Shown: positions 1 through 64,000 of the stretch, in pieces
Layout of the letters: each line of letters starts with the position of its first letter
Position numbering within the stretch: position 1 is the first letter of the stretch
Made by a program: the position numbers and the translations under genes
NCBI GenBank assembly: GCA_016794525.1
Contig: JAEUJY010000131.1
Location: forward strand, 1-64,000
Reading direction: 5' to 3'
DNA length: 64,000 nucleotides
Source: Myxococcales bacterium
Lineage (GTDB): Bacteria > Myxococcota_A > Polyangia > Haliangiales > Haliangiaceae
The notes under the pieces: generated by a model
Told to the model about the DNA's origin: nothing
What the model saw: only the letters and a program-made list of their open reading frames with translations
The model's database searches: none

Positions 1-777
1 CGCCACCTCGTACCGCTGGCCCGGCGCCAGCACGCTGACGATCAGGTCCTGCGTCCCGCTCGAGTTCGCCAGCCCCAGCCGGATCGGCAGGTTGAACTCA
101 TCGCTGTCGTAGTGGAACCGCAGCGGCGACAGCTCGGCGCGGCCGTCGACGAAGGACACCTTGGTCGGGTCGACCTTCGCGACGAAGAACTTCATCCCGC
201 TCTCGACGTACGGCCGCAGGAACGGCTCCGCCCCCGGCGGGATCTGGTAGTGCTCCTGGCGCAGCCAGGTGTCCAGCCCCGTCGAGTCCTTCGCCGACAG
301 GATCAACACCTGGTACTCGCCCACCTCGAACTTCGCCTCGATCGTCACCCCGAGGTCCCGGGGCTTCTCCATCGCGACGGCGGTAGGCATCGGCGCGCCA
401 GCCGCGGCGGGCGCCATGTCGTAGCGCTCGTACTTCGGCTGGTAGCAGGGGTCCTCCTCCCAGTACTCGACCAGCCGCGGCGCGCCCATCTGGTCGACGT
501 GCTCGAACACCGCCTTCGGCAGCGTCTTCACGTCCTCCTTCTGCAGCACCGTCGGCACCGGGATCACCAGCGCGAACGCCTCGGGCGGGCCCTTGTAGTT
601 GTTCTGCATCGACAGGACGGTGCGCGTCCCCGACCGCATCAACACCACCTGCGTCGCGTCGTTGAACATCTCCGACCCGCCGCTGTTCACGTAGAACCCG
701 CAGAACGCGTGCGCCGCGGGGGCGGTGGTGGCGAGCAGCGCACCGGTGACGAGAGCCAGCCCGATCTTCCTCGACAT
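1..777 (-). CDS. DUF2330 family secreted protein (partial, C-terminus outside window)
   Basis: 259 codons are visible and the frame runs off the left edge, so the C-terminus is missing. The N-terminus has a signal peptide (MSRKIGLALVTGALL, cleavage near AHAF) and then the CGFYV start typical of DUF2330 proteins. It is a close paralogue of the next gene along nearly its whole visible length: VVLMRSGTRTVLSMQNNY, PLRFHYDSDEFNLPIRLGL and the QRYEV segment all have counterparts there. Start choice is supported by an AAGGAG Shine-Dalgarno 7 nt upstream on the minus strand. DUF2330 has no established biochemical role; export is inferred from the signal peptide. The paralogue suggests the missing end carries a surface-sorting tail. 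Confidence 0.85.
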   Translation of the reverse strand, partial: MSRKIGLALVTGALLATTAPAAHAFCGFYVNSGGSEMFNDATQVVLMRSGTRTVLSMQNNYKGPPEAFALVIPVPTVLQKEDVKTLPKAVFEHVDQMGAPRLVEYWEEDPCYQPKYERYDMAPAAAGAPMPTAVAMEKPRDLGVTIEAKFEVGEYQVLILSAKDSTGLDTWLRQEHYQIPPGAEPFLRPYVESGMKFFVAKVDPTKVSFVDGRAELSPLRFHYDSDEFNLPIRLGLANSSGTQDLIVSVLAPGQRYEVA

Positions 778-830
778 CGTGTCTCCTTGGTTCGATTCGC
801 GCCGTCCGCGGCGCGGCTGCGACGACGACT

Positions 831-2342
831 TCAGCGGCGGCGGCGGCGCAGCGCCAGCGCCAGCACCACGCCGGCGCCGCCCGCGAACGCGGCCCCACCG
901 GCGGCGCCGGTCGAGGTCGCGCAGGTGCAGCCCGGGTACGCGGCCTTGTTGACCTTGCCCGGGAGCGGCACGCCGGCCTGCACGCCGATCTCGGGGATGT
1001 CCTGCTTCACCAGCGCCGGCAGCGACACCTGCCCGCGCGGGGCGAACGCGATGTTGGTCGCGGCCAGCGGCTCGCTGTCGGCGATCTGATCGTCGGGCGG
1101 CCCGCCCCAGCGCCCGCGCACCGGATCCTTGCAGGTGATCGGCCCGGTCCACTCGTGGCGGATCGCGTAGCGCGCCTGGAAGTTGTTGGTCGAGTCGGGG
1201 CGCGACCGCTCCTCGAGCTTGCGGCTCTGCTCGTCGACCACGAACTCGCGGCCGCCGACGATCGGCTCGGCCGCCTTGAACACCAGGTCGGCCTTCATGT
1301 CGTCCTTGCCGTAGCGGGCGTGCAGCCGGGTCAGCACCAGGCCCCAGTACTCGCCGCCGATCACGTCGGCGCCCAGCGTGTAGAAGTCGTTGTCGTCGAG
1401 CTGCGGCCCCGGGCACGGGTCGCAGGTCGAGGCGTCCCAGGCGTACTCGGTGATCACCGCGCCGGGGTTCTTCTCGACGGTGCGGTCGAACAGCGCCGCG
1501 TAGAAGGCGCCGAACTGGGTCTTGGTCTCGGGCTTGACGTCGAGGTTGGTCGGGATCGTGACGTTGCCGTAGTTGGCGACCTCGTAGCGCTGGTTGGGCG
1601 CGAGGATGTTGACGATCAGGTCCTGGGTGCCGTTCGAGTTGGCCAGGCCCAGCCGGATCGGCAGCGAGAACTCGTCGGAGTCGTAGTGGAAGCGCAGCGG
1701 CGACAGCTGGGCCTGGCCGTCGACGAACTTGACCTTCTTGGGGTCGACCTTGGCGACGAAGAACTTCGAGCCGCCCTCGACGTACGGCCGCAACAGCGGC
1801 TCGGCGCCCTTGGGGATGTTGTAGTTCTGGCGGCGCAGCCAGGTGTCGAGGCCCGACGAGTCCGACGCGGAGAGGATCAGCACCTGGTACTCGCCGACGG
1901 TGAACTTGGCCTCGATCTTGACCCCGAGATCCTTGTCGGCCGCCATCTCGGCGTCGGGCGCGGCGCCGGACATCATCCGCACCGGGCCGATGTCGTCGTA
2001 GCCGTAGTCGGGCTGGCAGGGATCCTGCTCCCAGTACTCGACCAGCCGGGGCGAGCCCATCTGATCGACCTTGGCGAAGACCTCCATCGGCAGCGTCTTG
2101 ACGTCTTCCTCGTGCAGCACCACCGGCACCGGCACCACCATCGCGAAGTCCGACGGCGGGCCCTGGTAGTTGTTCTGCATCGACAGCACCGTGCGGGTGC
2201 CCTCGCGCATCAGCACCACCTGGGTGGCGTTGTTGAACAGGTCGGCGCCGCCGCCCCCGACGTAGAACCCGCAGAACGCCTGGGCGGCGACCGGGGAGAA
2301 GAGGACGGCAGCGAGCGAGGCCGCGACGACGAAGCGCTTCAT
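831..2342 (-). CDS. DUF2330 protein with MYXO-CTERM-like sorting tail
   Basis: 503 residues. Signal peptide MKRFVVAASLAAVLFSP...AQAF, then a DUF2330 domain filling most of the protein (about 25-440). The C-terminus has a Cys-containing motif (PGCTCATSTG), a short hydrophobic stretch and a terminal RRRRR. This is the tripartite architecture of MYXO-CTERM signals, which are trimmed and anchored at the cell surface of myxobacteria. A longer reading start exists 28 codons upstream but would hide the signal peptide; the chosen ATG has GGGAGA 6 nt before it. It lies upstream of its paralogue in the same direction, 53 bp apart, so this is a tandem duplication and probably one transcription unit. Function unknown. 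Confidence 0.88.
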   Translation of the reverse strand: MKRFVVAASLAAVLFSPVAAQAFCGFYVGGGGADLFNNATQVVLMREGTRTVLSMQNNYQGPPSDFAMVVPVPVVLHEEDVKTLPMEVFAKVDQMGSPRLVEYWEQDPCQPDYGYDDIGPVRMMSGAAPDAEMAADKDLGVKIEAKFTVGEYQVLILSASDSSGLDTWLRRQNYNIPKGAEPLLRPYVEGGSKFFVAKVDPKKVKFVDGQAQLSPLRFHYDSDEFSLPIRLGLANSNGTQDLIVNILAPNQRYEVANYGNVTIPTNLDVKPETKTQFGAFYAALFDRTVEKNPGAVITEYAWDASTCDPCPGPQLDDNDFYTLGADVIGGEYWGLVLTRLHARYGKDDMKADLVFKAAEPIVGGREFVVDEQSRKLEERSRPDSTNNFQARYAIRHEWTGPITCKDPVRGRWGGPPDDQIADSEPLAATNIAFAPRGQVSLPALVKQDIPEIGVQAGVPLPGKVNKAAYPGCTCATSTGAAGGAAFAGGAGVVLALALRRRRR

Positions 2343-2585
2343 GTGGTCTCCCGGCGCGCACGGAGGCCGCGCGGCGTGGTGCCGTCGGTCCCCCCGCGAA
2401 GTCCGCGTGGGTGCGATGATAGACAAACGCGCGGGGCGTGTCCTTGGCCTGCCACGCGTGAATTCGTGATTGTCGCCCAGCGGTTACAAGTGCCGCGGTT
2501 GTGCCGGCGACCGCGCGGCGACACGCCGCGGGCGGTGCCGCACGTCGCCGATGCGGCGCCGGTCGCGATCTGCGAACATGGGCTC

Positions 2586-3683
2586 ATGGCATGCCTCGAT
2601 CGTGGCTCACCTTCCCGGGGTGGCGGGGTCGGCGTCGGGGTGGTGGTCGGACTCGCGCTGCTCGTCGCGGGCGCCGGTCGCGCGGCCGCCGACCCGGTGC
2701 CGGTGCGCTCGGGCAAGGTGGTCCTGCCGATCACCGGGCTCGCCGTCGACCTGCCCAAGGACCCGCGCAAGAACGCGACCTGGGCGCTGTCGGGGAGCTG
2801 GTCGCTGAGCAACGGCGGCGCGTCGTACGACGGCCGCGACGTGATCGATCTGAAGGTCGGCGACACGCTGGTCGCGGGCAACTGGGTGCACATCGGCTAC
2901 TTCGACGCCGGCGACTGCGCCAAGGTCGTGCAGGAGCTCGACGTGCCCGATCGCTGGACCGCGCAGCAGAAGCTGTGGGGCCTGGACTTCCAGGTCGCCG
3001 GCGGCACGTGGGACTTCGAGAACGATCTGGGCAAGAAGCCGGCGATCGCGCTGTGCACGCCCGGCCCCAGCGGCAGCAGCCTCTTGCTCTACCACTTCTT
3101 CCTTGAGGCCAAGCCGCCGGCGACCAGCAAGGCCGCGCTGGCGGCGATCGCCAAGGACAAGCTCCTGCCGCGGGTCACCAAGGCCTGGGTCGCCGGCGCC
3201 ACCGGCCCGACGACGCCGGCCACGCTGCCGCAGATCAAGCAGCGCGGCGACATCGCCGCCGCGCGGACCGTGACGCTGGCGCAGACCAAGCTCGAGGTCG
3301 CGCTGCCCAGCGACGGGTTCGTCTGGCTGGCTCGCAGCGGCGATGAGGGCTCGGACTTCCTGGATCGGATGGCGCCGTCCTTGCCCGACGTGACGCTCGA
3401 GATCGGCCGCGTGCCGGCGATGACCTGCGCCGAGATCATGCCGCAGATGATCGCGACCCAGAAGACCTTCACCGAGCCGCCGCCGGCCGGCGTGCCGTTC
3501 GGCTGGACCGCCTACCCGACGCTGCAGCTCGACAAGACCCGCGAGCGGCTGGTGTGCAAGGACGTCGCCGGCGCGGCGCTGGTGGTCGGCCTGATGGCGA
3601 CGCCAGCGACCACCCCGGCGGCGCGCGACTTCGGTCCGTTCGCGCCGGTGCTCGAGGCGCTGGCGACCGCCAAGACGCCCTAG
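2586..3683 (+). CDS. Secreted protein of unknown function
   Basis: 365 residues starting MACLDRGSPSRGG, then a hydrophobic segment (about 13-32) ending AAADP, read as a signal peptide. The mature part is soluble-looking, without membrane spans, and has four or five scattered cysteines. I recognise no domain. The open frame extends far upstream, but that part is the shadow of the DUF2330 gene on the other strand, so the start is set at the ATG that creates the signal peptide. It is divergent from the DUF2330 pair across a 243-bp gap; the weak -10-like GAACAT lies 6 nt before the ATG. Role unknown; location outside the cytoplasm is inferred. Confidence 0.7.
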   Translation: MACLDRGSPSRGGGVGVGVVVGLALLVAGAGRAAADPVPVRSGKVVLPITGLAVDLPKDPRKNATWALSGSWSLSNGGASYDGRDVIDLKVGDTLVAGNWVHIGYFDAGDCAKVVQELDVPDRWTAQQKLWGLDFQVAGGTWDFENDLGKKPAIALCTPGPSGSSLLLYHFFLEAKPPATSKAALAAIAKDKLLPRVTKAWVAGATGPTTPATLPQIKQRGDIAAARTVTLAQTKLEVALPSDGFVWLARSGDEGSDFLDRMAPSLPDVTLEIGRVPAMTCAEIMPQMIATQKTFTEPPPAGVPFGWTAYPTLQLDKTRERLVCKDVAGAALVVGLMATPATTPAARDFGPFAPVLEALATAKTP

Positions 3684-3743
3684 CCGTCGAAGGGTAGCGC
3701 GCGGCGCGCACCGCGCAACGCTTGCGACGCCACGCGGCGGCAT

Positions 3744-3749
3744 TACGGT
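3744..3749 (+). promoter_or_regulatory. TANNNT -10-like element (TACGGT) before htpX
   Basis: TACGGT ends 8 nt before the htpX ATG and there is no purine-rich ribosome-binding site between. A start point 6-7 nt after the hexamer would give an essentially leaderless mRNA. This is one of the repeated TANNNT placements discussed in the findings. Confidence 0.4.
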
Positions 3750-3757
3750 GGGCGGGT

Positions 3758-4657
3758 ATGAAGTCGACCGTCATCAATCAGCTCAAGACCATTGGGCTCC
3801 TGGGTGGCCTCACCGCGCTCCTCGTCGTGATCGGGGGCGCGCTGGCGCCCGGGATGCTCTGGCTGTTCCTCGTGCTGGCCGCGGCGCTCAACCTCGGCTC
3901 GTACTTCTTCTCCGACCGCATCGTGCTGGCGATGAACCGCGCCCATCCGGTGGCGCCCGGCAGCGACCCGGCGCTCGAGCGCATGGTGGCCGAGCTGGCC
4001 GCGCGCGCCGAGATCCCGGTGCCGCGGCTGTACGTCATCGACGATCCGGCGCCCAACGCGTTCGCCACCGGCCGCAACCCGCGGCACGGCGTCGTCGCGG
4101 TCACGACCGGCATCCGCCGCTTGCTCAGCGAGCGCGAGCTGCGCGGCGTCATCGCCCACGAGCTGGCCCACATCCACAACCGCGACATCCTGATCGCCTC
4201 GATCGCCGCGATGCTGGCCAGCGTCGTGTCGTTCGTCGCCACCGCGGTGCAGTGGGGCGCGATGTTCGGCGGGAGCCGCGACGACCGCGAGGGCGGCGGC
4301 GGCGTGCTCGGCGCGCTGGCGCTGGCGATCGTCGCGCCGATCGCCGCGACGATCATCCAGCTGGCGATCTCGCGCTCGCGCGAGTACGGCGCCGACGCCT
4401 ACGGCGCGCGCATCAGCGGCGACCCGCTGGCGCTGGCCAGCGCGCTGGCCAAGCTCGAGCGCGGCAACGCCCGCATCCCGCTGCACACCGTCGGCGACTC
4501 GCCGGCCACCGCCAGCCTGTTCATCTGCGCCCCGCTGTCGGGCGGCGGCGTGGCCAGCTGGTTCTCGACCCACCCGCCGATCCCCGAGCGCATCCGCCGC
4601 CTCGAGGCGATGGCCGACGATCTGGCGCCGCGGCGCGGCCGGCGGTTCGCGGCCTGA
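3758..4657 (+). CDS. htpX: HtpX-type M48 membrane zinc metalloprotease
   Basis: 299 residues. Two N-terminal membrane segments (about 9-28 and 31-52) precede the catalytic domain. The zinc motif HELAH is at 134-138, and the third-ligand Glu is in SREYGADAYG at about 209. Two further hydrophobic segments lie between (about 148-172 and 183-204). The NAFATGRNPRHG segment is also typical of HtpX. HtpX is a cytoplasmic-membrane protease that, with FtsH, degrades misfolded membrane proteins after heat or envelope stress. Size matches the family. The first in-frame ATG lies 12 codons upstream, but MKSTVINQLK is the natural family start. It is followed by a hairpin and the convergent EF-Tu gene. Confidence 0.93.
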   Translation: MKSTVINQLKTIGLLGGLTALLVVIGGALAPGMLWLFLVLAAALNLGSYFFSDRIVLAMNRAHPVAPGSDPALERMVAELAARAEIPVPRLYVIDDPAPNAFATGRNPRHGVVAVTTGIRRLLSERELRGVIAHELAHIHNRDILIASIAAMLASVVSFVATAVQWGAMFGGSRDDREGGGGVLGALALAIVAPIAATIIQLAISRSREYGADAYGARISGDPLALASALAKLERGNARIPLHTVGDSPATASLFICAPLSGGGVASWFSTHPPIPERIRRLEAMADDLAPRRGRRFAA

Positions 4658-4686
4658 CCGGCCGGACGCCGCCGAAAATGCGACGA

Positions 4687-4707
4687 CCGAGGTGGGCGAC
4701 ACCTCGG
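4687..4707. terminator. Hairpin in the htpX/EF-Tu convergent gap
   Basis: CCGAGGTG (4687-4694) and CACCTCGG (4700-4707) are perfect 8-bp inverted arms with a 5-nt loop. They lie between the convergent 3' ends of htpX and the EF-Tu gene, the expected place for a bidirectional terminator. No T-run follows on either strand, so intrinsic termination is uncertain. Confidence 0.4.
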
Positions 4708-4726
4708 CCATCGGGACTCTCCTACG

Positions 4727-5893
<1,167 letters not shown>

Positions 5894-5983
5894 GACACGG
5901 TCGTTCCTCGTGGGCGGGCCGACCCACGCGTGGTTCGCCGCGCGATCGGCGGCGGCGGACCATCCGCGCCTCGGACCGGCGAC

Positions 5984-6030
5984 GGGCCCGAAAAGCGGAC
6001 GGGCCCCGGGACGCGTGGTCCTCGGGGCCC
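5984..6030 (-). promoter_or_regulatory. Mutually exclusive hairpins in the EF-Tu leader (attenuator-like)
   Basis: On the minus (transcribed) strand, the arm at 6030-6024 pairs perfectly (7 bp) with 6007-6001. That second arm can instead pair (7 bp) with 5990-5984 across a CCGCTTTT-type loop. The middle arm is shared, so the two hairpins compete. This sits about 90 nt before the EF-Tu start codon. Competing leader hairpins are typical of attenuators, but GGGCCC is self-palindromic and the region is GC-rich, so chance folding is possible. Confidence 0.35.
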
Positions 6031-6095
6031 GGTGGTGCGGCCGAGCTCGGTGGCCTCGGCGCGGTCAGGCTCGTGAGAACGCAGCGGTCCCCTGC

Positions 6096-6114
6096 GCAGC
6101 CCGGACCGGGCTGC
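6096..6114. terminator. Perfect 8-bp hairpin downstream of the lipoprotein gene
   Basis: GCAGCCCG (6096-6103), GAC loop and CGGGCTGC (6107-6114). It lies about 120 bp past the stop of the lipoprotein gene and upstream of EF-Tu, both on the minus strand. Candidate terminator or processing hairpin; no T-run follows. Confidence 0.4.
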
Positions 6115-6230
6115 ACGGTGACGCTGAAGCTGACGAGCGGACGCGCATGACGTCGATGCTTGTGCCAGATCGCGTCGACGCGGTCAACGCAATTCGTCCG
6201 GGCGCCGGACAGCTGCGCGGCGCGCCGCCG

Positions 6231-7271
6231 CTACGGCGCGTCGGGCGTCAGCTCGCGACCGCACACCGCCAGCTGGTAGCTGGCCGGCAGCGTCGCCGAG
6301 CGCGTCGAGCCGCCGATCCACACCCAGTACAAGGTCGCCGGCTTGACCGACGTGACGATCAGCTCGCCGGCGACGGTCGCGGTCGGCACGCCGAGCGGCT
6401 CGGCCGGGTGCTCGGCCTCGAACACCAGCACGTCGAGGTCGGCGGCGCTGGCCCACGCGGCGCGCAGCTCGAGGAAGTTGGTGGTCTGCCCGGTGTAGAC
6501 CGCGAAGGTGTCGCGATCGTGGTAGTCGTCGCCGGCCGAGGCCACGTCGGCCGACGTACCGGCCAGCACCACCCGGCCCACCGACGACACCGCCCGCTGC
6601 GTGTCCTCGGGCCGATCGCTGGTCGACGGCGTGGCGCCGGTGACCAGCGGCGTCGCCTGGACCTGCACCATGTCGTTGGCGCGGTGGCCGACGGCGCTCT
6701 CGTCGGCCTCGCGGTAGTCGGGGTTGACCGCGGCCAGCGGACAGCGGGCCGCGGGGTCGTCGGGCGCGATCACCAGCCGGTACGGGACCGCGCCGGCGCT
6801 GGCGCCGAGCGCGGTGACCGTCAGCTCGTGGGTGCCGGCCGGCAGCGGCGCGATCGCCACGCCGAGGCCGCCGATGACCCGCGCGCCGATCGTCGCGCCG
6901 GTGGCGGTGGTGATCTCGAGCTGGAGGCGGTCGAGGCCGGCCGAGCCCGGCGCGCTGAGCCGCACGACCACGGCGGCCGGCGTGACCAGCGTCACCGCGA
7001 AGCGATCGCGATCGAGCACGCCACCGACGCCGGCGTGATCGACGTCGATCGCGCCGCAGATCGGGCGGGCCACGCCGCCGACCACCAGGCCGGTCGGCTC
7101 GGCGGCGTCGCCGTTGCTGGCGTCGGCCAGCTCGCGGTAGCAGTCGTCGACCGGGGCGTCGGAGGGGCTGGCGTCGCCGACGATCGAGCCGTCGATGGTC
7201 GTGCTGCCGCCGTCGTCGCCGCCGCACGCGGCGATAAGCAGAAGCACGGACAGGGCTCGGCCGGGACGCAT
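6231..7271 (-). CDS. Lipoprotein with pre-peptidase-C-like beta domains
   Basis: 346 residues. MRPGRALSVLLLIAACGG is a lipoprotein signal with lipobox IAAC. A low-complexity Gly/Asp/Ser linker follows. The rest consists of two beta-rich segments (about 75-190 and 210-346) with DRFAVTL and DTFAVYTG repeats, resembling PPC-type domains found at the ends of secreted myxobacterial proteins. No catalytic motif is seen. The alternative ATG five codons upstream (MRDRAM) is less likely because it would separate the Arg-rich signal start from the initiator. TAGGTT (7285-7290) lies 13 nt before the start. Function unknown; surface anchoring inferred. Confidence 0.72.
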   Translation of the reverse strand: MRPGRALSVLLLIAACGGDDGGSTTIDGSIVGDASPSDAPVDDCYRELADASNGDAAEPTGLVVGGVARPICGAIDVDHAGVGGVLDRDRFAVTLVTPAAVVVRLSAPGSAGLDRLQLEITTATGATIGARVIGGLGVAIAPLPAGTHELTVTALGASAGAVPYRLVIAPDDPAARCPLAAVNPDYREADESAVGHRANDMVQVQATPLVTGATPSTSDRPEDTQRAVSSVGRVVLAGTSADVASAGDDYHDRDTFAVYTGQTTNFLELRAAWASAADLDVLVFEAEHPAEPLGVPTATVAGELIVTSVKPATLYWVWIGGSTRSATLPASYQLAVCGRELTPDAP

Positions 7272-7350
7272 CGCTCGATCTCGCAACCTACAGCCTGGGG
7301 GTGGAGGTGTCCAGTTGCGCCCCCGACGCGCGCGATCGAGCGCACACCGC

Positions 7351-7356
7351 TATACT
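7351..7356 (+). promoter_or_regulatory. -10 element TATACT before the OmpA gene
   Basis: TATACT ends 10 nt before the ATG at 7367. No -35 match is seen at 16-18 bp and no Shine-Dalgarno follows, so the 5' leader would be only about 3-4 nt. Confidence 0.5.
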
Positions 7357-7366
7357 CCGCGGAAAC

Positions 7367-8614
7367 ATGCGCGCCACGATCTCGCTTGCGCTGCTGCTGC
7401 TCGGCGCCGCCGCGCCGGCGATCCGGGCCGAGCCGCTGGAGCTCGGCGGGTTCTTCGGACCGCGGCGGTTCGCCGACGACGTCGTGCTCGGCGCCGACGG
7501 CCAGGGCCGCACCTCGCTGGGCGGCTCGGTGGTGCTGGGCCCGCGCGTCGCGCGGCCGCTGCTCAGCTGGCTGGTGCCCGAGCTCGAGCTGGCGCTGTCG
7601 CCGACCACCACCGATCAGTACGACGTCAGCGTGTTCTGGCTGGAGCCGCGCGCGCTGATCCGGCTCGAGCTGCGCCCCGGCGCGCGGGTCCGCCCGTTCG
7701 TCGCGGTCGGCGCCGGCATGGCCACCGCGCTGTCGAGCAAGCGCATGATCTACGACAGCGGCATCACCGTCGACGGGTTCGGCGCGCTCGGCGTCGGCTG
7801 GAACCCCGGCCGCGGCCTCGCGGTGCGGCTCGACCTCCGGGTCGGGGTGCTGCCGACGCGGGCCGACGCCGCTCGGCCGGTGACCGTCGAGGGCGAGGTG
7901 CTGCTCGGGATCCAGGTCCCGCTGGGCCGGCGGGCGGCGGCGGCCGACGCGACCCCGCGCGCGCTGCCCGCCGAGGTCGATCGCGACGGCGACGGCTACG
8001 CCGACGGCGGCGACGCGTGCCCCGATCGGGCCGAGGACCACGACGGCTTCGAGGACAAGGACGGCTGCCCCGACATCGACAACGACCTCGATCACGTCCT
8101 CGACATCTCGGACAAGTGCGCGTCCGTGGCCGAGACCTACAACGGCTTCGACGACGACGACGGCTGCCCCGACACCGTCCCGCCCGCGGTCGACGCCGTC
8201 GTCGGCGTGGTCGAGGGGCTGCTCTACCGCGAGGGCGACACCGAGGTCCGCGCGATCGCCAAGGACGGGCTCGACAAGCTGGCCACCGCGCTGGTGCAGC
8301 ACCCGTCGGTGCGGATCACGCTGGTCGGTCACACCGACGATCGCGAGGCCACGCCCGAGCCGGCCGCCGAGCCGCCGCCCGACGGCGCCGAGCCGCCGCC
8401 GCCGCCCGACCTCGAGGCGCTGTCGCTGGAGCTCGGCCGGGCCCGGGCCACCGCCGTGCGCGCGGCGCTGATCGAGCGCGGCATCGCCCGCGGCCGGATC
8501 ATGATCGACAGCGTCGGCGCCGCCGAGCCGGTGTCCGACAACGACACGCCCCGCGGCCGGCTGCGCAACCGCCGCGTCGAGGTCCGGCTGTACGTGCCCA
8601 AGCGCGGCACGTGA
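7367..8614 (+). CDS. OmpA-family outer-membrane protein with thrombospondin-3 repeats
   Basis: 415 residues. Signal peptide MRATISLALLLLGAAAP...RAEP. A beta-barrel-like domain follows (about 25-190). Next come thrombospondin type 3 calcium repeats (about 200-265: DRDGDGYADGGDACPD, DHDGFEDKDGCPDID, GFDDDDGCPD). The OmpA C-terminal domain (about 290-415) shows ITLVGHTDD, ARATAVRAALIERGI and RGRLRNRRVEVRLY, the peptidoglycan-binding pattern. A Pro-rich insert (about 325-345) interrupts the OmpA domain after GHTDD. The family links the outer membrane to the cell wall. A longer frame begins 22 codons earlier but would hide the signal peptide. Confidence 0.88.
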   Translation: MRATISLALLLLGAAAPAIRAEPLELGGFFGPRRFADDVVLGADGQGRTSLGGSVVLGPRVARPLLSWLVPELELALSPTTTDQYDVSVFWLEPRALIRLELRPGARVRPFVAVGAGMATALSSKRMIYDSGITVDGFGALGVGWNPGRGLAVRLDLRVGVLPTRADAARPVTVEGEVLLGIQVPLGRRAAAADATPRALPAEVDRDGDGYADGGDACPDRAEDHDGFEDKDGCPDIDNDLDHVLDISDKCASVAETYNGFDDDDGCPDTVPPAVDAVVGVVEGLLYREGDTEVRAIAKDGLDKLATALVQHPSVRITLVGHTDDREATPEPAAEPPPDGAEPPPPPDLEALSLELGRARATAVRAALIERGIARGRIMIDSVGAAEPVSDNDTPRGRLRNRRVEVRLYVPKRGT

Positions 8615-8654
8615 TCAAGAGCGGGGCATTCGACCGGCCCAGGTGGCGAGCTCC

Positions 8655-10520
8655 TCAGCCAGCGCTGACGTACTCGCACTCGATCAGCAGGTACAAGAGG
8701 CGCAGGAAGTTGGTGCGCGCGTCGGCCGAGCGCACCCGGGCCAGCACGTCGCCGACGGCGGTGCCGGCGGCCAGCGCGTGGACGCGGGCCGGCGCCTCGC
8801 CGAGGCCGAAGTCGGGCAACGTCGCGGCCGGGCGCGCCGGGCTCAGCCGATCGCGCTCGTGCGCCGCGGCCCACTCGTCGACGAACGCCACGTCGAGCGC
8901 GGTGGCGCCGGCGCCGAGGATGCGGAAGCCGTCGAGGTGCAGCGGCTTGACCTGGAACGGGTTGGCGCGCCCGGCGTACCAGCGGTAGCGGCCCTTCGGC
9001 CAGGTGCAGACGTCGATCAGCTTGGCGCTGACCTGCTGCGACAGCAGCCGGTAGGCGTCGATCGCGCGCACCAGCCCCAGCCCGACCAGGGTGTCGGCCA
9101 GCCGGCCGCCGAAGTGCGGCATCACCGACACCGCGCGCGCCAGCGCCTGCGGGGTCAGCGCGCCCTGCGCGACCAGGAAGTCGCCGAACCGCTCGCTGGT
9201 GACGTTCGACGAGACGAACTGCGGATCGCCGACGCCGAAGTACGCCTCCTTGAGGATGCCGGCGCGGCCCTCGAGGACCAGGAGGCCGGTGGCGCGCTCG
9301 ATCGTCAGCCGGTGCAACAGCCGGAGCGGCGAGGTCTGGCGCAGATCGCCGGCCTCGGTCGGCGTCGGGCGCGGCCCGCGCTCCTGCGGCCCGAGGTCGG
9401 TCTCGATCGCGACGTCGTGCGACGGCTCGTCCTCGACCACCTCGTCGGGCGCACCGCTCGACACCCCGGCGATGAACTCGGCGCGCGCGACCCGCCGCTC
9501 GTGGATCGCCCGGGCCTGGCTCATCTGGGTGGCCGGCCCCGACAGCGTCGCGATCTCCGGCTGCGGCGCGTGCACCACCGCGCTGTCGTCCATCGACGGC
9601 GCCGCCTGGACCCGGGCCACGAACGCCGCCAGGTCGCGGGCGTCGGGGCGGCCGTTGCGGTGCAGCCAGCCGGTCAGCGCGTCGCGCATCTCGCCGGCCG
9701 ACTGCCAGCGGTCCTCGACCCGCCGCTGCAGCGCCTTCTCGGTGATCACCCGCAGCTCGGTCGGCACCTCGCCGGCGTAGCGCTCGAGACGCTCGAGGTT
9801 GGCGTCGCGCACCATCAGCAGCACGTCGAGATCGCTGGGCGCCGAGAACAGCCGCCGCGCCATCGCCATCTCCGCCAGCACGATGCCGAGCGCGAAGACG
9901 TCGCTGCGCCCGTCGAGCTCGGCGCCCGACACCTGCTCGGGCGACATGTAGCCGTACTTGCCCTTGAGCATGCCGGCCTCGGTCTTGTGGTTGCGCTCGA
10001 TGGCGCGGGCGATGCCGAAGTCGGTGAGCTTGACGTCGCCGCGGCGCGACACCAGCACGTTGCCGGGCGACACGTCGCGGTGGACCAGGCCCAGCGCCTG
10101 CCCGTCGGCGCCGACCGCGTGGTGGGCGTAGTCCAGCGCGTCGAGCGTGTCGCGCGCGATCAGCGCGGCCAGCTGCGCCGGCAGGCGGATCTGGGTGCGC
10201 GCGCACTCGCGCAAGAGCGCCAGCACGTCGATGCCGTCGACGTACTGCATCGCGATGTACGGCGTGTCGGCGTCCATGCCGAGCTCGAAGACGTGGACGA
10301 TGTTGGGGTGGTCGAGCTGCGCGGTCAGGCGCGCCTCGTCCATGAACATCTGCACGAACGTCGGATCGGCCGCGAGGTGGGGCAGGATCTTCTTGAGCAC
10401 CACCACCTTGGCGAAGCCGTGCTCGCCCGACGCCTTGGCCTTGAACAGCTCGGCCATGCCCCCGACGGCCAGGCGATCGATCACCTGGTACTTGCCGACG
10501 GAGACCGGGACCGGCCGCAT
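8655..10520 (-). CDS. Ser/Thr protein kinase with C-terminal DUF4388-like domain
   Basis: 621 residues. Hanks-type kinase domain at about 9-285. The Gly-rich loop is degenerate (LAVGGMAELFKA), with the Lys in VVLKK (about 43-44), HRDVSPGN (147-154), DFG (167-169) and an MSPEQ activation-loop end. A Ser/Ala-rich linker (about 300-400) leads to a domain at about 405-560 (SPLRLLHRLTIERATGLLVLEG...) like DUF4388/PATAN regions common in myxobacterial regulators. There is no transmembrane span, so it is cytoplasmic. It probably phosphorylates partner regulators; substrates cannot be inferred. Start chosen at MRPVPVSVGKYQ. GGGAGG lies 4 nt before it and TAGGCT (minus strand, 10536-10531) 10 nt before it. 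Confidence 0.92.
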   Translation of the reverse strand: MRPVPVSVGKYQVIDRLAVGGMAELFKAKASGEHGFAKVVVLKKILPHLAADPTFVQMFMDEARLTAQLDHPNIVHVFELGMDADTPYIAMQYVDGIDVLALLRECARTQIRLPAQLAALIARDTLDALDYAHHAVGADGQALGLVHRDVSPGNVLVSRRGDVKLTDFGIARAIERNHKTEAGMLKGKYGYMSPEQVSGAELDGRSDVFALGIVLAEMAMARRLFSAPSDLDVLLMVRDANLERLERYAGEVPTELRVITEKALQRRVEDRWQSAGEMRDALTGWLHRNGRPDARDLAAFVARVQAAPSMDDSAVVHAPQPEIATLSGPATQMSQARAIHERRVARAEFIAGVSSGAPDEVVEDEPSHDVAIETDLGPQERGPRPTPTEAGDLRQTSPLRLLHRLTIERATGLLVLEGRAGILKEAYFGVGDPQFVSSNVTSERFGDFLVAQGALTPQALARAVSVMPHFGGRLADTLVGLGLVRAIDAYRLLSQQVSAKLIDVCTWPKGRYRWYAGRANPFQVKPLHLDGFRILGAGATALDVAFVDEWAAAHERDRLSPARPAATLPDFGLGEAPARVHALAAGTAVGDVLARVRSADARTNFLRLLYLLIECEYVSAG

Positions 10521-10613
10521 GGGGCCTCCCAGCCTACTCAATGATCGGCAGCGGCGATACCCGCCACCGCGCCCGGGCGCACTGGTCCGGCCGGTGGGCC
10601 CGGCGCGCCGCCC

Positions 10614-11393
10614 TCACCCGCGGAAGCCGTCCTTCCACCGTCGGATCGCGCCGAACACCGCCGCGCCGTCGGCGGGGTCGACCGTGGCGTCGAACGCCAC
10701 CGCCGCCGCCCGGACCGCCGGCTCGGCGACCCGCAGGAACGGGTTGGTGGCGCGCTCGTCGGCGATCGTCGATGGGGTCGTCGGGCGCGCGGCGTCGATC
10801 GCGGCGGCGCGGGCGGCGATCGCCGGGTTGCCGGGCTCGACCGCGGCGGCGAAGCGCAGGTTGGCGGCGGTGTACTCGTGGCCGAAGTACACGCGGGTCG
10901 CGGGCGGCAGCGCCGCCAGCCGCGCCAGCGACGCGTGCATCTGCGGCGGCGTGCCCTCGAACATCCGCCCGCAGCCGGCGCCGAACAGCGTGTCGCCGGT
11001 GAACACCGCCGCCTCGCCGTCGGCATCGATCAGGTAGCTGATCGCGCCGCTGGTGTGGCCGGGGTTCTCGATGATGGTCGCGGTCAGCGACCCGAGCTCG
11101 ACGCGATCGCCGGCGACGACGCCGCGGGTCAGGCCGGCGATGCGCGCGGCGTCGCTGGCGTGGCCGATCACCGCGACGCCGGGGAAGCGCGCGGCCAGGC
11201 CGGCGACGCCGCCGACGTGGTCGGGGTGGTGGTGGGTGGCCCAGATCGCCGTCGGCGTGAGCCCGGCGGCGGCCAGCGCCGCCTCGATCGGCCCCGGCTC
11301 ACCGGGATCGACGACCGCGGTGGCGCCGGTCGTCGGGCAGGTCACGAGGTACGCGAAGTTGTCGGACAGACACGGGACGCTGACGATGCGCAC
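10614..11393 (-). CDS. gloB: Hydroxyacylglutathione hydrolase (glyoxalase II)
   Basis: 259 residues, the usual GloB length. Metallo-beta-lactamase fold with the metal motif THHHPDH (53-59), later ligands in NPGHTSG, FTGDTLFGAGCGR and YFGHEYT, and the C-terminal glyoxalase II substrate domain (TNPFLR and a WKDGFRG end). It hydrolyses S-lactoyl-glutathione to lactate and glutathione, the second step of methylglyoxal detoxification. GTG start. The next gene is divergent, with 30 bp between start codons. Confidence 0.9.
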   Translation of the reverse strand: MRIVSVPCLSDNFAYLVTCPTTGATAVVDPGEPGPIEAALAAAGLTPTAIWATHHHPDHVGGVAGLAARFPGVAVIGHASDAARIAGLTRGVVAGDRVELGSLTATIIENPGHTSGAISYLIDADGEAAVFTGDTLFGAGCGRMFEGTPPQMHASLARLAALPPATRVYFGHEYTAANLRFAAAVEPGNPAIAARAAAIDAARPTTPSTIADERATNPFLRVAEPAVRAAAVAFDATVDPADGAAVFGAIRRWKDGFRG

Positions 11394-11399
11394 TCGGCC

Positions 11400-11416
11400 A
11401 CCCTAGCGTGTATGGT
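11400..11416. promoter_or_regulatory. Back-to-back -10 elements between gloB and the oxidoreductase
   Basis: On the minus strand TAGGGT (11405-11400) ends 6 nt before the gloB GTG. On the plus strand TATGGT (11411-11416) ends 7 nt before the ATG at 11424. The two are 5 bp apart, so any -35 contacts would lie inside or beside the opposite gene. Neither gene has a Shine-Dalgarno, which fits leaderless divergent transcripts. Confidence 0.45.
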
Positions 11417-11423
11417 CGCGCCG

Positions 11424-12467
11424 ATGTCGACGATGCGCGCGCAAGTGTTGCGACGGCATGGTGGCCCGGAGGTGCTCGAAGCCGCCGAGCTGCCCCGGCC
11501 CGAGCCCGGCCCCGGCGAGGTGCGGATCGCGATCGCCGCGGTCGCGCTCAACCACCTCGACGTCTGGGTGCGCAAGGGCGGGCCGGCGTTCCACCTCGAG
11601 TACCCGCACCGCCTCGGCTCCGACATCGTCGGCACCGTCGACGCGGTCGGGGCCGGCGTCGTCGACGTGGCGGTGGGCGCCAAGGTCGTCGTCCAGCCAG
11701 GCCTGTCGTGCGGCACCTGCGCCGCGTGCCTGGGCGGCCGCGACAACCTGTGCCGCCGCTACCGCATCCTCGGCGAGAACGCCCAGGGCGGCTACGCCGA
11801 GGCGATCGTGATCCCGCGGGCCAACGTCGCGCCCTACCCCGGCGAGCTGCCGTGGGTCGAGGCGGCGGCGGCGATCCTGCCGTTCCTCACCGCGTGGCAG
11901 ATGGTGGTCGAGAAGGGCCAGGTCGGCCCGGGCAGCACCGTGCTGGTCCAGGGCGGCGGCTCGGGCGTCGGCGTCGCGGCGATCCAGATCGCCAAGCTGC
12001 ACGGCGCCCAGGTGATCACGACGGTCGGCAGCGACGACAAGCTCGCGGCGGCGCGCGGGCTGGGCGCCGACGTCGCGGTCAACTACCGCAGCGCCGACTT
12101 CGCCGAGGTGGCGCGCGCGCACACCGGCAAGCGCGGCGTCGACGTCGTGATCGAGCACGTCGGCGGCGAGGTGTTCGAGAAGTCGATCCGCGCGGTGCGC
12201 AACGGCGGCCGGATCGTCACCTGCGGCGCGACCGCCGGCTTCACCCCGGCGATCGATCTGCGCCACGTCTTCTTCCGGCAGATCGAGATCCTCGGCTCGA
12301 CGATGGGCAGCAAGGCGGCGCTCTTGACCGTGCTCGGCCACGTCGCCGCCGGGCGGCTGCGGCCGGTCGTCCACGCGGCGCTGCCGCTGGCGGCGGCGGC
12401 CGACGGCCACCGGCTGCTCGAGGCGCGGGCGGCGTTCGGCAAGGTGGTGCTGACGGTGGCGACGTGA
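11424..12467 (+). CDS. Zinc-binding MDR-family alcohol dehydrogenase/quinone oxidoreductase
   Basis: 347 residues. GroES-like N-terminal domain (MRAQVLRRHGGPEVLE, GSDIVGTVDAVG) with the four-Cys structural zinc lobe CGTCAACLGGRDNLC. The Rossmann domain has VLVQGGGSGVGVAAIQIAKL, binding NAD(P)H. The catalytic-zinc Cys/His pair of true ADHs is not obvious, so it may act as a quinone/enoyl reductase; substrate unknown. Start chosen at the middle of three close ATGs (11412, 11424, 11433), since TATGGT is best spaced for 11424. Its TGA overlaps the GTG of the ABC ATPase gene (GTGA), so the two are translationally coupled. Confidence 0.85.
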   Translation: MSTMRAQVLRRHGGPEVLEAAELPRPEPGPGEVRIAIAAVALNHLDVWVRKGGPAFHLEYPHRLGSDIVGTVDAVGAGVVDVAVGAKVVVQPGLSCGTCAACLGGRDNLCRRYRILGENAQGGYAEAIVIPRANVAPYPGELPWVEAAAAILPFLTAWQMVVEKGQVGPGSTVLVQGGGSGVGVAAIQIAKLHGAQVITTVGSDDKLAAARGLGADVAVNYRSADFAEVARAHTGKRGVDVVIEHVGGEVFEKSIRAVRNGGRIVTCGATAGFTPAIDLRHVFFRQIEILGSTMGSKAALLTVLGHVAAGRLRPVVHAALPLAAAADGHRLLEARAAFGKVVLTVAT

Positions 12468-13393
12468 GCGCCTGCGTCGAGGTGCGCGGCCTGGGCAAGG
12501 CCTACGGCGGCCGCACCGCGGTGGCGGCGCTCGATCTCGACGTGCCGGCCGGCAGCATCTTCGGGTTGCTCGGGCCCAACGGCGCCGGCAAGACCACGAC
12601 GATCTCGATGATCGCCGGTGTCGTCACGCCCGATCGCGGCCACGCCACGGTGGCCGGCCACCGGGTCGGCGCCGATCGCGGCGCGCAGCGCGTGCTCGGG
12701 CTGTGCCCGCAGGAGCTGGCGCTGTACGACGAGCTGTCGCCGCGGCAGAACCTGACGTTCTTCGCCCGGCTGTACGGCCTGCGCGGCCAGGCGCTGGCCG
12801 ACGCGATCGCGTGGGCGCTCGACGTCGCCGGGCTGCGCGACCGCGCCGACGACCCGGTGCGGACGTTCTCGGGCGGGATGAAGCGCCGGCTCAACCTCGC
12901 CGCGGCGATCCTGCACAAGCCGACGCTGGTGATCCTCGACGAGCCCACCGTCGGCGTCGACCCCCAGAGCCGGCGCCACCTGTTCGACGCGATCCGCGCG
13001 CTGGCCGCCGCCGGCATGACCGTGCTGTACACCAGCCACTACCTCGAGGAGGTGGCCGAGCTGTGCGACCGGGTCGCGATCATGGATCACGGCGCGATCG
13101 TCGCCAGCGGCACCGTCGCCGAGCTGATCGCCCGCCACGGCAAGCCGCCGCTGCTCGAGCTCGAGCTGGCCGGCGACGAGGCCACGCTGCTCGCGGCGCG
13201 GGCGCTGGCGGCGCGCCACGGCCCGCTCGACGGCGCCGGCGCGGTGGTGCGGCTGCCCCAGCCGCCCAGCCTGGGCCCGCTGATCGCCGACCTCGAGTCG
13301 GCCGGCGCGCGGGTCGTGCGCATCACCGCGCAGCCGACGACGCTCGAGTCGGTGTTCCTGGCCCTGACCGGCCACGCGCTGAGGGACGAATGA
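12464..13393 (+). CDS. ABC transporter ATP-binding protein (ABC-2 exporter type)
   Basis: 309 residues. Walker A GPNGAGKTT (37-45), Q-loop CPQELALYDELS, signature FSGGMKRR, Walker B LVILDEPT followed by VGVDPQSR, and switch His in TSHYLEE. The C-terminal extension (about 225-309) is the type seen in drug and Na+ exporters (NatA/DrrA/CcmA-like). It powers the membrane partner encoded next. GTG start overlaps the upstream TGA by 4 nt, and its own TGA overlaps the permease ATG (ATGA), making a tightly coupled three-gene operon. Transported substrate unknown. Confidence 0.92.
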   Translation: MSACVEVRGLGKAYGGRTAVAALDLDVPAGSIFGLLGPNGAGKTTTISMIAGVVTPDRGHATVAGHRVGADRGAQRVLGLCPQELALYDELSPRQNLTFFARLYGLRGQALADAIAWALDVAGLRDRADDPVRTFSGGMKRRLNLAAAILHKPTLVILDEPTVGVDPQSRRHLFDAIRALAAAGMTVLYTSHYLEEVAELCDRVAIMDHGAIVASGTVAELIARHGKPPLLELELAGDEATLLAARALAARHGPLDGAGAVVRLPQPPSLGPLIADLESAGARVVRITAQPTTLESVFLALTGHALRDE

Positions 13394-14484
13394 TCGCCGC
13401 CGCCATCAAGAAGGACCTGCAGCTCCTGGCCCGCGACCGCGGCGCGCTGGTGACGATGTTCCTCCTGCCGATCGTCTTCATCGCGGTGTTCGGCTCGATC
13501 TTCGGCGGCGGCGACGACGACGCCCGGCGCCGGCTGGCGGTGTGGAGCGATCCGGCCTCGCCACGGGCGGCGGCCGTGGTGGCGGTGGTCAAGGCGTCGG
13601 GGGTGTTCGAGGTGATCGAGGCCCGCGATCCCGACGCCGCGCGCCGCGCGGTCGCCGACGAGCGCGCCGACGCCGCGCTGATCCTGCCGGCCGACTTCGA
13701 TCCCGCGGCCGGCCACCCGGCCGAGCTGGCGATCGATCAAGCCGGGCCGGCGCAGGTGCGGCTGCCGACGATCGGCGCGGTCACGGCGATCGTCACGCGC
13801 GCGGTGTTCCCGCCGGCGGCCGGCGCCGATCAGCCGGTGCTGGTCGCGGCCACCCCGCCCGGGATCCGCCGCGAGCTGGCGGGGATCACCGGCTTCCAGG
13901 TGACGGTGCCCGGCAACGCGGTGCTGTTCGGGTTCTTCCTGGCGCTGACCGTGGGGCTGGCGTTCCTCGAGGAGCGCCGCGCCGGCACCTGGCGGCGCAT
14001 CCTGGCCGCGCCGGTGTCGCGCGCGTCGATCCTGATCGGCAAGCTGGTGCCGTACTTCCTGATCGGCCTGGCGCAGTTCGCGTTCCTGTTCACGATCGGC
14101 GTCGTCGTGTTCGGCATGCGGATCGGCGGCAGCGTGCTCGCGCTGGTGGCGCTGACGGTGGCGGTGGTGGCGTGCGCGACCAGCCTCGGGCTGGCGATCG
14201 CGGCGCTGGGCGGCACCGAGAAGCGCCTCGGCTCGATCGGCTCGGTGTGCCTGCTGGTGATGGGCCTGCTCGGCGGCGCGATGGTGCCGCGGGTCGTGAT
14301 GCCGCCGCTGCTGCGCGCGATCGGCCTGGCGGTGCCGCACAGCTGGGCGCTCGACGGCTACACGACGCTGCTGGTCCGCGACGGCGCCGGCCTCGCCGAC
14401 GTCGCGCCGCAGATCGGCGCGCTCCTGGCGTTCGCGACGGTGTTCGCGGCGTTCGGCGTGTGGCGCTTCCGCTGGGAGCGCTGA
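13390..14484 (+). CDS. ABC-2 type transporter permease
   Basis: 364 residues. One N-terminal membrane span (about 19-38, VTMFLLPIVFIAVFGSIFGG), a long extracytoplasmic loop (about 45-165), then five predicted spans to the C-terminus. The conserved ABC-2 LEERRAGTWRRILAAPVSR region and a late PHSWALDGY motif are present. This is the usual layout of single-gene ABC-2 exporters that work with the preceding ATPase as a dimer in the cytoplasmic membrane. The ATG overlaps the ATPase stop. Confidence 0.9.
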   Translation: MIAAAIKKDLQLLARDRGALVTMFLLPIVFIAVFGSIFGGGDDDARRRLAVWSDPASPRAAAVVAVVKASGVFEVIEARDPDAARRAVADERADAALILPADFDPAAGHPAELAIDQAGPAQVRLPTIGAVTAIVTRAVFPPAAGADQPVLVAATPPGIRRELAGITGFQVTVPGNAVLFGFFLALTVGLAFLEERRAGTWRRILAAPVSRASILIGKLVPYFLIGLAQFAFLFTIGVVVFGMRIGGSVLALVALTVAVVACATSLGLAIAALGGTEKRLGSIGSVCLLVMGLLGGAMVPRVVMPPLLRAIGLAVPHSWALDGYTTLLVRDGAGLADVAPQIGALLAFATVFAAFGVWRFRWER

Positions 14485-14527
14485 CCGCGCATAGCCCCAG
14501 CGGGCGAGTAGCCTCGCTGACGCTCGG

Positions 14528-15052
14528 CTAGAGGCCGTCGCAGTCGGCGTCGAACTCGGTCAGCGGCGGCGTGGCCTCGCCCGGCGCGATCAGCACCGAG
14601 CCGATCTTGGGCAGCGCGCCGGTGACCGGCTCGGCGCAGATCGCGTAGTCGCCCTCGAGCTTCATCCGCATCCGCGCGCTCACCGTCGAGTCGACGCCGG
14701 CGGTCGGCGGCTCGGTGGCCTCGGGGCGGATCTCGATCGACAGGTCGAACTCGACCGCGGTGGCGTCGTCGGCGAACACCAGGTTCGAGATGCCGTTCTC
14801 GGACACCGTCGCGCCGGTGGTGGCCGACAGCTGGCTCAGCGACAGGGCCAGCGTGCGGTTGTCGGGGTCGAGGGTCGCGGTGCCGCGCAGCCGGATGACC
14901 GGCATGTCGCCGTCAGCCTCGCGGCGCTGCAGGCCGATCAGGTACTCGCCGTCGACGTACGGCAGGTGGCCGGAGACGTCGTCGATGCCGACGAAGGTCT
15001 GGCAGCCGCCGAGCGCGAGAGACGTGACGAGGAGCCAGGTGCCGGGCCGCAT
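14528..15052 (-). CDS. Small lipoprotein of unknown function
   Basis: 174 residues. MRPGTWLLVTSLALGGC is a lipoprotein signal with lipobox ALGGC. The mature part alternates beta-like segments (IRLRGTATLDPDNRTLAL, FDLSIEIRP), suggesting a compact beta fold, and ends DADCDGL. No family recognised. TACAGT (minus strand, 15067-15062) ends 9 nt before the ATG. A further 24 codons are open upstream but lack a plausible signal start. Divergent from metY. Confidence 0.68.
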   Translation of the reverse strand: MRPGTWLLVTSLALGGCQTFVGIDDVSGHLPYVDGEYLIGLQRREADGDMPVIRLRGTATLDPDNRTLALSLSQLSATTGATVSENGISNLVFADDATAVEFDLSIEIRPEATEPPTAGVDSTVSARMRMKLEGDYAICAEPVTGALPKIGSVLIAPGEATPPLTEFDADCDGL

Positions 15053-15097
15053 GCGGATCGCACTGTAACACCCGCCGATCGGCGGCGCGCGCCGTGA

Positions 15098-17904
<2,807 letters not shown>

Positions 17905-17996
17905 CACCGGCGTCGAGCCGGCGCTGCTGCTGCTGCGGCGCCGCCGCCGGGGACGGCGAGGGAGGCGGAGCCGGCGGCGGCATCGGCAGCGGCGCC

Positions 17997-18110
17997 GGGG
18001 ACGGGGACGGGGACGGGGATGCCGGAGCCGGACCCGGAATCGGCGCCGGAGCCGGAGCCGGAGTCGGAGCCGGAGCCGGAGCCGGCGTCCGCGTCGGCGT
18101 CCGCGTCGGA
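17997..18110. repeat. Hexanucleotide tandem array A
   Basis: Four GGGGAC-type units at 17997-18018 (four G4 runs with 2-nt AC spacers, a G-quadruplex motif on the plus strand), then GGAGCC units and GTCCGC/GTCGGC units to about 18110, followed by GGATCCG. It fills the convergent gap between metX and the RAYT transposase. The 6-bp unit keeps all frames open, giving spurious dipeptide ORFs. Confidence 0.85.
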
Positions 18111-18145
18111 TCCGTCGTCGTCGCCGTTGCCAGCGGGCCGGTGAG

Positions 18146-18943
18146 TCACGTCAGCGGCCCCGGCACCTCCCACAGGCTCGGCGGCGGGCCGCCGCGCTTC
18201 CAGCCGCCGCGGAGGAGCCAGGTCGTCGGGCGCGCGATCGGCAGCGGCTCGTAGCCGGCGGGCCACGCGAACGGCACGCCATCGCGCTCGGCCCAGCCCG
18301 CGAAGGCGACGCCGCTGGAGTAGCGATCGACCGCCGCGCGGCGCTCGCCGAGCCCCGCGTGATCGTCGTGGTGGCGCCGCCAGTTGTTGAGCACGTAGGC
18401 CAGCGCGTGGAGCGCCTGGCGCGGCCGGGTGATCGGCGTGGCGTGGTAGCGATCGGTGAAGACGCGGCCGGTTCGCGGCGCGCCGCCGGCGATGGTGACC
18501 GCGCGGTTCAGCCGCTTCGCGGCTGAGATGCACAGCGCCCGCACGCCGTTGGCGAGCGCGCGGCGGTCGTCGGCCTCGCACAGCAGGTGGATGTGGTGCC
18601 GCTGGATCGACAGGTGCACGACGCGGAAGCCGCGGCGCCCGGCGAGGACGAGCGCGATCAGCGCGAGCCGCACGGCGGCGTAGGCCTTGCGACGGCGCAG
18701 CCGGCCGACCTCCTGGGTCACCCGCAGGACGACGTGCACCGGCAGGCGCGCGTCGTGGAACGGCCGCGTCCGGTGCGGGCCACGCGCCCGCCCCGGCAGC
18801 GCGCGCTTGCGCCCGGCGCCGCGCCGCTTGCCGCCGTGCCCGCTCGGGCTGCTCGCGGCCCGCCGCGGCGGCGCGGCTGTGCCGGGCAGGCCGAGCTGCC
18901 GAGCCTTGGATCGTCGCCGCTGCTGCCCCTTCGCCGCCGCCAT
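18146..18943 (-). CDS. REP-associated tyrosine transposase (RAYT)-like Y1 protein
   Basis: 265 residues. A very basic, low-complexity N-terminus (about 1-60: RRRSKAR, GKRRGAGRKR) precedes a Y1_Tnp-like domain: HVVLRVTQEV, the HUH-type HIH in QRHHIHLLCEADD, VFTDRYHATPI with the candidate catalytic Tyr, and AYVLNNWRRH. These are single-strand DNA transposase relatives of IS200 TnpA that usually occur as single domesticated copies next to palindromic REP elements. No inverted-repeat ends or REP palindromes are evident here; instead it lies between two hexamer arrays. Start at MAAAKGQQ; TATATT (minus strand, 18960-18955) lies 11 nt upstream. Confidence 0.8.
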   Translation of the reverse strand: MAAAKGQQRRRSKARQLGLPGTAAPPRRAASSPSGHGGKRRGAGRKRALPGRARGPHRTRPFHDARLPVHVVLRVTQEVGRLRRRKAYAAVRLALIALVLAGRRGFRVVHLSIQRHHIHLLCEADDRRALANGVRALCISAAKRLNRAVTIAGGAPRTGRVFTDRYHATPITRPRQALHALAYVLNNWRRHHDDHAGLGERRAAVDRYSSGVAFAGWAERDGVPFAWPAGYEPLPIARPTTWLLRGGWKRGGPPPSLWEVPGPLT

Positions 18944-19021
18944 TTGATTGGGCGAATATAACAGCGACGACGGAGATGGCAAGGCCCGAGGATGATTCAG
19001 TGGTCGATCTTCGGCTCCGCC

Positions 19022-19279
19022 TCTCGCCCTCGCCCCGCCCTCGTCCCCGCCTCCGTCCCCGTCCCCGTCCCCGTCCCCGTCCCCGTTCCCGTCTCCGTCC
19101 CCGTCTCCGTCCCCGTCTCCGTCTCCGTCCCGTTCCCGTCTCCGTCCCCGGTTCCGGCTCCGACTCCGGTCACGGTCACGGTCACGGTCACGGTCGCGGT
19201 CGCGGTCGCGGTCACGGTCGCGGTCGCGGTCGCGGTCGCGGTCACGGTCGCGGTCGCGGTCACGGTCGCGGTCGCGGTC
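19022..19279. repeat. Hexanucleotide tandem array B (two-block)
   Basis: About 258 bp. The first block (19022-19160) is CCCGTC/CTCCGTC-type units; read on the minus strand it contains five consecutive GGGGAC units. The second block (about 19168-19279) is CGGTCA and CGGTCG units, about 18 copies. The array ends exactly at the stop codon of the LRR gene (TGA, minus, 19282-19280). Its other end lies behind the RAYT promoter. It occupies nearly the whole 336-bp gene-free stretch 18944-19279. Confidence 0.9.
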
Positions 19280-21232
19280 TCACTTCGCGAGCTCGATCCC
19301 TGGCAGCGCCTTCGCCGCCTCCTTCGCCGCGATCCGGTTGCCCTGCAGGTCGACCCACCGCAGCGCCTTGAATCCGCGCAGCACCGGCAGCACCGCGCGG
19401 TCGAGGCCGAGCGACGCCAGCCCGACCTCCCGCAGCCGCGGCAGCGCCTGCAGCGCCGCGATCCCGGCCACCTCGACCCGCGTCGCCGACAGCCCCAGCG
19501 TCGTCAGCGCGCGCAGCTGCACCAGCGGCGCGGTCGCCGCCACCGCCGTCCCGCCGAGGTCGAGCACCCGCAGCCGCGGCGCGGTCACCAGCTTCGCCGC
19601 GGCGACGTCGTCGACGTCCAGCCCGAGCAGCGACAGGCTGCGCAGCCGCGGCCAGCCCGCCAGCCGATCGACGATCGCCGCGCTGATCCTCGTCTCGCCG
19701 ACCGTCAGCTCCTCGAGCGGCATCGCCGCCAGCGCCGGCAAGCTGACATCCGAGATCTCGGTGCCCGCCGCGTGCAGCGTCGTCAGCCGCGCCTGCGCCA
19801 CCGCCGCGATCACCGCGTCCGACGATCGCGTGCGATCGACGTACAGCCGCGTGAGCGCCCCCAGCGGCGCCAGCGCGACCAGCGCGTCGGGCGGCAGCGG
19901 GGTCTCGCCGAGATCGAGCGTGGTCAGCGCGGTCAGCCGCGCGATCCGCGCGACCGTCGCGGCGCCGACGTTGTCGCGGCGCAGCCCGAGCGCCACCAGC
20001 GCCGGCGTGCGATCGAGCAGCGCCAGGCCGTCGTCGGTGACCTTGGTCCGCGCGAGGTACAGCTCGCGCAGCGCCGGCGGGCTCGCGCCGGCCAGCGCGC
20101 GATCGCCGACCGCGGTGTCGTCGAGGCGCAGCATCGTCAGCGCCGGCAGCGCCAGCAGCGCCGCGGCCGCGCCGTCGTCGACCCGGGTCGCGCTCAGGTC
20201 GACGCTCTCGAGCGTGGCCAGGTTGGCCAGCGCCGCCGCCGCCGCGGCGCTGATCCGGGTCTCGGCCAGATCGAGATCGCGCAGCGCCGGCAACGCCAGC
20301 ACCTGCCGCGCCGTGGCGTCGCCGACCTTCGTGCCGCCGAGCGCGACCTCCGTGAGCCCGACCGCGGTGCTCAGCCACGTCAGGCTGGCGTCGTCGACGT
20401 CTTGATCGCCGAGATCCAGCCGGACCAGCGTCGGCGCGAGCGGCGCCAGCGCCGCCGCGGCGCGCCCGACCTGGGTGCGGGCGAGGCGCAGCTCGATCAG
20501 CGGGGCGCCGGCCACCGCCGCCGCGGCGCGCGGCCCGACCGTCGTCCCCGACAGGTCGAGCTGCTCGAGGTGCGTCGCGGTCGCCAGCGCCGCGCCGCCG
20601 GCGTCGGTGACCGCGGTGTCGGCCAGCAGCAGCGAGGTCAGGCCCGGCACCGCCGCGGCCGCCGCGATCGTGCGATCGCCGACGCCGGTAGCGCGCAGGT
20701 CGAGCACCCGCAGCGCCGGCAGCTGCGCGACCAGCGCCGCCGCGTCGGCATCGGTCACCTCGGTGCCGGCCAGGCCGAGCAGCGCGAGCTCGCGCGCGCT
20801 GGCCAGCTCGGCGATCGCCGGCGGCGCCAGCGACGCGCCGGCCAGGTCGAGGTAGCGGAGCGGCAGCAGCCGCGCCAGCGCCTCGACGTCCTCGACGCCG
20901 ACCGGGTGATCGCGGAGCGCCAGCCCGGCGACGCGGTGGGCGACCAGCTCGTCGGTCAGCGCCCACCACGCGTCGCGATCGGCCGGCCACGTCACCGGCT
21001 CGACGAGGTACGGCTCCGCCGGCAGCCCGGCGAGGCCGGGGAGTCGCCCCAGCTCGATCAGGCCCTCGGCGCGCCACTGGTAGACGCGCAGCGGCACCGG
21101 CCACCTCGGCGGCGCGGGTGGCGTCGGCGCGACGGCGGCGGGCGGCGGGTTGGGCGCGACCGGCGGCGCCGGGTGGCACCCCACCAGCGCGGCCGCGAGC
21201 GCCGCGGCGCGCATCGTTCGAGCGATCATCAT
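19280..21232 (-). CDS. Leucine-rich-repeat lipoprotein
   Basis: 650 residues. MMIARTMRAAALAAALVGC is a lipoprotein signal (lipobox LVGC), then a Pro/Ala-rich spacer (about 20-55). From about 120 to 640 lie some 18-20 leucine-rich repeats of about 23-24 residues, with the recurrent pattern LxxLxLxxTxVxDxxxxxLxxL (for example LRVLDLRATGVGDRTIAA), a ribonuclease-inhibitor/GALA-like type. LRR solenoids bind proteins; in predatory or social myxobacteria they are often surface adhesins, but no partner can be named. The ATG choice among 21232, 21229 and 21214 is uncertain. Array B abuts the stop codon. Confidence 0.85.
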   Translation of the reverse strand: MMIARTMRAAALAAALVGCHPAPPVAPNPPPAAVAPTPPAPPRWPVPLRVYQWRAEGLIELGRLPGLAGLPAEPYLVEPVTWPADRDAWWALTDELVAHRVAGLALRDHPVGVEDVEALARLLPLRYLDLAGASLAPPAIAELASARELALLGLAGTEVTDADAAALVAQLPALRVLDLRATGVGDRTIAAAAAVPGLTSLLLADTAVTDAGGAALATATHLEQLDLSGTTVGPRAAAAVAGAPLIELRLARTQVGRAAAALAPLAPTLVRLDLGDQDVDDASLTWLSTAVGLTEVALGGTKVGDATARQVLALPALRDLDLAETRISAAAAAALANLATLESVDLSATRVDDGAAAALLALPALTMLRLDDTAVGDRALAGASPPALRELYLARTKVTDDGLALLDRTPALVALGLRRDNVGAATVARIARLTALTTLDLGETPLPPDALVALAPLGALTRLYVDRTRSSDAVIAAVAQARLTTLHAAGTEISDVSLPALAAMPLEELTVGETRISAAIVDRLAGWPRLRSLSLLGLDVDDVAAAKLVTAPRLRVLDLGGTAVAATAPLVQLRALTTLGLSATRVEVAGIAALQALPRLREVGLASLGLDRAVLPVLRGFKALRWVDLQGNRIAAKEAAKALPGIELAK

Positions 21233-21279
21233 CGGGCAGACACGATCGCACGGAGCGGGTTGCGCGGGCGGGTTGGGGG

Positions 21280-21285
21280 TAGGCT
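21280..21285 (+). promoter_or_regulatory. TANNNT -10-like element (TAGGCT) before the ClC gene
   Basis: TAGGCT ends 6 nt before the ATG at 21292. No separate ribosome-binding site is needed if the mRNA starts at the ATG. Confidence 0.4.
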
Positions 21286-21291
21286 GGGGCG

Positions 21292-22617
21292 ATGTCGCCC
21301 GGCACCCCCTTGGCGTGGCCACGCGCGCTGCGCATGGCGACCGCGGTGGTGGTGGTCGCGGTCGCCTCGGGCCTGTTCGCGATCGGCTTCCGCGAGGCGC
21401 TGTTCCGATCGGTCGCCGCGGCCAGCGGCGAGGACGGCGTCGTCGCCGCGATGATGGCCGCGCCGTGGTGGCTGCGCCTGCTGGCGCCGACCGTCGGCGC
21501 GCTCGCCGCGGGGACGATCGTCCGGTTCGCCGTGCGCGGCCCGGGCGGCGTCGGCGCGGTGATGGAGGCGGTCGCGCTCGGCCGGGTGCGGCTGTCGCTG
21601 CGGGCCACGCTGGCGCGCGCCGGCGCCACCTGGTGCGCGATCGTCAGCGGCGGGTCGATCGGCCGCGAGGCGCCGCTGATCCAGGTCGGCGGCGCGCTGG
21701 GCAAGGTGGTCGGCCAGCGGTTCGCGCTGAGCGGCACCGATCAGCGCATCGCGATCGCCGCGGGCTGCGCGGCCGGCTTCACCGCCGCCTACAACACGCC
21801 GCTGGCCGCGATCCTGTTCGTGCTGGAGATCGTGATCGGCGTGTTCGTGATCGACGCGGTCGTGCCGATCGCGCTGGCGACCGTGATCGCGACGGTGATC
21901 ACCCGGGCCACCGGCGGCGCCGGGCCGCTCTACGGCCAGCGCGCCTTCGCCCTGGCGTCGCCGGCCGAGCTGCTGGCGTTCGTCGGCGTCGGCGTGGCCG
22001 GCGCGCTGGCCGGCCTGGCGTTCGTCGCCGCGCTGCACGCCACCGCGCGCGCGCTGGCGCGGATCCCGCAGCCGTGGCGCGCCGCGCTCGGCGGCGCCGC
22101 GGTGGGCGCGATCCTGATCGGCGTGCCCGCGGTGGCCGGCAACGGCTTCGAGCCGCTGGCCGACATGCTCGACGAGCGGCTCGCGATCGGGGCGATCGCG
22201 GTGCTGATGATCGCCAAGCTCGCCGCGACCACCGCGTCGGTCGGCAGCGGCAGCCCGGGCGGCGTCTTCACGCCGATCTTGCTGATCGGCGGCGGCGCCG
22301 GCGCGCTGGTGGCGGCCGGGCTCGATCAGCTGGGCGCCGGCCCGCTGGCCCCCGCCGGCGGCTACGCGCTGGTCGGCATGGCCGCCGCGACCGCCGCCAC
22401 CACCCACGCGCCGCTGATGGCGGCGGTGCTGGCGTTCGAGCTGTCGGGCGACTACGCGATCGCGCTGCCGCTCCTGGTCGCGACCGCGACCGCCACCGCG
22501 CTGGCCCGCGCCGTCGACAAGCGCTCGCTGTACACCGCCGAGCTACCGGCACCCCACACGTGGGAGCTGACGCTGGACGGCCGGCGCGGCGTCGAGGATC
22601 TCGACCGGAGCGGGTGA
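21292..22617 (+). CDS. ClC-family chloride channel/transporter
   Basis: 441 residues with about ten to twelve hydrophobic segments. Selectivity-filter motifs: GGSIGREAP (about 120-128, with the gating Glu in GREAP) and GSGSPGGVFTP (about 317-327), matching the GxFxP element. There is no C-terminal CBS domain. ClC proteins are membrane dimers moving Cl- or exchanging it for H+; the retained gating Glu is compatible with either. It is divergent from the LRR gene, 59 bp apart. Confidence 0.9.
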   Translation: MSPGTPLAWPRALRMATAVVVVAVASGLFAIGFREALFRSVAAASGEDGVVAAMMAAPWWLRLLAPTVGALAAGTIVRFAVRGPGGVGAVMEAVALGRVRLSLRATLARAGATWCAIVSGGSIGREAPLIQVGGALGKVVGQRFALSGTDQRIAIAAGCAAGFTAAYNTPLAAILFVLEIVIGVFVIDAVVPIALATVIATVITRATGGAGPLYGQRAFALASPAELLAFVGVGVAGALAGLAFVAALHATARALARIPQPWRAALGGAAVGAILIGVPAVAGNGFEPLADMLDERLAIGAIAVLMIAKLAATTASVGSGSPGGVFTPILLIGGGAGALVAAGLDQLGAGPLAPAGGYALVGMAAATAATTHAPLMAAVLAFELSGDYAIALPLLVATATATALARAVDKRSLYTAELPAPHTWELTLDGRRGVEDLDRSG

Positions 22618-22623
22618 TAGACT
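22618..22623 (+). promoter_or_regulatory. TANNNT -10-like element (TAGACT) before the beta-helix gene
   Basis: TAGACT ends 6 nt before the ATG at 22630 and overlaps the end of the ClC gene region; no Shine-Dalgarno is present. Confidence 0.4.
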
Positions 22624-22629
22624 CCCACC

Positions 22630-23736
22630 ATGGGGAACTCGCGCCACGCGGCCTTCGCGATGCTCGTGCTCACGGCGTGCGGCGGTGACGGCGGGGTCGA
22701 CGTCGACAACCCGCTGGCCAACCCGGCCGACGGCCCGCCCGCCGGCAACCCCGACGGCCACTGCGCGATCCCGGCCGAGGCCGCGCCCGAGGACAGCTCG
22801 ACCCCGACCACCGTGGTCGGCGACGGCACCGCGGCCAGCTGCACCAGCGCCGCGTTCGTCGCGGCGGTCGCGCGCGGCGGCGTGATCACCTTCGCCTGCG
22901 GCCCGGACCCGGTGACGATCAAGCTCACCGAGACCGCCAAGATCTTCAACGACACCGGCCCGAAGATCGTCATCGACGGGGCCGGCAAGGTCGCGCTCGA
23001 CGGCCAGGGCCAGCACCGCATCCTGTACATGAACACCTGCGACGAGGCCCAGCACTGGACCACCTCGCACTGCCAGAACCAGGATCACCCGCAGCTGACG
23101 GTGCAGAACCTGACGTTCGTCAACGGCGACGCCACCGGCCTCGACCCCGACGGCGGCGGCGCGATCTTCGTGCGCGGCGGCCGGTTCAAGATCGTCAACA
23201 GCCGGTTCTTCGGCAACCGCTGCGACGCCAGCGGCCCCGACGTCGGCGGCGCGTCGGTGCGGACGCTCAGCCAGTACCAGCCGGCCGGCGCCGCCGAGCC
23301 GCTGCCGGTGTACGTCGTCAACACCACCTTCGGCGGCGACGCCACCCACGGCAACACCTGCTCGAACGGCGGCGGCCTGTCGAGCATCGGCGTCTCGCAC
23401 ACGGTCATCAACAGCCGGTTCGCGTTCAACACCGCGATCGGCGTCGGCGCCAACCCGGCGCGCAGCGGCACCGACGGCGGCGGCAGCGGCGCGGCGATCT
23501 ACAACGACGGCAACACCTTCACGCTGTCGCTGTGCGGCGTCGCGATGACCGACAACCACGCCAACGAGGGCGGCGGCGGCATCTTCTTCGTCTCCAACGA
23601 CCGCACCGGCCACCTGGTCATCACCGACTCGGTGCTGCAGCGCAACCCGTCCGACGGCTTCGAGACCCAGGGCTTCCCCGGCATCTTCTACCTCGGCGAC
23701 GGACCGATCCAGGTCAGCGGCTCGACGATCGAGTAG
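22630..23736 (+). CDS. Right-handed beta-helix lipoprotein
   Basis: 368 residues. MGNSRHAAFAMLVLTACGG is a lipoprotein signal (lipobox LTAC). An Asp/Pro-rich spacer follows, then a parallel beta-helix-like region (about 75-368): FNDTGPKIVIDGAGKVALDG, LTVQNLTFVNG, GGRFKIVNSRFFGNRC, HTVINSRFAFN, LVITDSVLQRN and a terminal IQVSGSTIE. This resembles PbH1/polymorphic-membrane-protein repeats. It has at least six cysteines after the lipobox, possibly disulfides. Such proteins bind or cleave polysaccharide or act as adhesins; no lyase active site is recognisable. Confidence 0.8.
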   Translation: MGNSRHAAFAMLVLTACGGDGGVDVDNPLANPADGPPAGNPDGHCAIPAEAAPEDSSTPTTVVGDGTAASCTSAAFVAAVARGGVITFACGPDPVTIKLTETAKIFNDTGPKIVIDGAGKVALDGQGQHRILYMNTCDEAQHWTTSHCQNQDHPQLTVQNLTFVNGDATGLDPDGGGAIFVRGGRFKIVNSRFFGNRCDASGPDVGGASVRTLSQYQPAGAAEPLPVYVVNTTFGGDATHGNTCSNGGGLSSIGVSHTVINSRFAFNTAIGVGANPARSGTDGGGSGAAIYNDGNTFTLSLCGVAMTDNHANEGGGGIFFVSNDRTGHLVITDSVLQRNPSDGFETQGFPGIFYLGDGPIQVSGSTIE

Positions 23737-23758
23737 CGGCGGCGCGCCGGCGGCCGCG

Positions 23759-24097
23759 TCATCGAGCGTCGGCGTACGCGCGGTCGAGCTTGGCCGCCAG
23801 GATGAAGTCGCGCGCCGACAGCCCGTCGACGTCGTGGGTCGACAGCCGCACGTCGACGCGGCCCCAGCCGACGATCAGCTCGGGGTGGTGATCGTCGGCG
23901 TCGGCCAGCGGCGCCACCGCCGCGGCGAACGCCGCCGCCGCCGCGAAGTCGGCGAACGGGTAGCGCCGGCGCAGCTCGTCGCCGACGATCGCCCACGGCG
24001 GCCCCAGCTCGCGGGCCAGCGCGTGGAGCGGCGCGCCGACCAGGCGGCCGGCGGCGGCAGGGACGTCACGGCCAGCGCGATCGGCGAGGGTGGTCAT
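23759..24097 (-). CDS. Pterin-4a-carbinolamine dehydratase
   Basis: 112 residues, normal for the family. The signature ADDHHPELIVGWGRVDVRL plus STHDVDGLSARDFILAAKLD matches the PCD/PhhB pattern (HHP...W...V...H..GL). The enzyme dehydrates 4a-hydroxy-tetrahydropterin, recycling the cofactor of aromatic amino-acid hydroxylases. No hydroxylase is adjacent; in other bacteria such stand-alone copies serve molybdopterin or other pterin roles. AGCGTA on the plus strand (TACGCT on minus, 24108-24103) lies 5 nt before the ATG. Confidence 0.87.
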   Translation of the reverse strand: MTTLADRAGRDVPAAAGRLVGAPLHALARELGPPWAIVGDELRRRYPFADFAAAAAFAAAVAPLADADDHHPELIVGWGRVDVRLSTHDVDGLSARDFILAAKLDRAYADAR

Positions 24098-24161
24098 GCG
24101 GCAGCGTAGCGCCGATCGCCGCCGTGACACGCCGGCCCCGGCGCGCTACCACTCGCCCCCC

Positions 24162-25055
24162 GTGCCGGTCGTCCTCGCCTACCTGCTGTGCGCGATCGTG
24201 TGGGGGACCACGTGGCACGTCATCCGGATCTGCACCGGGCCCGGCGGCTATCCGTCGCTCGAGGCCGCGGCCTTGCGGTTCGCGATCGCCGCCGTGGTGC
24301 TGGCGCCGGTGGTGGTGGCGGCGCGGCTCGGGCCGTGGCCGCGGGGCCGCCGCGCGTGGGCGTGGATCGTCGTCGCCGGCGTCCTCGACGCGGTGTCCTA
24401 CGGGCTGGTCTACCTCGGCGAGGAGCGGGTATCGGGCGGCCTCGCCGCCGTGCTGTTCGCGACCCAGCCGCTGATGCTGGCGGCGCTGCTGACGGCGACG
24501 CGCGCCGAGGCGGTGCGCCGCACCGATCTGCTGGGCGCGGTGATCGCCTTGGCCGGCGTCGCGCTGATCTTCGCCGAGCGCTGGCAGGTGTCGTCGCGGC
24601 AGGCGGCGGGGCTGGCGATGATCCTGGCGGCGGTCGCGGCGTCGACCTCGTACTCGTTCATCCTCAAGCGCGAGGCCCAGGACGTCCACCCGCTGGTGTC
24701 GACGCTGGTGTTCCTGGCGGTGACCGCGGCGGCGTTGACGCTGGCGGTGCTGGCGCGCGGCCCGGCGCCGCTGCCGTGGCCGCCGCCGCGCGACGCCACC
24801 TGGGCGCTGATCTACCTGGCGCTGATGGGGTCGATCGTCACGTTCGCGGCGTGGCTGTGGCTGCTTCAGCGACTCACGCTCATGGCGTCGAGCACGCTGG
24901 TGCTGGTGCTGCCGGTGGTGGCGCTGTTCGTCGACGCGATCTGGGAGCGCGAGCTGCGCGTCGGCCCGCGCACCTACCTCGGCAGCGCGGTGGTGTTCGC
25001 GGGCCTCGCGGTGGCGCTGTTCGCTACGACGCGGCGCGGCAAACCGCGCGTATAG
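24162..25055 (+). CDS. EamA/DMT-family transporter
   Basis: 297 residues with about ten hydrophobic spans, arranged as two EamA halves (about 1-130 and 145-290). VWGTTWHVIRI, LRFAIAAVVLAP and FATQPLMLAALL are typical DMT features. This family exports or imports small metabolites such as amino acids or nucleotide sugars; the substrate is unknown. The GTG at 24162 (VPVVLAYLLC) is preferred because an upstream ATG would add an Arg-rich 24-residue extension overlapping the divergent PCD gene. The TAG stop lies inside the -10 hexamer of the next gene. Confidence 0.85.
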   Translation: MPVVLAYLLCAIVWGTTWHVIRICTGPGGYPSLEAAALRFAIAAVVLAPVVVAARLGPWPRGRRAWAWIVVAGVLDAVSYGLVYLGEERVSGGLAAVLFATQPLMLAALLTATRAEAVRRTDLLGAVIALAGVALIFAERWQVSSRQAAGLAMILAAVAASTSYSFILKREAQDVHPLVSTLVFLAVTAAALTLAVLARGPAPLPWPPPRDATWALIYLALMGSIVTFAAWLWLLQRLTLMASSTLVLVLPVVALFVDAIWERELRVGPRTYLGSAVVFAGLAVALFATTRRGKPRV

Positions 25056-25056
25056 T
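25051..25056 (+). promoter_or_regulatory. -10 element TATAGT before the B12 mutase
   Basis: TATAGT ends 7 nt before the ATG at 25064 and overlaps the TAG stop of the DMT gene. There is no Shine-Dalgarno, so the mutase mRNA is probably leaderless even though the gene also follows the DMT gene closely. Confidence 0.5.
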
Positions 25057-25063
25057 AGCGGCG

Positions 25064-27079
25064 ATGTCGACGCCCCCCGGTTCGTACCAGCTCACCGACG
25101 CGACCGGCGCTCCCAGCCGCGACGCGCCGTGGATCTTCCGCACCTACGCGGGCCACTCCAGCCCGCGCGCGTCGAACGCGCTGTACCGCGCCGGCCTCGA
25201 GCGCGGCCAGACCGGCCTGTCGATCGCGTTCGATCTGCCGACCCAGTGCGGCTACTCGTCGGACGCGCCGATCGCGCGGCCCGAGGTCGGCAAGGTCGGC
25301 GTGCCGATCAACTCGCTCGACGACTTCCACCTGCTGTTCGACGGCATCCCGCTCGAGCGGATGAACACGTCGATGACGATCAACGGCACGGCGATGTGGC
25401 TGCTGGCGCTGTACGTGGCGCTGGCGCGCGAGCGCGGCGTCGCCGAGGCCAAGCTGCGCGGCACGATCCAGAACGACATCGTCAAGGAGTACCTGGCGCG
25501 CGGCACGTACATCTTCCCGCCCGAGCACTCGCTGCGGCTGATCGCCGAGACCTACGAGTACTGCGTCGACCGGCTGCCCGAGTGGAACCCGTCGAACGTC
25601 TGCAGCTACCACCTGCAGGAGGCCGGCGCGACGCCGGTGCAGGAGGTCGGGTTCGCGCTGGCCACCGCGGTCGGGCTGCTCGATCGCATCAAGGCGCGCG
25701 GCCGGATCGACGCCGCGGCGGTCGCCCGCTGCGTCGGCCGGCTGTCGTTCTTCGTCAACAGCGGCATCCGCTTCGTCGAGGAGATGTGCAAGATGCGGGC
25801 GTTCGCGGAGCTGTGGGACGAGCTCACCCGCGAGCGCTACGGCGTCACCGATCCCAAGCTGCGGCTGTTCCGCTACGGCGTGCAGGTCAACTCGCTGGGC
25901 CTGACCGAGCCGCAGCCCGAGAACAACGCGTGGCGGATCCTGCTCGAGGCGCTGGGCGTGACGTTGTCGCGCAAGGCCCGGTGCCGCGCGCTGCAGCTGC
26001 CGGCGTGGAACGAGGCGATGTCGCTGCCGCGGCCGTGGGATCAGCAGTGGGCGCTGCGGCTGCAGCAGATCCTCGCCTACGAGACCGACCTGCTCGAGTA
26101 CCCCGACCTGTTCGACGGCAACCCGGCGGTGGCCGGCAAGACCGCGAGCATCGTCGAGGGCGCCCGCGCCGAGCTCGACCGCATCATCGCGATGGGCGGC
26201 GTGCAGGCCGCGGTCGACGCCGGCTACATGAAGCAGGCGCTGGTGCGCTCGATGACCGAGCGGATGGCGCGCATCGGCAGCGGCGCGCAGGTGGTGGTCG
26301 GCGTCAACGCGTGGACCGACGGCCTGCCCTCGCCGCTCACCACCGGCGAGGACGGCGGCCGGTTCTCGGCGGATCCGGCGGCGGTCGACGACGCGCTCGC
26401 GGCCCTGGCGGCGACCAAGGCGCGCCGCGATCCGGCGCGGGTGGCCGCCGCGCTGGCCGAGCTGACCGCGGCCGCGAAGCGCGGCGACAACCTGATGGAG
26501 CCGTCGATCGCGTGCGCGCTGGCGCGGGTGACGACCGGCGAGTGGGCCGACGCGTTGCGCGCGGTGTTCGGCGAGTACCGCGCGATCACCGGCGTCGACG
26601 GCCAGTCGCTCGAGCTGCCGCCGGCGCAGGCCGCGGCGCTGCGGGCCCGGGTCGAGGCGTTCGCGGCCGCCCACGGCCGCCGGCCCCGGCTGGTGGTCGG
26701 CAAGCCCGGCCTCGACGGCCACTCCAACGGCGCCGAGGTGATCGCGGTGGCGGCGCGCCACGCCGGCTGGGACGTCATCTACGCCGGCATCCGGCTGGCG
26801 CCCGACGACATCGCGGTCAGCGCGGTCGAGGAGGACGCCGACCTGGTCGGCGTGTCGATCCTGTCGGGCTCGCACCTCGAGCTGGCGGCGCAGGTGATCG
26901 ACGGCCTGCGCGCCAGGGGCGGCGGCGACATCCCGGTGGTGGTCGGCGGCATCGTGCCCAGGCCCGACGTCGCGCGGCTCGAGGCGCTGGGCGTGCGCGC
27001 CGTGTTCACGCCGGCCGACTACGACCTGGCCCAGGTGATGAGCCGCATGCTCGACGTCGTCGAGGGCGCCGCGGCATGA
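25064..27079 (+). CDS. Coenzyme-B12-dependent acyl-CoA mutase, ethylmalonyl-CoA mutase-like
   Basis: 671 residues: an acyl-CoA mutase TIM-barrel (about 20-530) and a C-terminal B12 domain (about 545-665). Barrel motifs include PWIFRTYAGHSSP, GQTGLSIAFDLPTQCGY, MNTSMTINGTAMWLLALY and QNDIVKEYLARGTYIFPP. The B12 domain has the base-off His motif as GLDGHSNGAEVIA, then ILSGSHLEL and VGGIVP. GLDGHSNGAE instead of the methylmalonyl-CoA mutase GQDGHDRGA points to the ethylmalonyl-CoA mutase branch. The reaction would be a CoA-thioester carbon-skeleton rearrangement in acetate or branched-acid assimilation. The downstream MeaB-type chaperone overlaps it (ATGA). No crotonyl-CoA carboxylase is in view. 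Confidence 0.85.
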   Translation: MSTPPGSYQLTDATGAPSRDAPWIFRTYAGHSSPRASNALYRAGLERGQTGLSIAFDLPTQCGYSSDAPIARPEVGKVGVPINSLDDFHLLFDGIPLERMNTSMTINGTAMWLLALYVALARERGVAEAKLRGTIQNDIVKEYLARGTYIFPPEHSLRLIAETYEYCVDRLPEWNPSNVCSYHLQEAGATPVQEVGFALATAVGLLDRIKARGRIDAAAVARCVGRLSFFVNSGIRFVEEMCKMRAFAELWDELTRERYGVTDPKLRLFRYGVQVNSLGLTEPQPENNAWRILLEALGVTLSRKARCRALQLPAWNEAMSLPRPWDQQWALRLQQILAYETDLLEYPDLFDGNPAVAGKTASIVEGARAELDRIIAMGGVQAAVDAGYMKQALVRSMTERMARIGSGAQVVVGVNAWTDGLPSPLTTGEDGGRFSADPAAVDDALAALAATKARRDPARVAAALAELTAAAKRGDNLMEPSIACALARVTTGEWADALRAVFGEYRAITGVDGQSLELPPAQAAALRARVEAFAAAHGRRPRLVVGKPGLDGHSNGAEVIAVAARHAGWDVIYAGIRLAPDDIAVSAVEEDADLVGVSILSGSHLELAAQVIDGLRARGGGDIPVVVGGIVPRPDVARLEALGVRAVFTPADYDLAQVMSRMLDVVEGAAA

Positions 27080-28011
27080 CCGACGCCGCGCTGTGCGCCG
27101 CGGCGCGCCACGGCGACAAGCGCGCGATCGCCCGGCTGGTGTCGGCGTTCGAGGATCCGCGGCCGCAGGCGGCGCCGCGCCGCGCGGCGATCCTGGCGGC
27201 GCTGGCCGACCGCCCGATCGGGCGCGTGGTCGGGCTCACCGGCGCGCCCGGCGTCGGCAAGTCGACGCTGGTCGGCGCGCTGGCCGGGGCGCTGCTGGCC
27301 GCCGGCGAGCGCAACGTCGCCGTCGTCGCGGTCGATCCGTCGAGCCCGCTGACCGGCGGCGCGCTGCTCGGCGATCGCACGCGGGTGCGGTTCGCCGGCG
27401 ACGACCCGCGGCTGTACTTCCGCAGCCAGGCCTCGGGCGCGATCGCCGGCGGCGTGGCCCGCGCCACCCACCAGGTGTGCCGGCTGTTGACCCGGCTGTT
27501 CGCGACGGTGATCGTCGAGACCGTCGGCGTCGGCCAGGGCGAGATCGAGATCGTGCGCATCGCCGACACGACGTGGCTGGTGGTGCAGCCGCACGGCGGC
27601 GACGCGATCCAGTTCCTCAAGGCCGGCGTGATGGAGGTCCCGGACGGCTTCGTGATCAGCAAGGGCGACCTGGGCAGCGCCGCCGGCGCCACCGCCGCGA
27701 CGCTGACCGCGGCGCTGCGGCTGGGCACCGCGGCGCGCCCGGTGATCGTGACCTCGGCGGTGACCGGCGTCGGCGTCGCCGAGCTGGCCGCCGCGATCGC
27801 CGCCGGGCCGCGCGGCCGGCTGGTCGATCGCGAGCCGTACCTGTTCGAGCGCTGGGTCGCGGACGAGTACGGCCAGGCCGGCCTGCGGCGCCTCGCCGCG
27901 GCCGCGCCGTCCACCGCGGCGTACCTGGCCGCCCACGGCGGGCTCGACGGCGCCCAGCTCGCGTTCGGCGCCGCCGAGGCTTGCCGCGATCGGGTTCCGG
28001 ACCCAGCGTGA
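27076..28011 (+). CDS. meaB: MeaB/ArgK-type GTPase, B12 mutase chaperone
   Basis: 311 residues. P-loop GAPGVGKST, Mg-binding AVDPSSPLTGGALLGDR, RSQASGAIAGG, Walker B ETVGVGQGE and the base-recognition SKGD. These proteins hydrolyse GTP while loading adenosylcobalamin into, and protecting, acyl-CoA mutases. The ATG overlaps the mutase stop by 4 nt, the classical arrangement, which strongly supports the pairing. The usual C-terminal dimerisation arm is short or divergent. Confidence 0.92.
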   Translation: MTDAALCAAARHGDKRAIARLVSAFEDPRPQAAPRRAAILAALADRPIGRVVGLTGAPGVGKSTLVGALAGALLAAGERNVAVVAVDPSSPLTGGALLGDRTRVRFAGDDPRLYFRSQASGAIAGGVARATHQVCRLLTRLFATVIVETVGVGQGEIEIVRIADTTWLVVQPHGGDAIQFLKAGVMEVPDGFVISKGDLGSAAGATAATLTAALRLGTAARPVIVTSAVTGVGVAELAAAIAAGPRGRLVDREPYLFERWVADEYGQAGLRRLAAAAPSTAAYLAAHGGLDGAQLAFGAAEACRDRVPDPA

Positions 28012-28015
28012 GCCC

Positions 28016-28858
28016 ATGAGCGATCCCACCGGCGCCGTCTCCCACGCCACCGACGCTGACTTCGCCACCAGCGTGCTGGCGCGCTCGCAGGCCGAGCCGG
28101 TGCTGGTCGACTTCTGGGCCGCGTGGTGCGGGCCGTGCCGCGCGCTGGGCCCGGTGCTCGAGCGCATCGCCGCCAGCGAGGCCGGGCGGGTCGCGGTGGT
28201 CAAGCTCGATACCGACGCCAACCCCGAGGTCGCGCGCCGCTACGAGATCCGCAGCATCCCGGCGGTGAAGCTGTTCCACCGCGGCGAGGTGGTGGCGGAG
28301 TTCGTCGGCGCGCTGCCCGAGGCGCAGATCCGGGCGTTCCTCGACGAGCACGTGCCGAGCGAGGCCGGCGAGCGCGCCCACGACGCCGCCCACGCGCTGG
28401 CGCTGGGCGATCTGGCCGACGCCCGGGCCCACGCCGAGGCCGCGCTGGCCGCGGGGCCGGCGGCGGCGGCGGCGGCGACCGCCCACGCCGTGCTCGCGCG
28501 CTGCGCGCTCGCGGCCGGCGACGTCGACGGCGCGGCCCGCCACGCCGCCGCGGTGCCGGCGACCGCGCCCGAGGCCGACGTCGCCGAGGCCATCGGCGAG
28601 CTGGCGGCGCTGGCCGCGACCACCGCCGCCGATCGCGGCGACGGCGCCGAGCCGGCCGCGCGGTTCGCCCGGGCGATCGATCAGGTGGTGCGCGGCGACG
28701 TGCCCGGCGGGCTCGAGGGCCTGCTGGCGCTGGTCGCCGATCACCGCCGGTGGAACGACGAGGCCGCCCGCAAGGCGATGCTGGTGGTGTTCCGGGTCAT
28801 CGGCCTGCGCAGCGAGACCTCCGACGCGTTCCGCCGGCGGCTGTCGATGGTGCTGTGA
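28016..28858 (+). CDS. cnoX: Thioredoxin-TPR fusion, CnoX/YbbN-like chaperedoxin
   Basis: 280 residues. Thioredoxin domain at about 10-112 with active site WCGPC (37-41) and cis-Pro in RSIPAVKLF. Ala-rich helical repeats of TPR type follow (about 118-280). This is the size and layout of E. coli CnoX/YbbN, a holdase protecting proteins from overoxidation and handing them to GroEL/DnaK. E. coli CnoX has lost the redox Cys pair, but this copy keeps CxxC, so it may also be a true thiol-disulfide reductase. It begins 4 nt after meaB, so it shares that transcript. Confidence 0.87.
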   Translation: MSDPTGAVSHATDADFATSVLARSQAEPVLVDFWAAWCGPCRALGPVLERIAASEAGRVAVVKLDTDANPEVARRYEIRSIPAVKLFHRGEVVAEFVGALPEAQIRAFLDEHVPSEAGERAHDAAHALALGDLADARAHAEAALAAGPAAAAAATAHAVLARCALAAGDVDGAARHAAAVPATAPEADVAEAIGELAALAATTAADRGDGAEPAARFARAIDQVVRGDVPGGLEGLLALVADHRRWNDEAARKAMLVVFRVIGLRSETSDAFRRRLSMVL

Positions 28859-28877
28859 GGCGGCGCGAGGGCAGCGC

Positions 28878-28916
28878 ACTATACTTCACATCACCGGATC
28901 TGTTGCGCAGTATAGT
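28878..28916. promoter_or_regulatory. Inverted ACTATAC/GTATAGT pair upstream of boxB
   Basis: ACTATAC (28878-28884) and GTATAGT (28910-28916) are perfect inverted repeats with centres 32 bp apart, each preceded on the plus strand by GCGC. The right copy reads TATAGT (a good -10) toward boxB; the left reads TATAGT on the minus strand. This could be an operator over a promoter or a symmetric promoter pair. About 125 nt separate it from the boxB start codon. Confidence 0.4.
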
Positions 28917-29041
28917 TCTTGTCGCTGATCAAGTGCGCGCGGCCTTTTCGCGGCCGATCGGCGCGCGCGCGCCGGCGTCGCAAGTCCTGCGCGAATCGGC
29001 GTCACCGCCTCGGCGCCGATCTTGCTGACCGCTCGCCCTCA

Positions 29042-30463
<1,422 letters not shown>

Positions 30464-30464
30464 G

Positions 30465-30596
30465 CGGGAGGCGGGGACGGGACGGGGACGGGGACGGGAT
30501 CGGAGACGGGGACGGGGACGGGATCGGAGACGGGCACGGGCACGGGCACGGGCACGGGCACGGAGACGGGGACGGGATCGGGATCCGGATCTCGGG
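30465..30596. repeat. Hexanucleotide tandem array C
   Basis: Units of GGGGAC, GGGATC/GGAGAC and GGGCAC (five in a row around 30530-30560), ending GGGATCCGGATC. It fills the entire 136-bp convergent gap: it begins 1 nt after the boxB stop and ends about 4 nt before the histidine-kinase stop. The plus strand carries several four-G runs with 2-nt spacers, a potential G-quadruplex. Confidence 0.88.
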
Positions 30597-30599
30597 GCC

Positions 30600-32450
30600 T
30601 CAGGCCGCCGGCAGGCGCAGCACTAGCTCGGCGCCCGGGCTGACGGTGCGCGGGATCAGCCCGCCGCCCATCGCGGCCGCGAGCGCGCTCGACAGCGCGA
30701 GGCCGAGGCCGAGGCCCGGCGGCGCGTCGTCGCCGGCGGCGCGGCGGAACGCCTGGAAGCGGCCGCGGCGCAGCGCCGCCGGCAGGCCGGGCCCGCGATC
30801 GCGCACGGCGATCTCGACCGCGCCGTCGACCTCGGCGACGGTCACGGTGATCGTGCGATCGGCGGCGCCGCGGGCGTACTTCTCGGCGTTGTCGAGCAGG
30901 TTGCCGACGATGCGCGCGACGGCGTCACGATCGAGGCGCGCGGTCGCCGCGGCGGGCGCGACCAGCTCGACGGTGGCGCCGGCGCGCTCGAGCCCGGGCC
31001 GCGCGCGCTCGATCGCGTCGGCGACCGCGGCCACCGCGTCGCCGAGCTCGGGGCGCACCGCCAGCGCGCCGCGCTCGAGCTGCGACACGCCCATCACGTT
31101 GGCCACCACCCGGCCCAGGCGCGCGGCCTCGACCGAGATGCGGTGCGCGTAGTCCTTGTGCTTGGCCGGATCGCCGAGCTCGTCGGCCAGCATGTCGCCG
31201 TAGAGCTGGATGCCGGCCAGCGGCGTGCGCAGCTCGTGGGCCGCCGCGGCGGCGAAGCGCGCGCGCTCCTGGGCCAGGCGCTCGCTGCGCGCGGTGACGC
31301 CGACCACCAGCAGGCCGCACAGCACCGCCATCACCGCGACCGGCACGAACTTGATCAAGAAGTCGCCGCGGCGCAGCGCGGCCACGTCGCCCAGGTTCGC
31401 CAGCGCCGCGTCGACGTCGATCTGCACCGACCACGGGGCGCCGACCAGCCCCAGCGGCGTGCCGCCCGCGTCGACCAGCGTCGGCGGCGACGCGACGCGA
31501 TCGGCAGGGCGCGTCGGCGCCTGCGCGGCGAGCCACGCCGCGACCTGCTCGCGCTGCACCACCAGGCCCTGGGTGCGCGCGCCGTCGGGCGTGATCACCT
31601 GGCGCACCGCCACCAGCGCCCGCGCGCCGGCGATCGTCGTCGACGTCCACACCAGCGGCGCCACCGTGATCACCACCGGCGGCGCCGGGGTCACCTTGCG
31701 CGGCGCGCGCGGCGCCCGCGGCGGTGGCGGCACGTCGGGCACCGGCGGCGGCGCCTTGGTCGCGGGCGCGCGCCGGGTCTGCGCGAAGATCTGGTTGGTC
31801 ATCTGGTTCTGGGCGTAGGCCTCGGGCGGCAGCTCGATGGTCTGGACGCTCGGCTCCTGCATCGGCATCTGCATCTGCACGTCGCCGGCCTGGTTGCCCA
31901 GCGCCGCGTTCGCGACCTGGCGCCGCGTCGGCGCGACCGCGACCTGGACCGGCTCGGCGGCGACCCGGACCGCGCCGCGCGCAGCGACGGCGGTGAGCTC
32001 GTCCTTGACCGCCAGCACCCCGGCCAGCGCCGGTCGATCGGGCGCGATCGACTGCACCGTCTCGGGGAGCTCGTCGTTGATGCTGGGCGACGACACCGCG
32101 CCGCCCTCGTCGATCTGGAAGTGCAGCGCCACCAGCGCGTCGGCGGGGCCGGGCGCCAGCGGCGACGGCGTCACCGCCAGACCCTCGCTGGCGCCGGCGG
32201 GATCGTGGAAGAGGTTCTGGTAGTGCAGGTACGGCCGCGCGCTCTCGGCGATCCGCAGCGCCTCGAGCCGCGCGGTCACGGCCGCCGCCGCCGCGACCTC
32301 GGCGTCGTGGGCGGCGCTCCGCTGCGCGGCGATCGCGGCGGCCACCTGGCCGTCGACCTCGCGCATGCCGGCGCGGTACCAGCCGAGCAGCACGATCGCG
32401 ATCGCGCCGCCGACCAGCGCCGCGACGATCGCGGTGCGCCCGCCGCTCAT
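30600..32450 (-). CDS. Sensor histidine kinase with large extracytoplasmic domain
   Basis: 616 residues. Membrane span at about 7-24, a very long periplasmic region (about 30-370), a second span at about 375-393, then HisKA with the phospho-acceptor in AAAAHELRTPLAG (about 405) and an HATPase domain with NLLDNAEKYA and GLGLGLALS. The periplasmic region contains a Met/Gln-rich stretch (QMQMPMQEPS, around 205-215) and a Pro-rich stretch (around 240-265), neither typical of known sensors. Its signal is unknown. The ATG overlaps the response-regulator stop (ATGA), so the pair is translationally coupled. Confidence 0.88.
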   Translation of the reverse strand: MSGGRTAIVAALVGGAIAIVLLGWYRAGMREVDGQVAAAIAAQRSAAHDAEVAAAAAVTARLEALRIAESARPYLHYQNLFHDPAGASEGLAVTPSPLAPGPADALVALHFQIDEGGAVSSPSINDELPETVQSIAPDRPALAGVLAVKDELTAVAARGAVRVAAEPVQVAVAPTRRQVANAALGNQAGDVQMQMPMQEPSVQTIELPPEAYAQNQMTNQIFAQTRRAPATKAPPPVPDVPPPPRAPRAPRKVTPAPPVVITVAPLVWTSTTIAGARALVAVRQVITPDGARTQGLVVQREQVAAWLAAQAPTRPADRVASPPTLVDAGGTPLGLVGAPWSVQIDVDAALANLGDVAALRRGDFLIKFVPVAVMAVLCGLLVVGVTARSERLAQERARFAAAAAHELRTPLAGIQLYGDMLADELGDPAKHKDYAHRISVEAARLGRVVANVMGVSQLERGALAVRPELGDAVAAVADAIERARPGLERAGATVELVAPAAATARLDRDAVARIVGNLLDNAEKYARGAADRTITVTVAEVDGAVEIAVRDRGPGLPAALRRGRFQAFRRAAGDDAPPGLGLGLALSSALAAAMGGGLIPRTVSPGAELVLRLPAA

Positions 32451-33124
32451 GCCTCGATCCCCCACGCGTAGCCCGCGCCCTTCACCGAGACGACGATCCG
32501 CGGGTGCGCCGGGTCGCGCTCGATCTTCTTGCGCAGCACCACGATCGCCATGTCGACCGCGCGCGTGTGCAGGTCGCCGCGCTGGCCGAACACCTGCTCG
32601 AGGATCTCGGCCCGCGACACCGCGCGACCGCGCTGCCGGTGCAGCCAGCGCAGCAGGCCGGCCTCGCGCGGCGTCAACGCGATCGTCGCGTCGCCGCGGC
32701 GCGCGGTCAACCGGCCGAAGTCGACCACCAGCCCGTCGACGTCGAGGTGCTCGATCACCTCGGCCGGCGCCCGCCGGCCCAGCGCCCGCACCCGGGCGAG
32801 CAGCTCGCGCGCCGAGAACGGCTTGGTGACGTAGTCGTCGGCGCCCTCGCCCAGCCCGCGCACCTTGTCATCCTCGCTGCCGCGCGCGGTCAGCATCAAG
32901 ATCGGCATGCCCGGCCGCGCCGCGCGCAGCCGCCGGCACACGTCCATGCCCGACAGCCGCGGCAGCATGAGGTCGAGCACGATCAGATCCCACGCCTCGG
33001 CCAGCCCGCGCTCGACCGCCGCCACGCCATCCGCCACCGCCGCCACCTCGTGGCCATCGCCACCCAGCAGATCGGTCAAGCCTTCCCGCAGGCTCGCCTC
33101 GTCTTCGACGACCAGGATGCGCAC
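32447..33124 (-). CDS. OmpR-family response regulator
   Basis: 225 residues. Receiver domain with acidic pocket VVEDE, phospho-acceptor D51 in VLDLMLP, Thr in LMLTARG and Lys in VTKPF. Winged-helix Trans_reg_C domain at about 130-225 ends in VSVKGAGYAWG. It binds DNA when phosphorylated, presumably by the kinase encoded immediately downstream. GTG start; CACACT ends 6 nt upstream on the minus strand, a weak version of the -10-like element. Hexamer array D lies upstream. Confidence 0.92.
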   Translation of the reverse strand: MRILVVEDEASLREGLTDLLGGDGHEVAAVADGVAAVERGLAEAWDLIVLDLMLPRLSGMDVCRRLRAARPGMPILMLTARGSEDDKVRGLGEGADDYVTKPFSARELLARVRALGRRAPAEVIEHLDVDGLVVDFGRLTARRGDATIALTPREAGLLRWLHRQRGRAVSRAEILEQVFGQRGDLHTRAVDMAIVVLRKKIERDPAHPRIVVSVKGAGYAWGIEA

Positions 33125-33180
33125 GCCCCCAGTGTGCCACCTCCGCCACCCCGCCGTGTCAGCGCCGTGTAAGGGCCGCC

Positions 33181-33350
33181 CCCCGTGCCCGTCCCCGTGC
33201 CCGTGCCCGTGCCCGATTCCCGTCCACGATTCCCGTCCCCGATTCCCGGTCGCGGTCACGGTCGCGGTCACGGTCGCGGTCGCGGTCGCGGCCACGGTCA
33301 CGGTCGCGGTCGCGGTCGCGGTCACGGTCACGGATCCGGATCCCGTCACC
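33181..33350. repeat. Hexanucleotide tandem array D (two-block)
   Basis: CCCGTG/CCCGTC/CCCGATT units (33181-33246) followed by CGGTCG and CGGTCA units (about 33247-33330), then GGATCCGGATCCCG. The block order (CCCGTN then GGTCRC) matches array B, and the GGATCCGGAT motif matches array C. It lies upstream of the response regulator rather than at a convergent junction. Confidence 0.87.
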
Positions 33351-33507
33351 GTCCCCGTCGGCCGAAAGCGGTGCGCGAATCGCATCGGCGATCCTCGCCG
33401 CATCGCTTTCCGCCGCGGGTGCACACTCCGCGAGCCTTCACGCGCACCGCGCTCGACACGCAGCGACCACCGCCGCCTCACCGCGCGCAGGTCGCGTCTC
33501 GCACGCC

Positions 33508-33652
33508 GGCTCCTTGGGTGTGGCTCACCCTGCGCGCCCGTCGCGCAGCGGGCCGCGCCCACGACCCGGCGGGGACAGTGCCCATGGCTGGTCGTGGGCA
33601 CGCCCCGTGCGCTCCAGGGCGCGTGGCGGGTGAGAGCCACACCCAAGGAGCC
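33508..33652 (+). ncRNA. 145-nt multibranched inverted-repeat element containing a Shine-Dalgarno
   Basis: Outer arms 33508-33526 and 33634-33652 pair perfectly over 19 bp; ACCC (33527-33530) with GGGT (33628-33631) extends the stem past a 2-nt bulge. Inside are three hairpins: 33531-33536 with 33542-33547 (6 bp, 5-nt loop), 33557-33566 with 33590-33599 (10 bp, 23-nt loop) and 33600-33606 with 33617-33624 (7 bp, one bulge). The last two compete for base 33599 only at the edge. The AAGGAG before the GTG at 33657 lies in the 3' outer arm (33645-33650), so folding would hide it. It could be a cis-regulatory RNA or a MITE-like DNA element; no target duplication is seen. Confidence 0.5.
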
Positions 33653-33656
33653 CGTC

Positions 33657-34148
33657 GTGTTCGAAGCCCTGACCATCGCCCGTGAGTTCATCGTCGCCGT
33701 CCGCCCGCTCATCGCCGAGATCGAGCTCCGCGACAACAACCTCGCCGATCAGCTGCGCCGCGCCGCGACCAGCGCCGCGCTCAACACCGCCGAGGGCGGC
33801 CGCCGCGACGGCCACGATCGCGCCGCCCGTTACCGCATCGCCGCCGGCGAGTGCGCCGAGGCCGCCACCGCCGTCCAGGTCGCCGTCGAGCCCGTGCCCG
33901 TGCCCGTGTCCGTGCCCGATCCCGTCTCCGTCTCCGTCCCCATCCCCGTCCTCCCCGTGCCCGTCCCGCTCACCACGGCGTGTCGTGATAGTCCTTCAAG
34001 AACCGACCCCACAGGTGCTTGCCGCTGGCATGCCCGGCGAACACCGGGTCGAGCACGCGCGCCGCACCGTCGACGATGTCGAGCGGCGGGTGGAAGCCGT
34101 GCACCGACGTCTTCATCTTGGCGATCGCCACGGGGTCCTCGTCGGTGA
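33657..34148 (+). pseudogene. Four-helix-bundle (S23/IVS-type) protein gene, C-terminus overrun by a hexamer array
   Basis: GTG start 7 nt after AAGGAG. Residues 1-75 match the four-helix-bundle family: FEALTIAREFIVAVRPLI, NNLADQLRRAATSAALNTAEG and RYRIAAGECAEAATAVQVAV. The family is usually about 115-125 residues. Here, from about residue 78, the frame enters hexamer array E and encodes PVPVPVSVPDPVSVSVP-type dipeptides. It then runs 179 bp antisense through the SDR gene to 34148 (163 residues). The last helix and natural stop are lost, so the gene is probably broken or extended. Family members occur in 23S rRNA intervening sequences and, as Avd, beside diversity-generating retroelements; neither context exists here. 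Confidence 0.65.
33890..33967. repeat. Hexanucleotide tandem array E, inside a reading frame
   Basis: CCCGTG, CCGTGT, CCCGAT, CCGTCT and CCCGTC/CCCATC units. It begins within the four-helix-bundle coding sequence and ends just before the SDR stop (minus strand, 33972-33970). It is another convergent junction, here with the array replacing the end of one gene. Confidence 0.85.
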
Positions 34149-35556
34149 CCCAGCCGGTGTCGACCGCGTTCATGTAGATGCCGTCGCGCACGTAGTCGGC
34201 GGCCGAGGTGCGCGTCAGCATGTTGAGCGCGGCCTTGGCCATGTTGGTGTGCGGGTGCTTGTCGGTCTTGAAGCGGCGGTAGAACTGCCCCTCCATCGCC
34301 GAGACGTTGACGACGTGGGCGTCCTTGGTCGGCACCGCCATCATCAGCGGCTTGAGCCGCGCGTTGAGCACGAACGGCGCGATCGCGTTGACCAGCTGCA
34401 CCTCGAGCAGCTCGGCGGTCGGCACGTCGGCCAGGGTCATCCGCCACGAGTTGGTGTCGCGCAGATCGACCTGCTGCAGGTCGGCGTCGTAGTGGCCGGC
34501 GGGGAACAGGTGGCTGCCGCGCTCGAGGTCCTCGGCCAGGACCGGCACCTGCGACAGGATCGCCGCGCGCCACAGCCCGGCCGGCTCGCCGCCGGCGGTG
34601 GCCAGCGCCGCGCCCGAGCCCAGCATCGGCGCCGCGGTCGGGTGCACGCCCCACCAGCGGGCCAGCATCGCGCGCTCGCGCGGGCCGACCTGCTCGGGGC
34701 CGACCGCCTCGCCGGCCAGCAGGTGATCGTAGAAGCCGCTGGGCCGCCGCACGGTCTGGCAGGCGTTGTTGATCAGCACGTCGAGCCGCGACCAGTTCGC
34801 GCGGACGTGGGCGCACAGCGCCTCCACCGACGGCGTATGGCGCAGGTCGCAGCCGAACACGTGGGCGCGGCTGGCCAGCTCCTCGCCGTCGGGCTCGGCG
34901 GCGAGCCGGCGCGCGGCGTCGACCGGGAAGCGCGTCACGATGATCGTCTCGGCGCCGGCGCGCAGCAGCTTCTTGGCGATCTCGGCGCCGATCTTCACGC
35001 GCGCGCCGGTGACCAGCGCGACCCGGCCGCGCAGATCGGTCGACTGGTTGCGCTTCTGCCAGTTCTCCTCGGCGCAGCGCGGGCACATCTGGTCGTAGAA
35101 CCAGTGCAGGTCGTGGAAGTCGACCTTGCAGACGTAGCAGTTGCGGGCCTCGCGCACCCGCGGCGGCGCCGCGTCGTCGCGGCGGGCCTCGGCCTCGGCC
35201 CAGGCACCGCCATCGGGCGCCGCGTCGATCGCCGCCGGATCGTCGATCAGCTCGCCCGGCGGCAGCGCCGGCACCGCGCCGAGGTGGCTGAACACCGGCA
35301 GCTTGCGCAGCGCGCGGATGCCGGTGGCGTCGAGGATCGCCGCATCGGCGGCCTTGGCCTCGGCCTCGGCCTTCTTGGTCAGACCCTTGCGCATCGCCTT
35401 GCGCATGTAGCGATCGGGCCGCGACAGCTTGCCGGCGGCCACCATCAGCCGGCGGCGCAGCTCGTCGGTCAGCTCGGCGACCCGGCGCGGCTCGTCGGCG
35501 AGGCCCTCGAGGAGGGCCACCAGGGCGGCGAGATCGGGAGGCGGTTCGGTCGACAC
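33970..35556 (-). CDS. Zinc-ribbon-extended SDR oxidoreductase lacking the catalytic Tyr
   Basis: 528 residues. A helical N-terminal part (about 1-125, Lys/Arg/Ala-rich) is followed by a CxxC...CxxC zinc ribbon (RNCYVCKVDFHD, MCPRCAEENW, about 145-180). A Rossmann domain then begins with RVALVTGARVKIGAEIAKKL. SDR signatures continue with DVLINNACQT and NVSAMEG (Ser position). At the YxxxK site the sequence is HTNMAKAALN, so the Lys is kept but Thr replaces the catalytic Tyr. It may bind NAD(P) without normal oxidoreductase chemistry. GTG start (VSTEPPPDLAAL); a much longer open frame upstream is the shadow of the acylase gene. Divergent from the acylase by 48 bp. Confidence 0.82.
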   Translation of the reverse strand: MSTEPPPDLAALVALLEGLADEPRRVAELTDELRRRLMVAAGKLSRPDRYMRKAMRKGLTKKAEAEAKAADAAILDATGIRALRKLPVFSHLGAVPALPPGELIDDPAAIDAAPDGGAWAEAEARRDDAAPPRVREARNCYVCKVDFHDLHWFYDQMCPRCAEENWQKRNQSTDLRGRVALVTGARVKIGAEIAKKLLRAGAETIIVTRFPVDAARRLAAEPDGEELASRAHVFGCDLRHTPSVEALCAHVRANWSRLDVLINNACQTVRRPSGFYDHLLAGEAVGPEQVGPRERAMLARWWGVHPTAAPMLGSGAALATAGGEPAGLWRAAILSQVPVLAEDLERGSHLFPAGHYDADLQQVDLRDTNSWRMTLADVPTAELLEVQLVNAIAPFVLNARLKPLMMAVPTKDAHVVNVSAMEGQFYRRFKTDKHPHTNMAKAALNMLTRTSAADYVRDGIYMNAVDTGWVTDEDPVAIAKMKTSVHGFHPPLDIVDGAARVLDPVFAGHASGKHLWGRFLKDYHDTPW

Positions 35557-35587
35557 CGGGCCCGCTCTTAGCACCGCCCCGGCCGCT

Positions 35588-35601
35588 CCGTATATATACG
35601 G
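35588..35601. promoter_or_regulatory. CCGTATATATACGG palindrome between divergent SDR and acylase genes
   Basis: A perfect 14-bp palindrome with a symmetric TATATATA core in a 48-bp divergent gap. TATATA (35591-35596) ends 8 nt before the acylase ATG at 35605, suggesting a leaderless transcript. Read on the other strand it gives the same hexamer toward the SDR gene with a leader of about 30 nt. It may be a shared symmetric -10 or a repressor site. Confidence 0.5.
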
Positions 35602-35604
35602 TGC

Positions 35605-37953
35605 ATGCGAACGCTGCTGTGCCTGGCCGCGGTGGCGGCGTGCTCGACGCCGCCGGCGCGCCCGGCCGCGCCCCCGACACCCCCGCCGCCGGCCCCGCGG
35701 CCGCACTACCACGCCACGATCCGCTGGACCGATCACGGCGTGCCGCACATCGTCGCCGCCGACGTCGGCGGGCTCGGCTTCGGCCAGGGCTACGCCCAGG
35801 CCCAGGCCCACCTGTGCGAGCTGGCCGACGGCTTCGTCCGCGTGCGCGGCGAGCGCGCCCGCTACCTGGGGCGCGGCCCCGACGACGCCCACCTGAAGAG
35901 CGATCTGGTCCACCGCCACCTCGGCTACCTGGCCCGGGCCAAGGCCGCGCTGCCGACCGCCTCGGCCGAGACCCGCGCGATGGTGGCCGGCTTCGCCGCC
36001 GGCTACTCGTACGCGCTGGCCCACATGCCGGTCGCGGCGCAGCCCGCGGCCTGCCGCGGCGCCGCCTGGCTCCAGCCGATCACCGACGTCGACGTCGCCG
36101 CCTACGGCATGTCGATCCAGGCGATCGCGTCGTCGCGGTTCTTCGCCGACGCCATCGCCGACGCGCGGCCCGAGGCCAAGGCCGCGCCCGCCGCGCCCGC
36201 GCCGACCAGCGGCGGCGCCTCCAACGGCTGGGCCATCGGCGGCGATCGCACCGCGGCCGGCGGCGGCATCCTGATCGGCAACCCGCACTTCCCGTGGCAG
36301 GGCGACCTGCTCTTCCACGAGGCGCACCTGACGATCCCCGGCGATCTCGACGTCTACGGCGTGTCGCTGCTCGGCACGCCGGCGATCCAGATCGGCACAA
36401 CCGCGCGCCACGCCTGGACCCACACCTTCTCGGCGTCGACCCACCAGGTCATCTACCGGCTCGACCTCGCGCCCGACTCGGTGATGCGCTACCGCCACGG
36501 CGACGAGACGCTGCCGATCACCGCGACCCACTACGCGATCGGCGTGCGCGGCGACGACGGCGCGATCCACGACGAGGACGTCGTCGGCTACCGGAGCGCG
36601 GTCGGCCCGATGATCGCGATCGCCGCCAGCCCGTGGTCGGCGGCCACCGGCCACGCGTTCACGCTGCGCGACGTCGCCGCCGGGTCGGTGCTGGGGCTCG
36701 ATCAGTACCTGGCGATGGCCCGGGCCGGCTCGCGGACGGCGTTCGAGGCGGCGCTGGCGATGCACGGCACGCCGTTCGTCAACACGCTCTACGCCGACGT
36801 CGACGGCGACGCGCTGTACGTCGACGGCTCGCGGGTGCCGGATCTGTCCGACGACGCGCTCGGGCGGTGGAAGCTGGTGCGCAAGCTGATGGCGCCGGTC
36901 GACGCCGCGTGGCGCGAGCAGCGGCTGGTGATCCTCGACGGCAGCGATCCGATCAACGACCTGGCCGCCGACGATCCCCACGCGCCGGGCGCGGTGCCGT
37001 TCGCCAGCGTGCCGCGGATCCTGCGCCGCGACTACGTCATGAACGCCAACGACAGCTACCAGCACACCAACCCCGCCGCGCCCGAGGCCGCCGCGCCGCG
37101 CTCGCCGCTGTGGGGCGACGACGGCGATCGCCCGTCGGCGCGCACGCTGGCCAACCTGGCCGCGCTGGCGCCCGGTGGCGGCGCCGCGGGCCCCGACGAT
37201 CGGTTCACGCTCGACGAGGCGGCGGCGGCGATGCTGTCGAACCAGTCGTTCGTCGCGGCCCGCCTGGGCGACGAGGTGCGCGCGGCGTGCGCCGCCAAGC
37301 CCACCGGCGAGGCCCCGGCGGTGATCGCGCAGATCAAGCGCGGCTGCGCGGCGCTGACCGCGTGGGACGGGCGGTTCGCGGTCGACAGCCGCGGCGCCGC
37401 GCTGTGGCGCGAGCTGATGCGCGCGCTGGCGGCGGGTGGCCCGGTGCCGTGGGCGCGGCCCTACGATCGCCAGGCGCCGCGGCTCACGCCCGACGGGCTG
37501 GCCCGCGACACCGCCGCGGTGCGGGCCGCGATCGCCACGGCCACCGCCGCGCTCGCCGAGGCGAAGCTGGCCCCCGACGTCGCGCTCGGCGACGTGCAGC
37601 GCGCCGCCGGCCCCCAGGGCCCGGTGGCGGTCCCCGGCGGCCGCGAGCTCGACGGCGTCGCCAACGTCGTGACCTCGAACCACTTCGACGCCACGGCGCT
37701 GCCCGAGGCGCCGGTCGACGCTCGCTACCCGGTCGATTTCGGGTCCAGCTTCATCCTGGCGGTCGAGCTGACCCCGGCCGGCCGCACGGTGAAGGCGCTT
37801 CTGACCTACGGCAACTCGAGCGATCCGGCCTCGCCGTGGTATCGCGATCAACTCGCCGCGTTCGCCCAGGGCGCGCTGCGCCCGGTCCCCCTGACCGACG
37901 CCGCGATCGCCGCCGACCCCGCCTACCGTCTCGAGGAGCTCGACGCACCATGA
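35605..37953 (+). CDS. Penicillin-acylase-family Ntn hydrolase (lipoprotein)
   Basis: 782 residues. MRTLLCLAAVAACST is a lipoprotein signal, followed by a Pro/Ala linker. The alpha chain runs to about 205. After GGA comes SNGWAIGGDRT, the Ser that becomes the new N-terminal nucleophile after self-cleavage. The beta chain has GNPHFPWQG, TPAIQIGTTARHAWTHT, YADVDGDALYVDGSRVP and MNANDSYQHTNP. This is the layout of aculeacin/AHL/penicillin acylases, which hydrolyse amides of fatty or aryl acids outside the cytoplasm. The substrate cannot be told from sequence. Its TGA overlaps the ATG of the DsbA-fold gene (ATGA). Confidence 0.9.
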   Translation: MRTLLCLAAVAACSTPPARPAAPPTPPPPAPRPHYHATIRWTDHGVPHIVAADVGGLGFGQGYAQAQAHLCELADGFVRVRGERARYLGRGPDDAHLKSDLVHRHLGYLARAKAALPTASAETRAMVAGFAAGYSYALAHMPVAAQPAACRGAAWLQPITDVDVAAYGMSIQAIASSRFFADAIADARPEAKAAPAAPAPTSGGASNGWAIGGDRTAAGGGILIGNPHFPWQGDLLFHEAHLTIPGDLDVYGVSLLGTPAIQIGTTARHAWTHTFSASTHQVIYRLDLAPDSVMRYRHGDETLPITATHYAIGVRGDDGAIHDEDVVGYRSAVGPMIAIAASPWSAATGHAFTLRDVAAGSVLGLDQYLAMARAGSRTAFEAALAMHGTPFVNTLYADVDGDALYVDGSRVPDLSDDALGRWKLVRKLMAPVDAAWREQRLVILDGSDPINDLAADDPHAPGAVPFASVPRILRRDYVMNANDSYQHTNPAAPEAAAPRSPLWGDDGDRPSARTLANLAALAPGGGAAGPDDRFTLDEAAAAMLSNQSFVAARLGDEVRAACAAKPTGEAPAVIAQIKRGCAALTAWDGRFAVDSRGAALWRELMRALAAGGPVPWARPYDRQAPRLTPDGLARDTAAVRAAIATATAALAEAKLAPDVALGDVQRAAGPQGPVAVPGGRELDGVANVVTSNHFDATALPEAPVDARYPVDFGSSFILAVELTPAGRTVKALLTYGNSSDPASPWYRDQLAAFAQGALRPVPLTDAAIAADPAYRLEELDAP

Positions 37954-39248
37954 CCCTTCGCTCGCGCCTGCGCGGCGCTGCCATCGCCACGTTCCTCGGC
38001 GCCGACGACGCGCGCCACGCCCTCGCCGACCTCAAGCGCCGGGTCACCCGCGCCGAGCCCGGCGTCGACTTCTACTTCGACCTCAGCGACCCCGCGAGCT
38101 ACCTCGCGGCGCAGGCCGCCGAGCGGATGGCCGCGGCCTACCCGCTGCCGGTGCGGGTCCACGTCGTGTCGGAGCCGGCCGCCGACGTCGATCCGGCGCC
38201 GGCGCTGCGCGCGCTGCACGCGATCCGCGACGCCCACGACGTGGCGACCCGCTGGGACGTCGACTTCCCTGGCAAGAAGCCGCTCGAGCCCGGCACGCTC
38301 AAGCGCGCCCACCAGGTGCTGATCAAGGCGCGCCCCGATCGCGAGCAGCTACAGGTCGTGCTGGCGATCGCCAAGGCGGCGTGGACCAACGATCAGAAGG
38401 AGCTGGTCGCGCTGACCGGCCGCCACGGCAACGAAGATCAGATGTCGGTCGCGCCGTACCTCGCGACCGCCTACGACCAGCTCCGCCGGGCCGGCTTCTA
38501 CCAGGGCAGCTCGTTCGCCTACCGCGGGGAGTGGTACGGCGGCGTCGAGCGCCTGCCCTACCTCGAGGCGCGGCTGGCCGCCGACACCGGCGCGACGCCG
38601 AGCCGGCCGCTGCTCGAGCGCCGCCCGGCCGGGTCGCCGCGCAAGCTGGTGCTGCCGGCGGGGCGCCCGACGCTGGAGCTGTGGTTCTCGTTCCGCTCGC
38701 CGTACTCGTACCTCGCGATCGCGCAGATCGGCGCGATCGTGCGCGACCTCGACGTCGACCTGCGCCTGCGGCCGGTGCTGCCGCTGGTCGAGCGCGGCGC
38801 GCAGATGCCGCGGCTGAAGACGATGTACATCGCCAAGGACGCGCACCGCGAGGCGCAGCGCCTGGGGATCCCGTTCGGCCACATCGCCGATCCGCTCGGT
38901 GCCGGCGCCCGCCACGCGGTGGCGATCATGCGCGCCGCCACCGCCGCCGGCCAGGGCCTGGCGTTCGCCGAGTCGGCGATGCGCGGCGTGTGGGCCGAGG
39001 CCCTCGACCTCGCGAGCTACGTCGACCTGCGCACGATCGTCGAGCGCGCCGGCCTGGGCTGGGACGCCGCGCGGGCGGCGATGGCCGACGAGGCGTGGAA
39101 GACCGACGCCGCCGACGCCGCCGCCGACCTCAACGCCGCCGGGCTGTGGGGCGTGCCGAGCTTCCGCATCGGCGACTACACGACCTGGGGCCAGGATCGC
39201 CTGCCGTACATCGTCGACCGCGTCCGCGAGCACCGCCTCGCGAGCTGA
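37950..39248 (+). CDS. Tandem DsbA-fold protein, 2-hydroxychromene-2-carboxylate isomerase-like
   Basis: 432 residues made of two thioredoxin-like DsbA/HCCA halves. The first (about 30-205) has VDFYFDLSDPASYLAAQ; the second (about 230-425) has LELWFSFRSPYSYLAIAQIG, the SPYSYL Ser motif of HCCA isomerases, plus LGIPFGHIADPLG and LWGVPSFRIGDYTTWGQDR. Neither half has a CxxC, so it is not a disulfide oxidoreductase; glutathione-dependent isomerisation is the family chemistry. The first half looks degenerate. Coupled to the acylase by a 4-nt overlap. Exact reaction unknown. Confidence 0.85.
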   Translation: MTLRSRLRGAAIATFLGADDARHALADLKRRVTRAEPGVDFYFDLSDPASYLAAQAAERMAAAYPLPVRVHVVSEPAADVDPAPALRALHAIRDAHDVATRWDVDFPGKKPLEPGTLKRAHQVLIKARPDREQLQVVLAIAKAAWTNDQKELVALTGRHGNEDQMSVAPYLATAYDQLRRAGFYQGSSFAYRGEWYGGVERLPYLEARLAADTGATPSRPLLERRPAGSPRKLVLPAGRPTLELWFSFRSPYSYLAIAQIGAIVRDLDVDLRLRPVLPLVERGAQMPRLKTMYIAKDAHREAQRLGIPFGHIADPLGAGARHAVAIMRAATAAGQGLAFAESAMRGVWAEALDLASYVDLRTIVERAGLGWDAARAAMADEAWKTDAADAAADLNAAGLWGVPSFRIGDYTTWGQDRLPYIVDRVREHRLAS

Positions 39249-39288
39249 GCGCGCGACACCCCGCGGCCGGTCGCTGACAGTCACCGGC

Positions 39289-39654
39289 ATGCCGATCCGG
39301 ATCGCGCTCGCGCTGGCGTTCGTCGCCGGCACCGCCGCCGCCTGTCCGCGCCCGGCGATCGTGCCGCCCGACGTGCCGCTGGGCGGGTGTCCGACGGTGC
39401 GGCTCGGGGCCTGCACCGCCCACTGCATGCCGACGATGACGCACCTGGTGCTCGATCACGGCGGGCTGCTCGCGACGGCGCGCGGCGTGTGGGCGATGAG
39501 CCGCGCGCTGACCGCCGCCGGGTGGAAGCTGGAGTTCCGGCAGGGCGCGGTGCCGGGGCTGGTCGTGCTGGCGCGGCGCGGCCACGATCGGATGTCGCTG
39601 GTGGTCGCGCTCGATCGACCGCCGCGCGTCGAGGTGACGTTCGCGCCAGGGTGA
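39289..39654 (+). CDS. Small secreted protein of unknown function
   Basis: 121 residues. MPIRIALALAFVAGTAAACP is a signal peptide, with a Cys that could be a lipobox (AAAC). Several Cys follow (GGCPTVRLGACTAHC). The C-terminal half (WKLEFRQGAVPGLVVLARRG, MSLVVALDRPPRVEVTF) looks like a small alpha/beta domain. No family recognised. GACAGT ends 7 nt before the ATG, with no Shine-Dalgarno. A longer upstream frame is the shadow of the DsbA-like gene. Confidence 0.55.
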   Translation: MPIRIALALAFVAGTAAACPRPAIVPPDVPLGGCPTVRLGACTAHCMPTMTHLVLDHGGLLATARGVWAMSRALTAAGWKLEFRQGAVPGLVVLARRGHDRMSLVVALDRPPRVEVTFAPG

Positions 39655-39728
39655 GGCCGCGCGCCTGCGACCGGTGCGACGTGGGTGCGGCAGTGGCGAG
39701 CGATCGCGATCTGCTGTAGGCACGAGCG

Positions 39729-41492
39729 ATGCGCCGCTGGCTGTGCCTCGCCGTCCTCACCGCCGCCTGCACCCACCACGCCTCGGTGGCCCGCGATCTC
39801 ACCAGCACCAGCGAGCGCTCGGGCTGGATCGCCACCGGCCGCCACGCCGAGGCGGTGCGCCTGTGCCGCGACTTCGCGCTGGCCTACCCGGCCGCCGCGC
39901 GCTGCGAGACGTTCGGCGCGTCGGCCACCGGCCGCGAGCTGGTGGCGCTGGTGCTGTCGCGCCACGGCTTCGACCCCGCCGCCGACGCGCGCGCCGGGCG
40001 GCCGGTGCTGCTGGTCGAGGCCGGCATCCACGCCGGCGAGATCGAGGGCAAGGACGCCGGCTTCTGGCTGGCCCGCGACCTGGTCACCGGCGCGGCGCTG
40101 CCCGAGCTGCTCGACGCGGCGACCGTCGTGTTCGTGCCGATCTTCAACGTCGACGGCCACGAGCGGTTCGGCGCGAACAACCGCCCCAACCAGCGCGGCC
40201 CCGAGGAGATGGGCTTCCGCACCAACGCCGCCGGGCTCAACCTCAACCGCGACTTCGTCAAGGTCGACACCCCCGAGATGGCGGCGCTGCTCGGGCTGTG
40301 GCGCCGCTGGGACCCGACGGTGTTCGTCGATCTGCACACCACCGACGGCGCCAAGTTCGAGCACGACGTCGCGGTGATGGTCGCGCCCAAGGCCAGCCGC
40401 GGCGACGACCTCGAGGCCGCGGGCCGCGCGCTGCAGGACGCGCTGATCGCGCAGGTCGCCGCGCGCGGCCACCTGCCGCTGCCGTTCTACCCGTCGTTCG
40501 ACGTCGACGACGATCCGGCGTCGGGGTTCACCGACGGCGACGCCCCGCCGCGCTTCTCGCAGGCCTACGCGACGACCCGCAACCGGCTGGGCATCCTGGT
40601 CGAGACCCACTCGTGGCGGACCTACCCCGAGCGGGTCGCCGCCACCCGCCACGTCCTCGAGGCGGTGTTCGCCGAGGCCATCAGCCACGGCCGCCGCTGG
40701 CGCGACGTCGAGGCCGCCGCCGACGCCGCCGATCGCGGGGCGGCCGGCCGCGAGGTCGTGCTGATGTCGCACGGCGATCCGGCGACGCCGCGCACGATCG
40801 ACTTCCGCGGCTACCACTACCAGCGCGTGCCGTCGGAGGTGTCGGGCGGCACCTGGACCCAGTACGACGAGACGCGGCCCGAGATCTGGCGCGTGCCGCT
40901 GCGCGATCACCCGGTGCCGGCGCTGACGGTGCGCGCGCCGGGCGCGGGCTACGTGATCGATGGCGGCTACGCGGCCGCGATCGCGCCGCGCCTCGACGCC
41001 CACGGCCTGCGCTACCAGCGCGTCGCCGACGACGCCGACCTCGACGCCGAGGTGTGGCGGATCGCGCGCCCGACGTTCGGCAAGACCTTCGAGGGCCGCA
41101 CCGCCGCGACCATCACCGGCGCGTGGGCGCGCGAGCGCCGGCGCGCGGTGCGCGGCGCGATCTTCGTGCCGGTGGCGCAGCCCGGCGCCCGGCTGATCCT
41201 GCACCTGTTCGAGCCGAGCGCGCCCGACGCGCTGGTCGCGTGGGGGCTGTTCAACGCCGCGCTCGAGAAGAAGGAGTACATGGAGCCGTACGTCGCCGAG
41301 GAGGTCGCGCGCGGCCTGCTGAAGGACCCGGCGATCGCCGCCGCGTTCGCCGAGGCCTTGAAGGACCCGGCGTTCGCCGCCGATCCGGCGCAGCGCCTCG
41401 ACTGGTTCTACCGGCGCAGCCCCGCGTGGGACGAGCGCATGGGCCTGATCCCGGTGTTCCGCGTCGACGTCGCACCGCCGCTGGCGAAGTAG
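39729..41492 (+). CDS. M14-family zinc carboxypeptidase (lipoprotein)
   Basis: 587 residues. Lipoprotein signal MRRWLCLAVLTAACTHH. The peptidase domain (about 40-340) has zinc ligands HAGEIEG (HxxE, about 97-103) and the His of VDLHTTDG, with NLNRDFVKVDTPE preceding. The catalytic-Glu region is GILVETHSWRTYPER. The C-terminal ~230 residues are unassigned, probably a beta-rich accessory domain. M14 enzymes remove C-terminal amino acids or cleave peptidoglycan peptides; export suggests digestion of external protein. Confidence 0.88.
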   Translation: MRRWLCLAVLTAACTHHASVARDLTSTSERSGWIATGRHAEAVRLCRDFALAYPAAARCETFGASATGRELVALVLSRHGFDPAADARAGRPVLLVEAGIHAGEIEGKDAGFWLARDLVTGAALPELLDAATVVFVPIFNVDGHERFGANNRPNQRGPEEMGFRTNAAGLNLNRDFVKVDTPEMAALLGLWRRWDPTVFVDLHTTDGAKFEHDVAVMVAPKASRGDDLEAAGRALQDALIAQVAARGHLPLPFYPSFDVDDDPASGFTDGDAPPRFSQAYATTRNRLGILVETHSWRTYPERVAATRHVLEAVFAEAISHGRRWRDVEAAADAADRGAAGREVVLMSHGDPATPRTIDFRGYHYQRVPSEVSGGTWTQYDETRPEIWRVPLRDHPVPALTVRAPGAGYVIDGGYAAAIAPRLDAHGLRYQRVADDADLDAEVWRIARPTFGKTFEGRTAATITGAWARERRRAVRGAIFVPVAQPGARLILHLFEPSAPDALVAWGLFNAALEKKEYMEPYVAEEVARGLLKDPAIAAAFAEALKDPAFAADPAQRLDWFYRRSPAWDERMGLIPVFRVDVAPPLAK

Positions 41493-41496
41493 CCGG

Positions 41497-43464
41497 TCAC
41501 GGCCGCGCCGCGAACCGGCGCTGGCGACGCCGCCACAGCGTCAGCGCCAGCGCGATCAGCGCGAGCCCGGCGACGCCGCCGCCGATCAGCGCCGGCCACG
41601 GCGCGCGGTGGCGCGGCAGGTAGCGCCGGGCCCGCGCGAACTCGGGCGCGGGGCAGTCGATGCCGAAGTCGAACGACACCGCGGCGGGGCCGGTGCGGAC
41701 GTAGCGCCGCCACAGCCGCTGCTCGCGCTCGGGGTCGGTGGAGTGCACGTACGTCGCCGCCTGGCACAGCGCCATCGCGTAGGCCTGCGAGCGGTGCGGC
41801 AGGCGATCGGCGGCGGCCTCGGCGAGGTCGGCGGCGAGGTGGCGGTAGTGGTAGCGGCGCGTGCTGGCGGGCGCGCTGGCGACGTAGCGCCCGGCCTCGG
41901 CCGCGCCGCCCGGCACCAGCCGCTCGACGCGGACGATCTCGTGGCCGTTGTCGACGTCGGGATCGGGGTCGGTGTCCTCGACCCAGTCCCAGCGGGCGTC
42001 GGGATCGTACTGCGCGCCGTACAGCTCCCAGTCGGGCGCCGCCGCGGTGCCGAGGATCGCGAGGCCGTCCTTCCGCGCGAACAAGGACGCCGTGTACAGG
42101 AGCTCGGCCTGCGCGATCGGATCGTCGGTGTGCGCCAGCGCCGAGCGCGCCGCGGCGTAGGCCATCGCCGGGGCCCGCGCGCTGGCCGGCAGGTAGGCCA
42201 GCGCCTCGGCGTAGCGCCCGGCGCGCATCATCCGCCGGCCCAGGATCGCCGCCAGCGCGTCGGCGTCCATCGCGAACTCGTCGTGGTCGCCCGGCGCGCC
42301 GGCGTCGAGCCCGCGCACGAACCGCGCGAGCTCGTCGATCGTCAGCACGCGCTCGGCGACGTACGCGACGTCGCTGGCGTAGGTGCCGTGCGAGCCCCAC
42401 AGGTGCGCCATCGCGTCGAGCCAGCGGCCGTCGTCCAGCGCCACCAGCGCGCGATCGCCGCGCACCCGATCGACGCGCCGCGGATCCCAGCACGCGTCGT
42501 AGCCGCCGTCCTGATCGCACGCGCCGTCGCGTTCGGCGTACCCCTGCTCGGCCGCGGCCATCGCGCGATCGGCGGCCGGGCGGTCGCCGGCGCGCAGCGC
42601 CAGCTTGCCCCGCACCCAGCTCGCCAGCGGGCTCGCGCCGGCGCGCGCCACCAGCGCGGTCGCGCGATCCCACGCGCCCTCCTGGTACGCGATCGCCGCC
42701 AGCCGCTCGGGGACGACGAGCCGCGGCGCGGCCACGAGCGCCTCCCACACCCGCGCGGCCTCGGCGTCGGTCAGCTCGACGCGGCGGGTCGCGAGGTACG
42801 TCGCGATCAGCGCCTGGCCGGTCGGATCGGCGATCAGCCCGGCCTCGGCGCCGTCGGCGATCGCCGCCCGCGCGACGATCAGCAGCGACGGCGCGCCGTC
42901 GGGGTGGCCGAGCGCGGCCTGCTCGGCGTAGAGCCTCACCGCGGTCACCCGGTCGCCGTGCGCGAGGTGGAGCCGCGCCTCCTGGCCCAGGCTCGACGCC
43001 GCCAGGCCGGCGTCGTCGGCGAAGCCGGCGTCGACCAGCGCGCGCACCTGCCGGTAGTAGCCCGCGGCCGCGGGCCAGCCGGTGGTGCGGCCGAGCATGT
43101 ACGCCGCCCAGGTCGAGCGGTGCTGGCGCTCGGCGGCCGGCAGCGCCAGCACGCCGGCGTAGTCGCCGGCCAGGTAGCGGCGCCGCTCCTCGCGGTCGGC
43201 GTCGTCGACCTCGACCGGCTCGGCGCCGACCACCGCGTACCGACGGGCCGGCGTCACCAGCTCGGCGGCCTCGACGACGAACCTGCCCTCGGGCAGCTCG
43301 GCCAGCGCCTGGCCGCGATCGCGGAGCAGCGAGACCGGGAAGTCGGGGCCGCACGCGGTGGCCGGGCGCTCGGGGCCGAGCGCCGCGGCCAGCGCGATCG
43401 CCAGCCCCACCGCCACCCCGCGCCATCGGCCACGTCGCGTCGCTCGAGCGCACCCCGGTTGCAC
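41497..43464 (-). CDS. Large secreted/membrane-anchored ACGPDF protein with TPR-like helices
   Basis: 655 residues. GTG start, basic N-terminus, signal segment GVAVGLAIALAAALG then TACGPDFPVSLLRDR. The ACGPDF start recurs in uncharacterised exported proteins of several phyla. The body is Ala-rich and helical (about 90-560), with YLAGDYAGVLALPAAERQ and repeated A/L/Y patterns suggesting TPR/SEL1-like repeats. A C-terminal membrane span (about 625-645) is followed by RRRQRR. A single-span protein facing the periplasm is inferred; function unknown. Confidence 0.75.
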   Translation of the reverse strand: MQPGCARATRRGRWRGVAVGLAIALAAALGPERPATACGPDFPVSLLRDRGQALAELPEGRFVVEAAELVTPARRYAVVGAEPVEVDDADREERRRYLAGDYAGVLALPAAERQHRSTWAAYMLGRTTGWPAAAGYYRQVRALVDAGFADDAGLAASSLGQEARLHLAHGDRVTAVRLYAEQAALGHPDGAPSLLIVARAAIADGAEAGLIADPTGQALIATYLATRRVELTDAEAARVWEALVAAPRLVVPERLAAIAYQEGAWDRATALVARAGASPLASWVRGKLALRAGDRPAADRAMAAAEQGYAERDGACDQDGGYDACWDPRRVDRVRGDRALVALDDGRWLDAMAHLWGSHGTYASDVAYVAERVLTIDELARFVRGLDAGAPGDHDEFAMDADALAAILGRRMMRAGRYAEALAYLPASARAPAMAYAAARSALAHTDDPIAQAELLYTASLFARKDGLAILGTAAAPDWELYGAQYDPDARWDWVEDTDPDPDVDNGHEIVRVERLVPGGAAEAGRYVASAPASTRRYHYRHLAADLAEAAADRLPHRSQAYAMALCQAATYVHSTDPEREQRLWRRYVRTGPAAVSFDFGIDCPAPEFARARRYLPRHRAPWPALIGGGVAGLALIALALTLWRRRQRRFAARP

Positions 43465-43511
43465 GATCGCGCCAACGCGCCAGCGCGCGCCCCTATTTCA
43501 CGCCGTCGCCG

Positions 43512-44173
43512 TCACGCCGCGAACGTGGCCTGGTGCCAGGCGCACAGCGGCGCGAGGCCGTCGAAGACCACGTCGGCGCCGGCGGCCTCGAGGGTCGCCC
43601 GATCGTCGGCGCCGGTCGTGACGGCGACGACCCTGGCGCCGCACGCCCGCGCCGCGGCGACGTCGTGCACCGTGTCGCCGACCACCACCGCGGTGTCGCC
43701 GGCGCCGATGCCGCTCTTGGTGATCGCGACCGCGACCAGCTCGGCGCGATCGGTCGAGTCGCAGCCGTAGCCGCCGAAGCCGAAGTGGTGGGCCAGGCCG
43801 GCGGTCTCGAGCTTGGCCCGGGCGCCGGCGGCGACGTTGCCGGTGGCCACGCCCAGCCGCACCTCGGGCCGCGCGCCCAGCCACGCCAGCACCCGATCGG
43901 CGTCGGGCAGCACCCGCAGGCTGGTCGGCAGGTCGCGCCCCAGGTGGGCCAGGTAGTCGTCGAGGATGGCGTCGATCTCGCCCGGCCGTGGCTCGCGATC
44001 GAGCGCGCGGAGGATCAGCTGGCGGACGATCCAGCCGTCGGTGCGGCCGCCGAACGCCACGCCGCGGGCGGCGTCCTCGACGCCGTAGCGCTCGCGCATC
44101 ACCGCGGCCAGGGCGCGCGCTCCGGCGCCGCCGGCCCGCACCAGCGTGCCGTCGATGTCGAACAGGTACGCGA

Positions 44174-44177
<4 letters not shown>
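43512..44177 (-). CDS. HAD-family phosphatase, phosphoglycolate-phosphatase-like
   Basis: 221 residues. Motif I FDIDGTLVR (about 6-14), motif II region GVATGN, motif III Lys in RAKLETAG, and motif IV VVVGDTVHDVAAA. A helical cap (about 18-80) makes it subclass IA like Gph or beta-phosphoglucomutase. It dephosphorylates a small metabolite in the cytoplasm; the substrate is not inferable. The GTG start overlaps the TGA of the upstream protease gene (GTGA), so the two are coupled despite different locations. Confidence 0.87.
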
Positions 44178-45235
<1,058 letters not shown>

Positions 45236-45241
45236 CCGCCT

Positions 45242-45247
45242 ATCCTA
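45242..45247 (-). promoter_or_regulatory. TANNNT -10-like element (TAGGAT) before the protease gene
   Basis: ATCCTA on the plus strand (TAGGAT in the sense of transcription) ends 6 nt before the GTG at 45235; no Shine-Dalgarno. Confidence 0.4.
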
Positions 45248-45291
45248 GCACCGCCACGCCACGCAGCACCCGGCGACCCCAGCGGCGCCGC

Positions 45292-47037
45292 TCACGCCAG
45301 CGCCGCGCCGACCACCCGGGCCAGGCTCAGCCAGCTCGGCGCCAGCTCGTGGCGGATCATCTGCCGCGCCACCGGCACCGCGCGCGGGTTGCCGGTGAAC
45401 CACAGCGGCCGCGGCCGCACCACCAGCGGCCCGCGCAGGATCGCCTTGTCGATGTTCTCGATCATGTAGGTGTTGTGCACCCAGCCCAGCCCGCTCTGGA
45501 TGTCGCGCAGCGTCGCCGACGGGTGGCCGCCCCACGGCAGCGACCCGACGCCGTAGCCGAGCGCCGGCCAGTGGTTGACCGCGACGGTGCCGTAGCGCAG
45601 GTCGGTGATCGCCCGCTCGATCGCCGGCGCCACGCCGGGGTCGCGCTCGAGGCCGGGCGGGACGAACAGCGCCGCGTTGAGCGTGCCCCACAGCCGGTCG
45701 TTGCAGAACCGGGTCGCCGCGGCCAGGAACTCGATCGGATCGCCGACCGGCAGCACGACGTCCGAGACCATCGCGCAGAACGGCTCGACGGTGAACACCG
45801 GCTCGGCGGCGGTCGGATCGAGGCCGCGCACGATCGTCCACGGCAGCTCGCCGGCGCCGGCGCCGCCCGGGATCAGCAGGTCGCGGCCGGCGGTCAGCCG
45901 GGCGTAGCGCTCGAACGCGCCCGGGTAGTACGCCGCGCGCGGCGGGGTCGCCGCCAGCTCGCGCGCGACCAGCCCCCAGAACGCGTCGTGCTGGGCCCAG
46001 CCGTGGGCGGTGACGACGACCTTGGCCGCGTTGCAGTTGAACGACGCGTTGTTGGTGATCATCGTCGCCAGGTTGGCGGCCATGAACGCCAGCTCGCCGT
46101 CGGCGTAGTCGGCCGGCACGATCGCCACCGGGCTGACGTTGCCCAGCTCGCTCGAGATCGGCTTGGCCAGCAGCGGCTCGCCGCTGGCCTGGCGCTGCGC
46201 GCGCGCCGGGCCCGGCGGCCCCCACACGATCCGATCGTGGGTCTGATCGGAGCCGGTGATGTGGACGTCGTCGACCGCCGGGTGCTCGACGAGGTACTGG
46301 CCGACGTCGGCGCCGCCGTAGACGATCCGCAGGTACCCGGCGTCGATCAGCGGCGCCAGCGCCCGCGCGAGGATCGGCCCGGCCCACTCGTTGACCGGGT
46401 TCATCTTGAGCAGCGCGACGAAGCCCTCGACGAACAGCTTCGACAGCACGTCCATCGGGGGGATCGACGACACGTTGCCGGCGCCGAGGATCAGCGACAC
46501 CCCGCCCTCGGGATCGCGCTGGCGGTAGAAGCCGGCCTGGCGCCGCGCGGCGTCGGCGCGGGTGACGCCCGGCGCCAGGAGCACGCTGCCCTTGAAGCCG
46601 CGGAACGCCATCCGGTCGAGGTTCGACACCGGGAACGCCTCGATCTCGACCCGGCCGTCGGCGCGGGTCACGCCGCCGGTGCCGAGCGGCGGGCGGCCGT
46701 TGCGGGCGATCGCCTCGAGGCTGTCGCCCAGCAGCCGCGCCAGGCGCAGGGTCGGCAGCGGGCCGGCGATCCACTCCTCGGCCTGGTAGGCCCCGGTCAG
46801 CCGCTTGGCCTTGCAGCCGGTCGCGACCCAGGCCTCGGCGCAGTCGGCGATCCGCGGCATGCACGCGCGCACCAGCGCCGCCTTGGCCGCCGGCGCCAGC
46901 CGCGCGAACGGCCGGGCCCGATCGCGCAGCGTCGCCAGCGCGGCGTCGAGGCGCGCCCGCTCGGTCGGCAGCGCGCTGGCCGTCGGCGGGATGGGCGCCG
47001 CGGCGAGCGGGTGGGGAGGCGCGATCGGGGAGGCCAT
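45292..47037 (-). CDS. Aldehyde dehydrogenase family protein
   Basis: 581 residues, longer than typical ALDHs (about 480-500). Core motifs: LGAGNVSSIPPMDVL, LLKMNPVNEW, DVHITGSD, ELGNVSPV (with Glu) and the catalytic Cys in NNASFNCNAAK. An extra N-terminal helical part (about 1-90) and a C-terminal extension after SGLGWVHNTYMIENIDKA (about 500-581) distinguish this subfamily. It would oxidise an aldehyde with NAD(P); substrate unknown. Minus-strand TAGAGT (47048-47043) ends 5 nt before the ATG. Confidence 0.85.
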   Translation of the reverse strand: MASPIAPPHPLAAAPIPPTASALPTERARLDAALATLRDRARPFARLAPAAKAALVRACMPRIADCAEAWVATGCKAKRLTGAYQAEEWIAGPLPTLRLARLLGDSLEAIARNGRPPLGTGGVTRADGRVEIEAFPVSNLDRMAFRGFKGSVLLAPGVTRADAARRQAGFYRQRDPEGGVSLILGAGNVSSIPPMDVLSKLFVEGFVALLKMNPVNEWAGPILARALAPLIDAGYLRIVYGGADVGQYLVEHPAVDDVHITGSDQTHDRIVWGPPGPARAQRQASGEPLLAKPISSELGNVSPVAIVPADYADGELAFMAANLATMITNNASFNCNAAKVVVTAHGWAQHDAFWGLVARELAATPPRAAYYPGAFERYARLTAGRDLLIPGGAGAGELPWTIVRGLDPTAAEPVFTVEPFCAMVSDVVLPVGDPIEFLAAATRFCNDRLWGTLNAALFVPPGLERDPGVAPAIERAITDLRYGTVAVNHWPALGYGVGSLPWGGHPSATLRDIQSGLGWVHNTYMIENIDKAILRGPLVVRPRPLWFTGNPRAVPVARQMIRHELAPSWLSLARVVGAALA

Positions 47038-47042
47038 GGCCC

Positions 47043-47048
47043 ACTCTA
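47043..47048 (-). promoter_or_regulatory. TANNNT -10-like element (TAGAGT) before the ALDH gene
   Basis: ACTCTA on the plus strand reads TAGAGT toward the ALDH start, 5 nt away. Confidence 0.4.
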
Positions 47049-47088
47049 CCGCGGCGGCGTCGGCGCCGACCTGTGGTACTCACCGGCG

Positions 47089-47412
47089 ATGTCCCTGACT
47101 GGTAAGCAACGCCGCCACCTCCGCGCCCTCGGTCACGAGCTCGCGCCGGTCGCCCAGGTGGGCAAGGGTGGCGTCTCCGCCGCGGTGATCGCGGCGGTCG
47201 ATCGCGCCCTCGCCGATCACGAGCTGGTGAAGATCAAGCTGCTCGAGAGCCTCGACGTCGACCGCGAGGCCGCCGCCGGCCTGCTCGCCACCGGCACCCG
47301 CGCCGAGGTGGCGCAGATCCTCGGCCGCACCGTGCTGCTGTACCGGCCCGACCCCGACGAGCCGCGCATCAAGCTGCCGAAGGCGGCCCGCACGGATGTT
47401 AACCGGGACTGA
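47089..47412 (+). CDS. yhbY: CRM-domain RNA-binding protein YhbY
   Basis: 107 residues. MSLTGKQRRHLRALGHELAP, then QVGKGGVSAAVIAAVDRAL and HELVKIKLLE form the CRM fold, with ILGRTVLLYRPDP as the usual end. YhbY associates with pre-50S ribosomal particles and intron-type RNAs in other organisms. Slightly longer than E. coli YhbY (97) because of a basic C-terminal tail (IKLPKAARTDVNRD). No purine-rich RBS; GGTACT ends 8 nt before the ATG. Divergent from ALDH. Confidence 0.92.
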   Translation: MSLTGKQRRHLRALGHELAPVAQVGKGGVSAAVIAAVDRALADHELVKIKLLESLDVDREAAAGLLATGTRAEVAQILGRTVLLYRPDPDEPRIKLPKAARTDVNRD

Positions 47413-47530
47413 ACGCGCGCCCGCGAACTGCACGAAGTTTGCACAACGCACGACGACGCGCACCGCGGCCACGCGGACGTGGCGTCCGCGCGACGGACTG
47501 TGACATCATCGTCCCACGTCCGTCGCCGTC

Positions 47531-48373
47531 ATGACACCGCCCTCCTCCTCTGCGACCGCGCGCGAGCAAGACGCGCACATGACCGCGCATCGGCGCGAGG
47601 ACAAGTACCTCGTCTCCGCCGAGGCCGCCAAGGCGGTGGCCGCCGCCGCCAACCGCCACCTGATCCCGCACCGGTTCCGCGGCGACGGCGCGAACCTGCT
47701 GCCGGGCGCGAAGCACTTCGTCACGACGATCTACTTCGACACGCCGGGCCGCGAGCTGTTCCACGCCGCCCACGGCCACAGCCAGCACCTCAAGCTGCGG
47801 GCCAAGGAGTACTACGATCTCCACCCCGACCTGACCGAGACCGCGACCGACGTCGCCGAGCTGGTCCGGTTCCAGCCGATCGTCTGGCTCGAGGTGAAGA
47901 GCAAGGACGCGGCGTTCACCGGCAAGCAGCGCATCGGCATCCCCAAGGTCGACGTGCCGGCGTTCTTCGCCGAGGGGCGGCTGACGCCGGCGATGCTGCA
48001 GATCCACGAGGCCACCTACGGCGGCGACGCCACCGCCGCGCTCACCGCGGTCGCGCGGCTGTGCGCGAGCTGCAAGGAGCCGCTGCGCGCCGACTGCCTG
48101 GTCAGCTACCGGCGGCAGGCGTGGCAGGACGAGGCCGGCGCGCTGCGCCTGACGATCGATCACGGCCTGGCGTTCTTCCGGCCGCCGCCCGACCTGTGGC
48201 TGCGGCGCAAGGCGCTGGTGCGCGAGTCGCTGGGCGCGCCGGTCGCGACCGAGGCGCGCCGGGTGCTCGAGGTCAAGACCCGCGGCCCGGCGCCGGCGTG
48301 GCTCGCCGAGCTGGGGCTCGCGCCGATCGAGTTCAGCAAGTTCGAGGCGGCCTCGACCGCGATCCATGGCTGA
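47531..48373 (+). CDS. VTC-domain protein, probable polyphosphate polymerase
   Basis: 280 residues, almost all VTC/TTM tunnel-fold: RREDKYLV near the start, TIYFDTPGRELF, the basic KLRAKEYYD, VWLEVKSK, GKQRIGI, SYRRQAW, RLTIDHGLAFF, RVLEVKTRG and FSKFEAA. Alternating Lys/Arg and Glu on the strands are the residues that bind nucleotide triphosphate and metal in yeast Vtc4, which makes polyphosphate from ATP. The alternative start at 47579 (MTAHRREDKYLV) is possible. It overlaps the next gene by 8 nt. No transmembrane segment, so it is cytosolic, possibly recruited by the membrane partner. Confidence 0.85.
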   Translation: MTPPSSSATAREQDAHMTAHRREDKYLVSAEAAKAVAAAANRHLIPHRFRGDGANLLPGAKHFVTTIYFDTPGRELFHAAHGHSQHLKLRAKEYYDLHPDLTETATDVAELVRFQPIVWLEVKSKDAAFTGKQRIGIPKVDVPAFFAEGRLTPAMLQIHEATYGGDATAALTAVARLCASCKEPLRADCLVSYRRQAWQDEAGALRLTIDHGLAFFRPPPDLWLRRKALVRESLGAPVATEARRVLEVKTRGPAPAWLAELGLAPIEFSKFEAASTAIHG

Positions 48374-50375
48374 TCCCGCCCGCCGCCGCAGCCGCGCGCG
48401 CCTGCGCACCGCGCTGGGCTGGCTGCTCACGTTGACGATCGTGCTGTACTCGATCGTCGACTGGGGCGACGACGACGACGACCGCATCGCGGCGGCGGCC
48501 GGCGACGGCGACGGCGACGACAAGCTACGCATCCGCACGATCAGCGACGCCGAGGTCAGCCCCGGCGACGCGGTGGTGGTGCGGTTCGACAACGCCGACG
48601 ACGAGCTGCCGATCGGCGCGCGCGTCGCCGGCGCCGCCGCCGAGATCCTCGACCGCCGCGCGCACTCGCTGGTGGTGCGCATCCCCGACGAGGTGGCGCC
48701 CGGCCGCGCGCCGTTGCGGCTGGTCCAGGGCGCGCGCAAGAGCAAGTCGTGGGACCTGCTGGTCCGCCCGCCGCGCCACGGCAAGCTGGTGGCCAAGGTG
48801 ATCGGCGGGCTGGCGCTGTTCTTCTACGGCTTCGGCGTGCTCGCCGCCGGCTTCCGCGGGCTGGCCGGGCGACGGCTCCGCCAGCAGCTCGGTCGGCTCA
48901 CCGAGGCCCCGACCCGCGCGGTCGGCGTCGGCGTCGCGGTCGGCGCCGCGACCCAGCTCACCACGACCGCGACCGCGGTGACGATCGGGCTGATCGAGGC
49001 GCGGCTGCTGGCGCTCGGGCCGGCGCTCGCGATCCTGGTCGGCGCGCAGCTCGGCGCGTCGCTGGTCGGCGCGCTGTTGCCGCTCGGCTTCGCGCGCGAG
49101 AGCCTCGAGATCGTCGCGATCGGCGTGGCCTGGACCGCGGTCGCCAACACCCGCCGCACCCGCGCGATCGGCCAGGCCATCCTCGGCGTCGGCCTGGTCC
49201 TGTACGGCCTGCGCCTGTTGCAGTCGGGCATCGATCCGCTGCTCGCCGATCCCAAGCTCCTGGCCTACGTCGGCTACCTGCGCGACGACGGCGTCGCGCC
49301 GATGCTCCTGGCCGCCGCGGTCGGCGTGCTCGGCGGGCTGGTGCTGCAGGGCCCGGGGCCGGTCTACGGCCTCGGCCTCGGCCTGGCCCAGGTGTCGGGC
49401 GCGCTGTCGTTGACCAACCTGCTGGCGATCCTCGCCGGCACCAACCTCGGCGCCGCGATCGGGGTGGCGATCGTCGCCGGCGCCAGCGCGCGCAACCGGC
49501 CGCTGGTCCGCCCGCAGCTGGCGTTCGGGCTGGTGGCGACCGCGGTCGCGCTGGCGATGGTGCCGGCGGTGGCGGCGCTGGCCGACGCGCTGGTGCCCGG
49601 CGATCCGGCGCGCCTCGACTACCGCCACGCGGTGATGATGCCCAACCTGTCGGCGCACCTCGCCGTCGGGTTCACGCTGTCGCAGCTGGCGATCACGCTG
49701 GCGTGGACCGCGCTGGCGGTGCCGCGGCTGGCCCGCGCGATCGCGCAGCAGAAGCCGCGGGCGCCCAGCGTCGCGTCGGCGGCCACCGCGCAGCCGGAGC
49801 TGGCGACCGCGTTCGAGCGCCACCGCGCCGCGCTCGACGCCTGCCTGGCGGCCGCCACCTCGGGCGAGCGGGTCGGCGCCGAGCTCGAGGTGGCGCTGGC
49901 CGAGACCCGGGCCACCGTCGAGGAGCACTTCGCGGCGCTGGCCGGCGACGAGGCGACGCCGACGGTCGAGCGGCTGCGGCGCGCGGTGCTCGGCACGCTG
50001 CAGCTGCAGCGCGCGATCGAGCAGGTGGTGCACGTCACCGAGCTGGGCGTCGAGCGTGGCCTGGCGCTGACCGCCGAGGAGCAGGTGCGGATGGCCGCGC
50101 TGCACCGCCTCGCCGCCACCTCGCTCACCGCGCTGGCCGCGGCCGCCGACGGCCAGCCGCTCGACATCGAGGCCGCGCGCGGTCGCGAGATCGAGATGAA
50201 CCTGCTCGAGGCCGAGTCGCGGGCCACGCCGGCCGCCCCGCTCGGGCGCCGGCGCAACGACTCGACGTCGGTGCGGCTCGGCCTGGCCGAGCTGATCGAC
50301 GCCTACGAGCACGTCGGCAACCACCTGTTCCGGGTCGCCAAGGCCCTGGCCGAGGAAGACGATGACGACGATTGA
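48366..50375 (+). CDS. Na/Pi-cotransporter-like membrane protein with N-terminal Ig-like and C-terminal PhoU-like domains
   Basis: 669 residues. One N-terminal span (about 15-32), an acidic linker, an IPT/Ig-like domain (about 52-130, LRIRTISDAEVSPGDAVVV), then eight or more spans (about 138-455) and a helical PhoU-like domain (about 470-669). The membrane part has two inverted halves like NptA, but the QSSSAT signature is altered: TQLTTTATAVT in the first half and LQGPGPVYG in the second. Phosphate transport is likely from the family and the VTC neighbour, but the altered motif leaves substrate open. It overlaps the upstream VTC gene by 8 nt; very acidic C-terminus (EEDDDDD). Confidence 0.8.
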   Translation: MADPARRRSRARLRTALGWLLTLTIVLYSIVDWGDDDDDRIAAAAGDGDGDDKLRIRTISDAEVSPGDAVVVRFDNADDELPIGARVAGAAAEILDRRAHSLVVRIPDEVAPGRAPLRLVQGARKSKSWDLLVRPPRHGKLVAKVIGGLALFFYGFGVLAAGFRGLAGRRLRQQLGRLTEAPTRAVGVGVAVGAATQLTTTATAVTIGLIEARLLALGPALAILVGAQLGASLVGALLPLGFARESLEIVAIGVAWTAVANTRRTRAIGQAILGVGLVLYGLRLLQSGIDPLLADPKLLAYVGYLRDDGVAPMLLAAAVGVLGGLVLQGPGPVYGLGLGLAQVSGALSLTNLLAILAGTNLGAAIGVAIVAGASARNRPLVRPQLAFGLVATAVALAMVPAVAALADALVPGDPARLDYRHAVMMPNLSAHLAVGFTLSQLAITLAWTALAVPRLARAIAQQKPRAPSVASAATAQPELATAFERHRAALDACLAAATSGERVGAELEVALAETRATVEEHFAALAGDEATPTVERLRRAVLGTLQLQRAIEQVVHVTELGVERGLALTAEEQVRMAALHRLAATSLTALAAAADGQPLDIEAARGREIEMNLLEAESRATPAAPLGRRRNDSTSVRLGLAELIDAYEHVGNHLFRVAKALAEEDDDDD

Positions 50376-50394
50376 TTCGACGGGTACGCCGGAC

Positions 50395-50429
50395 CGCCGC
50401 GCCACGCTGATCGTGTTCGAGGGCATCGA
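50395..50429 (+). repeat. 35-bp perfect direct repeat, copy 1 (displaced thymidylate kinase start)
   Basis: Identical to 50540-50574, 145 bp downstream. Copy 1 sits in an ATG frame at 50362 that overlaps the end of the cotransporter gene. That frame encodes MTTIDSTGTPDRRATLIVFE before running into the hairpin region and stopping. It looks like the original, translationally coupled kinase start, now cut off. Confidence 0.85.
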
Positions 50430-50435
50430 GTTCCA

Positions 50436-50485
50436 GGGAGGCCGGTCGCCCGGCCTCCCCTCGTCGGGGTCATGCCCCCGACGAG
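50436..50485. terminator. Twin perfect 10-bp hairpins in the kinase leader
   Basis: GGGAGGCCGG (50436-50445), TCGC loop, CCGGCCTCCC (50450-50459); directly abutting is CTCGTCGGGG (50460-50469), 6-nt loop, CCCCGACGAG (50476-50485). Both stems are perfect. They lie between the cotransporter stop and the kinase ATG, and may terminate or attenuate read-through, or form part of an inserted element. No T-run follows. Confidence 0.55.
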
Positions 50486-50530
50486 CCTCCCCTCCGGGAC
50501 GCAAGACCTCTCCACGAGCTGGACACCACC

Positions 50531-52249
50531 ATGACTGATCGCCGCGCCACGCTGATCGTGTTCGAGGGCATCGACGGCAGCGGCAAGACCACGCTGTCCA
50601 ACGCGGTGGCCGCCGCGCTGCGCGCGCAGGGCCTCGCGGTGGCCCACGTCCGCGAGGGCGGCAACTTCGCGTCGGCGGTGACCCAGGGCATCCGCGAGTT
50701 CGGGCGCGACGCCAAGAACGTCGCGCTGTCGCCGCATGCCGAGCTGTTCGTGTACCTGGCGCGCGAGATCCAGCTGCTCGACGAGGCCACCGCGCCGGCG
50801 CTGGCCGCCAACGACGTCGTGATCGCCGATCGCTTCTTCTACACCGCCGAGCTGCTGGCCACCGCCGGCCGCGGCCTGACGCCGGCCGAGGTCGAGCCCG
50901 TGGTCGCGGCGGCCAAGCGCGGCGTCGAGCCCGACCTGGTGGTGCTGGTCGACGTCGATCCCCACGTCGCCCGCGCGCGGCGCAAGGTGTCGAAGGTCGG
51001 CAAGTACGATCCGCGGCCGCCGTCGCGCAAGGGCCTGGCCGGCGTCGGCCTGCAGTTCCGGCTGCGCGACGGCTACCTCGCGCGCGCCGCGCGCGAGCCC
51101 GAGCGGTGGATCGTCGTCGACAACACCGAGGCCGAGCTGCAGACGGTGATCGACGGCCTGATCGCCGCGGTCGGCGCCCGCCGCGCGCGTGACGCCGCCG
51201 CCGCCCGCGCCTGCCTGCCCGCGCCGATCCGCCGCCGCCCGGCCACGACGCTGACCGACGCCGCCGCCGCGCTCGGCGCCTGGCTCGACGCCCGCGCCAC
51301 CCGCGAGCCGGCGCTGGCCGCGTACCTGGTCGGCGGGCTGACCGGCCCCGACTGGGATCCGCGGCGCCGCGCGCTGGCCGCGGTGGCGCCGCTGGTGATC
51401 GCCAGCGACCTGCGCAACCTGCAGGACGAGACGTCGTGGGCGTTGCGCGCCGAGCTGGCCGCCCACGCGCCGGGCCCGATCGCGCGCTCGTACCTGTCGG
51501 CGACCAACCCGCTGGCGCTGACGCCGGTCGATCCGGCGCGGGTGCCGCTGGCGCAGGCCCGCGTGCTCGAGCTCCTGCCGCAGGCGCGGCGCGAGGTCGC
51601 CGGCGGGCTGTGGGGCCGCGACGACGCCTTCGCCTGGACCGTGCGCGCCGAGCTCACCGGCGACGATCTGGTGCGGTCGGTCGGCGGCGTGCCCGGCGAG
51701 CGCGCGTGGGCGATCCGCGCGGCGTGGCTGGCGGCGGCCGGCGGCGACGCGGCGTTCGCGGCGTACCCGACCGCCCACCTCGCGTGCGGCGCGGTCGGCG
51801 CGCTGGCCGACGAGCAGGCCTGGGCCTGGCGCGCCGCGGCCCGGGACGCCGCGCCGGTGTCGGCGCTGGCGTCGCTGTGGGGCGTCCACGACGAGCGCGC
51901 CTGGAAGTGGCGGCGCAAGTGGCTGGCCCGCGCGACCAAGCCCGTGCTGGCGTCGATCGTCGGCGTCGACGAGCCGCGCGCGTGGGCGCTGCGCGAGGCC
52001 ACGCTGGCCCGTTGCCCCGAGGCCCTCGACTCGATGCGCGGCCTCGACAGCGAGGCGGCGTGGGCGCTGCGCCAGGCCGGCCTCGACGCCTGGCCGATCG
52101 CCGCGGTCAAGTCGCTGGGGCCGCTCCTGCCCGGCGAGCGCGGCCGCGCGCTGCTGTCCTCACAGATCGTCCGGTTTCCGGACAGCCTGGCGCTGTGGCG
52201 ACTCGCCGCACAGGCCCTGGCCCGCGGCAGCGCCGACGCCGACGACTGA
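50531..52249 (+). CDS. Thymidylate-kinase-like protein fused to ~27-residue AW-x-x-R repeats
   Basis: 572 residues. Residues 1-215 are a thymidylate-kinase fold: P-loop GIDGSGKT (13-20), VIADRFFYTAELLATAGRGL (the DRY/F region) and VVLVDVDP. The remaining 350 residues form about seven helical repeats of about 27 residues with the consensus S-hyd-x-G-hyd-D-x-E-x-AW-x-hyd-R (SLWGVHDERAWKWR, SIVGVDEPRAWALR, SMRGLDSEAAWALR). I know of no dTMP kinase with this tail. It could phosphorylate dTMP or a different phosphate acceptor. It follows the VTC and cotransporter genes on the same strand, with a 155-bp gap created by the hairpin/duplication region. Confidence 0.8.
   Translation: MTDRRATLIVFEGIDGSGKTTLSNAVAAALRAQGLAVAHVREGGNFASAVTQGIREFGRDAKNVALSPHAELFVYLAREIQLLDEATAPALAANDVVIADRFFYTAELLATAGRGLTPAEVEPVVAAAKRGVEPDLVVLVDVDPHVARARRKVSKVGKYDPRPPSRKGLAGVGLQFRLRDGYLARAAREPERWIVVDNTEAELQTVIDGLIAAVGARRARDAAAARACLPAPIRRRPATTLTDAAAALGAWLDARATREPALAAYLVGGLTGPDWDPRRRALAAVAPLVIASDLRNLQDETSWALRAELAAHAPGPIARSYLSATNPLALTPVDPARVPLAQARVLELLPQARREVAGGLWGRDDAFAWTVRAELTGDDLVRSVGGVPGERAWAIRAAWLAAAGGDAAFAAYPTAHLACGAVGALADEQAWAWRAAARDAAPVSALASLWGVHDERAWKWRRKWLARATKPVLASIVGVDEPRAWALREATLARCPEALDSMRGLDSEAAWALRQAGLDAWPIAAVKSLGPLLPGERGRALLSSQIVRFPDSLALWRLAAQALARGSADADD
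50540..50574 (+). repeat. 35-bp perfect direct repeat, copy 2 (within kinase start)
   Basis: Second copy of the 35-bp sequence at 50395-50429, now in the frame that continues into the full kinase. The two copies are in different frames relative to their ATGs' downstream sequence (starts differ by 169 nt). Confidence 0.85.
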
Positions 52250-52363
52250 TCGCGCGGCTTGCGCCGCCGGGCGCACGGCTTGCGCGAACCGCCGGCCGCG
52301 CCGGCCTCGGCGCGGGCTGCGCGCGTGCACGGTTGATGCAAGCGTGGTGGGCAGGAGCCCATC

Positions 52364-52729
52364 ATGCCCACCATCCGCGTGTTCGATCCTGCGATGTGCT
52401 GCTCGTCTGGTGTGTGCGGTCCGAGCATCGACCCCGAGCTGGCCCGGTTCGCGGCCGACGTCGCGTGGCTGCAGCAGCAGGGCGTCGCGGTCGAGCGCTT
52501 CAACCTGGCGCAGCAGCCCGGCGCGTTCGCGGCGACGCCGCCGGTGCAGGCGGCCCTGGCCCGCGGCACCGACGTGCTGCCGCTGATCCTGGTCGACGAC
52601 CGGATCGCGGTCGAGGGCGCCTACCCGTCGCGGGAGACGCTGGCCGCGCTCGCGGGCGTCGTCGTGCACAAGCCGCACGCCACGCCGAAGGCCGGCGGCT
52701 GCTGCGGCGCCAAGACCGGCTGCTGCTGA
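52364..52729 (+). CDS. arsD: Arsenite metallochaperone ArsD
   Basis: 121 residues, normal for ArsD. The key Cys triad is present in PAMCCSSGVCG (Cys 12, 13 and 18), and the C-terminus has further vicinal pairs (GGCCGAK, GCC). ArsD binds As(III)/Sb(III) and passes it to ArsA. AGGAG lies 6 nt before the ATG. It leads arsA by 11 nt, forming a single operon with the efflux permease. No arsR lies upstream, so repression may be by ArsD itself or an unlinked ArsR. Confidence 0.93.
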   Translation: MPTIRVFDPAMCCSSGVCGPSIDPELARFAADVAWLQQQGVAVERFNLAQQPGAFAATPPVQAALARGTDVLPLILVDDRIAVEGAYPSRETLAALAGVVVHKPHATPKAGGCCGAKTGCC

Positions 52730-52740
52730 CCGGAGGCGCC

Positions 52741-54522
52741 ATGGCCACGCTCATCACCGCCCCGACCCGCGTCCTGTTCTTCACCGGCAAGGGCGGCGTC
52801 GGCAAGACCTCGGCGGCGTGCGCGACCGCGATCGGGCTGGCCGACGCCGGCTCGCGGGTCCTCCTGGTCAGCACCGATCCGGCGTCCAACCTCGACGAGG
52901 TGCTCGGCGTGCCGCTGACGTCGGCCCCGACGCCCATCCCCGCGGTGCCCGGCCTGGCCGCGCTCAACATCGATCCGGAGCGCGCCGCCCACGCCTACCG
53001 CGAGCGGGTGGTCGGCCCCTACCGCGCCGCGCTGCCGGCGGCCGCGATCGCCAGCATGGAGGAGCAGCTGTCGGGCGCGTGCACCGTCGAGATCGCCGCG
53101 TTCGACGAGTTCTCGAAGCTGCTCGGCGACCCGACGGTCACGGCCGGCTTCGACCACGTCGTCTTCGACACCGCGCCCACCGGCCACACGCTGCGCCTGC
53201 TCGAGCTGCCCGCGGCGTGGACCAGCTTCATCGACGCCAACGTCGGCGGCACGTCGTGCCTGGGGCCGCTGGCCGGCCTCGCCGCCCAGCAGGCGCTGTA
53301 CGCGGCGTCGAACGCGGCGCTGCGCGACGCCGCCCAGACCACGCTGGTGCTGGTCGCGCGGCCCGATCGCGCGTCGCTGACCGAGGCCGAGCGCACGCGG
53401 GCCGAGCTCGCGCTGCTCGGCGTCGCCAACGTGCGCCTGATCGTCAACGGCGTCTTCCGCGCGCGCGACGTCGACGACCCGATCGCGGTGGCGATGGCGG
53501 CGCGCGGCCGCGCCGCGCTCGACGTCCTCCCGCCCGGGCTGCGCGACCTGCCGCGGATCGACGTGCCCCTGCTCCCGTTCGGCCTCGTCGGGATCGCGGC
53601 GCTGCGCGCGATGGGCGCACCGAGCGACACCCGCGACGTCGCGCCCGCGCCGCCGGCGACCGCGGATCACTTCGACGGCGTGCCGCTCGACGCGCTGATC
53701 GACGAGCTCGCGCGGCGCGGCGCCGGCGTCATCATGACCATGGGCAAGGGCGGCGTCGGCAAGACCACGGTCGCGGCGCGCATCGCCAGCGCGCTGGCCC
53801 GGCGCGGCCTCGCCGTCACGCTCACCACCACCGACCCGGCGGCCCACGTCGCCGAGGCGGCGCGGGAGCTGGCCGGCGGCCGCGCCTCGACGCTGGTGGT
53901 CACCCGCATCGATCCCGCCGTCGAGACCCGCCGCTACACGGCCGAGGTGCTGGCGACCGCGGGCGCCGCCCTCGACGCGCCGGGCCAGGCGCTGCTCGAA
54001 GAAGATCTGCGCAGCCCGTGCACCGAGGAGATCGCGGTGTTCCGCGCCTTCGCCGAGACCGTCGCCCAGGGGGCCGACCGCTTCGTGGTCATCGACACCG
54101 CGCCGACCGGGCACACGCTGCTCCTCCTGGACGCCGCCGAGGCGTACCACCGCGAGGTGCTGCGCAAGCCGAGCGGCAGCCCCGTGGCGGTGCAGCAGCT
54201 CCTGCCGCGGCTACGCGATCCGGCGTTCACCCACGTCCTGCTGGTGACGCTGCCCGAGGCCACGCCGATCCACGAGGCCATGCAGCTCGAGCGCGACCTG
54301 GCGCGGGCCGGCATCCGGCCGTTCGCCTGGGTCGTCAACCAGAGCCTCACCCCGCTGGCGGTGACCGATCCGGTGCTGCGCGCGCGCCAGGCCCACGAGG
54401 CCACCCACCTGCGCGAGCTGGTCGGCCACGCCGCGCGGGTCGTCCTCGAGCCGTGGACCGCCGGCCCCGCGATCGCGGGCGCGACGCCGGCCCCGCCGGA
54501 GCCCGCCCATGTCGCCCGCTGA
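52741..54522 (+). CDS. arsA: Arsenite-translocating ATPase ArsA
   Basis: 593 residues: two homologous P-loop halves (A1 about 1-290, A2 about 320-593), each with a deviant Walker A (GKGGVGKTS and GKGGVGKTT), a signal-transduction DTAPTGHTL motif, and the metal-site Cys regions ([26 protein letters not shown]). It uses ATP to drive arsenite through the membrane permease. Start is the ATG 11 nt after arsD, with GGAGG just before it. Overlaps the permease gene by 14 nt. Confidence 0.95.
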
Positions 54523-55567
54523 CGGCCTGGCCCGCAAGCTGTCGTTCCTCGACCGCTACCTGACGCTGTGGATCTTCCTGGCGATGGGCGTCGGCGTCGG
54601 GCTCGGCTACCTGGCGCCCGGCGTCCCGGCGGCGATCGAGCGCGCGAGCGTCGGCACCACGTCGATCCCGATCGCGGTCGGGCTGATCTTGATGATGTAC
54701 CCGCCCCTGGCCAAGGTCCGCTACGAGGAGCTGGGCCGGGTGTTCCGCAACAAGCGGCTGATGGCGCTGTCGCTCGTCCAGAACTGGGTCATCGGCCCGG
54801 CGCTGATGTTCGGCCTCGCCGTCGTGTTCCTGCACGACAAGCCCGACTACATGATCGGGCTCGTCATCATCGGCCTGGCGCGCTGCATCGCGATGGTGCT
54901 GGTGTGGAACGATCTGGCCAAGGGCGATCCCGAGTTCTGCGCCGGGCTGGTCGCGCTCAACTCGATCTTCCAGGTGCTGTTCTTCTCGGTCTACGCGTGG
55001 CTGTTCGCCACGGTGATCCCGGGCTGGCTCGGCCTGCGCGGCGCGGCGGTCGACATCACGATCCTCGAGATCGCCCGCAGCGTCGCCATCTACCTCGGCG
55101 TCCCGTTCGCCGCCGGCTTCCTGACCCGCCGCGTGCTGATCCGCGCCCGCGGCGCCGCGTGGTACCAGGCTCGCTTCCTGCCGCGGATCGGCCCGGTCAC
55201 GCTGGTCGCGCTGCTGTTCACGATCGTCGTGATGTTCTCGCTCAAGGGCGAGGCCATCGTCGAGCTACCGCTCGACGTGGTGCGCATCGCGATCCCGCTT
55301 CTCCTCTACTTCGGGCTGATGTTCGCGGTGTCGTTCTGGCTCGGCCGCCGGGTCGGCGCCAGCTACGCCCAGACCGCGACCCTGTCGTTCACCGCCGCGT
55401 CCAACAACTTCGAGCTGGCGATCGCCGTCGCGGTCGCCACCTTCACGATCCACAGCGGCGCCGCGTTCGCCGCGGTGATCGGCCCGCTGGTCGAGGTGCC
55501 GGCGCTGATCGGCCTGGTCCACGTCGCGCTGTGGGCCCGCCGGTTCTTCCCCGCCGCGGCACCCTGA
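54509..55567 (+). CDS. acr3: Arsenite efflux permease, ACR3 family
   Basis: 352 residues with ten predicted spans. [22 protein letters not shown] at the N-terminus, [14 protein letters not shown] and the ACR3 motif [19 protein letters not shown] with its essential Cys. Exports arsenite, here with ArsA energising or the pair acting together; ACR3 rather than ArsB with ArsA/ArsD is a known combination. The start lies within arsA. No arsenate reductase is seen nearby. Confidence 0.93.
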
Positions 55568-55629
55568 CCCGCGCCGACGCGCCCGGCCCCGCCCGCCCGA
55601 TCGCGATGGTCGGCCGCCGGCGCCCCTGG

Positions 55630-55635
55630 TAACCT
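55630..55635 (+). promoter_or_regulatory. TANNNT -10-like element (TAACCT) before the Uma2 gene
   Basis: TAACCT ends 6 nt before the GTG at 55642; no Shine-Dalgarno. Confidence 0.4.
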
Positions 55636-55641
55636 GACGGC

Positions 55642-56211
55642 GTGAGTCGCGTCGCTACTCGCTCGCAGATGACCGCCGCCGACTACCTGGCGTGGGAGCG
55701 GACGCAGGCCGAGAAGCACGAGTTCTTCCGCGGCGAGGTGTTCGCGATGGCGGGGGGGAGCATGCGCCACAACCTGCTGTCCGGGCGCATCCTGCGCGCG
55801 CTGGGCGCGGCGCTCGAGCCGCGCGGGTGTGTCGTGCTCACCTCCGATCAGCGCGTGATCACCGCCGACGATCACTACGTCTATCCCGACGTGACCGTGG
55901 TGTGCGGCCCGCCGGAGCTCCGCAAGCACGACGTGCTCGCCAACCCGACCGCGCTGGTCGAGGTGCTCTCGTCGACGACCGAGCTGTACGACCGCGGCTT
56001 GAAGTGGGAGGGCTACCAGCGGCTCGCCTCGCTGCAGGACTACGTCCTGGTCTCGCAGGTGGAGCCACGCATCGAGCTGTTCCGGCGCGGCGCCGACGGG
56101 ACGTGGATCTACCGCGCCGCGGGCGCCGGCGAACAGCTCACGCTGAGCACCGGGGCCGCGCTGGACGTCGACGCGATCTTCGCCGGCGCCGCCGACCTCC
56201 CCGGCGATTGA
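55642..56211 (+). CDS. Uma2-family (DUF820) PD-(D/E)XK nuclease-like protein
   Basis: 189 residues, GTG start. DYLAWERTQAEKHEFFRGEVFAM opening, then YPDVTVVCG (the Asp of PD) and LVEVLSSTTELYDRGLKWEGY (ExL motif), the Uma2 fold. These nuclease-like proteins are abundant in cyanobacteria, actinobacteria and myxobacteria; their biological role is unsettled. It sits alone between acr3 and pit with its own promoter-like element. No partner defence gene is adjacent. Confidence 0.9.
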   Translation: MSRVATRSQMTAADYLAWERTQAEKHEFFRGEVFAMAGGSMRHNLLSGRILRALGAALEPRGCVVLTSDQRVITADDHYVYPDVTVVCGPPELRKHDVLANPTALVEVLSSTTELYDRGLKWEGYQRLASLQDYVLVSQVEPRIELFRRGADGTWIYRAAGAGEQLTLSTGAALDVDAIFAGAADLPGD

Positions 56212-56234
56212 CCGCCCGCCGCCCCGCGCCGCCG

Positions 56235-57248
56235 CTACCAGGCGCCCAGCGCGTGGGCCAGCTTGAGGCAGCCGAAGCCGACCAGGAACGACGCCGGGAT
56301 CGTGAAGACCCAGGCCCAGACGATGCGGCCGGCGAGGCTCCAGCGGATGCCGCGCAGCTTGTTGGTCGAGCCGACGCCGATGATCGCGCCGGTGATGGTG
56401 TGGGTCGTCGAGACCGGCGCCTTGTAGACGAAGGTGACGATGCCCAGCGTGATCGCGCCGGCGGTCTCGGCGGCGAACCCGCCCACCGGCTTCAGGTGGG
56501 TGAGGCCCATGCCCATCGTCTTGACGATGCGCCAGCCGCCGATCGCGGTGCCGAACGCCATCGCCGCGTACGAGGCCATCTCGACCCAGTACGGGATCTG
56601 GTAGCCCTTGGCCGGCAGCAGCCCGCCGGCGATCATCACCGCGACGATGATGCCCATCGTCTTCTGGGCGTCGTTGCCGCCGTGGCCGATCGAGTACGCG
56701 CCGGCCGAGAACAGCTGGCCGACCCGGAACACCCGGTCGACCTTGGTCGGGCGCCAGCGGCGAAAGACCCACGACAGGAGCAGCATGATCGCCGACCCGA
56801 GCAACAGGCCGATCAGCGGCGCGCCGAGGATGAAGATCATGACCAGCTTGATCTTCTTCCACACCAGCACCTTGAAGCCGGCGTAGGCCACGCCCGAGCC
56901 GCCGACGCCGCCGATCAGCGCGTGCGACGACGACGACGGCAGGCCCCACCACCAGGTCAGGAGGTTCCAGGTGATCGCGCCGGTCAGGCCGCACAGCACG
57001 ACCCACACGAACGCGTGGTCGTCGGGCTTGATCGTGATGATGCCGGAGATGGTCTTGGCCACGCCGGTGCCGAAGATCCACAGCGCGACGAAGTTGAAGA
57101 ACGCCGCCCACAGCACCGCCAGCCGCGGGGACAGCACCCGGGTCGAGACGATCGTGGCGATCGAGTTGGCGGCGTCGTGGAACCCGTTGATGACATCGAA
57201 CGCCAGCGCGGCGACGATGGTGACGACGACGACGGTGTGGACGTCCAT
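56235..57248 (-). CDS. pit: Inorganic phosphate transporter, PiT family
   Basis: 337 residues, about ten spans. DVINGFHDAANSIATIVSTRVLSP is the N-terminal PiT signature and GHGGNDAQKTMGI the repeated one; SSSHALIGG and VSTTHTITGAI are conserved loops. Low-affinity H+ or Na+ coupled uptake of metal-phosphate. It lies 9 nt after the DUF47 gene on the same strand, the usual pairing. Confidence 0.94.
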   Translation of the reverse strand: MDVHTVVVVTIVAALAFDVINGFHDAANSIATIVSTRVLSPRLAVLWAAFFNFVALWIFGTGVAKTISGIITIKPDDHAFVWVVLCGLTGAITWNLLTWWWGLPSSSSHALIGGVGGSGVAYAGFKVLVWKKIKLVMIFILGAPLIGLLLGSAIMLLLSWVFRRWRPTKVDRVFRVGQLFSAGAYSIGHGGNDAQKTMGIIVAVMIAGGLLPAKGYQIPYWVEMASYAAMAFGTAIGGWRIVKTMGMGLTHLKPVGGFAAETAGAITLGIVTFVYKAPVSTTHTITGAIIGVGSTNKLRGIRWSLAGRIVWAWVFTIPASFLVGFGCLKLAHALGAW

Positions 57249-57257
57249 GGCAGCGTC

Positions 57258-57884
57258 CTACGAGTGCTCGAGGATCACGCCCTCGATGATGTTGGCGACG
57301 TCCTCGCAGCGGTCGGCGGCGTTCTCGAGGTTCTCGTAGACCTCCTTCCACTTGATCACCATGATCGGGTCCTTCTCTTCCTTGAAGAGCTTGGCCACGG
57401 CGCGGCGGAGGATCTGATCCGACTCGTTCTCGAGCCGGTTGATGTCGATGCACTGCTTGAGGATCGACTGCGGGTCCTTGAGGTTGCGCAGGCCCTTGGT
57501 CGCCAGCTCGACCTGCTGCGCCGCCCGCACCAGCACGTCGGCCAGGTCGCGGACGTCGGTGGTCATGACCGTCAGCTCGTACAGCGCGATGCGCTCGGCG
57601 GCGGCCTCGACGAAGTCCATGACGTCGTCCATCCGGGTGATCAGCCGGTGGATGTTGTCGCGGTCGATCGGCGTGATGAACGTCTTGTGCAGGGCCTCGA
57701 CGCACCGGTGGGTGATGACGTCGGTCTCGTGCTCGATGTCGGAGACCCGCTTGGCCTTGGTCTCGATGTTGGCGCCGGTGGTCACCAGCGACAGGAACTC
57801 CTTGGTGCCCTCGACCGTGAGCGCGGCGTGCTGCTCGAAGAAGTCGAAAAAGCTGGTCTCCTTGGGGAGAAAGCGACCGAACAT
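57258..57884 (-). CDS. DUF47 (PhoU-like) Pit accessory protein
   Basis: 208 residues, all helical: MFGRFLPKETSFFDFFEQHA, the metal-binding-type RVSDIEHETDVITH and DRDNIHRLITRMDDVMDF, then DINRLENESDQILRRA and EVYENLENAADRCEDVANI. DUF47 proteins are paired with PiT transporters and control them. It is the only phosphate-regulator-like small helical protein in this block; a classical phoU is not in view. AGGAGGT-type purines lie shortly before the ATG. Confidence 0.92.
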   Translation of the reverse strand: MFGRFLPKETSFFDFFEQHAALTVEGTKEFLSLVTTGANIETKAKRVSDIEHETDVITHRCVEALHKTFITPIDRDNIHRLITRMDDVMDFVEAAAERIALYELTVMTTDVRDLADVLVRAAQQVELATKGLRNLKDPQSILKQCIDINRLENESDQILRRAVAKLFKEEKDPIMVIKWKEVYENLENAADRCEDVANIIEGVILEHS

Positions 57885-57985
57885 CGTGAACCTCCTGGCG
57901 AGTTGCCCCCCAGTAACACGGGGGCCCCGAGCGGGTCACCCTCCGTCCGGGCCGTAACCGCAGCGCCTCCGAGGCGTTGCCGGTC

Positions 57986-58003
57986 TGTCACCGTCCCGTC
58001 ACA
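57986..58003 (+). promoter_or_regulatory. PhoB-box-like pair (distal) in the pit/phoB gap
   Basis: TGTCACC (57986-57992) and CGTCACA (57997-58003) are 11 bp apart, the spacing of PhoB half-sites. It sits nearer the pit operon, so it may serve both directions. A reversed GTGACAG lies at 58024-58030. Confidence 0.5.
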
Positions 58004-58040
58004 TTCCCGAAGCGGCCCCGGGAGTGACAGGTTGCGGCGT

Positions 58041-58058
58041 TGTCACCGGCCCGTCACA
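58041..58058 (+). promoter_or_regulatory. PhoB-box-like pair (proximal) before phoB
   Basis: TGTCACC (58041-58047) and CGTCACA (58052-58058), 11 bp apart, then CGTCATG at 58061. It repeats the distal pair exactly and lies 22 nt before the phoB ATG, consistent with autoregulation. Confidence 0.6.
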
Positions 58059-58080
58059 GGCGTCATGCTACCAAGCGTCC

Positions 58081-58779
58081 ATGCATGGTCGCGTGCTCAT
58101 CGTCGAGGACGAGGTCGATCTGGCGGCCACCCTGGAGTACAGCCTGACCCGCGAGGGCTACCAGGTGACGGTCGCCCACAGCGGCCAGGCCGCCCTGGCC
58201 GCGGCGCTGGCCGATCCCGGCCCGGACGTCGTGGTGCTCGATCTGATGCTGCCCGACATCCCCGGCACCGAGGTGTGCCGCCGGCTGCGCGAGCACGAGC
58301 GGACCCGCGAGCTGCCGATCGTCATGTGCACGGCCAAGGACACCGAGATCGACCGCGTCGTCGGCTTCGAGGTCGGCGCCGATGACTACGTGGTCAAGCC
58401 GTTCAGCGTCCGCGAGCTGGCGCTGCGGGTGCGGGCGATGCTGCGCCGGTCGCACCGCACCGAGGCCGAGAGCGAGATCCTGCGGTTCGGCCGGCTCAAG
58501 GTCGATCGCGAGGCCCACCGGGTGTGGATCGACGACGCCGAGGTCACGCTGACCGCGCTCGAGTTCCGCCTGCTGTACACGTTCCTGTCGCGCAAGGGCC
58601 GGGTCCAGAGCCGCGAGGCGCTCCTGTCGGACGTCTGGGGCATCGACGCCGAGGTCACGACCCGCACCGTCGACACCCACGTCAAGCGGCTGCGCGAGAA
58701 GCTGGGCGAGGTCGGCGATTACATCGAGACCCTGCGCGGGGTCGGCTACCGCTTCCGCGACCAGCCCGACGCCGCATGA
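58081..58779 (+). CDS. phoB: Phosphate response regulator PhoB
   Basis: 232 residues. Receiver with acidic IVEDE, phospho-acceptor D54 in VLDLMLPD, CTAKD and VKPFS; winged helix at about 135-228 with FRLLYTFLSRKGRVQSREAL and the RTVDTHVKRLREKLG recognition helix. The PhoB identity rests on its position before phoR and the pst genes. An upstream ATG 19 codons earlier would overlap the Pho boxes and is rejected. Its stop overlaps the phoR ATG (ATGA). Confidence 0.93.
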   Translation: MHGRVLIVEDEVDLAATLEYSLTREGYQVTVAHSGQAALAAALADPGPDVVVLDLMLPDIPGTEVCRRLREHERTRELPIVMCTAKDTEIDRVVGFEVGADDYVVKPFSVRELALRVRAMLRRSHRTEAESEILRFGRLKVDREAHRVWIDDAEVTLTALEFRLLYTFLSRKGRVQSREALLSDVWGIDAEVTTRTVDTHVKRLREKLGEVGDYIETLRGVGYRFRDQPDAA

Positions 58780-60140
58780 GGGCGGGCGGGGCCGCCCGGC
58801 CCAACCTCCAGAGCGCGACGACGCGCTGGCTCGGGTGGGCCGCCGCGCTCGCCTCGATCGCCGCCACCGTCTACGCCGGCGTCGACGCCAGCGCCGGCGA
58901 GCGGCTGGCGCTGATCGTCGCCGGCGCCGCCGGGATCGTCGCGGTGCTGACGCTGGGCGCCACCGTGCGCTCGCGCCGCGCGCTGCGGGCGCTGGCCACC
59001 GCCGCCGCCGAGGTGACCGCCGGCGGGCCGCGCCGGATCGCCGACACCGGCGGCGAGCTCGGCGTCGTCACCACGCTGATCAACCGCATGGCCGACGACG
59101 CCCAGCAGACGCTGCAGGCGCTGCGCGGCGAGCGCGACCTGCTCGGCTCGGTGCTCGACAGCATGACCCAGGGCGTGATCGCGCTCGACGACGATCGCCG
59201 GATCACGCTGATCAACCCGGCGGCGCGGCGGATCTTCGCGCTGCCCGGGGTGCCGATCGGCGAGGCGTTCGCGACCCAGGTCGCGGTGCCCGAGGCGCTG
59301 GCGCTGGTCGCCGACGATCAGCTCGAGGGCATCGCCGAGTTCACGACCGCCGCCGGCGTCCGCGCGCTGGCCCGCCTGACCGCCCAGCGCTCCGGCGTCG
59401 GCCGGCTGCTGGTGGTCGACGACGTCACCGCGATCCGCCGGCTCGAGACGATCCGCCGCGACTTCATCGCCAACGTGTCGCACGAGCTGCGCACCCCGGT
59501 CAGCGTCATCCGCGCCAACGCCGAGACGCTGCAGGGCGGCGGCAAGGACGACCCGCGGTTCGCCGACCGGCTGATCGACGGCCTCCACCGCAACGCCGAG
59601 CGCCTGGCCCGGATCATCGCCGACCTTCTCGATCTGTCGCGCCTCGACGCCGGCCACTACCGGCTCGAGCGCCAGCCGGTCGACGTCGCCGCCGCGGTCG
59701 GCCAGGCGGTCACCGCGGTCGAGCACGCCGCCACCACCCGGGGCTCGACCGTGGCCGTCGCGGTGCCGGCCGGCTGCGTCGTCCTGGCCGATCCCAAGGC
59801 CCTCGACCAGGTGCTGGTCAACCTGCTCGACAACGCGGTCAAGTACGCGCCGGCCGGGGGCAAGCTCGAGGTCCGCGCGGTGCCCCACGGGCGCGGCGTC
59901 CGGCTGGAGGTCGCGGACGACGGGCCCGGGCTGGCCCCGGTCCACCGCGACCGGGTGTTCGAGCGGTTCTACCGGGTCGATCCGGGCCGATCCCGGGACC
60001 AGGGCGGCACCGGCCTCGGCCTGTCGATCGTCAAGCACCTGGTCGAGTCGATGGGCGGCACCGTGGGGGTCGACGCCAACCAGCCGACCGGGTCGATCTT
60101 CTGGTGCGAGCTGCCGCGACCGCCCGCCACACCCGCATAG
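58776..60140 (+). CDS. phoR: Phosphate sensor histidine kinase PhoR
   Basis: 454 residues. Two short membrane segments (about 18-33 and 42-62) with little periplasmic sequence, HAMP-like segment, PAS-like domain (about 120-215, [19 protein letters not shown]), then HisKA with [11 protein letters not shown] (His about 232) and HATPase motifs [11 protein letters not shown] and [12 protein letters not shown]. Little extracellular sequence is typical of PhoR, which reads phosphate through the Pst transporter rather than directly. 4-nt overlap with phoB. Confidence 0.93.
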
Positions 60141-60146
60141 CGGAAG

Positions 60147-60175
60147 TGTCGCAACCGGGTCACCGTCCCGACACA
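60147..60175 (+). promoter_or_regulatory. Triple 11-bp-spaced PhoB-box-like repeat before pstS
   Basis: TGTCGCA (60147-60153), GGTCACC (60158-60164) and CGACACA (60169-60175) follow at 11-bp steps. This is the periodicity expected for adjacent PhoB dimers, though the third copy is weak. TAGGGT (60185-60190) lies 9 nt downstream of the last copy as a possible -10. Confidence 0.5.
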
Positions 60176-60199
60176 CGGGGATCCTAGGGTGCTCCCCAG

Positions 60200-61207
60200 A
60201 TGCGCACGATCACCGCCTGGGTGTCCCTCCTCGCTCTCGCCGCCACCACCACCGCCTGCTCGAAGAAGCAGGCCGCCGGCGGCTCGGTCTCGATCGACGG
60301 CTCGAGCACCGTGTTCCTGATCTCGGCCGCCGCCGCCGAGCGCGCCAAGAAGGAGATCGGCATCGACGCCACGGTCGGCTCCTCCGGCACCGGCGGCGGG
60401 TTCAAGAAGTTCTGCGCCGGCGACATCGACATCGCCGGGGCGTCGCGGCCGATCAAGGCGGCCGAGGCCGACGCCTGCAAGGCCAAGAACATCGAGTGGA
60501 TCGAGCTGCCGGTCGCGTACGACGGCATCGCGCTGGTGGTCAACACCAAGAACGCCTTCGTCGACAAGCTGACCGTCGACGAGCTGAAGAAGATGTGGGC
60601 GCCGGAGGCCGAGGGCCAGGTGACCAAGTGGTCGCAGATCCGCGAGGGCTGGCCCGATCAGCCGCTGCGCCTGCTCGGCGCCGGCGCCGACTCCGGCACC
60701 TACGACTACTTCACCGCGGCGATCGTCGGCAAGGAGCACTCCAGCCGCGGCGACTACCGCCAGAGCGAGGACGACAACGTGCTGGTGCAGGGCGTCGAGA
60801 GCGACGACAACGCGCTGGGGTTCTTCGGCTTCGCCTACTACGCCGAGAACAAGGACAAGCTGAAGATCGTCCCGATCGACGACGGCAAGCCCGACAACGG
60901 CGACGGTGGGATCACCCCGAGCGCCGAGACCATCGCCGGCGGCAGCTACCAGCCGCTGTCGCGGCCGATCTTCATCTACGTGTCGAAGGGCGCGCTGGCC
61001 AAGGCCCACGTCGCCAAGTTCGTCGACTTCTACCTGGCCAACGCCACCGCACTGTCGGCCAAGGTCGGCTACGTGCCGCTGCCGGCCAAGGTCGACGAGC
61101 TGACCAAGAAGCGGTTCGCCGATCGCAAGACCGGCTCGGTGTTCGCCGGTGGCTCGAAGGTGGGCGTGACGCTGGAGCAGCTGCTGGCCAGCGAAGGCGG
61201 GTCGTGA
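60200..61207 (+). CDS. pstS: Phosphate-binding protein PstS (lipoprotein)
   Basis: 335 residues. Signal [23 protein letters not shown] with lipobox TTAC. Phosphate-binding loops [30 protein letters not shown] and [10 protein letters not shown] are the PstS ligand segments. It captures phosphate outside the inner membrane and feeds PstCA. Pho-box-like repeats precede it; its TGA overlaps the pstC GTG (GTGA). Confidence 0.95.
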
Positions 61208-62163
61208 GCGACGAGGCAGCCACCATGACCGCCCCCGCGGTCGGGCGCACCGCCCTGCACACGCCGACCCGTGGGCGCGCCGCGCGCTGGTACGAGCGGC
61301 TGATCGAGCTCGGCCTGGCCGGCTGCGGCATGACCTCGATCCTCGTGACGATCGGCATCGTCGTCATCCTGGCCCACGAGTCGAAGGACTTCTTCGCGCA
61401 GGTCAGCCTGGGCGAGTTCCTGGGCTCGACCAAGTGGACGCCGATCATCGGCGACCACCGCTCGTACGGCGTCTGGCCGCTGCTGTCGGCGACGCTCACC
61501 ACCGCGGCGATCGCGCTGGCGGTGGCGATCCCGCTGGGGCTCTTGGCCGCGATCTACCTGTCGGAGTACGCGGCGCCGCGCACCCGCAAGATCATCAAGC
61601 CGGCGCTCGAGCTGCTGGCCGGCGTGCCGACGATCGTCTTCGGCTACTTCGCGATCACGACGCTGACCCCGGCGTTGCGCGACTACATCCCCGGGCTGGC
61701 CGGCGGCAACCTGCTGTCGGCCGGGCTGATGATGGGCATCATGATCGTGCCGCTGGTGGCGTCCTTGTCCGAGGACGCGATCTACGCGGTGCCGCAGAGC
61801 CTGCGCGAGGCCGCCGCCGGCCTCGGCGGCGGGCCGTTCGAGGCGATCCGCAAGGTGATCGTGCCGTCGGCGTGGTCGGGCATCGCCGCGGCGATCACGC
61901 TCGCGGCGTCGCGCGCGATCGGCGAGACGATGATCGTCGCGATCGCCGCCGGCAACGAGGCGCGGTTCGGCTTCGACCCGCGCCAGCCCGGCCAGACCGC
62001 GACGGCGTACATCGTCGACATCTCCAAGGGCGAGACGCCGCACGGCTCGGTCGCCTACCAGACCATCTTCGCCGTCGCCGCGATGCTGTTCGTGATGACG
62101 CTGATCATGAACGTGATCAGCCACCGGCTGTCGCGCCGCCTGCGCGCCGCCGCCCGCGCCTGA
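61204..62163 (+). CDS. pstC: Phosphate ABC permease PstC
   Basis: 319 residues, six spans with the binding-protein-dependent transport loop [36 protein letters not shown] is the PstC signature. GTG start within the pstS stop; an ATG 21 nt further in (61225) is an alternative. Works with PstA in the membrane. Confidence 0.93.
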
Positions 62164-62184
62164 CGCGCGCCCCCCGAGCATCCC

Positions 62185-63060
62185 ATGCGCCGTCCCATCG
62201 ACCTCACCTCCGCCCGCCCCGGCGTCTTCGCCGAGAAGGCCTTCGTCTGGCTGTGCCGCCTCGGCGCCGCCATCCCGCTGACCATGCTGGCGTGGCTGCT
62301 GTACCGGGTGGCCGCGGCCGGCGTGCACCGGCTGAGCTGGTCGTTCCTGACCGATCCGCCGTCGCAGCTCGACGCCAGCACCGCCGGCCTGGGCCCGGCG
62401 CTGCTGGGCACGCTGTGGCTGATCGTGCTGACCGCGACGATCGCGCTGCCGATCGGCATCGGCGCGGCGATCTACCTCGAGGAGTACAGCCGGCGGTCCA
62501 AGCTGGCCGGCGTGCTCGAGCTGGCGATCGCCAACCTGGCCGGCGTGCCGTCGATCGTCTACGGCATGCTCGGCCTCGGCCTGTTCGTCCACGCGCTGGC
62601 GATGGGCGAGACGGTGATCGCCGGCGCGCTGACGCTCGCGCTGCTGATCCTGCCGATCATCATCACCTCGGCCCGCGAGGCGCTGCGCACCGTCAAGGAC
62701 GGCCTGCGCGAGGCGGCGCTGGGGCTGGGCGCGACCCGCTGGCAGTGCACCCGGCAGGTCGTGCTGCCGATGGCGCTGCCCGGCATCCTGACCGGCGCGA
62801 TCCTGGCGATCGCCCGCGCGATCGGCGAGACCGCGCCGCTGGTGGTGGTGGGCGCGGTGGCGTTCATCCTGTACGGCCCCGACGGCGTCGACGCCAAGTA
62901 CACCGCGCTGCCGATGCAGATCTTCCAGTGGACCTCGAACCCCAAGCGCGCGTTCCTCGACAACGCCGCCGCCGGGATCCTGGTCCTGATGGCGACGTTG
63001 TTGGTCATCAACGGGGTGGCGATCTGGCTGCGTAACCGCTACCAATCCCGCCGGTCATGA
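62185..63060 (+). CDS. pstA: Phosphate ABC permease PstA
   Basis: 291 residues, six spans. [38 protein letters not shown] and the EAA loop [20 protein letters not shown] are typical of PstA. Its stop overlaps the pstB ATG (ATGA). Confidence 0.94.
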
Positions 63061-63809
63061 AGATCACCGTCAAGGGCCTCCGCGCCTCGTTCGGCGACCA
63101 CGAGGTGGTCAAGGGCATCGACCTTGCCGTCCCCAGCCGCCAGATCACCGCGATCATCGGCCCCTCGGGCTGCGGCAAGTCGACGTTCCTGCGCTGCCTC
63201 AACCGGATGCACGAGCTGGTGCCCGGCGCGTCGCGCGCCGGCCAGGTGCTGCTCGACGACACCGACGTCTACGCCGACGACGTCGACCCGGTGCTGGTGC
63301 GGCGCTGGGTCGGGATGGTGTTCCAGAAGCCCAACCCGTTCCCGTCGATGTCGATCAAGGACAACGTCGTCGCCGGGCTGCGCCTGACCCACCGCTACGA
63401 CCGCAAGGACGCGCCGGGCGTGATCGAGCGGGCGCTGCGCCAGGCGGCGCTGTGGGACGAGGTCAAGGACAAGCTCAACGACCCCGGCACCAGCCTGTCG
63501 GGCGGCCAGCAGCAGCGCCTGTGCATCGCCCGGGCGCTGGCGGTCAACCCCGACGTGATCCTGCTCGACGAGCCGTGCTCGGCGCTCGACCCGATCGCCA
63601 CCGCGCGCATCGAGGAGCTGCTGCTCGAGATCCGCCGCGACTACACGATGGTGATCGTCACCCACAACATGGGCCAGGCCCAGCGGGTGGCCGAGCACAC
63701 CGCGTTCTTCCTGCAGGGCGAGCTGGTCGAGTTCGACACCACCGCCGCCCTGTTCGGCAACCCGCGCGACCCCCGCACCGCCGACTACATCGCCGGCCGG
63801 TTCGGGTGA
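63057..63809 (+). CDS. pstB: Phosphate ABC ATPase PstB
   Basis: 250 residues. Walker [11 protein letters not shown]-loop [13 protein letters not shown], signature LSGGQQQRL and Walker [24 protein letters not shown] is the PstB switch region. Length matches E. coli PstB (257). Powers PstCA. The gene after it is not phoU. Confidence 0.95.
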
Positions 63810-63857
63810 GCGCCGGCTGGGCTGCCGCCGGGGCAGGCGCGCGGCCGCGAACCCGTC

Positions 63858-63863
63858 TACAAT
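63858..63863 (+). promoter_or_regulatory. -10 element TACAAT before the last partial gene
   Basis: TACAAT ends 7 nt before the ATG at 63871; no Shine-Dalgarno, so another probable leaderless start. Confidence 0.5.
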
Positions 63864-63870
63864 TTCGCCG

Positions 63871-64000
63871 ATGAGACACCTCCGCGCCGGCCTCGCCGTC
63901 TGCCTGCTCGCCATCCCCGCGCTCGCCAGCGCGCAGCCCGCCGACGAGGACGAGACCGGCGGCGGCACCGTCCACGAGTCGGACGAGGTCATCGGCCCCG
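63871..64000 (+). CDS. Exported protein, N-terminal fragment (cut by window edge)
   Basis: 43 codons are visible: MRHLRAGLAVCLLAIPALASAQP is a clear signal peptide with an ALASA cleavage site, then an acidic Gly-rich start to the mature protein (ADEDETGGGTVHES). Following pstB, a phosphate-regulated porin or phosphatase is possible, but nothing in the visible part identifies it. It has its own -10-like TACAAT. Confidence 0.7.
   Translation, partial: MRHLRAGLAVCLLAIPALASAQPADEDETGGGTVHESDEVIGP

Follow-up and report, generated by a model that had tools for sequence, protein, structure and literature searches.

A palindromic leader hairpin over the ribosome-binding site of a truncated PF05635 gene probably belongs to a selfish, IVS-like half-cassette outside rRNA genes

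The nearest described kind of element to the one reported here is the rRNA intervening sequence (IVS) (PMC4990558). The IVS of 23S rRNA genes is a selfish element that encodes S23p/IVP, a protein of family PF05635 without known function (PMC4990558), and its ORF is tied to a long stem-loop. A member of the family, XCC0516 (PDB 2GSC), forms pentamers of four-helix-bundle subunits according to Lin et al. 2006 (cited in PMC4990558 and PMC10053308), and the DGR protein Avd, which serves retroelements, has been reported as a PF05635 homologue (PMC10053308). Dispersed arrays of degenerate 7-bp units, some of them inverted, have been described in Xanthomonas and Nostoc (GGGAATC, GGGGA(T/C)T; PMC4692102). 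The terms 'S23' and 'four-helix' are absent from the text of that paper; a further likeness is that the solved PF05635 structure, 2GSC, comes from Xanthomonas campestris. Searches of the open-access literature gave no account of tandem arrays that contain PF05635 genes, which is weak and limited evidence of novelty, and none of the origin of bacterial 6–9-bp arrays.

In this study, we analysed a stretch of 64,000 nucleotides from a Myxococcales bacterium (contig JAEUJY010000131.1), hereafter the window, in which an inverted repeat of 145 bp (33508–33652, + strand) precedes a PF05635 gene. Its fold had an energy of −117.1 kcal/mol compared with −77.1 (SD 4.1) in dinucleotide shuffles (z −9.7), and none of 200 shuffles folded as well. 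The covariance model of the hairpin family gave nothing below E 0.8 in an 800 kb background of the window genome (G000) and Kofleriaceae bacterium Gw_SlAct_bin_340 (G006). These results agreed with the earlier note, made from the sequence alone, that a real 145-nt structure stands here and is unlikely to be due to chance, and a chance palindrome was dismissed on the same grounds. The outer stem was seen in the fold as had been claimed, with 19 bp of perfect pairing, then a bulge and four further pairs. The Shine-Dalgarno (SD) sequence AAGGAG (33645–33650, +) lies within the 3' arm and is fully paired with the anti-Shine-Dalgarno sequence CTCCTT (33510–33515, +) of the 5' arm in both the MFE and the consensus structure, and the hairpin ends 4 nt ahead of the GTG start codon at 33657; both points had been read correctly. 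On the other hand, the multibranched shape with three internal hairpins was not borne out. The MFE, the centroid and the ten-sequence consensus all gave a single hairpin without branches, interrupted by internal loops and mismatches; the model has no branch point, and the multibranched structure was dismissed. A scan of the window against Rfam at the gathering threshold gave no match, neither to a known structured RNA or riboswitch nor to rRNA.

The ORF behind the hairpin matched PF05635 (23S_rRNA_IVP, E 1.5e-9), which confirmed the proposal of a four-helix-bundle gene, and a sequence match to PDB 2GSC (E 1.2e-14), and likewise to 2RLD, gives the fold. The PF05635 match of the window ORF ends at profile position 78 of 106, while that of the complete copy on C22 of the same genome reaches 104. 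After codon 76 the frame enters a GTGCCC array, a truncation that the earlier note had missed, and the ORF (33657–33884, +; domain to 33887) retains its GTG start and 76 codons with the C-terminal part gone. This copy sits between a response regulator gene and an SDR gene, not in an rRNA gene. To the left of the hairpin are hexanucleotide arrays of CCCGTG/CCCGTC units and then GGTCGC/GGTCAC units (33179–33366; lag-6 autocorrelation over 33226–33366, with the CCCGTG start near 33179 set by eye), followed by a conserved spacer of the element common to the C22 and C142 copies of the genome (33395–33507; by eye, the start approximate). To the right, an array of GTGCCC/GTCTCC units is fused to the ORF (33873–33967; lag-6 autocorrelation). 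The window copy is a decayed half of a cassette, and its gene is probably dead. Three more hexamer arrays in the window stand without a PF05635 gene (17948–18131, 19012–19298 and 30458–30603; lag-6 autocorrelation).

The window hairpin, of the B type, was found twice more in its own genome at 95–96%, with one copy running into a contig end. The earlier note had made its reading depend on a second copy near four-helix-bundle genes, and the genome thus holds three. PF05635 gave 13 matches there, many of them no more than a few hundred bases from a contig end, the position expected of repeats that break assemblies. A second hairpin type of the same plan (CTCCGTGGTTGGGG...CCCCAACCACGGAG) stands ahead of other PF05635 genes, and in related genomes, most of the genomes compared being draft MAGs, many PF05635 matches are divergent pairs about 1 kb apart. 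The complete unit of about 2 kb consists of a hexamer array, gene A in reverse, hairpin A, a spacer, hairpin B, gene B and a hexamer array; each gene stands directly behind its own hairpin, and there is no transposase gene within the unit. Five loci of G006 (L048–L052) have 1.1–1.9 kb in common at 87–93%. Among the matches listed, the similarity of L048 and L051 beyond this stretch falls in repeat arrays, and the half-element L051 begins within 2 bp of an array end. The copies are dispersed, and their flanks are unrelated. In G078, two copies of one single-gene element with exact common ends (GGGCGCGAT...ATCGCGCCC) and 9-bp TIRs were found at different loci (L251 and L252), and no target-site duplication was visible at these two copies. 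The pN/pS among PF05635 copies was 0.28–0.59 within genomes and 0.72–0.89 between genomes, and the within-genome values suggest that the protein is under some constraint.

The cassette resembles the 23S rRNA IVS in its protein family, in its selfish character and in an ORF tied to a long stem-loop. Around single PF05635 genes the arrays were inverted in 34 cases, direct in one and unclear in seven, and such inverted arrays would pair into a stem whose loop contains the gene, as in the IVS, where the ORF lies between inverted flanks. The transcript of an IVS is excised by RNase III. Unlike the IVS, the cassette is outside rRNA, its stems are built of 6–8-bp tandem units, and in the window type both of the two genes follow a hairpin of their own, which covers the ribosome-binding site. 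The arrays of two-gene elements were direct in 11 cases, inverted in one (L087, where the hairpins themselves may cause the score) and unclear in one. In this type the gene is outside the hairpin and the arrays are direct, so that the ORF is not in the loop of inverted flanks. The differences from the rRNA IVS are thus the location, the array-built flanks, the two-gene plan and the palindromes covering the ribosome-binding site. At locus L250 (about 1845–2320), a heptamer-flanked element separates the arms of the inverted repeat (GCAATGCCGTTCACTTA / TAAGTGAGCGGCATTGC) into which it is inserted, a placement that recalls IVS insertion into rRNA hairpin loops.

Orthologous sites without the cassette were found at three loci. 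The gap between the SDR and response regulator genes holds an array, the half-cassette and an array in the window genome; it has neither array nor cassette in the congeners G003, G005 and G006, and in G002 hexamer arrays span about 500 bp there without a cassette. The full C22 cassette lies upstream of mreD, where the G006 orthologue has no array or cassette; in G002 an array is present at mreD, with another gene next to it. The G006 cassette near prfC is absent from G000, G001, G004 and G005, and in G002 an array begins directly after the same stop codon. It follows from these sites that arrays can exist where there is no cassette. An ORF beside prfC (L048, about 4250–4636; also L148, L149, L150, L151 and L152) carries an in-frame TGA whose position is identical across the six genomes (..GKG*GT.THLLVEEDD..) and is a possible selenoprotein.

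In ten hairpin copies of the two types, 92.6% of the cells were paired, and 24 of the 50 pairs and 81 cells were changed on both sides; covariation this high was reached in none of 500 shuffles. The covariance model matched the window hairpin with 117.6 bits. The earlier note had looked to such a search for compensatory changes near four-helix-bundle genes, and the model did find hairpins ahead of PF05635 genes in genera on which it had not been trained (e.g. G009, G010, G011 and G017), as well as in congeners left out of training (G001 and G005) and in named genomes. Unrelated element families, including those of G047 and a Planctomycetota MAG, also have the SD buried in the outer stem, and in Polyangium leaders the SD is partly outside the big stem. 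Such burial, together with the compensatory changes, is what would be seen if the hairpin were purely a cis-regulatory RNA, that is, a leader thermometer or autoregulatory site gating a host four-helix-bundle gene with no mobility. However, selection on transcript pairing is expected to favour G.U pairs. Over 35 palindromes, whose sequences are not independent, there were 68 G.U pairs against 77 A.C mismatches, and in the outer 22 bp of the same non-independent set 11 against 24. The lack of a G.U excess does not fit selection on RNA pairing alone. As G.U is not above A.C, the palindrome may matter as DNA, and DNA rather than RNA may be the structured molecule. The dispersed multi-copy spread with unrelated flanks and empty sites, the truncation of the window gene behind an intact hairpin and the lack of an Rfam match in the window also argue against the purely regulatory reading, which we consider decidedly unlikely. 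Of the cis-regulatory RNA proposed in the earlier note, the sequestration of the SD and the covarying pairs stood, and selection on RNA pairing found no support in the G.U counts; the hairpin may gate translation.

The hexamer arrays are themselves dispersed, with 21 in 464 kb of G000 and 29 in 400 kb of G006, the background for arrays being sampled regions of the genomes, and at many loci they stand without a PF05635 gene. Together with the arrays at the same orthologous sites in congeners, this speaks for a view in which arrays are hot spots of recombination, or products of neutral slippage, with an origin of their own, and four-helix-bundle genes are passively captured or tolerated there; the cassette may simply insert into arrays to which it is otherwise unrelated. 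Arrays are tied to PF05635 genes. With one PF05635 match taken per Myxococcota genome, nearly always the best one, 33 of 53 genomes had an array of period 5–9 at a distance of up to 330 bp from the gene, compared with two of 53 at 700–1030 bp and one of 53 in shuffled sequence. Arrays lay within 200 bp of the 3' ends of background genes in 14/171 and 18/144 cases and of PF05635 genes in 42/76, by a detector that also counts arrays overlapping the gene end and with the last set made up of genes with at least 300 bp downstream from mixed, non-randomly chosen genomes, including loci fetched for holding elements. The same association is seen with units of 7 and 8 bp in other lineages, and the strict orientation (34:1 inverted for single genes, 11:1 direct for pairs) also counts against passive capture, as does the association in those lineages. 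Moreover, the congeners G047 and G052, whose genomes match in size and completeness, have 16 and no PF05635 matches, respectively. A five-unit CNCTGN pattern had 915 matches in G047 and 16 in G052, and random samples of 400 kb each held six arrays of any 6–8-bp unit in G047 and none in G052. This one genome pair suggests that the arrays come with the element. Taking both sides together, we regard independent arrays with passive capture as unlikely.

On a further reading, the element is of the MITE or REPIN type and owes its movement to an enzyme acting in trans, either a Y1 (RAYT) transposase or a reverse transcriptase. The cassette shares with REPIN/RAYT systems and MITEs the many dispersed intergenic palindromes, its non-coding part is palindromic, Y1 transposases are abundant in G000, G010 and G011, and Avd, the point of likeness to DGRs, is a reported PF05635 homologue (PMC10053308). 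Unlike those elements, the cassette has its own PF05635 gene, several hosts have no Y1 transposase match, and the copies inspected showed no target-site duplication. Y1_Tnp gave no match in five of nine element-bearing genomes (G006, G047, G134, G078 and G132, copy-rich drafts), and the reverse transcriptase profile RVT_1 gave none in the copy-rich draft genomes G010 and G132. It shows that neither enzyme is a general helper, and both were rejected in this role. From DGRs the cassette also differs in that no template or variable repeats were recognised. Mobilisation in trans is thus very improbable. The suggestion in the earlier note of a MITE-like or IVS-like mobile element carrying the gene is well supported in its IVS-like form (dispersed copies, unrelated flanks, empty sites, PF05635, relatives between inverted arrays); a classical MITE was rejected, as the element carries a gene and the two G078 copies show no target-site duplication. 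The window itself has a Y1_Tnp match at 18392–18742 (− strand), one of 17 in the window genome, which could be a RAYT-like transposase.

Relatives of the element occur in other phyla. Inverted short repeats surround PF05635 genes on plasmids of Nostoc, Anabaena, Tolypothrix, Geminocystis, Azospirillum, Gemmatirosa and Riemerella; of the other plasmid-borne relatives, two have direct repeats (L306 and L324), three are borderline and the rest have no clear orientation. Inverted arrays were also found at PF05635 genes of a Planctomycetota MAG and an unassigned MAG. In two cyanobacterial plasmids a four-helix-bundle gene lies between cas6 and cas4, and another lies between cas10 and a Cmr3-family gene (loci L306, L315 and L308). 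A published compilation (PMC10910872) counts the 23S rRNA IVP among CRISPR-associated proteins, and such cas-gene neighbourhoods may explain this.

Taken together, we propose a selfish cassette of the IVS-like type that lies outside rRNA around PF05635 genes and spreads from array to array. The window hairpin is probably the palindromic leader of one of its two halves, and the palindrome would also keep read-through transcripts untranslated. The mobility of the cassette and the linkage of hairpins and arrays to PF05635 genes are well supported by the genome comparisons, while the transposition route and the translational gating are inferred; transposition itself was not observed. In the proposed mechanism, the four-helix-bundle protein, whose family forms pentameric rings, would bind the palindrome or the array, and the bound ring would enable the cassette to move from one array to another, either through recombination or through copying of a folded single strand. 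In IS10 and IS50, fold-back inhibition works through an inverted repeat that pairs with the ribosome-binding site, and transcripts entering from outside are not translated. The predicted pairing of the inverted repeat with the ribosome-binding site is alike here; the cassette differs in having no transposase gene and in a hairpin of 145–200 bp rather than a short terminal repeat. By this analogy, the palindrome, as it spans the ribosome-binding site, would keep transcripts reading in from outside silent, and only those starting inside the palindrome, or opened by the bound protein, would be translated. The absence of a transposase from the unit and of a target-site duplication from the two G078 copies, the lack of a G.U excess, the high pN/pS between genomes (0.72–0.89), the arrays without a gene, the Polyangium SD partly outside the stem and the draft state of most genomes count against the proposed cassette.

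More tentatively, and as a reading that we find plausible without holding it probable, PF05635 genes would mark a widespread class of mobile elements that have no transposase and by which the 6–8-bp tandem arrays of many bacteria are both made and spread. The rRNA IVSs, and perhaps the heptamer arrays of cyanobacteria and Xanthomonas, would then be special cases, with the palindrome as the substrate of the four-helix-bundle ring. The tie between PF05635 and the arrays gives both a testable function, that of a selfish cassette spreading through, or building, its own arrays without a recognised transposase. PF05635 genes between short repeats across many bacterial phyla may explain how such repeats arise.
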